A stretch of 36,830 nucleotides of DNA from Caldisericota bacterium (GCA_026390285.1 JAPLGH010000074.1:1-36830); one strand, 5' to 3'; positions 1 to 36,830 are shown, numbered from the stretch's first letter. Program-made: numbers and translations. Notes: a model not told the origin generated them from the letters alone.

Positions 1-69
1 TAACATGAGCAACCTGCAAGTCAAAAGGCACTGCGAGCACCCCGCTGGCCTTCCCAACCTAGTGTCGCA

Positions 70-1890
70 GTGAAAGAAACCGTGCTTCTGCTATACTCTC
101 CGAAGCAGGATGCATCCTGCAGAAAGGGGGTGGGGAAATTGACACAGCACTTTGTTGGGCTCACAGCACCGGCGCGGCTCCTAGCCAAGATCGCATTTGC
201 CAGTTCGGCCGGCGCCTCGGGAGATGTGCTTCTCGTCCTTCCCAAGACTTCGGACCAGGAAATCGGCCGCGTCCACCGTCTGGTGGCAGCAGCTCGCAAG
301 GCTCTCGGCGCGGCTTCGATTCCTTTCCAGATCGTCGAGGCCGACGAGGCATTCCGTATGGCGACATCCGGAGATCGGTCCCGGACACTCGTCATCGATC
401 TCGACCTCCTGCACCATGAAAATATCGACCTGCTCGGGTCGGCCTGTAACTCGAATTCACAGGTAATTGGCTACAAACTCAAGCAGAACCTCTCCAGAAC
501 CTCGGCTGCCATCTTCGCCCGGGCCGACTCCAATTCCGCTCTTGCCGGCACGGTTGTGCGCCATCTGACTGAGGCTGGGATCGTGGACCAGACGAGCTTT
601 ATCCATATTACTTCCGCAGGCCAGTCTGCCGCTGTCGACGATAGTGTCCTCGAGGCATATGGCAAGGTGAAAGCTGAGGTGCCACAAGCCCGTCTCGCCA
701 TCGAACTGGCCAAAGACGGCGTGGAATCAGCTATCGAACACTGTTCTCTTCACTATGGTGTCCTTGTGCTTGGATTGCCAAAGCACCAAAAAGCGGGATC
801 GGTCACAGAACATCTGATCGCTCTGGCGATGGCAGGACTCCTCCACACAACCACGGTTTTCGTCTATGCGCGCGGCGCAGAAGTCGAGCAGCTGTCAGCC
901 ATGACGAAAGCCATCGAGCCATGGATCCTCAAGAACACATTCTCCCAGGACGAGTTTGCGGACATCGAGCGGCTCCTCCAGGCCAAGCGCGACCACCACG
1001 TGTCGATCTCCCTCGTCTTGCCGGCGCTCAATGAGGAAAAGACGGTCGGACGGGTCATCGACGTCTTCAAGAGCTTCCTGATGGACCAGCGGCCCCTGCT
1101 GGACGAGATCATCCTCATGGACAGCAACAGCGCCGACCAGACACGCGCAATCGCAGCCGCACGTGGCATCCCCGTCTATGTCCACCAGCAGGTACGCCCG
1201 GACCTCGGAGCCTATACCGGCAAGGGCGAGGCGATGTGGAAAGCACTGTTCGTCGCAACAGGAGACATTCTTGTCTTTGTCGACACCGACCTGTCCAATC
1301 CCAATCCGGCATTTGTCACAGGACTTGTCGGTCCCCTGCTCCTGGACGAGCGCCTGAACTTCATCAAGGGGTTCTACCGCAGGCCTGTGCGCATTGTCAA
1401 CGAGTTCGTGGAAGTCGGCGGAGGCCGCGTCACGGAGCTCGCTGCACGCCCGTTGCTCAATCTCTGGTATCCGGAACTCGGAGGACTGTTCCAGCCGCTT
1501 GCGGGGACCGTCGCTGCTCGAGCCGGCATCCTGCGCGAGCTGCATTTCCTGACCGGCTACGGCGTCGAGATCGGGCATGTCATCGAATATGCCCGCAAGT
1601 ACGGCATCGAGGGCCTGGCCCAGTCGGAGCTGGGCGAGATCGTTCACCGCAATCAACCTCTGGAGGCCCTGTCCAAGATGTCGTTTCAAGTCCTGGAAGC
1701 CGTTTTCCAGCTGTCGCCTGGCATGATGGCCCCCGGCATGGCTGACCGTATGAACGGCATCCTGCGCCAGCCCTTCCTCTCCGACACCGGGTTCACGCTC
1801 TTGCAGACACGACTGGGGCAGGAGATGCGACCGCCGGCGTCCTCAGTGCCACCTCTCGATCTTTCACCTGTAGCTGCACCAGGAACCTGA
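70..1890 (+). CDS. gpgS: Usp-like domain fused to glucosyl-3-phosphoglycerate synthase-type glycosyltransferase
   Basis: 606 aa. The first ~300 residues resemble tandem universal-stress-protein folds (VLVLGLPKHQ near residue 235). From about residue 311 a GT-A glycosyltransferase begins: LVLPALNEEKTVG, then MDSNSADQT, GKGEAMWKAL (typical of GpgS, family GT81) and the metal-binding DTDLSNPNP near residue 404, then GVEIGHVIEY. Members of this family transfer glucose from an NDP-glucose to 3-phosphoglycerate, giving the precursor of the compatible solute glucosylglycerate; acceptor and donor are inferred here. Cytosolic. The GTG at 70 has no clear ribosome binding site. In-frame GTG 130 and TTG 139 follow a purine-rich AAAGGGGGTGGGG, so the N-terminus is uncertain. 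The GH13 gene follows 16 bp downstream, so co-transcription is likely. Mannosylglycerate-type enzymes are an alternative. Confidence 0.8.
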   Translation: MKETVLLLYSPKQDASCRKGVGKLTQHFVGLTAPARLLAKIAFASSAGASGDVLLVLPKTSDQEIGRVHRLVAAARKALGAASIPFQIVEADEAFRMATSGDRSRTLVIDLDLLHHENIDLLGSACNSNSQVIGYKLKQNLSRTSAAIFARADSNSALAGTVVRHLTEAGIVDQTSFIHITSAGQSAAVDDSVLEAYGKVKAEVPQARLAIELAKDGVESAIEHCSLHYGVLVLGLPKHQKAGSVTEHLIALAMAGLLHTTTVFVYARGAEVEQLSAMTKAIEPWILKNTFSQDEFADIERLLQAKRDHHVSISLVLPALNEEKTVGRVIDVFKSFLMDQRPLLDEIILMDSNSADQTRAIAAARGIPVYVHQQVRPDLGAYTGKGEAMWKALFVATGDILVFVDTDLSNPNPAFVTGLVGPLLLDERLNFIKGFYRRPVRIVNEFVEVGGGRVTELAARPLLNLWYPELGGLFQPLAGTVAARAGILRELHFLTGYGVEIGHVIEYARKYGIEGLAQSELGEIVHRNQPLEALSKMSFQVLEAVFQLSPGMMAPGMADRMNGILRQPFLSDTGFTLLQTRLGQEMRPPASSVPPLDLSPVAAPGT

Positions 1891-1906
1891 CCACGATGTA
1901 GTCGAC

Positions 1907-3544
1907 ATGGTCCTGACTGACGCTCAGAACCAACCGTGGTGGAAACGAGGCGTCATCTATCACTGCTACGTCCGCAGCTTCATGGACGGCAACGGCGATG
2001 GCATAGGAGACCTGCCTGGGCTGATCAGCAGGCTGGACGTCCTGCGCGACGGTACACCAACGTCGCTCGGCATCGAAGGGCTCTGGCTGTCACCTGTGTA
2101 CCCTTCCCCCAACCGAGACTTCGGCTATGACATCAGCGACTACCGAGCAATCGACCCCATGTACGGCACGCTGGATGACTTCGACCGCCTCCTGGCTGGC
2201 GCCCGCTCACGGGGCATCCACCTCATCATGGATCTTGTCGTCAACCACAGTTCGACCGAACACGCGTGGTTCAGGCAAGCGTGTACCTCCCGCGAGAATC
2301 GATTCCACGACTATTACGTCTGGAGCCACGGACGGGCCGGCAAACCTCCCAACAACTGGGGTTCAACCTTCGGAGGATCAGCCTGGGAATGGAATGAGCA
2401 GACCCATGAGTTCTACCTGCACAGTTTCCTCAAGGAACAGGCCGACCTGAACTGGCGCAACCCCCGGCTTCGCGAAGAGGTCCGGGGCATCATGCGATTC
2501 TGGATGGAGCGGGGTGTCGACGGCTTTCGTCTCGACGTCGCCAACTACTATGTCAAGGACGCCCAGCTTCGCGACAACACTCATGAACTGGTCATTGCCC
2601 AACCCATGCCCGGCAACCCTTCGAAAACGCTGTTCATTCCGATGTCACGCGAGGTGTATGATCACACCGTGGACCAGCCGGAAACGCACGACGCCCTGCG
2701 CGAAATGCGGGGCGTTATCGACGAGAAGCCCGGGCGGATGATGGTGGGCGAGATCACCCAGCGCACGCTGAGTCAGGTACTTTCCTACTATGGGAACCAC
2801 GAAAGTGAACTGAACCTGGTATTCAACTTTTTCTTTTTCGTTCGACGTTTCAGGGCAAAAGACTTCCGCGACATCATCAGGCAAACCCTCGATCTGCTGC
2901 CCGAGGGCGCTTGGCCCGCATGGGTGTTGAGCAACCATGACGTCGTCCGCGCGGTGTCGCGCTACCACCTGACGCCTGCGATGACGAAGAGCATGATAGG
3001 GCTCCTTCTTACACTCAAGGGAACGCCGTTCCTTTACAATGGAGAGGAGCTGGGGCTTGCGAACACGCCCATCCCCAGGAGACTGGTTCAAGATCCTGTG
3101 GGCAAGAGATACTGGCCCCTTCCCGTTGGCCGGGATGGTGAACGCACACCCATGCCATGGGATGCGTCACGGGGCACCGGCTTCACCACCGGAACGCCAT
3201 GGCTGCCCGTCCATGCGTCTGCCACGACGTACAGTGCTCAGTCGGCTGACCCAACCTCGGTACTGAGCTTTACGAGACAGCTGTCATGGTTCAGGTCGCA
3301 CCATCCTACACTGAACGCGGGCGACATGTCGATCGTCGACGGTCCGTCGGACACCTGCCTCTGCTTCACTCGCACATCACCTGCAGAGCTCATGACGGTG
3401 ACCATCAACCTGTCCAGCCGGACTGTCCCGATTCCACGGGGCAGCTTCACGTCAGACCAGACGCCTCTGTTCAGTACAGAGGAGCAGCCATCCAAGGACA
3501 GCCTGGCTCCCTGGGAGGTCAGGATAGCGGCCGCCAGCGCATAG
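1907..3544 (+). CDS. GH13 alpha-amylase-family glycosidase (alpha-glucosidase / oligo-1,6-glucosidase type)
   Basis: 545 aa, normal length for a GH13 (beta/alpha)8 enzyme. The start WWKRGVIYHCYVRSF.D is typical of alpha-glucosidase, oligo-1,6-glucosidase and trehalulose-type enzymes. The conserved regions are intact: region I MDLVVNH near residue 108, region II GFRLDVANYY with the nucleophile Asp near 209, region III MVGEI with the acid/base Glu near 282, and region IV LSNHD near 345. A short beta-sandwich C domain follows. There is no signal peptide, so it is probably cytosolic. It lies 16 bp after the GpgS-like gene; by context it may hydrolyse glucosylglycerate or alpha-glucosides, which is inference. 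The start at 1907 has only a weak ribosome binding site. The gene converges with the PAS gene, leaving 16 bp between the stops. Confidence 0.88.
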   Translation: MVLTDAQNQPWWKRGVIYHCYVRSFMDGNGDGIGDLPGLISRLDVLRDGTPTSLGIEGLWLSPVYPSPNRDFGYDISDYRAIDPMYGTLDDFDRLLAGARSRGIHLIMDLVVNHSSTEHAWFRQACTSRENRFHDYYVWSHGRAGKPPNNWGSTFGGSAWEWNEQTHEFYLHSFLKEQADLNWRNPRLREEVRGIMRFWMERGVDGFRLDVANYYVKDAQLRDNTHELVIAQPMPGNPSKTLFIPMSREVYDHTVDQPETHDALREMRGVIDEKPGRMMVGEITQRTLSQVLSYYGNHESELNLVFNFFFFVRRFRAKDFRDIIRQTLDLLPEGAWPAWVLSNHDVVRAVSRYHLTPAMTKSMIGLLLTLKGTPFLYNGEELGLANTPIPRRLVQDPVGKRYWPLPVGRDGERTPMPWDASRGTGFTTGTPWLPVHASATTYSAQSADPTSVLSFTRQLSWFRSHHPTLNAGDMSIVDGPSDTCLCFTRTSPAELMTVTINLSSRTVPIPRGSFTSDQTPLFSTEEQPSKDSLAPWEVRIAAASA

Positions 3545-3560
3545 TCTGTGGAACGGGTTG

Positions 3561-4622
3561 TCACTCCGCTACGCAGGAATTCTTCCTCCCGGTAACGTCG
3601 CGGCCGATGACGACGACCGTGTCAGGACTCCCATCCGTCCTGACCAGTGCGCCACTGACTTCGACCTGCCGGGTCGAACCTGATGCGTCTTGGACATCGA
3701 AGACTTCCAATGGCTCGGTCCCTCCGAGCAGCAGCCGATTGAAGAGTGCCATGGCACGACTGAGATTGGCAGGTACGACCACATCGACGACGTCCCGCCC
3801 AATGAGGAGGGTGGAAGATACGCCAAGAAACTCGCACAACCGGGCATTCGCCAGGGTGATGCGCCTGTCGAGGTCGACCATGCAGATGTGCTCAGTCGAC
3901 CTGTTCAGGAAGACATCCAGCTGCTCCCTGCTCCTTTGCAGATCCTGCTCGTTCCTCCGCATCTCGGTGACATCAAACCCGATGCCGGCGACGTTTGCGA
4001 CAGAGCCCCGGATGTCCCACACCGGCACCTTGGCCGTGTGGTAAAATCGGTGTTCGCCGTCCGTGACATCGTCGTAGTCATGTGCCCACCCTTGTCCCGT
4101 GTCGAACACCATGTCATCCGTGGTCTCAAACTCCAGGGCGCGCTCGGGCGCAAAGAGTTCTCTGTCGGTGTGACCGATGAGCTCGTCGACCTCTCTGCTC
4201 TGCCAACGAGGCAGCATCGGATTGGTCTGTACCCATGCCAGATTCCCTGCCAGGTACCTATGGTCTCTCGACTTCAGCCAAACTGCAGCGGGAATATTGT
4301 CCATCAGCGCCCGGATGAAGGCGCGTGACTCCTCCAGTGCCTCCATGTTTTCCTGCCGGGCAAGAAACCTCTGCTGGAGGATGAGGGCGCGGACCGCTGC
4401 CCAGATCAAGACGCCGCTCGCGAGAGCGGCGATGGCCATCAGCACCTGCTGGCGAATGCTCAGACTGTTGGCGAAATCACCCAGCAGTGCTCCCCATAGA
4501 ATCACATAGAGGCATGCGGCCAGAGTGGCTCCAGTCCTCGCCCGCCTGAACCACCACGTCGGCCTTCCTGTCGCACGTGCTCCCTTACGATTGCTGCTGG
4601 TTGCTGCATTGTCCAACTTCAT
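3561..4622 (-). CDS. Membrane-anchored double-PAS protein without output domain
   Basis: 353 aa from the ATG at 4622, which is preceded by AGAAGGTGG; the longer ORF start at 4682 lacks a ribosome binding site. Two hydrophobic segments lie near residues 28-46 and 58-80, followed by a short linker helix and two PAS modules. PAS1 (about 105-225) has NIPAAVWLKSRDHRYL and ends in GIGFDVTEMRRNEQ. PAS2 (about 228-345) has RSTEHICMVDLDRRI and ends in VIGRDVTGRKN. PAS modules sense small ligands or redox state and normally feed a kinase, GGDEF or chemotaxis output, but this protein stops eight residues after PAS2. It may be a truncated sensor or a stand-alone sensor acting through partners. It is divergent from the GH4 sugar operon and convergent with the GH13 gene. 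Confidence 0.8.
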   Translation of the reverse strand: MKLDNAATSSNRKGARATGRPTWWFRRARTGATLAACLYVILWGALLGDFANSLSIRQQVLMAIAALASGVLIWAAVRALILQQRFLARQENMEALEESRAFIRALMDNIPAAVWLKSRDHRYLAGNLAWVQTNPMLPRWQSREVDELIGHTDRELFAPERALEFETTDDMVFDTGQGWAHDYDDVTDGEHRFYHTAKVPVWDIRGSVANVAGIGFDVTEMRRNEQDLQRSREQLDVFLNRSTEHICMVDLDRRITLANARLCEFLGVSSTLLIGRDVVDVVVPANLSRAMALFNRLLLGGTEPLEVFDVQDASGSTRQVEVSGALVRTDGSPDTVVVIGRDVTGRKNSCVAE

Positions 4623-4710
4623 CCGTCCACCTTCTCTCTTGACATCTGTGAGCGTACCCATCATGGAGGACCTGTCAAACACACCCGAAGAGCTCAGACC
4701 CCTCGAAGCC

Positions 4711-4743
4711 TTTCCTTGACAAAGGAAGCGGTCCCATTAGAAC
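4711..4743 (+). promoter_or_regulatory. Candidate promoter with overlapping inverted repeat upstream of sugar operon
   Basis: A perfect -35 TTGACA at 4716-4721 is followed after 16 bp by TAGAAC at 4738-4743, a moderate -10. The -35 sits inside the inverted repeat TTCCTT-gaca-AAGGAA, which looks like an operator position. It would drive the GH4 gene about 105 bp downstream. The assignment rests on consensus matching only. Confidence 0.4.
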
Positions 4744-4849
4744 ATTACCGGGAAGGATCGCCAGTCGTGCCGCTGGTCGAAGACACGCTGACGGATACCC
4801 TCTACCGGATGCGCCATGGCGTGCCGGTGTGCGCCGACTGGAGGCAACG

Positions 4850-6175
4850 ATGAAAGTCAGCATCATTGGTGGGGGTGGAACAAGAGTCCCGATCCTTGTG
4901 GGCGCTCTGCTTGACCTCCAGGAACGGCTCGATCTCACAGAGATTGCGCTCATCGATCCCGATAGCGAACGGTTCGCCGCCATGGACAAGGTCATATCGG
5001 CCATCGTCCAGGACAGAAACAGAACCGTCGAGATCTTGCACGCCGGTACATTCCGCGAGTGCGTGACAGGAGCCTCCTTCGTCATCGCCGCCATACGCGT
5101 GGGCGGCGACCATATGCGTACGCTGGACGAACGGATTCCCCTCTCGATGGATGTCCTGGGCCAGGAGACCGTCGGCGCAGGTGGCTTCGCCATGGCTGTC
5201 CGTACCATCCCCGTCGTGCTGGACATGCTCAAAGAGCTGCGTGAGGTTGCGCCTGACGCCTGGTTCATCAACCTCACGAATCCGTCGGGGATCATCACAC
5301 AGGCCATCGTCAGCCACGGAGGCTTTCACAACGTCGTCGGCATCTGTGACGCGCCGACCTCCATCGGCATCCTGCTGGCCTACCTCCTCAAGGTGAAACC
5401 AGAAGATCTGGTGCTGGATTACTATGGGCTGAACCACTGCGGTTTCGTCAAGGGCGTCTACGCTCTCGGGCAGGACGTACTGCCCCAGGTCCTTTCCATA
5501 ATCGACCAGATGCCCGGCTTTGAGGAAATGACGCATTTCTCGTCGGAATTCGTGCGCCGACTGGGCAAGTTGCCCAACGGGTACATCTGGTACTACACCT
5601 TCAAGCGCGAATCACTTGCGGCCGTCAAGGCTGGTACGGAAACACGCGGCGAGGAGGTGGAACGCCTCAATGCACGGCTGTTCGCCGACCTGACGACCGC
5701 TGATGATCCCAAGGTCGTCTACGACACATATTTGGCTGCGCGCGAACACGGTCAGCTCCCAGAGGAGTTTCGGACCGCTATGAACCTCAAAAGTGGCCAG
5801 GGGTACAGCGCGGTTGCCATGGACGTGCTGCTTGGCCTGGCAGGCAAGGGCCAGGCTGTTGTCCCCGTCAATGTCATGAACCGTGGAGCGATTGCCGGCC
5901 TTGCTCTCGACGATGTCGTCGAGGTCCCGTCCCTGATCACGGAACGCCTTGTCCGCCCGCTGGTGGTCGGACCGATCGACAGGGAGTCACAACTGCTCAT
6001 CGAGCAGGTGAAACTGTACGAGAGGTCCCTCGTCGACGCGGTCGCGTACCGCGACCTTGGGGCTCTCATCGAGGCTCTGGCACTCAGTCCACTGGTCCCC
6101 TCGCCGGCCGTGGCACGAGATCTCGTCCTGGCGTTCAAAGAGCAGGAAGCCCCATACTTCGACGGCTTCAAGTAG
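4850..6175 (+). CDS. Glycoside hydrolase family 4 (6-phospho-glucosidase type)
   Basis: 441 aa from the ATG at 4850, which has GGAGG five bases upstream; the longer ORF start at 4829 lacks this. The N-terminal VSIIGGGGTRVP is the NAD(H)-binding Rossmann loop of GH4, followed by TNPSGIITQA, GICDAPTSIG and GLNHCGF. The Cys and His of the last two motifs are the expected Mn2+ ligands. GH4 enzymes cleave glycosides by a redox elimination mechanism using NAD+ and Mn2+, mostly on 6-phosphorylated disaccharides. The diagnostic tetrapeptide here is CDAP, close both to CDMP of phospho-alpha-glucosidases and to the CD.P of some annotated 6-phospho-beta-glucosidases, so the anomer is not decided. It is the first gene of a four-gene operon with transporter, deacetylase and kinase. 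Confidence 0.88.
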   Translation: MKVSIIGGGGTRVPILVGALLDLQERLDLTEIALIDPDSERFAAMDKVISAIVQDRNRTVEILHAGTFRECVTGASFVIAAIRVGGDHMRTLDERIPLSMDVLGQETVGAGGFAMAVRTIPVVLDMLKELREVAPDAWFINLTNPSGIITQAIVSHGGFHNVVGICDAPTSIGILLAYLLKVKPEDLVLDYYGLNHCGFVKGVYALGQDVLPQVLSIIDQMPGFEEMTHFSSEFVRRLGKLPNGYIWYYTFKRESLAAVKAGTETRGEEVERLNARLFADLTTADDPKVVYDTYLAAREHGQLPEEFRTAMNLKSGQGYSAVAMDVLLGLAGKGQAVVPVNVMNRGAIAGLALDDVVEVPSLITERLVRPLVVGPIDRESQLLIEQVKLYERSLVDAVAYRDLGALIEALALSPLVPSPAVARDLVLAFKEQEAPYFDGFK

Positions 6176-6206
6176 CCGCACGCATCCGCAATTCCCTGGA
6201 GGCAGC

Positions 6207-7568
6207 ATGAACTTCTGGAAGAAGCTTGCATACAGCTTCGGTTCGATGGGGGCAGGCCTGCCCGAGAACTGCTTCACGACGTGGGCCATGTACTTCTACG
6301 TGGACAAGTTGGGGCTCTCGCCGAGGCTCTTTGCCACAGCAATGCTGATCTATACGGTCTGGAACTGTCTGAACGACCCACTGTTCGGCTACTGGTCTGA
6401 CCGAACGCATACCCGGTGGGGGCGACGGATTCCCTATATCGCACTGGGAACGCTGCCCTTGGCGCTTGCCTTCTATTTAATCTGGGTCCCGCCGGCCGGA
6501 ATCACCGGCATGGCCATGTTCTGGTACTATCTCGCCATCATTTTTGCGTTCGACGGGTTCTACACGCTGGTCATCCTCAACTGGACGGCACTATACCCTG
6601 AGATGTACACGACGACACAGGATCGTAGTGTCGTCAATGCCTGGCGCCAGGTCCTCGGCATTGTCGGGGTCATCGTCGGGGTCGCACTTGCTCCCATCCT
6701 CATCGCCAAGTTCGGCTGGAAAGGACTGGGCGTCATCATCGGCAGCGGCACTGCGCTCGTCATGTTTGTTTCGCTGCTTGGCTCCAAAGAGAACCCGCGG
6801 ATACAGGGTGGCGAATCGCTGTCGCTCGGCCCGGCCATCAAGAATACGCTGATCAACAAGTCCTTCGTGACCTTTGTACTGTTCAACCTGTTCTTCCAGA
6901 CCGTCTTAGTCATGGTACAAGGTGTCATTCCCTTCTACACCCAGTTTGCGCTGCTGCTCACTGACACCCAGAAGACATTTGTGTTGCTGGCTGTGTTCCT
7001 CATGGCCATCATTTCGCAGTTGCTCTGGAACAAGGTCGTCATCAGGGTGGGCACGCGCAGTACAGCCATCATCGGTATTGGCCTGTTCACCGTTTTTCTC
7101 ATACCTCTCGCATTTGTGAAGACCCTTGGTGTCGGCATTGCCTTCTTCGCCCTTTTGGGGGTCGGGCTGGGTGCTCTTCTTCTCGTGGAGGACATGATGG
7201 TTGCCGATATCTGCGACGAAGATTACCTCAAGACCGGCACACGCCGCGAGGGCATGTACTACGGCGTCAACGCCCTCATCATGCGCAGCAGCGTCGCCAT
7301 TTCTGCTGGCATTATCGCCTTCGTCCAGATCAGGACACACTACGTTGCCAAACTGACCGATCCGACACTGCAGCCTCATACGGCGGTTGTCGGTTTTCGT
7401 GCCCTGATGAGCGGCATCCCTGCAGTGCTCATGCTTATTGCGCTCGTGTTCATCCTCATGTATCCCCTGTACGGCAAGAAGCTGGAGGCTGTCAAGAAAC
7501 AGTGTGCTCTCACCACCGCGTCGTGCCCCGATCCGGGAGCTCCTTCTCCCGGCACGCCTGCCATCTGA
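6207..7568 (+). CDS. GPH-family (MelB/LacS-like) sugar:cation symporter
   Basis: 453 aa with about 12 hydrophobic segments. The ATG at 6207 has GGAGG five bases upstream; the ORF-track start at 6057 lies inside the GH4 gene. The signature WSDRTHTRWGRRIPY between helices 2 and 3 is the glycoside-pentoside-hexuronide:cation symporter motif, and NDPLFG just before it matches the family's conserved Asp-containing helix. These inner-membrane carriers import sugars with Na+ or H+ without phosphorylating them. It starts 31 bp after the GH4 gene and ends 16 bp before the deacetylase, so it is the uptake step of this operon. Because it cannot phosphorylate the sugar, the downstream kinase is the likely source of a phospho-substrate for GH4 (inference). 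Confidence 0.88.
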   Translation: MNFWKKLAYSFGSMGAGLPENCFTTWAMYFYVDKLGLSPRLFATAMLIYTVWNCLNDPLFGYWSDRTHTRWGRRIPYIALGTLPLALAFYLIWVPPAGITGMAMFWYYLAIIFAFDGFYTLVILNWTALYPEMYTTTQDRSVVNAWRQVLGIVGVIVGVALAPILIAKFGWKGLGVIIGSGTALVMFVSLLGSKENPRIQGGESLSLGPAIKNTLINKSFVTFVLFNLFFQTVLVMVQGVIPFYTQFALLLTDTQKTFVLLAVFLMAIISQLLWNKVVIRVGTRSTAIIGIGLFTVFLIPLAFVKTLGVGIAFFALLGVGLGALLLVEDMMVADICDEDYLKTGTRREGMYYGVNALIMRSSVAISAGIIAFVQIRTHYVAKLTDPTLQPHTAVVGFRALMSGIPAVLMLIALVFILMYPLYGKKLEAVKKQCALTTASCPDPGAPSPGTPAI

Positions 7569-7584
7569 ACGGAGGCCCTGGACA

Positions 7585-8325
7585 ATGAACTGGAATGAAT
7601 TCCTGCCGATCCCGCCCATCGATTCAGCACAGAAGTACGTCGTGTTCCAGCCACATTCCGATGATGCCGTCTGGTTCGCCGGCGGCCTCCTGCTCAAGCT
7701 GGCCAAGGAAGGGAAAGACGTCACGCTTGTCACGATGACCGACGGCTGCCTGGGCAGCACGGACGTCTCGATGACACGCGAACGCCTGGTCGAGATCCGC
7801 CGTGAGGAGGACCAGAAGGCTGGCGAGGCCATCGGCGTTCATAAACACCTGTACCTGGTGTTCCACGATGGTTCCCTGCCCCACTGCGGGGAAACGACCG
7901 CGGCGATGGTCCGCATCCTCCGGCAGGAACAGCCGGACGCCGTGCTGGCGCCCGACCCGTGGCTGACGTATGAGGCCCATCAGGACCACCTGAACTGTGG
8001 GTGGTCGGCCGCAGAAAGCCTGATCTACTGCAACCTGCCCCTGTATCTTCCCGAACTGCCCCCTCACGACGTCCGCTTCATCGCGTTCTACCTCACCAGC
8101 AGGCCAAACCAATTTGTCGACATCTCAGCCGAGAACGAGGCGAGGCTGGCAGCCCTCAGCCTGTTCAGGAGTCAGTTCACCCCGGAGACCCTGGAAATGG
8201 CGACCCAGTACCTCAACCTCAAGGCCTCGGAACTGGGTGAAGCACACGGGATGCGGCTGGCAGAGGCATTCAAGGTACTGACCCCTCTCCACCTCCACAC
8301 GAGCGTCGACTCGGAGTCTCTCTAG
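7585..8325 (+). CDS. PIG-L / LmbE family N-acetylglucosaminyl deacetylase
   Basis: 246 aa from the ATG at 7585, which has GGAGG upstream; the longer ORF start at 7438 overlaps the transporter. The zinc-binding motif PHSDD is near residue 25, with HQDH further on, as in PIG-L/LmbE deacetylases (MshB, archaeal diacetylchitobiose deacetylase, BshB). Family enzymes remove an acetyl group from N-acetylglucosaminyl substrates. There is no signal peptide, so it is cytosolic. It lies 16 bp after the symporter and its stop is one base from the next start, so it is tightly coupled to the kinase. In this operon a role as an N-acetyl-disaccharide deacetylase is more likely than a thiol-cofactor role, but that is inferred from context. 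Confidence 0.85.
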   Translation: MNWNEFLPIPPIDSAQKYVVFQPHSDDAVWFAGGLLLKLAKEGKDVTLVTMTDGCLGSTDVSMTRERLVEIRREEDQKAGEAIGVHKHLYLVFHDGSLPHCGETTAAMVRILRQEQPDAVLAPDPWLTYEAHQDHLNCGWSAAESLIYCNLPLYLPELPPHDVRFIAFYLTSRPNQFVDISAENEARLAALSLFRSQFTPETLEMATQYLNLKASELGEAHGMRLAEAFKVLTPLHLHTSVDSESL

Positions 8326-8326
8326 C

Positions 8327-9229
8327 ATGGCTGTGACGTACTATCTCGGCGTCGACGGGGGGACCACCAGAACGAAGGCTGTCGTCGGTGACGATGCTGG
8401 CCACATAGTCGGATCCGGCGAAGGAGGAGCCTCCAACTACCAGGTCGTGGGGCTCGAGGCCGCCATGTCAGGCATCACGGAGGCCGTACGGAGTGCACTA
8501 ACCGCTGCGGACATGTCGATGGCACAGATCGAACGTGCCGTGTTCGGACTGTCGGGCATGGATCTGCCCATGCACCGTGACGTGCTTGAGGAAGCTCTGA
8601 CGTCCGCATTCCCTGAGCTTATCTTCGACCTTGTCAACGATACGTGGATCATGCTCAAGGCAGGGAACGACAAAGGCTGGGGTATCGCTCTGGTGTGCGG
8701 CGGAGGCGCCAACGCCTGTGCCTGCAGTCGCGACGGGGCGTGGGTAACGCTCCGTGGACTTGGCTACGAGAGCGGCCTGCGAGGCGGGGGACTGGACATG
8801 CTGCGCGACATCCTGCATTATGCATTCCTTTCCCATGACGGGACAGGACCGAAAACTGTGTTGGAGCGGACGGTGCTCGAGGTGACGGGTGCCCCCGACT
8901 ACGACACACTGCAGCTCTTGTTCCTTGAGGCCACACAAGACATGGTGGGGCACGGCGAATTGCTGCAGCGGGCTCTTGCTGTCGTGCCGCTGGTCTTCGA
9001 CGGGGCGACGGCGGGCGACGAAACGTGCAAGCACATCCTCCTGCTTCAGGCAGAGTCCCTGGCGGAGGGAATCACGGGACTCATCCGCAAGATGGCCTTC
9101 GAGCATGAGGCGATTGATGTCGTCCTGGGAGGCTCGGTCTTCGGGGGCAGCAATCCCCGCCTGGTCGAGAGCCTGACCCTTCTCGTTCACGAGGAGGCTC
9201 CGAGGGCATTCCTTCATCGTCCTGTGTAA
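8327..9229 (+). CDS. BadF/BadG/NagK-type ASKHA sugar kinase (probable N-acetylglucosamine kinase), C-terminus possibly frameshifted
   Basis: 300 aa. The N-terminal YLGVDGGTTRTKAVV is the phosphate-1 loop of the ASKHA fold, followed by GLSGMD, LVNDTW (catalytic Asp position), LVCGGGANACA and VVLGGSVFGG near the C-terminus (adenosine motif). This matches the BadF/BadG/BcrA ATPase family that includes eukaryote-like GlcNAc kinases. The start follows the deacetylase stop by one base. Family members usually end with a helix like GA.L.AL. Here the frame stops at 9229, while the +2 frame continues as MALQRMGKF to a stop at 9300. A one-base deletion near 9200-9229 may therefore have removed the last ~24 residues. 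Predicted role: phosphorylate an imported GlcNAc-type sugar or disaccharide. Confidence 0.8.
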   Translation: MAVTYYLGVDGGTTRTKAVVGDDAGHIVGSGEGGASNYQVVGLEAAMSGITEAVRSALTAADMSMAQIERAVFGLSGMDLPMHRDVLEEALTSAFPELIFDLVNDTWIMLKAGNDKGWGIALVCGGGANACACSRDGAWVTLRGLGYESGLRGGGLDMLRDILHYAFLSHDGTGPKTVLERTVLEVTGAPDYDTLQLLFLEATQDMVGHGELLQRALAVVPLVFDGATAGDETCKHILLLQAESLAEGITGLIRKMAFEHEAIDVVLGGSVFGGSNPRLVESLTLLVHEEAPRAFLHRPV

Positions 9230-9407
9230 TGGCTCTGCAACGTATGGGAAAGTTCGAAGCGGCAACCACCTATGCGGTCCTTGCCAGCCAAGTGGTCTAG
9301 CAATAAAAAGTGGAATTGCTACACTGGGAATATGCCTCTGTCCTAAGGCTGTGCTGATTCGACCGCGTCAACCCAGGATCGAGGCATTTGTCTGTCTCCG
9401 AAGAAGT

Positions 9408-9482
9408 TGGCTGAGGCGGCTGGAGTCGAACCAGCAATTCATGGCTCCAAAGGCCACTGTCCTACCATTAGACGACGCCCCA
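9408..9482 (-). tRNA. tRNA-Gln (anticodon TTG)
   Basis: Read on the minus strand this folds as a full cloverleaf. The acceptor TGGGGCG pairs with CGCCTCA. The D arm is GTC-taatggtag-GAC. The anticodon stem GTGGC/GCCAT carries the loop CTTTGGA, giving anticodon TTG. The T arm is GCTGG-TTCGACT-CCAGC. The discriminator base is G, as expected for tRNA-Gln, and the 3' CCA is encoded (9408-9410). It sits between the sugar operon and the TraX-like gene, on the opposite strand to both. Confidence 0.95.
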
Positions 9483-9502
9483 ACGTGCGGCTCTGCTGCA
9501 GT

Positions 9503-9530
9503 ATTTTAGTGCTGCCTCGGGGACTGTCAA
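9503..9530 (-). promoter_or_regulatory. Sigma-70-type promoter for tRNA-Gln
   Basis: On the minus strand a perfect TTGACA (9525-9530) is followed after 16 bp by TAAAAT (9503-9508), 20 bp before the tRNA 5' end. Hexamers, spacing and distance all suit a strong tRNA promoter. Confidence 0.8.
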
Positions 9531-9551
9531 GAAGAGTGAGGCGATGAATCG

Positions 9552-10253
9552 TTGACAATGACGAATCATGATGAAGGCACATTCCCGGCGGAAAACGCAC
9601 AGCCGACGCTGGAGCAGTCTGACACCCTCAAGCTTGTCGCCATCATCTCGATGACGGTGGACCACGTGGGAGCAATCCTCTTGCCACAGGTGGCCTGGCT
9701 CCGCATCATCGGGCGTGTGGCTTTTCCCCTCTTCGCCTATCAGCTTGCGGCCGGCTATCTTCACACCCACAACCTCTCACGCTACGCGCTCAGACTTGCC
9801 GTCTGGGGCGTCATTGCCCAGCCTGTCTACATGATCGCCTTCGGCGTGCGCCTGTGGACCCTCAATATCTTCGCCACGCTGCTGCTGGGACTGCTGGCCA
9901 TGTGGGGATGGGACCACCGCCGGTGGTGGCCGGTCGCCCTTGCACTGAGCCTGGCAGCCATACAGCTCTGGCTTCCGGCTGTGGGCCCGGACTACGGTCT
10001 CTATGGGGTTCTGCTGTGCCTGACCAGCTTTGTGCTGTTTCACCGCAAAGAGCAACTCGCCATCGGCCACGGGCTCCTGCACGTGCTCGCCGGCATCCTC
10101 TTCTGGCCGTCTCAACTGTACGCACTGGCCAGCATCCCGTTCATCCTCCGGCCGCCCAGTCTGCGTCTGCGCCGCCTGCCGAAACTGTTCTATGCGTACT
10201 ACCCGGCTCACCTCGCTCTCCTCATTGTGGTTCGCTATCTGCTGACACGCTGA
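9552..10253 (+). CDS. TraX-like integral membrane protein
   Basis: 233 aa if it starts at TTG 9552, or 231 aa from ATG 9558. GAGG at 9538-9541 is 10 bp from the TTG and 16 bp from the ATG, so the TTG is preferred weakly. After a polar N-terminus of ~25 residues there are about eight hydrophobic segments. The opening LKLVAIISMTVDHVG and IGRVAFPLFAYQLA are characteristic of the TraX family. TraX of F plasmid acetylates pilin, but chromosomal TraX homologues are common, stand alone and mostly have unknown substrates. No conjugation genes are nearby, so a pilin role is not supported. The overlap of the start region with a four-codon mini-ORF (ATG 9544) may be incidental. Confidence 0.8.
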   Translation: MTMTNHDEGTFPAENAQPTLEQSDTLKLVAIISMTVDHVGAILLPQVAWLRIIGRVAFPLFAYQLAAGYLHTHNLSRYALRLAVWGVIAQPVYMIAFGVRLWTLNIFATLLLGLLAMWGWDHRRWWPVALALSLAAIQLWLPAVGPDYGLYGVLLCLTSFVLFHRKEQLAIGHGLLHVLAGILFWPSQLYALASIPFILRPPSLRLRRLPKLFYAYYPAHLALLIVVRYLLTR

Positions 10254-10258
10254 AGACA

Positions 10259-10286
10259 TTGTTCGAGCACTCAGTCGTCCTATACT
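10259..10286 (+). promoter_or_regulatory. Candidate promoter for the 10311 gene
   Basis: TTGTTC (10259-10264), a 16-bp spacer and TATACT (10281-10286), 25 bp before the GTG start at 10311. The -10 is strong and the -35 is fair. Confidence 0.5.
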
Positions 10287-10310
10287 GATGCCCTGTACGT
10301 GGAGGCAACC

Positions 10311-10895
10311 GTGAACCGAAAACGCATGCGCACCATCGTCACCATTCTCATCGTGCTCGCCCTCGTCAGCGGAGGCACGGCAACGCTTGTCTCCCTTCTG
10401 CGAGGGACGACTGTGGACGAGCCTGTCACCATCCTGCCCGGTGTTACGCTGACGCCACAGGACTTCAGGGACGTGGGTTTGGGAACGGCGGTCGGCGTCC
10501 AGTACGCAGGGAAGACATTCGTCTTCTTTGCCGACAGTTCAGGCAACGAACTCGCCGGGACGAAGGGCGGCATGATCATCGATTTCCGCGGCGGTTCGGT
10601 CACATTTCTCGGAGGACAGTTTTCGCAGTACGGCAGCCCTACGGTCCGTGATCAGGCATACACTTGGTACCAGGACAAGGTGGCAAGCGCTGGACTGGTC
10701 GAAGACAAGGGAACGGCAGTCGTCGGAGACGTCTCGGCGCGATACGACAGCCCCGACGCGGCCGCTCTGCTCGTGCGGAAGAATGAGACAGTATTCACGC
10801 TCCTGTACACACTAAGTGCTGCCGCCACAGACAGCACGCCCCGACCGATCGTCGCCCTCGAGGCTCTCGCTCGTCTGCTGGCCTCACGCTTCTAG
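10311..10895 (+). CDS. Exported or membrane-anchored protein of unknown function
   Basis: 194 aa from the GTG at 10311, which has GGAGG and a five-base spacer. The N-terminus MNRKRMRTIVTILIVLALVSGGTA (quoted in part: RTIVTILIVLAL) is a signal peptide or anchor. The rest is a predicted extracytoplasmic alpha/beta domain rich in Val, Thr and Asp with no motif I recognise. It contains TVRDQAYTWYQDKV and ends in a helical ALEALARLLASRF. It has its own candidate promoter and a strong hairpin downstream, so it appears monocistronic. No lipobox Cys is present. Confidence 0.7.
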   Translation: MNRKRMRTIVTILIVLALVSGGTATLVSLLRGTTVDEPVTILPGVTLTPQDFRDVGLGTAVGVQYAGKTFVFFADSSGNELAGTKGGMIIDFRGGSVTFLGGQFSQYGSPTVRDQAYTWYQDKVASAGLVEDKGTAVVGDVSARYDSPDAAALLVRKNETVFTLLYTLSAAATDSTPRPIVALEALARLLASRF

Positions 10896-10921
10896 ACTCT
10901 GCCCCTGGTAGAAGCTGCATT

Positions 10922-10969
10922 CCTCGCCCGACCATATGGCGAGGCCAGCCGAGAGCATCCCGGCTGGCC
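10922..10969. terminator. Two overlapping hairpins between convergent genes
   Basis: CCTCGCC (10922-10928) pairs with GGCGAGG (10938-10944). GGCCAGCCG (10943-10951) pairs perfectly with CGGCTGGCC (10961-10969) around a nine-base loop. The hairpins lie 27-74 bp after one stop and 25 bp after the convergent one, as expected for a shared two-way terminator. There is no U tract, so it would be Rho-dependent or simply an RNA-stabilising structure. Confidence 0.5.
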
Positions 10970-10993
10970 AACGAGCAACGACGCGTCTGATGT

Positions 10994-11752
10994 CTACTGA
11001 GGCTGTTTGTCCTCGGGGTTTGGCTGTTCCGTGGGGAAGATGGTCTCCATCTTTTTCTCTTCCGGAGGCACGACTGGTGTGCTCGTCCGTCCTTGAGATG
11101 TCACGCGGCGCTCCATCCATTTCTGCTCCCGTTCGATACGCCGCTGTTCGCGCTCTGCGCGCCTGGAGCTGTGTTCACTGGGAGTGCCCACGAACAGGAC
11201 GATCAGACCCACCGCCAGGAGTACCACGCCCGGAATCCATACCGGAACCCATGTCGCGATCCGTCCCAGTCCAAAGCCCTCGAATCCCAGCCAGCCCTCG
11301 AACACGTAGCCAAGTACGAGAAACATGACGACGCCAAACACAAATCCGCCGAAGCTGTCACGCACGTGCCGCCAGTTGGCATGCAGCGTTCCATGGATGA
11401 TGCCTGCGAGTCCTCCCGCGGCTGGGAACACGAGCGCCCAGGCGTATGCCCAGCTTGCCCATGTGCCGGTGACGTCTTGGTACCAGAGCAAGGTGCCGAC
11501 GGCCGCAGCCACCAGCCCCAGTCCGGACAGACCCTCGCCTGCCTGGTCCGGCAGAACCAGACCGACGACGAACAACGCCAGCCCTGGAAGGATGATGCGC
11601 AGTGGCCATGACAGGTCAGCCCAGTGCTGCGGAAGCCAGCTCAGGTCGACATGAACATACTGCAGTGCGAGGATGACGATGCCGACGACGATCAACAGGA
11701 TGCCGAGGTTCGCCATCGAGGAATGGGTCCTGCGAGTGTTCTGGTTAGCCAT
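10994..11752 (-). CDS. Multi-pass membrane protein with charged cytoplasmic tail (LiaF/DUF5668-like N-terminus)
   Basis: 252 aa. AAGGAG lies six bases before the ATG. Residues ~13-32 and ~50-66 form paired helices around VDLSWLPQHW, an arrangement seen in LiaI/LiaF-like and DUF5668 membrane modules. Four further helices follow to about residue 190. The last ~60 residues are strongly charged (RRAEREQRRIEREQKWMERR) and then Pro/Glu-rich, so probably cytoplasmic and partly coiled. LiaF-type modules are linked to envelope-stress signalling, but the similarity here is limited to hydrophobic pattern, so no function is assigned. It is convergent with the 10311 gene across the hairpins. Confidence 0.65.
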   Translation of the reverse strand: MANQNTRRTHSSMANLGILLIVVGIVILALQYVHVDLSWLPQHWADLSWPLRIILPGLALFVVGLVLPDQAGEGLSGLGLVAAAVGTLLWYQDVTGTWASWAYAWALVFPAAGGLAGIIHGTLHANWRHVRDSFGGFVFGVVMFLVLGYVFEGWLGFEGFGLGRIATWVPVWIPGVVLLAVGLIVLFVGTPSEHSSRRAEREQRRIEREQKWMERRVTSQGRTSTPVVPPEEKKMETIFPTEQPNPEDKQPQ

Positions 11753-11856
11753 ATCTGCTCCTTACCCACATAGCCGGTCTTCTGGGAACGCTGACCGACT
11801 GTCCACCTTGTCTACGTCCGAACGCTCGCAAAGGTTACGGCGATTTCGCCAGCTGT

Positions 11857-12459
11857 TCACGTACTCTTCTCCGCTGCCAGCCGGTTGCGCATCACGGCGA
11901 TGCCGGACTTCGGGCCCTCTGCCATCAGGAATCCGTGACGTTCGAACATCGCACACGTTCCGGTATAGACAAAGGCATCCGGCTGTGCTTTGTCATGGGT
12001 ATCTTTGGGACAGGCCTCGACGACCTGGGCTCCTTCGCGTTCCATCAGCTTCAGCGATTCCGATAGGAGAAGATCGGCCACGCCGCGGCGGCGCCACGCC
12101 CGCTCTACAAAGAAACAGCCAACAAACCAGACACCTTCTGTCGCCGTCCCCTTGAACGAAGGCGAACGCTCCAGCCGTGGAAACGACAAGCGCGGCTCGA
12201 ACGAGCACCACCCGACGGCCTCATCGCCATCGTATGCGAGGATGCCATGGGCGTGCCCCTCCTGGACCTGTCGACAGAGCCGGAAATGCGCCACTTCCCC
12301 TTTGACATCCTTCCAGTGCTCCACTCCAGCGATCCGCCACCACTGACACCAGCAGCCGCCACACGCTCCATTCTTGCCGAACAGCGTCTCCAGGTCAGGC
12401 CAGAGCCCGGGTTCCAGTTCGCGGCAGACGATGCCCGCAAGCGCGCCTGATGTGTCCAC
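11857..12459 (-). CDS. GNAT-family N-acetyltransferase
   Basis: 200 aa. GTG start at 12459 preceded by AGGAGGTGATCC, complementary to the whole 3' end of typical 16S rRNA. The N-terminal part is Cys/Trp-rich (GACGGCWCQWW). The GNAT core follows: a beta strand with GVWFVGCFFVERAWRRRGVA (motif A with the R..G.A acetyl-CoA pyrophosphate loop), helix DLLLSESLKLMEREGA, and a final YTGTCAMFERHGFL (motif B). Family members acetylate amines with acetyl-CoA; the substrate is unknown. The CGGCWCQWW-type N-terminus is seen in a subgroup of uncharacterised GNATs. It stands alone, with a gap to the divergently or co-directionally placed DUF2007-like gene. Confidence 0.85.
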   Translation of the reverse strand: MDTSGALAGIVCRELEPGLWPDLETLFGKNGACGGCWCQWWRIAGVEHWKDVKGEVAHFRLCRQVQEGHAHGILAYDGDEAVGWCSFEPRLSFPRLERSPSFKGTATEGVWFVGCFFVERAWRRRGVADLLLSESLKLMEREGAQVVEACPKDTHDKAQPDAFVYTGTCAMFERHGFLMAEGPKSGIAVMRNRLAAEKST

Positions 12460-12530
12460 GGATCACCTCCTGTCCCTCATGAATGTCCGGCAGAATGCCA
12501 GAAACCCGGCGTGACCGTCGGCCAGGGCCG

Positions 12531-12809
12531 CTACTCGACGATTCCCCGGCGGCGCACGCGCTTTCCAGGCTGACTGTGGACCTCGGATTCGTCACTGCTT
12601 CCCTCCTGCTGGCACTCACAGCCCTGAAATATGCTCGCGACCTCCCGTGCCTCAACAATGCGAGACTGGACGGCCATGACCTGGAACATCCCTTCAAGCC
12701 CTCTTGTCGCGTGGAAGAACGCGGTTATGCCCACAACTCCAAGGGCCTGCACGATGCGCTCGGCCTCAGCCTGTCCTGCAATGACAACAACCTCCGCGTA
12801 CTCGTCCAT
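12531..12809 (-). CDS. Small DUF2007-like protein
   Basis: 92 aa from the second ATG (12809), which is four bases after GGAGG; the first ATG at 12812 is too close. The fold pattern EVVVIAGQAEAERIVQAL-GVVGITAFF-QVMAVQSRIVEAREV resembles DUF2007 'putative signal transducing' domains: a ferredoxin-like unit with an adjacent acidic, Cys-containing tail. The C-terminal ~25 residues are polar and probably disordered. A TATAAT on the minus strand at 12827-12832 lies just upstream, overlapping the end of the acyltransferase gene, so it may have its own promoter. Confidence 0.6.
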   Translation of the reverse strand: MDEYAEVVVIAGQAEAERIVQALGVVGITAFFHATRGLEGMFQVMAVQSRIVEAREVASIFQGCECQQEGSSDESEVHSQPGKRVRRRGIVE

Positions 12810-12826
12810 CATTCCTCCTTCCTCAC

Positions 12827-12832
12827 ATTATA
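12827..12832 (-). promoter_or_regulatory. Candidate -10 element (TATAAT) for the DUF2007-like gene
   Basis: A perfect TATAAT on the minus strand 18 bp before the start codon at 12809, overlapping the stop of the upstream gene. No good -35 is seen 16-18 bp further up, so it may be an activated promoter or chance. Confidence 0.3.
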
Positions 12833-13796
12833 GTGCAAAATGGAAGTGCCTCCGGTCCAGCACCCACCCGACCCAGCTCAGCGTTCCGACCATGAACAAT
12901 GCCTGAAGGACGACGAGCCACGCAGGAGCCAGTTCGTACCAGCCAGAAGCCCCTGGCATGACGAATACTCCCAGCAGAGCACCATGCAACAGGTAGAGCA
13001 GCAGCGAGTTGCGCCCCCACTTCCTGAGAATGGGTACCGAACGGCCAAGACGCTGATCAATCAGATGAAAACACCAGAACACGAGCGCACTGATGCCCAG
13101 CGACAACAGAACGTAGCTCGCCGAGACGCGGTGCTTGCTCACGGGAATGACAAGTGCCAGGAGCAGGCCAAGAATGAGGACTCCCGTGGAGACAGCAGGA
13201 AACCAGCGCCTTCCTTTTCGGACATCATGGAACAGGTCTCCCAGTGCGGTCGCCATGACCAGCATGGCCCCCCAGGAAAAAGCGCCTTCAAGCCCACCGT
13301 GCGTGGAACTCAGCACACTGGACAGCCAGAAGTTGTTGAGCAGGAACTGGTAGATGGCCAGCAGCAGGAATCCCACGAACCACCGCAGGCGCGCCGGGAT
13401 ACTGATGAACACAAGGGCAATGAGGCCGGCAACGCCAATAGCCTGGAGGAGACCCCAATTGGAGTAATCAACCTCGGCCCCCGAGATATTTCCCAGGACT
13501 GTAAACAAAGCTCCAAGACCAATGAGAGCAAGGTTGCGGGCCAGGAAATGCTCGATGGTCTTGCGCCGGCCATCCCGGGCCAGCCTCGTTCGGAATGAAA
13601 GTCCAAACGTCAGTCCAATAGCGGTGATGAACATCGGGGCAATCACGTCGATGACGGTAAAGCCAATGTCGGACGGATGCTTCAGCCAGGCCGGAACAAC
13701 TGCAGGACCGGCCAGATAGTCAGCCAACACCATGAGTAGAATGGAGAACCCTCTGAACTCGTCTATCGACTCCAGCCGATGCCCTGCATCGTTCAC
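12828..13796 (-). CDS. Heparan-alpha-glucosaminide N-acetyltransferase-like membrane acyltransferase
   Basis: 322 aa from the GTG at 13796, preceded by AGGGAGG and a five-base spacer; the ORF-track start at 13895 adds 33 residues without a ribosome binding site. The opening RLESIDEFRGFSILLMVLADY matches the HGSNAT/DUF1624/DUF5009 family (R..S.D..RG), followed by about ten transmembrane helices and a KWGRNSLLLYLLHG motif near the C-terminus. Family members are thought to move acetyl groups across the membrane to amino sugars or other acceptors. No sugar-polymer genes adjoin it, so the acceptor is unknown. It ends within the promoter region of the DUF2007-like gene. Confidence 0.8.
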   Translation of the reverse strand: MNDAGHRLESIDEFRGFSILLMVLADYLAGPAVVPAWLKHPSDIGFTVIDVIAPMFITAIGLTFGLSFRTRLARDGRRKTIEHFLARNLALIGLGALFTVLGNISGAEVDYSNWGLLQAIGVAGLIALVFISIPARLRWFVGFLLLAIYQFLLNNFWLSSVLSSTHGGLEGAFSWGAMLVMATALGDLFHDVRKGRRWFPAVSTGVLILGLLLALVIPVSKHRVSASYVLLSLGISALVFWCFHLIDQRLGRSVPILRKWGRNSLLLYLLHGALLGVFVMPGASGWYELAPAWLVVLQALFMVGTLSWVGWVLDRRHFHFAL

Positions 13797-13935
13797 GTGA
13801 TCCTCCCTGACGCTCAACAGCATGGGTACATCGCTCAGAAACTCAAGAGTGCCACGGTGAATGGCATCTGCTGACAGACGTGCTCCGCTGCCCATCGTGG
13901 TGGTGCGAGGAATGACATGTCAACAGTCGCTTTTG

Positions 13936-13966
13936 CCCTAGCTGCATACGTCAAACGTCGCTAGGG
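13936..13966. terminator. Hairpin at the 3' end of the alkyltransferase gene
   Basis: CCCTAGC (13936-13942) pairs with GCTAGGG (13960-13966); the second arm includes the stop codon of the minus-strand alkyltransferase gene. Seven perfect pairs, 17-base loop, no U tract. A perfect TTGACA follows on the minus strand (13917-13922), which may belong to the acyltransferase promoter, though no clear -10 follows it. Confidence 0.35.
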
Positions 13967-14278
13967 TATCCAGAGATGGCGCTTCATGTCAACGCGTCCA
14001 TGTTCGTCGAATGCAACCCTCTCACTCTCCAGTAGTAAGCGCTGGACGCCCGGCCCGCCAAACGCATCCTCCGGGGACAGTTCTCCCGTCGCTTTGACCA
14101 CTCGATGGCACGGCAGTCTCGATCCGGCGGGTGCTGCACGCATCGCCCAGCCCACCGTCCTGGCAGCGCCCGGACTGCCCAGTGCCCGCGCGATGGCACC
14201 ATACGTCGTCACCCTGCCGCGCGGCACCTTCGCCGCCACAGACCAGACACGCTCAAAGAAGGTCTCTGTCACTCCCAT
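13961..14278 (-). CDS. Single-domain MGMT-type DNA alkyltransferase
   Basis: 105 aa, about the length of the catalytic domain only; full Ogt/MGMT proteins are ~150-180 aa. FFERVWSVAAKVPRGRVTTYGAIARALG is the DNA-binding winged helix, and PCHRVV carries the acceptor cysteine that takes alkyl groups from O6-alkylguanine. Alkyltransferase-like (ATL) proteins of the same length usually have Trp instead of Cys here, so this one may be catalytically active. GGAG is seven bases before the ATG. The start overlaps the end of the split radical SAM gene by 26 bp, suggesting co-transcription. Confidence 0.88.
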   Translation of the reverse strand: MGVTETFFERVWSVAAKVPRGRVTTYGAIARALGSPGAARTVGWAMRAAPAGSRLPCHRVVKATGELSPEDAFGGPGVQRLLLESERVAFDEHGRVDMKRHLWIP

Positions 14279-15388
14279 TCAGTTCTCCGTCCCGGCAGTG
14301 TCCCCCCTCCGGGTTCGCAATCAGCGACCGCACCCATTCGCGCTGTGACCAGAGGGCACAGCCCCCACTCGTCTCGGTCAGTCTGTCATGGTTGTCGCGG
14401 ATAGCAGCGAGCAGAGGCGACGCCAGGGCGCCACGCAACGGGGTGTCTCGGACGCTGGCGTCGGAATATGGTGCGAATGGACATGGCTCCACCCGCCCGG
14501 ACGGGCTGATGTGGATGAAACCACGACCTGCCGCCAGGCAGCCGCCAAAAGCTTCCTCGTCGCCGGGGAATGCGATGAACAGGCCGGGCAAGCGCTTCTG
14601 CAGTGACGCAACGGCTGCAGCCAGCCGAGCCCGCTGGCCACCGTCCAGGACGAGCGATTCGGTACCCTCGCGGACCGGGACATACTCGACGAAGAAGAAC
14701 AGCCTGCATCCCAAGCCCATGAGACCGTCCAAGTACTGCTCGTCCAGCACCGTGTCGATGTTCAGCCGTGTGACCGTCAGCGACGTCCCGAAAAAGACGC
14801 CAGCCCGGCGCATCCGCGCGATGGCCGCCAGCGCCCGCCCGGCGACCCCATCGCCCCTGCGCGCGTCCGTCTCCGCTGCATATCCCTCGAGGCTGATGAC
14901 AGGCACGATATTCCGCTGTCCGCGGATCCTATTCACGAGATATTCGTCCAGGAACGTACGTTCGTCAATACCGGGAACATGACATCAGGGATGTTGTGCG
15001 CGATGAGCAGGAGGTCGCCTGCCCTTGTCATCGGCTCACCGCCGCCGAGCAGCATGATACCTACGCCGAGGTCGTTCCCCTGGCGAACGACACTCAGAAG
15101 CTCCGCAGGGGTCATGTCGGATTCCTCGCGGCGCTCCTGAGCTTCGGCATAGCATCCTGCACACGCAAGGTTGCACCGGCTGGTAACGCTGAGAATCATG
15201 AAGGGCGGCACGTGGACTCCCTCTTCGGCCAGCTGAGTGCGGCGGCGTTCCGCAGTAAGCTGGGCGCGGCGCATCCGTACAAAGAATGCCGCGACGGACG
15301 GATCTCTCAGGGTGATACGCACTGCGTCAGAAAACAGTGCCCTGACAGCGTCGTCAAACAGGTCGATATACTCGGTCCTCTCATGCAT
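14253..15388 (-). pseudogene. Radical SAM / SPASM-like protein gene split by a one-base frameshift
   Basis: The N-terminal half (start ATG 15388 with GGAG six bases upstream) contains ILSVTSRCNLACAGCY, the radical SAM CxxxCxxC cluster motif, then MLLGGGEPM. It runs out of frame near 14957: the expected LTNGTFLDEYLVN is read as LTNVRSWTNIS and stops at 14933. The second frame continues with FLDEYLVNRIRG, VPVISLEG and a C-terminal CLAAGRGFIHISPSGRVEPCPF of SPASM/twitch type. Adding one G to AACGTACG restores a single ~380-residue protein. Such enzymes bind [4Fe-4S] clusters and often modify peptides or cofactors; no precursor peptide was seen here. It may be a real pseudogene or an assembly error. 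Confidence 0.8.
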
Positions 15389-15433
15389 GTCGTACTCCTC
15401 GAAACCCGTGCTGTGCGCGGCACTGACCTGCAC

Positions 15434-15461
15434 AGTATACACGGGGCGTATGAACAGCCAA
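15434..15461 (-). promoter_or_regulatory. Candidate promoter of the radical SAM gene
   Basis: On the minus strand, TTGGCT (15456-15461), a 16-bp spacer and TATACT (15434-15439), 45 bp before the ATG at 15388. Confidence 0.5.
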
Positions 15462-15468
15462 GCACGTT

Positions 15469-15582
15469 ATGCCCGTCATCGCTACCGACAGGACGATGTT
15501 GCCGCTCCGCGTCGTCGTGGAATCGCTGGGAGTTGTCGTCACCTACAACGCCATTACCAGGGTCATCCGCATCGTCTGGACG
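15469..15582 (+). pseudogene. Fragment of a copper amine oxidase N-terminal-like domain
   Basis: The reading frame encodes ATDRTMLPLRVVVESLG and then ITRVIRIVW, closely matching the end of the copper-amine-oxidase-N domain of the large surface protein at the window end (GRTMLPLRFVSENLG). An in-frame stop lies six codons upstream of the ATG and no ribosome binding site is present, so it is a stranded 3' fragment about 38 codons long. The frame then runs on through antisense sequence of the lipoprotein gene. Confidence 0.55.
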
Positions 15583-15605
15583 CACGAGGGCGAAGCGTTC
15601 CGATC

Positions 15606-16407
15606 TTACTTCCCCTGCCCCAGCACGAGGCTGAAGGCGTCTGGCGAAAGCGTGAATGCCAGCATGGATTGCACCTCGCCTGCCGGGACGTGGACTTCGC
15701 GCGGACCCGCGGCATACGGCCCGACCTGATAGGGATCGAATGACACGATGAGGCCAGCCGGTTCCAGTGACACGTTCTTGAAGTTGTCGGCCACAGGCGC
15801 AGTTCCGTCGTCTACGAAGCTCTTCAGTGCTTCATAGTCTGCTCCGTACTGGCGCTTCAGGTCTGTGGCGCAGTACTGTGACAGCCACTGCAGGCCTTGC
15901 TTGCCGTCAACAAACAGACCCTCAGTATCGACACTATTCCCGTCGCCCAGCCTCGCATTGAGGACACGCGTGTACGACATGCCATGCGCCGCACCGGCGG
16001 AGTATGTCTCGAATCGGATCCGCACACTGACAAGCTCGGTCGTCAGGTAGGGGATTTCGTACGCGGCGCTCAGGAAGCTGAGCAGCGTCGGAAGGGTTCT
16101 TTGCGGCCCATGCCGTGTCGTCGGCAGCGTTCTGTTTCAGTCCGGCGATATCCGGTAACACCATGTCCATGATGGCCTTGTTGACCTTCTCGAGGACAGC
16201 CGGGGACGCAGTGCTCCGCAACTGTGGATAGCTTGCCGTGATAGAGTACCGCAGCGTCGAGTCCTCCTCGCGGACGGTCTGAACAACGACAGACGGCAAC
16301 CCACCAGTGGGCGTGCTCACCACCTTCGGGCGGCATCCCGCACCCATCGTCACTGCCACCGCCATTCCTGCCGTCACCACGATTGTCGCTGCCCTTTTCA
16401 GTCTCAT
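15606..16407 (-). pseudogene. DUF3298-type lipoprotein gene broken by a frameshift
   Basis: Start ATG 16407 with AAGGAG six bases upstream. The signal peptide ends in a lipobox (TMGAGC), followed by a beta-rich DUF4163-like segment (LRYSITASYPQL). Frame A reads AAKNPSDAAQLPERR and leaves the homology; frame B takes up with FLSAAYEIPYLTTELVSVRI, YSAGAAHG and FDPYQVGPYAAGP, the DUF3298 hallmark. Removing one base near 16080-16090 (e.g. after GCTCAG) would fuse them into a ~266-residue protein. DUF3298/RsiV-like proteins are secreted or anchored; some bind lysozyme. The next + strand gene is divergent. Real decay or sequence error is not decided. Confidence 0.75.
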
Positions 16408-16595
16408 GGTTTCTCCTTTTGCTATTACCTTGCCGGACATCGCTGGTGTTCCAGCACAGTATGATGTGTCTTCGGGCGGAGGCAACCGCAATTGGCAGCG
16501 CCCCATCATGTCCGCTTCCGAGATGGCGCCGAGCGCATCACGACATTCGGCATATACTATCCAAGTGCGCCCCAAGAGAGAGCGTGGAGGAAGAT

Positions 16596-17333
16596 GTGCC
16601 CTTTGCCCTGACTGCTGTCCTGTTTGGTCTCATCGTCCTGGTAACTCATTTCATCCAGGGGATCACCGGCTTCGGCTGTGCCGTGCTGGCTATGCCGTTT
16701 TGCATCCTTCTGACCGGCATCGACACGGCTCGCCCCGTCCTCACCGTTCTGGCCCTTGTGCTGGACGCCTACCTCCTCGTGGTCTCCTGGAAGCACATCG
16801 ACTGGCGGCAGTACCTGCGCATCCTTGCATTTGTCCTTCCAGGACTTCCCGTCGGCATAGTCGCCTACAATGTCCTGCCACGCACGACGCTAATGCACAT
16901 CCTTGCCGCCTTCATAGTCGTGGTCGGCATCCAGGGGCTGGTCACACAGTTCCAGCCGGGCAGAGGAACGCCGCGACCATGGCCTGCCTGGCTTCTCAAC
17001 ACCCTGCTGTTCATCGGAGGTGCCATGCAGGGGGCGTTCACTTCGGGTGGTCCGCCTATCATTATCTACGCGACCCAGAAGCTGAAGGACAAAGCTTCGT
17101 TCCGCGCAACACTGGTCGCCATCTGGACGACACTCAACGTGTTCATCATCGCAGACATTGTCGTACGCCACAAGCTGGCGGGCATGCCAGGGAAGCTTGT
17201 CCTGACGTCTCTACCATTCCTTGCGCTCGGCGCCCTGCTTGGAGACATCGCGCATCATCGTATCAGCGGTGAACGGTTCACTCAGCTCATCTACGCAGTA
17301 CTGCTCATCTCGGCAGTTTTCATGATACTGTAG
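16596..17333 (+). CDS. TauE/SafE-family membrane permease
   Basis: 245 aa from the GTG at 16596 (GGAGG, five-base spacer); the longer ORF start at 16383 overlaps the lipoprotein gene start and has no hydrophobic or homologous content. About eight helices in two halves, with the family signature FIQGITGFGCAVLAMP in the first and GGAMQGAFTSGGPPIIIY in the second. TauE/SafE permeases export or import sulfur-containing or organic anions such as sulfite, sulfoacetate or taurine products; the substrate is unknown here. TATACT at 16553-16558 is a possible -10. MutM follows after 25 bp, so the two may be co-transcribed. Confidence 0.85.
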   Translation: MPFALTAVLFGLIVLVTHFIQGITGFGCAVLAMPFCILLTGIDTARPVLTVLALVLDAYLLVVSWKHIDWRQYLRILAFVLPGLPVGIVAYNVLPRTTLMHILAAFIVVVGIQGLVTQFQPGRGTPRPWPAWLLNTLLFIGGAMQGAFTSGGPPIIIYATQKLKDKASFRATLVAIWTTLNVFIIADIVVRHKLAGMPGKLVLTSLPFLALGALLGDIAHHRISGERFTQLIYAVLLISAVFMIL

Positions 17334-17358
17334 GAAAGGCTGACGGAAGGAGGCCAGC

Positions 17359-18174
17359 ATGCCCGAACTGCCGGAAGTGACCAGCCTTGCACGGCAGATG
17401 GACAGAGAGCTCCGTGGCAGGCGCATAACGGACGTCGACGTCGTCCAGCCCCGTTGCCTGAACGTGCCGCCAGAGGAGTTCAGACAACTGCTCGTCCGTA
17501 CACAGGTGACCCGCGTGACATCCAGGGGTAAATGGATCTTCGTCGACCTCGAGCCACGGACGACGTTCCTGCTCAACCTCGGCATGGGAGGAGAAGTTCT
17601 CTTCCACCGCAGGGATGAGCCCTTGCCCAGGAACCGTCAGTCGACCATTCTTTTCGAAGATGGCACTGCCTTCAGTCAGCACTTCTGGTGGTTCGGCTAC
17701 GTCCACGCAGTCAAGACCACCGAGCTGGCCTCTCACGCCATGACCTCATCCTTGGGGCTCGACCCGTTGGATGACGGCGAGTTCACGCTGGACGCCTTCG
17801 AAGAGCTGCTGGAAGAGAAGAAACGGAGCACAATCAAGACGGTTCTGCTGGACCAGAAGAACATCGCGGGCATCGGCAACGTCTACATCCAGGACATCCT
17901 GTTCACGGCCGGCGTGCATCCCCTGCGCAAGACCTCCGACGTCACCGTGTCCGAGCGTAGCCTGCTCTACGACGCCATCCGTTCGCAGCTGCGGAACGCA
18001 CTCGAACTGGGCGGCTTGGCGTACGAGAAGGACTTGTACAACAAGCCAGGCCGGTTCAAGGACTTCCTGGTCGGCTACCGTGAAGGCAAGCCGTGCCCCG
18101 TTTGCGGGACTATCGTCCAGAAAATCAGGACGGGCAGCACGGTATCGTTCATCTGCCCACACTGCCAGACGTAG
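17359..18174 (+). CDS. mutM: Formamidopyrimidine-DNA glycosylase
   Basis: 271 aa, the usual MutM length. It begins MPELPEV, so the catalytic N-terminal Pro2 and Glu3 are present. SRGKWIFVDL contains the conserved beta-turn Lys, DQKNIAGIGNVYIQDILF is the helix-two-turn-helix, and the C-terminal zinc finger CPVCG...CPHC is complete. The enzyme removes 8-oxoguanine and formamidopyrimidines from DNA and nicks the strand by beta,delta-elimination. The ATG has GGAGG five bases upstream. The gene ends 19 bp from the convergent ABC ATPase gene with no obvious terminator. Confidence 0.95.
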   Translation: MPELPEVTSLARQMDRELRGRRITDVDVVQPRCLNVPPEEFRQLLVRTQVTRVTSRGKWIFVDLEPRTTFLLNLGMGGEVLFHRRDEPLPRNRQSTILFEDGTAFSQHFWWFGYVHAVKTTELASHAMTSSLGLDPLDDGEFTLDAFEELLEEKKRSTIKTVLLDQKNIAGIGNVYIQDILFTAGVHPLRKTSDVTVSERSLLYDAIRSQLRNALELGGLAYEKDLYNKPGRFKDFLVGYREGKPCPVCGTIVQKIRTGSTVSFICPHCQT

Positions 18175-18193
18175 CATGCCGCCCGGCCTGTGG

Positions 18194-18874
18194 CTAGTTC
18201 ATCTCGTCAGCCACGACCTGACCGTCGAAGATACGAATCACTCGCTCTGCCTGCGCCCCGATGGCATCGTCGTGGGTCACGTACACGATCGTCTTGCCCG
18301 TACCATGGAGCTCTTTCAGGATGTCGAGGACCTCCCGGGCACCCACGGAATTCAGGTTTCCCGTCGGCTCGTCGGCGAGAATCACCGAGGGATTCATCAT
18401 CATGGCCCGTGCGATGGCGACTCGCTGCTGTTCTCCGCCGGACATTTCTACCGGACGGTTGTGCATGCGTTCTTTGAGTCCGACACGGTCCAGCAGGTCC
18501 AGCGCCTTGCTTCTACCGTCTTTGACCGACCTTGTCGCATACGAACACGGGAGGAGGACGTTCTCGAGAGCACTCATCTGCGGCAACAGGTTGTATGCCT
18601 GGAAAACGAAGCCCATGTCGCGGTTGCGTATGGCAGCAAGATCGTTGGGACGCAGGCTCGATACGTCCCGGCCCTTGAACACGTAACGACCACTGGTGGG
18701 GCTGTCCAGACAACCGAGAATATGCATCAGTGTCGACTTGCCTGAGCCAGAAGGCCCCATAATGGCTACAAACTCCTGCTCCCTGATTTCAAGCGACACG
18801 CCGGCAAGGGCATCAATCGTCACCCCGCCAATCCTGTAGGTCTTTCGGACGCTGTCAAGCTGGATAAGGTCCAT
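18194..18874 (-). CDS. MacB/LolD-type ABC transporter ATPase, second copy (no own permease)
   Basis: 226 aa from the ATG at 18874, which aligns with the start of its paralogue (MDLIQL versus MNLIEF); the longer ORF is rejected. Walker [11 protein letters not shown]-loop [10 protein letters not shown], signature [14 protein letters not shown], Walker [12 protein letters not shown] and H-loop VTHD are all intact. It is closely similar along its whole length to the ATPase at 21767-22453, yet no permease lies beside it. It could serve the same permease (homodimer or heterodimer) or be a duplicated spare. It lies 346 bp after the secreted protein and may use its own promoter (see 19010-19038). Confidence 0.9.
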   Translation of the reverse strand: MDLIQLDSVRKTYRIGGVTIDALAGVSLEIREQEFVAIMGPSGSGKSTLMHILGCLDSPTSGRYVFKGRDVSSLRPNDLAAIRNRDMGFVFQAYNLLPQMSALENVLLPCSYATRSVKDGRSKALDLLDRVGLKERMHNRPVEMSGGEQQRVAIARAMMMNPSVILADEPTGNLNSVGAREVLDILKELHGTGKTIVYVTHDDAIGAQAERVIRIFDGQVVADEMN

Positions 18875-19009
18875 AGACACCCCCATCGCATTCTCACGAA
18901 CGGGACCGTCTTGAGTCCTTTCTTCGTCGCTGAAGATCGGGTTGCACTTCCCTCTGCACTGCTGTTGTTCGCCACCCACGTTGCCGTATGATACGACCGC
19001 ACTGACGCC

Positions 19010-19038
19010 ATTGTATCGGCAATGCCGAGCCACGCAAA
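19010..19038 (-). promoter_or_regulatory. Candidate promoter of the second ATPase gene
   Basis: On the minus strand TTTGCG (19033-19038), a 17-bp spacer and TACAAT (19010-19015), about 135 bp before the start codon. The rest of the 346-bp gap (18875-19220) contains only a small hairpin (GCCGAG/CTCGGC at 19144-19161) and no gene I can support. Confidence 0.35.
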
Positions 19039-19220
19039 CTTGCATGCATCTCCGGCCCTGATCGGAGAGGCTATTCCGAGCGCATATGACAAGGGGCCGC
19101 GCCCGGTCATGCAGCACATTGCGCTGGACCATTCACAGCCCCTGCCGAGCATTCACTCGGCCTGCCACCAGGAGGGAATCGAGAAGCAGCTGCCCGCCAC
19201 CGCTCGCCCAGTACAGCGTG

Positions 19221-20513
19221 TCAGGTCGTCGCCGGAGCAGGAATATCGACCGGTACCGTGGTCGTGTTGCCGGCTTTGTCGATTGCAACGATTGTCCCCT
19301 TGATGCCGGTCCTGTTGACCATCATGAGACCAGTATCACCCACTGCAAGGCGCGTGTGCAATGAATCAACACCATCCTTCACGAAGTACGCCTCGTCCAG
19401 GTTGTCCTCCGTAATTGAGATATTCAGCGTGAGCAGTCGGGCCGAGAACGCAGATTGCTGCACAGTCCAGGTGATGACTGGCGCGATCGCGTCGACAGGC
19501 TCATCCCCCGGCTGTGTCCCGGAACCAGACCCTGCCGTCTGCGGAGGGACCGATACAAGTGCGGTCTCCTTGCTTGAATAGACCTTCACGTACTCGGTGT
19601 CGGAAAGAGTGGATACGCTTTGGGCCGTTTTGAAGATGAGGTAAATATACAGCTCTGTACTAGCCGGGATATTGTGGGGCAGGTTCAGGACGAGTTGGCG
19701 CAGGTCGGTCCCTGCCTCGCTGGTGTCATAGACAGTGCTGGACAGAATGGTCGTGGTGAACGGAATGGTACTTACAAGCGGATAAGATGAATACAGCGGC
19801 TGGAGCTTGACAGTTCCGGCCGTCGCCCACAGTGTCGAAAGCCCCTCTGACAACCGAATGGTCATGGTGTCCTCTTGGTCCGGATACACCGGCGCCCCTA
19901 GAAGGTCGAAACCGATCGGATCGTGCCCCGTCAACGCGCCATTGCGACCAGTCTTGATGCGGATCCTGACTCCGGTCATCTGAAAATGCTCGACAACCTG
20001 CTCCAAGCTGAGCGGAGTCAGCTGTGTCAGCGTCGTGACCGAATAGTAGCTCGATATCAGTGTCATTCCGCTCACCGGGTGTTCGAGCGTTATCTGGTAA
20101 TGGCCGGCAGTCCGCGGATTCTGGATCAGTGCCCCGGCCATGATGACCACAACGTGCTCTGTACCAGCCACAAGGTCAACCGGGGCACTTACCTTCAACT
20201 TGTTGCCGGACCACTCAGCACCAGACGTCGGAGATGCCCCGTCGAACAGGATGTCCGACGAAGAAGGATTGCCGTCCTTCGCGCGGGCCACTTCTGTGTC
20301 AAACGTCAGGGTGAGCAAATCCCCTTTGTGAATCGTCGTTGCAGCAGAAAACGTCAGGGTGTACTGGGGTACATCACCTGGATAGTCGTTGGTAACCGCC
20401 ACGTTGAGATATTGACTTGCGGCCTGCACCATCGGTGCCCTGATGACAGCCGTCGCCATGCCAGCCATGGCCAGTGCCACAATGAGAGCAATGGCTGTTG
20501 TCTCTCTTTTCAT
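19221..20513 (-). CDS. Secreted beta-rich protein in the ABC operon
   Basis: 430 aa from the ATG at 20513, which has AGGAGG seven bases upstream; the ribosome binding site overlaps the stop of the permease gene, implying coupling. A Sec signal peptide (ALIVALAMAGMATAVI, cleavage probably after VQA) is followed by beta-strand-rich modules that look Ig-like. The first has QYTLTFSAATTIHKGDLLTLTF, a pattern seen in surface proteins with calcium-dependent or transport-like sheets. A Gly/Ser/Pro linker near residue 340 leads to a final Big-like domain with TEDNLDEAYFVKDG and AIDKAGNTTTVPV. No sortase motif or C-terminal anchor. Function unknown. It may be a substrate or partner of the ABC exporter (inference). 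Confidence 0.7.
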   Translation of the reverse strand: MKRETTAIALIVALAMAGMATAVIRAPMVQAASQYLNVAVTNDYPGDVPQYTLTFSAATTIHKGDLLTLTFDTEVARAKDGNPSSSDILFDGASPTSGAEWSGNKLKVSAPVDLVAGTEHVVVIMAGALIQNPRTAGHYQITLEHPVSGMTLISSYYSVTTLTQLTPLSLEQVVEHFQMTGVRIRIKTGRNGALTGHDPIGFDLLGAPVYPDQEDTMTIRLSEGLSTLWATAGTVKLQPLYSSYPLVSTIPFTTTILSSTVYDTSEAGTDLRQLVLNLPHNIPASTELYIYLIFKTAQSVSTLSDTEYVKVYSSKETALVSVPPQTAGSGSGTQPGDEPVDAIAPVITWTVQQSAFSARLLTLNISITEDNLDEAYFVKDGVDSLHTRLAVGDTGLMMVNRTGIKGTIVAIDKAGNTTTVPVDIPAPATT

Positions 20514-20523
20514 AGACTGCCTC

Positions 20524-21765
20524 CTATTCATACCGCAATGCCTCGACGGGCTTCAGCCGGGCAGCTGTGCGGGCAGGGTAGACTCCGAAGAAGACCCCCA
20601 CAGCAATGGAGAAACCGACAGCAAGAAGGATTGAGGAACCAGTTATCACGGTCGTCGTAAATCGGGAAACGACAAAGTCCGAACCAAGAACACTGACGAC
20701 AATCCCCAATACGCCTCCTGAGACGCTCAACAGCGAGGATTCAATGAGAAACTGGACGAGAATGTCGCGTTCACGGGCACCAAGTGCCTTTCGGATGCCT
20801 ATCTCACGGGTCCGTTCCGTTACGGAAACGAGCATGATATTCATGATACCGATACCGCCGACCAGGAGAGAAAGGCCTCCGATAGCCGCAAGTAACGCTG
20901 TCAGGATCGTCATGGCCGACGTCACCAGTGCCGTCATGGCTGCAACATCTTGAATGGTGAAGTCCACTTTCTTGTGTTTGAGTGTCAGGATATCGGTGAT
21001 CTCTGCTATGACTACCTTCGTCTGAGTAGGATCGACGCACTCGATCGTTGTCCGTTGAACACGATTGTGCGCAATACCGAATGACTTCTCTCCAACTGAG
21101 AACGGCAGGACGATTGCTGTATCGACAGAGCTTCCAACCGTCTCACCTTTTGACGCAGCAACGCCAACGACCTTGTAGCTCGCGCCATTGATGCGGATCA
21201 GCTGTCCCACTGCGGATTCATTGGGGAACAGGGTTGTCTGCACAGTGTTGCCAATAACAACATTGCGTGTCCTGTTGCTGACATCGCCATCAGAGATCAT
21301 CCGACCATCGGCGATCGTAACATTCTCAACTTGAAAGTACGTCGGTGTCGCGAAGATTCCGGTGCCCGACATGGTCGTATTCCCATTCTTGATCGTAATG
21401 TTGGTCTGATTCGTCGGCGATACGACAACGGAATAGGTTACTCTTGCCTCGATATACGTCAGGTCTTGCGTCGTGATTTCAGCGCCGGATGATACTCCTG
21501 CCCTGCTGGCAGCAAATCCGCCGGCACCACCTTCTGGATTGCCGCCCATGAGGACATTCGACCTCGCGCCGGCTGTCAGGTATAGGTTGCCGGAGCCGGA
21601 ACTCTGCATTCTGCTTAGAATGCTCTGTTTTGTCCCATTGCCAACTGCCATGAGCATGACAACGGCGGCAATACCGATGATGATTCCCAGCATGGTGAGA
21701 AACGAGCGCATTTTCGCTGCCCATATTGCCCGCGTTGCATTCCGGAAACTATCCCTGAGATCCAT
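20524..21765 (-). CDS. MacB/FtsX-family ABC permease
   Basis: 413 aa, four transmembrane helices in the MacB_PCD-FtsX layout: helix 1 near 20-42 (MRSFLTMLGIIIGIAAVVML), a large extracytoplasmic domain of ~230 residues, then three helices near 285-310, 335-365 and 375-400. The motif TERTREIGIRKALGA before helix 3 is diagnostic of this family. These permeases do not span substrate channels but act as mechanotransmitters on adaptor proteins. The start is one base after the ATPase stop. Its C-terminus overlaps the ribosome binding site of the secreted-protein gene. Confidence 0.92.
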   Translation of the reverse strand: MDLRDSFRNATRAIWAAKMRSFLTMLGIIIGIAAVVMLMAVGNGTKQSILSRMQSSGSGNLYLTAGARSNVLMGGNPEGGAGGFAASRAGVSSGAEITTQDLTYIEARVTYSVVVSPTNQTNITIKNGNTTMSGTGIFATPTYFQVENVTIADGRMISDGDVSNRTRNVVIGNTVQTTLFPNESAVGQLIRINGASYKVVGVAASKGETVGSSVDTAIVLPFSVGEKSFGIAHNRVQRTTIECVDPTQTKVVIAEITDILTLKHKKVDFTIQDVAAMTALVTSAMTILTALLAAIGGLSLLVGGIGIMNIMLVSVTERTREIGIRKALGARERDILVQFLIESSLLSVSGGVLGIVVSVLGSDFVVSRFTTTVITGSSILLAVGFSIAVGVFFGVYPARTAARLKPVEALRYE

Positions 21766-21766
21766 T

Positions 21767-22453
21767 CTAGTTCCTCTCGTCGGCCACGACGCGGCCGTCC
21801 TGGATGCGAATCACACGTTCCGCCTGTGCCCCGATGGTATCATCGTGTGTGACGTAGACGATCGTTTTCCCGTCTGCGTGCAAGTCCTTCATGATGTCCA
21901 GGATTTCGCGGGCCCCCTTGGAGTTGAGGTTGCCGGTTGGCTCGTCCGCAAGAATAACCGGCGGATCCATCATCAGGGCCCGTGCAATGGCGACACGCTG
22001 CTGTTCTCCACCCGACATCTCAACAGGGCGATTGTACATGCGATCTTTGAGCCCGACACGCTCCATCAGTTCATGACCGCGAGCTCGTTCATCTCTTCCG
22101 CTCATCACATGCGTGGAGTAGGTGCATGGAAGGAGGACATTCTCCAGAGCGCTCAGGTGCGGCAGCAGGTTATAGGCCTGAAAGACGAATCCTATGTCCC
22201 GGTTCCGAATATGGGCAAGATCATTCGATCGAAGCTCGGAAACATTGTGGTCCTCGAGACGGTATGTACCCGACGTCGGAGTGTCCAGACACCCGAGAAT
22301 ATGCATCAGTGTCGATTTCCCAGAACCCGACGGCCCCATGATTGCAACAAATTCATGTTCGCCGATGTCAAAAGACACGCCGGCAAGAGCATCGATCGTA
22401 ACACTGCCGATCGTATAGGCCTTGCGGATATCACTGAACTCGATCAGGTTCAT
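21767..22453 (-). CDS. MacB/LolD-type ABC transporter ATPase
   Basis: 228 aa with intact Walker A (GPSGSGKST), Q-loop ([10 protein letters not shown]), signature ([14 protein letters not shown]), Walker B ([11 protein letters not shown]) and H-loop (VTHDD). Its stop is one base before the permease start and its own start is three bases after the adaptor stop, so adaptor, ATPase and permease form one transcription unit. Together they make a tripartite MacAB- or YknXYZ-type exporter. Compare the paralogue at 18194-18874. Confidence 0.95.
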
Positions 22454-22456
22454 GGA

Positions 22457-24424
22457 TTAGTTGCCACCTTGTCGACCCGTTCCGCCCGGGATTCTTACAC
22501 CAGGAATGCCGAATCCACCCGCTCCAGTTTGCGTGGTTGTCGTCGACGACGAGGTTGTAACCGTTGTGCTCGCCGTTCGCAGCACACGGTCTCCCTCTTT
22601 CACTCCAGACTTGATTTCGACGTACTCGTCGCCTTCAATACCCGTTTTGACCTCTGTTCTCGTCATTGTGGTCGTCCTGTCCGCTCCGACTGATACGAGC
22701 GTTACATACGTCTTACCGTTCTGTGTCAGGACCGCCTCAATGGGGACCGCGAGAACCCCTTTCGCGACTGACACGGTGATCGCTGCATCCACCGACATCC
22801 CGTCTACCAGGGTGGACGGATAGTCGGTCATCTGGATCTTGATTGGATACGCGCTCACACTATTGGAGGTTGTGCCAAGTGAATGCGATACATAGGAGAC
22901 CTTGCCGGCGAACGTCTTGCCGGCGTATTCGTCGATCGTCGCAGAGGCGTCCTGGCCAGTTTTCACATTGAGGATATCCACCTCGTCTACGTACGCCGAG
23001 ACGTACCAGCCACTGACGTCCGAGAGCGTTGCCACACTGGTTCCAACGGCAGCGTTGTCTCCGACTGCGACGGTCAGGGCGGTAATCGTCCCAGCCAGTG
23101 GAGCGGTGATGACATAGTTGTCTGCCAGCTCCTTCGTCGCATTGAGTGTGATAAGAGCTTGCTTCTTCGCTTCTTCGTTCGACTGAATCTGGAGTTCGGC
23201 CTTTCGTTGAGTCTCAGGGAACGCCGCCAGGTTCGTCTGTGCTGTTGCAACTGACGCCTTCGCCTGTTCTACGTTGGCTTCCAGCAGTTTCACGTTGTCT
23301 GCCTTGCCGGCAATGGTCTTCTGACCTGTCACCAAGTTCGCCTGTGCTGTTGCCAGTGCTCGCTCGGCCTTGGTCACCGCGAGCTGGGCGGCAGAGATAG
23401 AGTCGTTTTCTGCCAACGAGGTCGCGGTCGTCTGGTAGTTGGCTTCGGCATTGATGAGCGCCATCTGGGCACTCTCTACAGCCATGGCCTGTGCGTCGAT
23501 ATCGCTCTGCGATGCCTTGTTGTCCGTGCTGGCATTCTTCAGATTGTCCTCCGCCTGGTCCAGCGAGGTCTGAGCCTGGTCGACCTGGTTTTGCAGGAGA
23601 GTAAGTCTGTCATCGGACGTTGTGGGACTTTGCGCCGCTTCCTTGAGGCTCACTTGGGCTGAGAGGAGGCTGGACTTCGCCTGATTCACCTGATTCTGCA
23701 GCGTTGTAAGCTGCGCTTCGGTGACGTCCTGCGCCTTCAGGGTCACCAGCTTTGTCTGGGCCATGCTAAGGTTGAATTCCGCCTGTTTCACCGAGAAGTC
23801 CGCCTGCTCCAGCTGCAACTCCGAGGTGTCATTGTCCTGAAGCTTCTTCAGGCTCTTCTGAGCAGTCGCAAGGTTCTCCTGCGCATCGGTCACCTGGTTC
23901 TGCAAATTGGCGATTGTCTGCGTGTCGGCGTCCGTGTCCGTGCTGTTCTTCAGGCTGATCTGGGCTGACAGCAGCTGGGTCTGCGCCTGTGTGACAGCGT
24001 TTTCCAGCTGAGTCTTGGCTGCCGCCAGGTCTGTCGTTTGGGCGGTCTCAAGACTGATCATTGTGGTCCGGTACCGCGACTCGGCAGCGGCAAGGTCAGC
24101 CTGGTAGTCTGTCGAATCGATGCGAGCGATGACCTCTCCCGCGGCAACCTCGTCGCCCTCGTTCTTGGTGACAGCGGTGATAGTACCCGCAGCTTTGGCC
24201 GATAGTGTCACAGTACGCAAAGGATGGATCGTGCCCGAAACCGTCGTCGTCGTGGCGACGTCCCTTTTCGCCACGACATACATCGACGATGCTCCGGTCC
24301 CCCTGGCTGCCAATGCCGAGGCTGCTTTCTTGGCGTTCAGCACCTTCAGTCCTACCACGACGATCGCCGCAACAACAATCAGCGACACAACGGAGACAAT
24401 GACTCGTCGACTCTTTTTGCTCAT
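22457..24424 (-). CDS. MacA/HlyD-type periplasmic adaptor with greatly expanded coiled-coil hairpin
   Basis: 655 aa, much longer than the ~370-450 aa usual for MacA or YknX. The ATG at 24424 has GGAGG four bases upstream. An N-terminal membrane anchor (VIVSVVSLIVVAAIVVVGLKV) is followed by half of a lipoyl domain (AAGTITAVTKNEGDEVAAG). A ~330-residue coiled-coil region (about 105-435) comes next, containing four LQNQV.QA-like internal repeats. The second lipoyl half is APLAGTITALTVAVGD, followed by a beta-barrel (VDEVDILNVKTGQDASATI) and a Thr/Ser tail. This protein links the ABC permease to the outside. It has the response-regulator box at 24518-24541 upstream and so is a likely target of the adjacent two-component system. 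Confidence 0.88.
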   Translation of the reverse strand: MSKKSRRVIVSVVSLIVVAAIVVVGLKVLNAKKAASALAARGTGASSMYVVAKRDVATTTTVSGTIHPLRTVTLSAKAAGTITAVTKNEGDEVAAGEVIARIDSTDYQADLAAAESRYRTTMISLETAQTTDLAAAKTQLENAVTQAQTQLLSAQISLKNSTDTDADTQTIANLQNQVTDAQENLATAQKSLKKLQDNDTSELQLEQADFSVKQAEFNLSMAQTKLVTLKAQDVTEAQLTTLQNQVNQAKSSLLSAQVSLKEAAQSPTTSDDRLTLLQNQVDQAQTSLDQAEDNLKNASTDNKASQSDIDAQAMAVESAQMALINAEANYQTTATSLAENDSISAAQLAVTKAERALATAQANLVTGQKTIAGKADNVKLLEANVEQAKASVATAQTNLAAFPETQRKAELQIQSNEEAKKQALITLNATKELADNYVITAPLAGTITALTVAVGDNAAVGTSVATLSDVSGWYVSAYVDEVDILNVKTGQDASATIDEYAGKTFAGKVSYVSHSLGTTSNSVSAYPIKIQMTDYPSTLVDGMSVDAAITVSVAKGVLAVPIEAVLTQNGKTYVTLVSVGADRTTTMTRTEVKTGIEGDEYVEIKSGVKEGDRVLRTASTTVTTSSSTTTTQTGAGGFGIPGVRIPGGTGRQGGN

Positions 24425-24517
24425 GTTTCCTCCAGTGGGCGCCTGCGCCCACATCTATTGACCAACGCGCTCACTGCACACCGTGACCGCGGCTGGGTTC
24501 GTCCTGCACTGTAATAA

Positions 24518-24541
24518 CCAAGGTTTAAGGATAGATTAAGA
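24518..24541 (-). promoter_or_regulatory. OmpR/PhoB-like direct-repeat box upstream of the ABC operon
   Basis: On the minus strand TTAATC (24534-24539) and TTAAAC (24523-24528) recur at an 11-bp step within TCTTAATCTATCCTTAAACC; a third, weaker TTATTA step follows. The same TCTTAATC..T.CTTA pattern lies before the response regulator gene. Spacing and sequence fit the direct repeats bound by OmpR/PhoB-type regulators. It lies about 100-115 bp upstream of the adaptor start. Confidence 0.6.
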
Positions 24542-24561
24542 ACCACGTCCTGTGCCGGCGA

Positions 24562-25764
24562 TCAGGTAAATCTGACAATGAAGTCCGTGCCCGCTTCGAC
24601 GCTGCTGGTGACGGCTACATGCCATCCATGAAGGTCCGCAATCTTCTTCACAATCGCCAGCCCAAGCCCAAAACCGCGCTGCGTACGCGATGCATCAACC
24701 TGGTAAAATGCTTCAAAAACATGCGACAGATCGTTGGGAGTGATGAACCCCTGGGAATTCCTGACGTGCAGGTCGGTTTCATTGAGTACGACGCTTACTG
24801 TACCGCCCGGTGCATTGAACTTGATGGCATTTTCGATGAGGTTGTTGACAAGCTGGCGCAAAAGCAGGCTGTCTCCCTCGACCGTCACCCCTTCGCCGAT
24901 TGTCGCCTGCATCGTCAGTTCGTGCTCTTTGCAGTTTTCCACGTTCTGGCTAGCCACAGCGGCAACAAGAGCAGACAGGTCGACCTGTCCAAGGTCTGCT
25001 TTCGCCCGGTCCAGCTGGGCGACCTCGAGCAGGCGCTCAACGAGGAGCGACGCGTACTTCACCTGTCCTTTGGCAGCCGTGATGCCCTGCTCGTATTCCC
25101 GCGTCTTCATGGCAACATCAAGGGACGACGAAATACTGGCGAGAGGCGTGCGCAACTCGTGGCTGGCATCCTGGGTGAACTGTTCCAGGCGCGCCTGCGA
25201 TTCATGCACTGGTTGCAGTGTGTGCCGGGAGAAACGCAGGCCGAGAACGTAAGACAGAGCACCCATCAGGACTGTGACGACCAGCAGTTCCAAGGTTTTC
25301 CACCCGAATTCCTGCGGCCCCTGTCGTACGTGTCCTGCGAATTGCACGAATCCAACGACGCTCCCTTCTCTATAGATGGGGCGGGTCACCACTGAATAGG
25401 AGTCGCCGCCCATTTTGGGTGGAGAAAAGGGATCGGCATGCCCAGACGAGGAACCGGCAAACATCTCTCCTTGATAGAGAACAGTCCCATCCGACGCAAG
25501 GATTCGCACGAACGGACGCACAGACGGGTTGAGACCCTGTCCAGCCGCGGCCGGGTTCGCGGAAACCTGGCTGTTGGAGAGAATCTGGTCGACCTGTACG
25601 TTGAGCCCGTGCATCATGCGGTAGTAGAAGATTACGGAATCACTTGTCATGAGAATAAGACCGCTTGCCAGAATGAGAATGCAGACGAGACGCGTGAAGT
25701 TCATGGCTAGTCGTTGTTCGAGACTGAATCTCTTCTCGAACCGTGCTCTCAGAGAATGTCTCAT
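24562..25764 (-). CDS. Two-component sensor histidine kinase
   Basis: 400 aa. Helix 1 near 23-45, an extracytoplasmic sensor segment of ~110 residues, helix 2 near 155-172, then HisKA with ASHELRTPLASI (phosphoacceptor His near 200), N-box NLIENAIKFN and G-box GFGLGLAIVKKI. The layout is that of classical EnvZ/PhoR-like kinases, with no PAS or HAMP clearly recognised. The ATG overlaps the regulator's TGA in ATGA, so translation is coupled. The likely partner is the upstream OmpR-type regulator; by promoter evidence the pair controls the ABC efflux operon. The signal sensed is unknown. Confidence 0.93.
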   Translation of the reverse strand: MRHSLRARFEKRFSLEQRLAMNFTRLVCILILASGLILMTSDSVIFYYRMMHGLNVQVDQILSNSQVSANPAAAGQGLNPSVRPFVRILASDGTVLYQGEMFAGSSSGHADPFSPPKMGGDSYSVVTRPIYREGSVVGFVQFAGHVRQGPQEFGWKTLELLVVTVLMGALSYVLGLRFSRHTLQPVHESQARLEQFTQDASHELRTPLASISSSLDVAMKTREYEQGITAAKGQVKYASLLVERLLEVAQLDRAKADLGQVDLSALVAAVASQNVENCKEHELTMQATIGEGVTVEGDSLLLRQLVNNLIENAIKFNAPGGTVSVVLNETDLHVRNSQGFITPNDLSHVFEAFYQVDASRTQRGFGLGLAIVKKIADLHGWHVAVTSSVEAGTDFIVRFT

Positions 25765-26426
25765 TGTGCACCCTCGATCATGTATCCTTTTCCAGGAACC
25801 GTCTTTATGATATCTTTCCCGAGTTTGCGCCGCAGGTAGGCGACGTGGACGTCCACCGTCTGGGAGAACATGAGCTCATCATACTCCCCCCAGACCAGCT
25901 CAATGATGTCCAGACGTGTCTTGGCGATGCCGCGGTTGAGCGCAAGGAACTCCAGAAGCGCGTATTCGCGTGGCGCAAGAGCCACCAGCTTGCCGTCCTG
26001 GCGAACCTCGTGAGTGTTGGTATCGACGGTAATGTCGCCGACAGCAATGACGGGGGCCCTGCTCTCACCGCCCCGACGCAGCAGCGCGCGCATGCGGGCG
26101 AGCAGTTCTTCGAGGTCAAATGGCTTGGTGAGGTAGTCGTCAGCTCCGCTGTCCAGACCGGCCACGGCGTTCTGGTGGCCCACTCGCGCCGTCAGCATGA
26201 GAATGGGCATGCTCCGCCCGGCTTGCCGTAGCTGGCGACAGACTTCCAGCCCGTCCATCCGGGGAAGGTTGAGGTCGAGAACGACGAGGGCGTACTCCTC
26301 GGCCAGCCCCTGCTGCAGCCCGGTCTCGCCGTCAAAGGCAAGATCCACACTGTAGGACTCTGTCTCCAGGTACCGCCTGATGTTCTGGGCGAAGTCCTGC
26401 TGGTCTTCAACGACAAGAATATGCAT
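25761..26426 (-). CDS. OmpR-family response regulator
   Basis: 221 aa. The receiver begins MHILVVEDQQDF, with the phosphoacceptor Asp51 in VVLDLNLPRMDG, Thr/Ser in LMLTAR and Lys in LTKPFD, followed by a winged-helix effector (VHVAYLRRKLG, TVPGKGYMIEG). AGGAG is six bases upstream of the ATG. It is the first gene of the regulator-kinase pair. A direct-repeat box TTAATC/TTATGT and a TACAAT -10 lie upstream, implying autoregulation. Confidence 0.95.
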   Translation of the reverse strand: MHILVVEDQQDFAQNIRRYLETESYSVDLAFDGETGLQQGLAEEYALVVLDLNLPRMDGLEVCRQLRQAGRSMPILMLTARVGHQNAVAGLDSGADDYLTKPFDLEELLARMRALLRRGGESRAPVIAVGDITVDTNTHEVRQDGKLVALAPREYALLEFLALNRGIAKTRLDIIELVWGEYDELMFSQTVDVHVAYLRRKLGKDIIKTVPGKGYMIEGAQ

Positions 26427-26449
26427 CCATCTCTCCTCTCATGCCTGTC

Positions 26450-26480
26450 ATTGTACCAGCATGACATAAGAACGGATTAA
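26450..26480 (-). promoter_or_regulatory. Promoter with response-regulator box before the regulator gene
   Basis: On the minus strand TTAATC (26475-26480) and TTATGT (26464-26469) at an 11-bp step, then eight bases and TACAAT (26450-26455) as -10. No TTGACA-like -35 is present, so the second half-site replaces it, as in PhoB/OmpR-activated promoters. The pattern TCTTAATC..T.CTTA is shared with the box at 24518-24541. Confidence 0.6.
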
Positions 26481-26573
26481 GAGGGGACCAGCTCGACGGT
26501 TGGAGAAACGCCACGCGGGACGAATCATGCCTGGTCTCCCGTGGCAACGCATGGAGCTGACCTTAGGCGCTGT

Positions 26574-26732
26574 TCACATCATCCCCGCCCCCGCAAGACT
26601 GAAGTAGTCCTGGCGGGCGCAGCCCATGATGATGTGATCGAGGACGCGGACGCCGACGTACTTGAGGGCCTGGGTGATCTTGTTGGTGGTGTCGATGTCT
26701 TCCTCCGAGCGGTCACACTCCTATCCGGAGTG
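26574..26732 (-). pseudogene. Degenerate RadC C-terminal remnant, copy 1
   Basis: On the minus strand the frame reads SEEDIDTTNKITQALKYVGV, then RVLDHIIMGCARQDYFSL and GAGMM before a TGA. This is the C-terminal end of the RadC/JAB domain, including the region just after the HPSGD metal motif; that motif itself is destroyed and an in-frame stop precedes the remnant. Upstream of it lies CACTCC-ggata-GGAGTG, an inverted repeat. Nothing recognisable of the rest of radC is present. A second copy lies at 34372-34529. Confidence 0.75.
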
Positions 26733-26859
26733 ACGTGCGAGGTGCCCTCCAGGCGATCGGGCAGGAGATGTCGCATACACGAACTCTGTCACTTGAGCAG
26801 AACCAGTCCATGCCGTTCTTGACCGCGTTAGCATCCCTGCTGTTACAAACATGTTTCTA

Positions 26860-27045
26860 TTGACATTGCCCACATTGTGGCTAAGTTCGATAGCGGGTAG
26901 CCTTCGCACCTGCGGTCCGGTGACCGATTGGTCGAATGTGGCCGTGCCAACGCGGCATTCTAGTAGAAGCGTCTCAAGGTCCTGTCATCTGGTCTTGATC
27001 GAGCAGACCTAGGAGTCTTGTGTCCGTCAGCCGGGAGGTGGTTCG
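26860..27045 (+). repeat. Conserved 5' leader, copy 1 (before paralogue 1)
   Basis: About 186 bp from TTGACA (26860) to the start codon, matching the 187 bp at 31416-31602 with nearly constant spacing. It contains a 33-bp block (26914-26946) that is identical to the other copy at all but one position. It is non-coding in all frames I examined. It may be a promoter plus structured leader RNA. Confidence 0.6.
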
Positions 27046-27468
27046 ATGAACAAGCGCATGCTGTGGTCACGTATTCGAAGTATCGTCGGGCTTGCCGTGA
27101 TGGCTATTGTCCTTGTCGTGTTCGGCGTCAATTGGCAGATCGGCACATTCGGTTGGCTATCCACCGTACTCTTGCTCGCCGTCTTCTTGCTTCCTGTACC
27201 CGTAAGCGGACTAGTGGCACTCGGCGCCTTTCTGGGCAGAAGCCGCTACCGCAGATTCATGTACTGTGCTTTTGTGCTGACACTGTGCGGTACGATCGCG
27301 GTATACCTTCTCATTGGCAATTTTGAAGCCCCCACGGTACCATGGTCGGAATTCGTCGCGGTTGCATATCCCGTCGGTGCAATCCTGAGTCTTGTGGGCG
27401 CTCTGCTTGTCATCGTCGAGTCCTTCCGAGGACCACCTGCCCTCCCGGAGACTGTTGAGACGGCATGA
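27046..27468 (+). CDS. Small four-helix membrane protein, MNKR.LWSRI family, paralogue 1
   Basis: 140 aa; GGGAGGTGGTTCG precedes the ATG. Four hydrophobic segments near 12-30, 38-60, 72-92 and 105-127. Conserved family positions are the N-terminal MNKRMLWSRI, LGAFLGRSRYRRFMY between helices 2 and 3, YPVGAI and LLVIVESFRGPP at the end. I do not recognise the family. The basic RSRYRR loop should be cytoplasmic. It is one of four paralogues in this region and has the conserved leader in front of it. Confidence 0.75.
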   Translation: MNKRMLWSRIRSIVGLAVMAIVLVVFGVNWQIGTFGWLSTVLLLAVFLLPVPVSGLVALGAFLGRSRYRRFMYCAFVLTLCGTIAVYLLIGNFEAPTVPWSEFVAVAYPVGAILSLVGALLVIVESFRGPPALPETVETA

Positions 27469-27590
27469 GTCCGAGCGAACCTTTCCCGCAGGAGGCGAAG
27501 GACGTGCCGCATATGCTCTACGATGCCATGACTGAAGTGCCACTTGTCTATCCTGTCATACTGTCCTAGGAAGGCAAAACGGAGGGGGCT

Positions 27591-30095
27591 ATGTCGTATG
27601 GAGAGAAGTTTCGCGCTGCTCTTACCAGCCATCAGCAGTCACTGAAGGAGCTAGAAGACACCCTGAAGGACCTGAACGTCGATGTTCTGGCGGATGAGAA
27701 TATCCACCTGTCAGAAGACAAGAAGAGGCTCCTCGGGGAAATGGACAGTCTGCGGAAGGCGAACCAGAAACTGGGAGAGGACCTGGCGGAGGTTCGCGAC
27801 GCCTTCAGACAACAGGTCATCAACGAGAAGCTGAACCAGACGTACCGGTCTAGGAGTCGGATCAACCTGTTGTTTGAGTCTGCCACTAAGGGATCCCTCA
27901 ACCGGCTTCAGCAGATCGAAACCAGTCTGACGCAGCGCATGGAGCAGACGGTCCTCCAAGCCGGCAAGTCGCAGGATGAGATCAGGCAGAAATACCAACC
28001 GCAGATCGCGCAACTTCAGAATCAGATGAACCAGGAGATCGCCGACCTGCGTCTGCAGGTGGAGGCCGCCCGGAAACAGGCGGAACTTGCTCTTCAAGAG
28101 AGTTACGGCGATTCCGAACTTGGCGTTGTTGATGACACCCTGATAGATCGGCTCAAGAAAGGCAACAACTTCGAGATCAAGCTGGGATTGAGTCTGTTCA
28201 ACAAGCTGGGCGTCATTCTGGTCTTCCTGGCGGTGATCCTGGCAGGGCGTTACACCTACACCCACTGGTTCAGCAACTACGCCAAAGGAATCACGTTCTA
28301 TGTTTTGGGCCTGCTCTTCTGTGTCGGTGGCGAATGGCTGTTTCGCAGAAAGATGCCCATAGTGGCAGCGGGCGTCACCGGTGGTGGCATCGGGCTGTTC
28401 TACATCTCGACGTTTATCTGCGCCTTCTATCTGAACATCCTTTCCTCCAACATGGCGATGGCGGTATGCGTGCTGATTGCCGTCGTTTCTCTTGTCCTGA
28501 CCCTGCGATACAAGTCCCCCACCATCGGGATGCTGTCGCTGATCGGTGGGTACCTCCCGTTCATCGCATACGTGCTCCTCCGTGGGATCAAGACATTACC
28601 TATTCCGCAGGCCCTCGCATACGTGATGGTATTCAACGCCGTGGTGCTAGGCATCTCCATCCGGCACAAGTGGAATCAAGTCATGTACGTAGGCTTCCTG
28701 CTCAACGTGCCCTGCGTCGGCTATCTACTGACTCACCTGGGCAATGACATGCTGGCAATTGTCCTTGCCTACGCCACATTCCTGCTCTACTTGGCGGTGA
28801 TCCTGTACCGCAACCTGAAGGACCGCGCACCTCTGAACGGTGCGGACCTGGCCCTTCTGGGGCTCAACACCCTGACCAACTGTTCCTTGGTGTACTACCT
28901 GTTCAGACGGGCTGGGTACGGAGATTACACCGGTCTGCTAGCCATTTTGTACGCAGCAGTCTACTTCGGGCTGGCGTATTTCGTCAACAAACATATGGGC
29001 GACAGGGGAATGATCAATACCTTCTACGCCTTCGCTGTGGGCTTTTCGATTCTGGTGATTCCCTTGCAGTTGTCCAAGGAGTGGTTCTTCTTCGGCTGGC
29101 TGATCGAAGCATGCCTTTACGTCTACCTAGGTGGGCTCTACCGGATCAAACCCCTGGAGTACATGGGCATCGGATTGGTCGTGCTGAGCCATGTTGCCTT
29201 TGTCATGTTCAACGGATACGATCTCAGGACGACAAGGACTTTCCCGGCACTGGTGGATTTCAAATATGCTGCGCTGGTTGTCTCAGAAGCTTTCGTGGCT
29301 TGGACATACTGGCATATTGGAAACGAGAGGAAGGAGGAGGCAGCGCCGAAATGGGCAACATGGATCCGCTATCCAATTGTCGCTCACATCAGTCTGTTCC
29401 TGACTTATGAAGTCACCATGGTTTACAGGACCCTGTTGGGGCTGGGCCGGATCCCGACCGAAGGAATCGAAGTCCTTGTATTGATCTGGGGGACCGTTCT
29501 CCTGAGCAATATGGCCTTTCAACGACTCAGGGCCGAACGGTACATGGAGTTCAAGAAGTACCGGACTATCTCAGAGTTGGTTGTCTACGTTCTGCTCATC
29601 GGAGTCAACGGCATCCCGTTCGGTACAGAAGGACTCCGCTGGTGGCTGGATGCAGCTCTTCTGATCGGTGCAAATAGTGCAATCCTGTGGCGCATGAATG
29701 CATTCCTGAAGGATGTGGAGTACCAGAACAGGATTCCCCGGGAAACACGGCCCGTTGTGCTGGGCAGTTACACCCTGGCAGTCTATTTCATCGACCTGAT
29801 CAGTACGTTCCGGCCGACGAACCTGAGTGTCGTGGTGAATATCTCTATGATCCTCTTCTCTCTCCTCTACATCGCTCTAGGATTCAGAATCAATTCTGTG
29901 ATGCTTCGCCGCATGGGACTGGGGCTGTCCCTACTGGCTACCACGAAGATGCTGATCATTGACTCCCTTTCGTTCAGCCTGATCCAGAAGATCATCAGCT
30001 ACTTCATCTTCGGGCTGGTACTGATCGCGATTTCCTTCGTGTACCAGAGAATCACCAAGAGAACCTCACAGCACAAGAAGGAGGCGTCACAATGA
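27591..30095 (+). CDS. DUF2339 large membrane protein with coiled-coil N-terminus
   Basis: 834 aa. Residues ~10-185 form a coiled coil (LKELEDTLKDLN, LRKANQKLGEDLAEV). From ~205 onwards there are more than 20 hydrophobic segments in a layout typical of DUF2339 (IKLGLSLFNKLGVILVFLAV; GVTGGGIGLFYIS; LISTFRPTNLSVVV). GGAGG lies before the ATG at 27591. The last bases ATGA are shared with the next gene, giving translational coupling. DUF2339 proteins are commonly paired with a DUF3999 protein, as here. Biochemical role unknown. It lies between paralogues 1 and 2 of the small membrane protein family. Confidence 0.88.
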   Translation: MSYGEKFRAALTSHQQSLKELEDTLKDLNVDVLADENIHLSEDKKRLLGEMDSLRKANQKLGEDLAEVRDAFRQQVINEKLNQTYRSRSRINLLFESATKGSLNRLQQIETSLTQRMEQTVLQAGKSQDEIRQKYQPQIAQLQNQMNQEIADLRLQVEAARKQAELALQESYGDSELGVVDDTLIDRLKKGNNFEIKLGLSLFNKLGVILVFLAVILAGRYTYTHWFSNYAKGITFYVLGLLFCVGGEWLFRRKMPIVAAGVTGGGIGLFYISTFICAFYLNILSSNMAMAVCVLIAVVSLVLTLRYKSPTIGMLSLIGGYLPFIAYVLLRGIKTLPIPQALAYVMVFNAVVLGISIRHKWNQVMYVGFLLNVPCVGYLLTHLGNDMLAIVLAYATFLLYLAVILYRNLKDRAPLNGADLALLGLNTLTNCSLVYYLFRRAGYGDYTGLLAILYAAVYFGLAYFVNKHMGDRGMINTFYAFAVGFSILVIPLQLSKEWFFFGWLIEACLYVYLGGLYRIKPLEYMGIGLVVLSHVAFVMFNGYDLRTTRTFPALVDFKYAALVVSEAFVAWTYWHIGNERKEEAAPKWATWIRYPIVAHISLFLTYEVTMVYRTLLGLGRIPTEGIEVLVLIWGTVLLSNMAFQRLRAERYMEFKKYRTISELVVYVLLIGVNGIPFGTEGLRWWLDAALLIGANSAILWRMNAFLKDVEYQNRIPRETRPVVLGSYTLAVYFIDLISTFRPTNLSVVVNISMILFSLLYIALGFRINSVMLRRMGLGLSLLATTKMLIIDSLSFSLIQKIISYFIFGLVLIAISFVYQRITKRTSQHKKEASQ

Positions 30096-31327
30096 GAAAG
30101 CGAATGCTGATCCTGTTCCTGGCGGGATCACTCCTGTATGTGAATACAGCGCTCTGCGCGACAGTGGAACAGGTCTGGAACTGGCAGCGGGAGATCACAA
30201 CCGATCAGACCTCCCGCTTTAGCCGGATCGAAATCTCTCTAGAGATCTACGCCAAGTCCCAACTGAACCTGGGGGACCTGAGGATCATGGATGACCAAGG
30301 TACCTCTGTTCCCTACATTCTCGATACGCCACAGGAAATTACCCAAGACGTCCAGAACGAGACGTCTTTCAAGCTGACCAGAACCTTCCGAAAGAAGAAC
30401 GACACTACCTTTGATTTCGAAGGCACGGCTCCCGCAGGAACGGACCTGGCTCTCAACCATCTGACCGTCGATCTTGGCTATGAGGGCGACTTCTTCAAGT
30501 ATGTCGAAGTCTACGGCAGCTATGACGGTACACATTGGGAATCAATCGGCACGGACACGCTGTATCGTGTCGAGGAATCTCTGCACGACGGGTTTTCGCT
30601 CAACACAGTCCAGAAGTACACGTTCTACCGGATCGTGATCCTGGAGAGTATTGAAGGCATAACCCTGAAGGGGCTCTCAGGATCACTGATCAACAATTCA
30701 GCAAAGCTCACCACGAGAGATTTGATCCTCAGTCCCGGTCAGTACGCACGCACCGAGAACGGGACCACGACAGAAATCAGCCTCAAGGGATTTCGCAACC
30801 TGCCCGTGCGCACGCTTTCCATAGACGCGGTAGGGCTGTTCCATCGCCCTTGCCGGGTCGTGTCCTCGGATGAAGACGAGATGAGCGGGTACCTAGGCAG
30901 TGGGTATCTGTATCAGTCGACCCTGAAAGGGACCGAGCCTCTGAAGAACAGCCTGGCGGTGAGGGTCAGTCAGCCTTATGACACGCTGCTGCTGTCGATC
31001 GAGAACGCTGACAATCCCCCGCTGAAGATCCAGAGCATCACGCTGGAATATGCTGCCGATACACTAATCTTCGAGCCTGCGAAGGGCAAAACGTATCGCC
31101 TAGTGTATGGAAATCCCACTGCTCCAACGCCTCAGTACGACCTGGAGCAGTTCAAGAGTGATATCTTGCAGCAGACAATCGACACTGCCACGTTGCTGAC
31201 AGAAGTCGAGGTCAAGAAGCCTGCAGAGGTCACCAAGGTCAATCTCAAGGCGATCTTCAGTGTCGTCATCTTCGCCGTTGCCGTCCTGCTGGCTTGGCTA
31301 GCTATTCGCGGGATGAAGAAGGCTTAA
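30092..31327 (+). CDS. DUF3999-like exported protein with C-terminal anchor
   Basis: 411 aa. Signal peptide MRKRMLILFLAGSLLYVNT with cleavage likely after ALC or ATA. A large extracytoplasmic beta-rich region follows (FSRIEISLEIYAKSQLNLGD, LNHLTVDLGYEGDFFKYVEV), with a single helix near 385-405 (AIFSVVIFAVAVLLAWLAI) and a short basic tail. Size, topology and position directly after a DUF2339 gene with an ATGA overlap match DUF3999. The pair is probably an envelope complex. Confidence 0.8.
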   Translation: MRKRMLILFLAGSLLYVNTALCATVEQVWNWQREITTDQTSRFSRIEISLEIYAKSQLNLGDLRIMDDQGTSVPYILDTPQEITQDVQNETSFKLTRTFRKKNDTTFDFEGTAPAGTDLALNHLTVDLGYEGDFFKYVEVYGSYDGTHWESIGTDTLYRVEESLHDGFSLNTVQKYTFYRIVILESIEGITLKGLSGSLINNSAKLTTRDLILSPGQYARTENGTTTEISLKGFRNLPVRTLSIDAVGLFHRPCRVVSSDEDEMSGYLGSGYLYQSTLKGTEPLKNSLAVRVSQPYDTLLLSIENADNPPLKIQSITLEYAADTLIFEPAKGKTYRLVYGNPTAPTPQYDLEQFKSDILQQTIDTATLLTEVEVKKPAEVTKVNLKAIFSVVIFAVAVLLAWLAIRGMKKA

Positions 31328-31415
31328 CATCCACGTCTGTCTCGGGACTTCAGTGCTTCAGTTGGAGCTAAGTGTCTTCTCCACGAGCAGCCTGGATGTT
31401 GCTTCCCTGTTCCTG

Positions 31416-31602
31416 TTGACATCTCCCGATATCGCTGCTGGTTCTGATAGCAGGTAGTCCTCTCATCGGTGGTCCGGTGACTGATTGGTCGAATGTGGCC
31501 GTGGTGACGCGGCAACCTGGTACGAACGTCCCAAGGTTCTGACATTCGGTTCTGATTCAGTACCCCAGGGAGTTCAGAGATTCTCAGACGGGAGACGGTT
31601 CC
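31416..31602 (+). repeat. Conserved 5' leader, copy 2 (before paralogue 2)
   Basis: About 187 bp starting at TTGACA (31416), homologous to 26860-27045. The 33-bp core is at 31471-31503. The rest of the gap (31328-31415) after the DUF3999 gene shows no gene or terminator. Confidence 0.6.
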
Positions 31603-32016
31603 ATGAACAAGCGCAGATTGTGGTCAGGCATCCTGTGCGTCATCGGGCTTGCCATGATGGCAGTCGGTGTTCTCGCGCTGGTCCGCCTGCTTCGGGTGCG
31701 GCGCGGTGGATTACCTATCGACGGTCTTTGGGTCTTTCTTCTTGGAGGCTGGCTGGTGACACTCGGCGCCTTTCTCGGCAGGAGTCGCTACCGCAGACTC
31801 CTGTATCTGGCCCCTGGGCTGACGATCTCCGGTCTGATCGCAGTCTTCTTCATAGCCATGATGTTTTTTGAAACACAGAACCCTCCATGGTGGACGTATG
31901 CTGCCTTCGCATGGCCTATCTGTGGTGGGATCATGAGCTGTGTGGGTGCCGTGCTTGTCATCGTCGAGTCCTTCCACAGACCGCCCGCCCCCGACGATGG
32001 CGACGGCACAGTATAG
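31603..32016 (+). CDS. Small four-helix membrane protein, MNKR.LWSRI family, paralogue 2
   Basis: 137 aa; GGGAGACGGTTCC precedes the ATG. It begins MNKRRLWSGILCVIGLAMM and shares LGAFLGRSRYRRLLY, a Trp-rich loop before helix 4 and VLVIVESFHRPP with paralogue 1. Four helices are predicted. It is followed after 36 bp by paralogue 3, so the two are probably co-transcribed from the leader upstream. Confidence 0.75.
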   Translation: MNKRRLWSGILCVIGLAMMAVGVLALVRLLRVRRGGLPIDGLWVFLLGGWLVTLGAFLGRSRYRRLLYLAPGLTISGLIAVFFIAMMFFETQNPPWWTYAAFAWPICGGIMSCVGAVLVIVESFHRPPAPDDGDGTV

Positions 32017-32052
32017 GCTCGGGAGCAATTGTTTCTACCAGGAGGTGGTTCT

Positions 32053-32424
32053 ATGAACAAGCGCATGTTGTGGTCACGTATCTTGACCGTCATCGGTATG
32101 ATTGCCCTGTTGATTGGAGCTCTCGATCCTCTGGAAGGTTCGCTCGTCATCGTTCCCGCCACCGCAGTGATTGCCCTCAGCGCTTATCTTGCCAGGAGCC
32201 GCTTCCGCCGACTTGCCTACTGGGGCTTTGGACTCACCATGATCGGCGTGGGCGCGATGTTCATGATCGGTGATGTAGGGGGATCGGCGGGGCGACCGAT
32301 GTGGTGGGCACTCACGTTTCTGCCGTATCCCGTTGGCTGGATCCTGTGCCTCATTGCCGGTGTGCGCCTGTTGATCGAGTGGAACCGATCGCGGGGAGTG
32401 AAATCCGTCCTGCATGGAGACTAA
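32053..32424 (+). CDS. Small four-helix membrane protein, MNKR.LWSRI family, paralogue 3 (divergent)
   Basis: 123 aa from the ATG at 32053, behind GGAGGTGGTTCT; the ORF-track start at 32029 lacks a ribosome binding site. The first ten residues MNKRMLWSRI are identical to paralogue 1, and the DNA around the start is nearly identical too, but the rest has diverged: LARSRFRRLAYWGFGLTM, YPVGWILCLIAGVRLLIE. It has lost the ESF.RPP end and stops in a basic tail. Confidence 0.7.
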   Translation: MNKRMLWSRILTVIGMIALLIGALDPLEGSLVIVPATAVIALSAYLARSRFRRLAYWGFGLTMIGVGAMFMIGDVGGSAGRPMWWALTFLPYPVGWILCLIAGVRLLIEWNRSRGVKSVLHGD

Positions 32425-32482
32425 CTGGCCAGATGACTATGCGGTCAAATGTGACAAGAGCGTGTGGTGACCGGAGGTGGAC

Positions 32483-33112
32483 GTGTCTGCATCGCGAAAG
32501 GGCACACGGATGAACCTGAAAAGACTCCCACTGAGCTCATGGTCAGGGGCCCTGGTTCTCGTCCTTTATCTGGGACTGGTCATGGTATCCTACTCGTTCT
32601 ACCCATCGTCGTTCGGACCAGGCAATTGGCTCAGCGATCTCGGGGATAAGAGCTTGAACCCCGACGGTGCAATGTACTATCGCCTGGCACCAATCCTGGC
32701 CGGCCTCGCTCTCATGCTCTTCTTCGTAGGACTGAAAGACTGGTATGGAGGCCAGAGAAGCAAGCCGAGAATACTCATGAGTATTGCTCAATTGTTCGGA
32801 GTCTTGGGTTCTTTCGCCCTCATCATGACCGGGTGGTTCTCCAAGGGCAATCCCGTTCCGCACTTACGCTGGTCCATAGCAGGCAGTTACATGTGTTTTG
32901 GCGCTGTCGTCTTCGTTGGTATTGCATTGCTCTACTGTACAAGTGTACCAAAACTCTTCAGCGTCTTCTGTTTCCTATCGGCAACTGTTGCCATCACCTC
33001 TGCGACCTATCGCAAGGCTCGCTGGCTGGAATGGCTCGCGGTATTCATGTTGATGATCTTCGTTGCGTCGATGTCTTGCCTGACACGCAGGCACGTGAAC
33101 CAAGGACAGTAA
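32483..33112 (+). CDS. DUF998-like membrane protein
   Basis: 209 aa from the GTG at 32483 (GGAGG, five-base spacer); an alternative ATG at 32510 has no ribosome binding site. Six helices are predicted. GPGNWLSDLGDKSLNPDGAMYY, close to the (N.LS.LG) motif of DUF998 proteins, follows helix 1. It ends with a basic tail. DUF998 members are uncharacterised membrane proteins. It lies between paralogues 3 and 4 and is probably in the same transcript. Confidence 0.7.
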   Translation: MSASRKGTRMNLKRLPLSSWSGALVLVLYLGLVMVSYSFYPSSFGPGNWLSDLGDKSLNPDGAMYYRLAPILAGLALMLFFVGLKDWYGGQRSKPRILMSIAQLFGVLGSFALIMTGWFSKGNPVPHLRWSIAGSYMCFGAVVFVGIALLYCTSVPKLFSVFCFLSATVAITSATYRKARWLEWLAVFMLMIFVASMSCLTRRHVNQGQ

Positions 33113-33153
33113 GCAGGGGGGGTTCAGAGCTCGTCAGCGGAGGAGGCGGTTCC

Positions 33154-33570
33154 TTGAACAAGCGCTTGTTGTGGTCACGTATCCTGTGCATCGTCGAGCT
33201 CGCCATGATACCAATCGAGGTTGCACTCGTCAATGTCACGGCCCGCGTATCTGGTTGGTTTGCCACCGCACTCTCGCTCGCGCTCTCCTTCCTTCCTGGA
33301 CTCGGAAGCGGACTCGTGGCCCTCGGCGCTTTCCTCGGCAACAGCCGCTACCGCAGATTCATGTACGGTGCTTCTGTGCTGACATTGTGCGGCATAATTG
33401 CACTGTTCCTTGTGGCTGGCAATGTTGAAGCCCCCGCTGTCGCATCGTGGGGATTTGCCGCCTATGCATATCCCATCGGTGCGATCATGAGTCTTGTGGG
33501 CGCTGGGCTAGTTCTCGTCGAGTCCTTCCATAGACCACCTGTCCCCAAAGACAACGTCGAGAGGGCATAG
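33154..33570 (+). CDS. Small four-helix membrane protein, MNKR.LWSRI family, paralogue 4
   Basis: 138 aa from the TTG at 33154, chosen because GGAGGCGGTTCC and the following codons align with the starts of the other three paralogues; the ORF track extends further upstream into the DUF998-like gene. It has MNKRLLWSRILCIVELAM, VALGAFLGNSRYRRFMYGA, EAP, YPIGAIMSLVGAGLVLVESFHRPP. It is closest to paralogue 1 over the second half. TTG start is unusual within the family and may lower expression. Confidence 0.7.
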   Translation: MNKRLLWSRILCIVELAMIPIEVALVNVTARVSGWFATALSLALSFLPGLGSGLVALGAFLGNSRYRRFMYGASVLTLCGIIALFLVAGNVEAPAVASWGFAAYAYPIGAIMSLVGAGLVLVESFHRPPVPKDNVERA

Positions 33571-33730
33571 GTGCACGGAATGACCATTTCTCCGGGAACA
33601 TGATTCATTGGGCAGGCGCAGACAATAGACTCCCGTCGCATGCGCGGTCACGCGCTGCTGGCTCCGGTCAGTATCCTATGCGGCAACATTGCACTGTGCT
33701 GCTGTTTCACTGTGTGAGGAGGTACCTACA

Positions 33731-34225
33731 ATGATCGCATGGCTGATGAGCCTCGTTGCGGGAGTCAATGACACTTTGTGGAAGCATCTACCAGGCTTCT
33801 TCGTGCCGGGTTTGTTCCTACAGCTTCTCCTCGGTGTCGCCCTGCTTCTCCTGTATGACGCCGCCTTGTGGGTTACAGACCGGCGTCTGAGACACCCACA
33901 GTCGTCCCGCACGAGTCTGCCGTATCTCCTGCTGGACTACGCCGTCTTCTTCGAAGTAATGGGCTGGTACACGAACTACGGCAAGAACCCGTTTGGTCTG
34001 CTCTGCGCCACATCCCTGAGTCTGGCAGCTTTCCTGTTAGTGCGCCTAGCCCCAGCGTTCGTCCTCGGCCACCTGACTACTGCTCCAGATGACCAGCGTC
34101 ATGCGTGGCACTCTGTCGTCGGCATCGGGGGACGTATCCTCTGCCTGATAGCCTTCGCAACGGCGATCCCACTGCTCTTGCTGTGCCTATGGTGGTTGTT
34201 TGTGGTGACGTTCATCAACTCATGA
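33731..34225 (+). CDS. Unrecognised membrane protein
   Basis: 164 aa from the ATG at 33731, behind GAGGAGG and an eight-base spacer. Four hydrophobic segments: near 15-35 (GFFVPGLFLQLLLGVALLLL), 60-80, 95-115 and 135-160. It is not a member of the MNKR family and I do not recognise it. It stands alone, 160 bp after paralogue 4; that gap holds no feature I can support. Confidence 0.6.
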   Translation: MIAWLMSLVAGVNDTLWKHLPGFFVPGLFLQLLLGVALLLLYDAALWVTDRRLRHPQSSRTSLPYLLLDYAVFFEVMGWYTNYGKNPFGLLCATSLSLAAFLLVRLAPAFVLGHLTTAPDDQRHAWHSVVGIGGRILCLIAFATAIPLLLLCLWWLFVVTFINS

Positions 34226-34371
34226 CACCCTTTGACCTCGTCCTGCCGGGAAGTGAGCACAACCCTAGCCCGGGAACACCTACGATGGCCCTATCTACTG
34301 CCCATCACGTCCGAAAGAAGGGCCACCGGTGAAAGCCATTGGACGTGGATGCTCCTGCTGGGCATTGGCTC

Positions 34372-34529
34372 CTACACCATCCCCGCCCGGGCGAAGCTGA
34401 AGTAGTCCTGGCGGGCACGGCCCACGATGATATGGTCCAGGACACGCTCGCCGACGTACTTGAGGGCCCGGTGATCTTGTTGGTGGTGTCGATGTCCTCC
34501 ACGGAGGGGTCACATTCTTATCTGGAGTG
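34372..34529 (-). pseudogene. Degenerate RadC C-terminal remnant, copy 2
   Basis: On the minus strand it encodes SVEDIDTTNKIT, then after a one-base deletion LKYVGERVLDHIIVGRARQD and YFSFARAGMV before a TAG. It is the same segment, orientation and length as copy 1 (26574-26732). Both copies share the upstream CACTCC.GATA.GA.TGTGACC with the same lost HPSGD motif, so they descend from one already broken ancestor. The 34226-34371 stretch before it shows nothing further. Confidence 0.75.
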
Positions 34530-34548
34530 AAATCTCACAGACATTAGA

Positions 34549-34574
34549 GGGGCTACACGTCTTCGTCTAGCCCC
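34549..34574. terminator. Strong hairpin after the BNR surface protein gene
   Basis: GGGGCTA (34549-34555) pairs with TAGCCCC (34568-34574), with an inner ACG/CGT stem and TCTT loop. It is 27 bp after the stop of the minus-strand surface protein gene. It lacks a U tract, so its role as terminator is likely but not certain. Confidence 0.5.
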
Positions 34575-34600
34575 GTTGTCTTCTATTCGAAGGGAGACGC

Positions 34601-36830
34601 TTATTGCTGGTACGTGATCGTTACCGTCTTGGTCGCATCTGTCCAGATGACAGAGCAGCCAAGATTCTCGGAGACGAATCTCAGGGGAAGCATGGTCCTG
34701 CCGCTGATGATCTCCGGGACCACCTTGATGTTGGTCGAATCGATGGGGGTGCTGATGCCTCTCACGGTCGCCCGACTCTTGCCGATCCAGAGTTGGAGGG
34801 AGGTACTCCCAAGATTCACGGTTGCCTTGCCGGCAGTTCCATCCCAGCCGACAGTTCCACCGAGCGCTTCGATGATTGCGCGTATGGGGACAAGGGTCCG
34901 TCCATTCTTGATGACGGGAGGAGAATCCAGCTTCTTCGAACTCCCACTGACGGTGAACGTGGTCTTCCCTATCTGAAGAACGATGACGGTCTCCTTCCTG
35001 TTCGGCTCAAACCTTGCCTGGATGACATGATCTGCCCTGACGCTGGTGAACGCATAGGAGGAGACGGGGCCCCGTGATATTCTATCGACGGTGACATCAG
35101 CGATGTGGTAGCCGGCATTCGGAGTAATGGTGAATGTCGTGCTCTCATCTTGAGCAGCGGTCTGCCGGGTGTTGGGAGTCATGGTGCCACCGGATCCGAA
35201 CGAAGGCGTCAGCGTGTACGCTGGCGGGTTGGTGAAATTGGCGGTGACGGTCTTGTCCGCATCGATGGTAATGGTAGCCAGGTTCTCCGTGCCGCTGAGA
35301 TCACCAGACCAGCCAGCGAAGCTGTAGCCCGTCGCAGGCCTAGCAGTAAGAGTGACCACCGTACCAGAGAGATATGAAGACTGATCAGGAGATCTCGCAA
35401 TGGTGCCGCCCGAAGCAGGAGAAGAGGTCGTGGCAAGCGTGTAGGAAGGCACAGCGCCGTACCGGAAGACACCACCGCTACCGGTGCCAACGTAGACAGT
35501 ACTGGGTGCGAGGGGATTGATGGCAAGAGCACAGGCATACAGACTGGTGAGGTTCTTGTTCATTGCCGTCCAGGTGGTACCGCTATCGGTGGAGCAGAGG
35601 ACGCCGCTACCACCGGTACTTGCGTAGAGAGTCGTGGGCGCAAGCGGATCAATGACAAGAGACGTAACCTTCTCCTTGACAAGGTCAGTGCTCACCATCC
35701 TCCAAGTCGTACCGGTGTCGGTCGAACGGAAGACGCCAGTGTCGGTGTCAGCATAGAGGATTGTCGGGTTGAGGGGGTCGATGACAAGAAACTGGACAGT
35801 CGTGGAGGCAAGACCAGCGTTCACGGCTGTCCAGGTCGTGCCGCTGTCCGTGGAGCGAAAGACGCAATCCTGAGTGCCAGCGTAGAGAGTCGTCGTGGTG
35901 ACCGGGTCGATAACAAGGAACTGGATGTACTCACCAGCGAGATCCGCGTTCACCGCCGTCCAGGTAGCGCCGCTGTCCGTAGATCGAATGACGCCACCAT
36001 AGGTACCACCGTACAGAATCGTGGGGGTGACGGGGTCGATGGCAAGAGACTGGACGTCACTCACTCCCGTCCAGGTAGCGCCGCTGTCGGTGGAGCGCAA
36101 GATACAGCAGTCATTGTGGTTATCGGACGTCTGTGCATACAGGGTCGTGGGAGTGCACGGATCGACGACAAGATTGAAGGCGGAGTAGGGACCCCAGATG
36201 AAATCCGCGGTGTTCAGGCCCTTCCAGGTAGCGCCGCTGTCCGTGGAGCGGCGGATGTCCGTATCAGTCACGGCATAGATGGTCGTGGGAGTGAGGGGAT
36301 CGATGGCAAGACGCCGGACCCACGTATTGGTTATGCCAGCGTTCGCGGCCCTCCAGGTGGTACCACTGTCAGTGGAACGGAAGATGCCGCCAGGCGCCCT
36401 CACATAGCCCGTGCAACCGACATACAGAATGGCAGGGGTAACGGCGTCTATGACAAGACAATTGGCAGATTCGCTGGCGATCCCATTGTTCACAGCTGTC
36501 CAGGTGGTACCACTGTTCGTGGAGCGAAAGATACCTCCGGTTTCAGTACAGGCGTAGAGGGTCGTGGGGGTGAGGGGATCGATAGTGAGAGACAGGATCC
36601 ACTTGCTGGCAAGACCAGTATTCACCGCTGTCCAGGTAGCGCCGCTGTCTCTCGAGCGGAAGATACCATCCTGAGTGCCGGCGTAGAGGATGGTGCGGGA
36701 GAGAGGGTCGATGACAAGAGATGTGACGCCCTCTTTGCTGATGGTGGTCCTCAGGCCGGACCAGTGGGCACCACTGTCCGTAGAACGAAGGACACCTTCG
36801 CCAAAGGTGCCGGCATACAGGGTCGTTGGG
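34601..36830 (-). CDS. Large surface protein: BNR/sialidase-like repeats, Big-like repeats, copper amine oxidase N-terminal domain (5' end outside window)
   Basis: At least 742 aa; the reading frame stays open to the window edge, so the ORF-track start at 36625 is internal and the true start lies outside. About ten repeats of ~50 residues alternate LAIDPLTPTTLYAGT with RSTDSGTTWTAVN; these are BNR-type (Asp-box-like) blades of one or more beta-propellers. Next come two repeats of the divergent InlB B type (GTVVTLTARPATGYSFAGWS; STTFTITPNAGYHIADVTV). The C-terminal ~125 residues form a copper-amine-oxidase-N-like domain in two halves (NGRTLVPIRAIIEALGG; GRTMLPLRFVSENLG), which in Firmicutes and allies anchors or binds at the cell surface. 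Presumed secreted; ligand unknown. A sialidase activity is not supported by repeats alone. Confidence 0.85.
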   Translation of the reverse strand, partial: PTTLYAGTFGEGVLRSTDSGAHWSGLRTTISKEGVTSLVIDPLSRTILYAGTQDGIFRSRDSGATWTAVNTGLASKWILSLTIDPLTPTTLYACTETGGIFRSTNSGTTWTAVNNGIASESANCLVIDAVTPAILYVGCTGYVRAPGGIFRSTDSGTTWRAANAGITNTWVRRLAIDPLTPTTIYAVTDTDIRRSTDSGATWKGLNTADFIWGPYSAFNLVVDPCTPTTLYAQTSDNHNDCCILRSTDSGATWTGVSDVQSLAIDPVTPTILYGGTYGGVIRSTDSGATWTAVNADLAGEYIQFLVIDPVTTTTLYAGTQDCVFRSTDSGTTWTAVNAGLASTTVQFLVIDPLNPTILYADTDTGVFRSTDTGTTWRMVSTDLVKEKVTSLVIDPLAPTTLYASTGGSGVLCSTDSGTTWTAMNKNLTSLYACALAINPLAPSTVYVGTGSGGVFRYGAVPSYTLATTSSPASGGTIARSPDQSSYLSGTVVTLTARPATGYSFAGWSGDLSGTENLATITIDADKTVTANFTNPPAYTLTPSFGSGGTMTPNTRQTAAQDESTTFTITPNAGYHIADVTVDRISRGPVSSYAFTSVRADHVIQARFEPNRKETVIVLQIGKTTFTVSGSSKKLDSPPVIKNGRTLVPIRAIIEALGGTVGWDGTAGKATVNLGSTSLQLWIGKSRATVRGISTPIDSTNIKVVPEIISGRTMLPLRFVSENLGCSVIWTDATKTVTITYQQ

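Follow-up and report, generated by a model that had tools for sequence, protein, structure and literature searches.

Introduction

The usual explanation of GH4 6-phospho-glycosidases is that a PTS takes up their substrates. B. subtilis GlvA and the Klebsiella 6-phospho-alpha-glucosidases, for example, act on PTS-fed alpha-glucosides and work without a deacetylase. Klebsiella BglK, a kinase of the ROK family, handles plain glucosides, also without a deacetylase. It is established that this beta-glucoside kinase uses ATP to supply 6-phospho-glucosides to a GH4 enzyme (PMC10628242). In the E. coli chb operon (ChbBCA PTS, ChbG, and ChbF), import and 6-phosphorylation are followed by N-deacetylation and GH4 cleavage. 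ChbF shows no activity on the N-acetylated disaccharide and depends on the prior action of ChbG, at least as Walter 2021 is cited in PMC13197890, and this requirement gives a mechanistic reason for pairing a deacetylase with a GH4 enzyme.

The chitinolytic pathway of Thermococcus and Pyrococcus comprises a CE14/PIG-L deacetylase, Dac, and the GH35 enzyme GlmA, which acts on unphosphorylated sugar. Dac deacetylates only the non-reducing GlcNAc, and GlcNAc itself is also a substrate (PMC9779004). A further relevant system is a plasmid operon of Haliovirga abyssi (NZ_AP027060.1), which consists of GH4, YdjC, BadF, ABC transporter, and nagB genes, and for which we found no functional study.

The window analyzed here, i.e. 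the whole stretch of 36,830 nucleotides, is contig C94 of a genome that is 72% complete. It was assigned to Candidatus Cryosericum (Caldisericota), the encoded PIG-L protein being 84–89% identical to those of named relatives. It contains a GH4-GPH-PIG-L-BadF operon, a combination that we did not find described in the open-access papers searched, which is weak evidence of novelty. Our preferred reading, held tentatively and rated a little short of an even chance, is that the operon encodes a pathway that handles, without a PTS, a disaccharide or glycoside containing an N-acetylhexosamine, probably alpha-linked, and that ends in GH4 cleavage.

Organization and conservation of the operon

ORF calls and Pfam searches bore out the four-gene operon of the original prediction, both in its protein families and in its intergenic gaps of 31, 16, and 1 bp (Table 1). 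All domain matches of the four genes exceeded the Pfam cut-offs. GGAGG-like ribosome-binding sites precede the GH4, GPH, and PIG-L genes, and a promoter and terminator scan of the locus gave no signal exceeding that of shuffled sequences. The symporter matched the MFS_2 domain with 207 bits (cut-off 27), placing it in the GPH family, and its match to TIGR00792 (8.9e-50, 169.6 bits) was under the curated cut-off of 231.35. The predicted kinase gene does belong to the BadF family, but it is not of full length: the product has 300 residues as compared with 332 in six intact relatives, the last 32 being missing, and in this assembly a deletion of approximately 25 bp near position 9222 leaves the conserved C-terminal part (PVxGA...) in another reading frame.

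Table 1. Features of the operon in the window and of the corresponding Cryosericum loci
Feature	Position or locus	Strand	Basis or remark
GH4 NAD-dependent glycosidase, 441 aa, CDAP-motif clade	4850..6175	+	PF02056 6e-42, PF11975 8.4e-36
Arg codon, equivalent of ChbF Arg96, -1 subsite	5096..5098	+	Aligned column, residue list of PMC13197890
CDAP motif, metal-binding Cys followed by Asp replacing ChbF Asn173	5345..5356	+	Alignment
GPH-family sugar:cation symporter, 453 aa	6207..7568	+	PF13347 4.5e-61
PIG-L (CE14) N-deacetylase, diacetylchitobiose-deacetylase (Dac) type	7585..8325	+	PF02585 3.4e-26
BadF/NagK-fold sugar kinase, C-terminally truncated, 300 aa	8327..9229	+	PF01869 5.7e-26
Out-of-frame remnant of BadF C-terminus	9222..9300	+	Alignment with L004, L009, L042
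GH4-GPH-PIG-L-BadF in order	L003, L042, L006		BadF of L006 cut by contig end
Same four-gene order, insert ahead of BadF	L002, L004 (Ca. C. terrychapinii), L007
GH4-GPH-PIG-L running to contig end	L008

Conservation of the gene order had been put forward as a check, and tBLASTn searches with the window proteins on retrieved loci showed that the order is kept across the genus, with protein identities of 60–93%. Upstream of the operon, these loci carry GpgS and GH13 genes, the latter alpha-glucosidase-like and present in every Cryosericum locus covering that region except L005. GH4, PIG-L, and BadF are under purifying selection (dN/dS 0.09–0.16, with dS up to 1.7). Two genomes of another class of the phylum have a GH31-GH4-PIG-L arrangement with BadF nearby and, in one of them (G050), an ABC-type permease and ATPase in between; their proteins are 40–42% (GH4, PIG-L) and 48–50% (BadF) identical to those of the window. 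GH4 was found in 14 of the 54 phylum genomes and was confined to two genera, both of which have the Dac-type PIG-L.

PIG-L also occurs in other settings. One further genus of the phylum has PIG-L without GH4, the neighbors being a PGI/PMI-type isomerase, a ROK kinase, and glycosidase-like genes. A Subdoligranulum plasmid has a PIG-L-GPH pair adjoined by neither a GH4 nor a BadF match.

The deacetylase is of the Dac type

The best PDB match of the window PIG-L protein was the archaeal diacetylchitobiose deacetylase 3wl4 (8.8e-50, versus 7.6e-18 for the BshB-like 2ixd). The protein is 37–40% identical to Dac enzymes and has the PDPWLxYE segment in common with them, together with the His-Asp-His metal ligands, the catalytic Asp, and the C-terminal His (metal and catalytic residues from PMC9779004); the Pyrococcus enzyme has Trp227 in its methyl pocket, and this residue is not kept. 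It lies apart from BshB in the tree and did not reach the BshB cut-offs (98.4 versus 182.5 bits for TIGR04001, which is BshB1, and 41.4 versus 195.25 bits for TIGR04000), so that a BshB role in thiol-cofactor metabolism was rejected. Judged by its sequence, the window PIG-L is a Dac-type deacetylase. The outcome named beforehand as speaking against the original prediction, a deacetylase grouping with the thiol-cofactor enzymes and a gene order that is not conserved, thus did not occur, and it is plausible that PIG-L stands in place of ChbG.

The GH4 enzyme, probably of the phospho-type, and the BadF kinase

The window GH4 protein has the Glyco_hydro_4 and 4C domains, the GGG dinucleotide loop, and the metal-binding Cys and His of the family. 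PMC13197890 lists nine -1 subsite residues of ChbF; in our alignment eight are identical in the window protein, and the ninth, Asn173, is Asp. The equivalents of Arg96 and Arg282 (ChbF numbering) are kept in the window GH4 and in all phospho-GH4 references covering these columns, whereas the non-phospho enzyme MelA has Thr at both, and LplD has Met at 96, the sole column covered. The window enzyme is probably of the phospho-type, although its N-terminal loop reads GGGGTR as against GGGS[ST][YF] in all phospho-GH4 references.

The kinase is not a NagK by score (68.7 versus 370 bits for NagK_SO3507/NF046058) and has ESGLRGGG where NagK has a GDEGS-type motif; the [GS]D[DE]GS motif, which NAGK, MurK, and archaeal hexokinase have, is missing from every GH4-linked BadF protein in our comparison. 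Phylogenetically, the BadF of the window groups with those of the other class and of Haliovirga (support 0.987), apart from the same three kinases. The Haliovirga protein is the closest BadF outside the phylum, and its operon resembles that of Cryosericum in combining a GH4 enzyme, an N-deacetylase, an adjacent BadF, and a non-phosphorylating transporter. It differs in that the GH4 is of the CNVP type, the deacetylase belongs to the ChbG family (YdjC, PF04794), the transporter is ABC, and nagB is present. GH4 and BadF genes also lie together on one Chloroflexota plasmid and on four Deinococcus plasmids, in the latter separated by a NagB-like gene; their BadF proteins showed no firm grouping with the Cryosericum clade, so these pairs are weaker support.

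For PTS_EIIC, the one EIIC family scanned, no match over the cut-off was found in any of the 15 Cryosericum genomes, with positive controls, although HPr and EI are present; incomplete genomes weaken this absence as well as those of NagB, NagA, and GH18 given below. The proposal that the symporter and the kinase replace the PTS is plausible in view of the missing PTS_EIIC, the retained arginines, and the Haliovirga operon, the recurring GH4-BadF partnership being its best support. The likeness to BglK is in the ATP-dependent formation of a 6-phospho-glycoside for GH4. We know of no disaccharide kinase in the BadF family.

The most serious alternative is a Thermococcus-like order of events, in which PIG-L deacetylates the imported disaccharide, GH4 takes the role of the GH35 GlmA as an exo-glucosaminidase working on the unphosphorylated product, and BadF phosphorylates the freed glucosamine. 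It is favored by the similarity of PIG-L to archaeal Dac, which acts on unphosphorylated diacetylchitobiose and GlcNAc, and by the presence of monosaccharide kinases among the BadF relatives. However, the GH4 enzyme retains the two arginines that non-phospho MelA and, at the covered column, LplD lack, and the GH4-linked BadF proteins are without the motif of NAGK, MurK, and hexokinase. We consider this alternative unlikely and tentatively prefer phosphorylation ahead of GH4 cleavage.

Linkage and identity of the substrate

GlvA prefers alpha-linked and BglT beta-linked substrates (PMC10628242). The best PDB match of the window GH4 was 1s6y (2.8e-58), and the overall score puts it closer to the beta enzymes (201 bits for 1s6y versus 152 bits for 1u8x). 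The solved beta enzymes 1s6y, 5c3m, and 1up4 have CNVP where the solved alpha enzymes 1u8x, 6dux, and 6vc6 have CD[MQ]P, an Asp that has been proposed as the general acid in GlvA. The motif is CNIP in E. coli ChbF, in line with the CN[VI]P of the beta group (ChbF, BglT, 1s6y), CDMP in GlvG, and CHSV in MelA. With its CDAP motif, the window GH4 is more likely an alpha than a beta enzyme; since we know of no characterized or solved member of its clade, Asp is equated with alpha by extrapolation from six structures, three of each type. In the tree, the clade lies with Sinorhizobium and Streptomyces proteins (CDGA, CDSP), at a distance from the ChbF group as well as from the GlvA group. By motif and clade, the window enzyme is not a ChbF. 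It has the CDxP Asp and the phospho-type arginine in common with GlvA and the Klebsiella alpha enzymes, yet does not group with GlvA in the tree.

A GH18 chitinase was found in one of the 15 Cryosericum genomes, and NagB in none of these by PF01182 and in none of the 54 phylum genomes by TIGR00502, with positive controls. Chitin catabolism in Cryosericum is thus poorly supported.

According to the original prediction, the operon would perform the chemistry of ChbG and ChbF on N,N'-diacetylchitobiose. A Dac-type deacetylase, the nearly identical -1 subsite, and the analogous Haliovirga operon with its ChbF- and ChbG-type parts agree with that proposal. It did not hold up against the remaining evidence: the Asp at the Asn173 position, as in alpha enzymes, indicates an alpha-linked substrate and makes chitobiose unlikely, the GH4 clade is separate from that of ChbF, and both GH18 (but for one genome) and NagB are missing. 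Cleavage of chitobiose in this way is in our judgment improbable.

The proposed pathway

The overall logic of the preferred, probably alpha-directed route is that of the chb operon, with GPH and BadF for the PTS and PIG-L for ChbG. What was observed directly is which genes are present, how they are conserved, to which families and clades they belong, which motifs they have, and that PTS_EIIC and NagB matches are lacking; every substrate, the sequence of steps, the linkage, and what becomes of the products are inferred. The GPH symporter would import the sugar unmodified, and BadF would phosphorylate it with ATP, probably at O6 of the non-reducing sugar. PIG-L would then take the N-acetyl group off the phosphorylated non-reducing sugar, and GH4 would cut the glycosidic bond by NAD-dependent oxidation-elimination, giving a hexosamine-6-phosphate and the second sugar.

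Salvage of the hexosamine-6-phosphate into UDP-GlcNAc via GlmM is a possible outlet and, with no NagB in the genus, would be the simplest one, unless an unrecognized deaminase exists. GlmM matches were present in all 15 Cryosericum genomes (over the cut-off in 11). NagA exceeded its cut-off in six of the 15, although not in G028 and G029, which are nearly complete and where SIS matches were limited to the two domains assigned to GlmS. The patchy occurrence of NagA and of extra SIS proteins weighs against the preferred route, as does the lack of NagB. A candidate GlmD-like deaminase beside PIG-L in genomes G002–G005 was rejected, the SIS protein belonging to the bact-PGI_C isomerase family; a protein of this type was not found in Cryosericum in a search run without a positive control.

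Mere co-location, with a deacetylase for a thiol cofactor or envelope metabolite beside GH4, GPH, and BadF handling an ordinary alpha-glucoside, would fit the upstream GH13, the GH31 adjoining GH4 in the other class, and the lack of NagB, but is the least probable explanation, as the deacetylase is under the BshB1 cut-off, has Dac features, and remains linked to GH4 and BadF in two classes.

If the preferred route is correct, it would show how Cryosericum salvages or utilizes an amino sugar, assign a function to a BadF clade so far without one, and put forward a claim open to testing on a GH4 clade of which we know no characterized member. The recurring GH4-BadF pair would explain GH4 6-phospho-glycosidases in bacteria without PTS permeases, with a deacetylase partner drawn from either of two unrelated families. 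A wider and more doubtful generalization is that a BadF-fold disaccharide kinase feeds a GH4 '6-phospho-alpha-glucosaminidase', and that GH4 and BadF form a module with interchangeable deacetylases and non-PTS transporters in at least four phyla, a kinase-driven counterpart of the PTS/GH4 pathways. To our knowledge, such a GH4 specificity has not been described.

Decay of operon copies

The truncated kinase of the window counts against the preferred route, and so do deletions in Ca. C. septentrionale SMC1. This strain has one copy of the operon with an internally deleted GH4 (L009) and another with a deleted symporter (L005), and the two copies are thus complementary.

Variation within and around the operon

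The symporter slot was found to be occupied by two alternating types (compared in the window and in L003, L004, L007, and L042, loci from other Cryosericum genomes). Since the two types share approximately 65% identity in an operon that is otherwise 79–90% identical, the alternation suggests transporter exchange.

The inserts between the PIG-L and BadF genes lie on the opposite strand, differ among the three species that carry them (L002, L004, and L007), and include TIR-like, PDC-S19 (DUF3644), and HEPN-like phage-defence candidates. It is possible that this junction is an insertion hotspot. Near the 3' end of the window BadF gene, a deletion of approximately 25 bp causes a frameshift, and part of the C-terminus missing from the ORF (VMALQRMGKFEAATTYAVLASQVV) is legible in a different frame; this may reflect either genuine decay or an assembly error.

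In Ca. Cryosericum septentrionale SMC1, the operon is present twice, with complementary losses: GH4 is shortened to approximately 92 aa in one copy (L009), and the symporter is reduced to approximately 18 codons in the other (L005).

The window gene for GpgS (glucosyl-3-phosphoglycerate synthase), which encodes an additional N-terminal part of approximately 280 aa, has a GH13 alpha-glucosidase-like gene as its immediate downstream neighbour, and this pair is kept upstream of the operon in the genus. The PAS-domain gene is found in part of the Cryosericum loci and is elsewhere absent or only a fragment.

Positions of the features in the window and in the compared loci
Feature	Position	Strand	Remark
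GpgS and GH13 genes	window 70-3544		
PAS-domain gene	window 3561-4682	-	divergent from operon
Symporter slot	window 6207-7568	+	
BadF region	window 8327-9300	+	
tRNA-Gln (TTG)	window 9408-9482	-	immediately 3' of operon
Junction insert	L002:8816-10310		
Junction insert	L004:8939-13274		
Junction insert	L007:9090-9515
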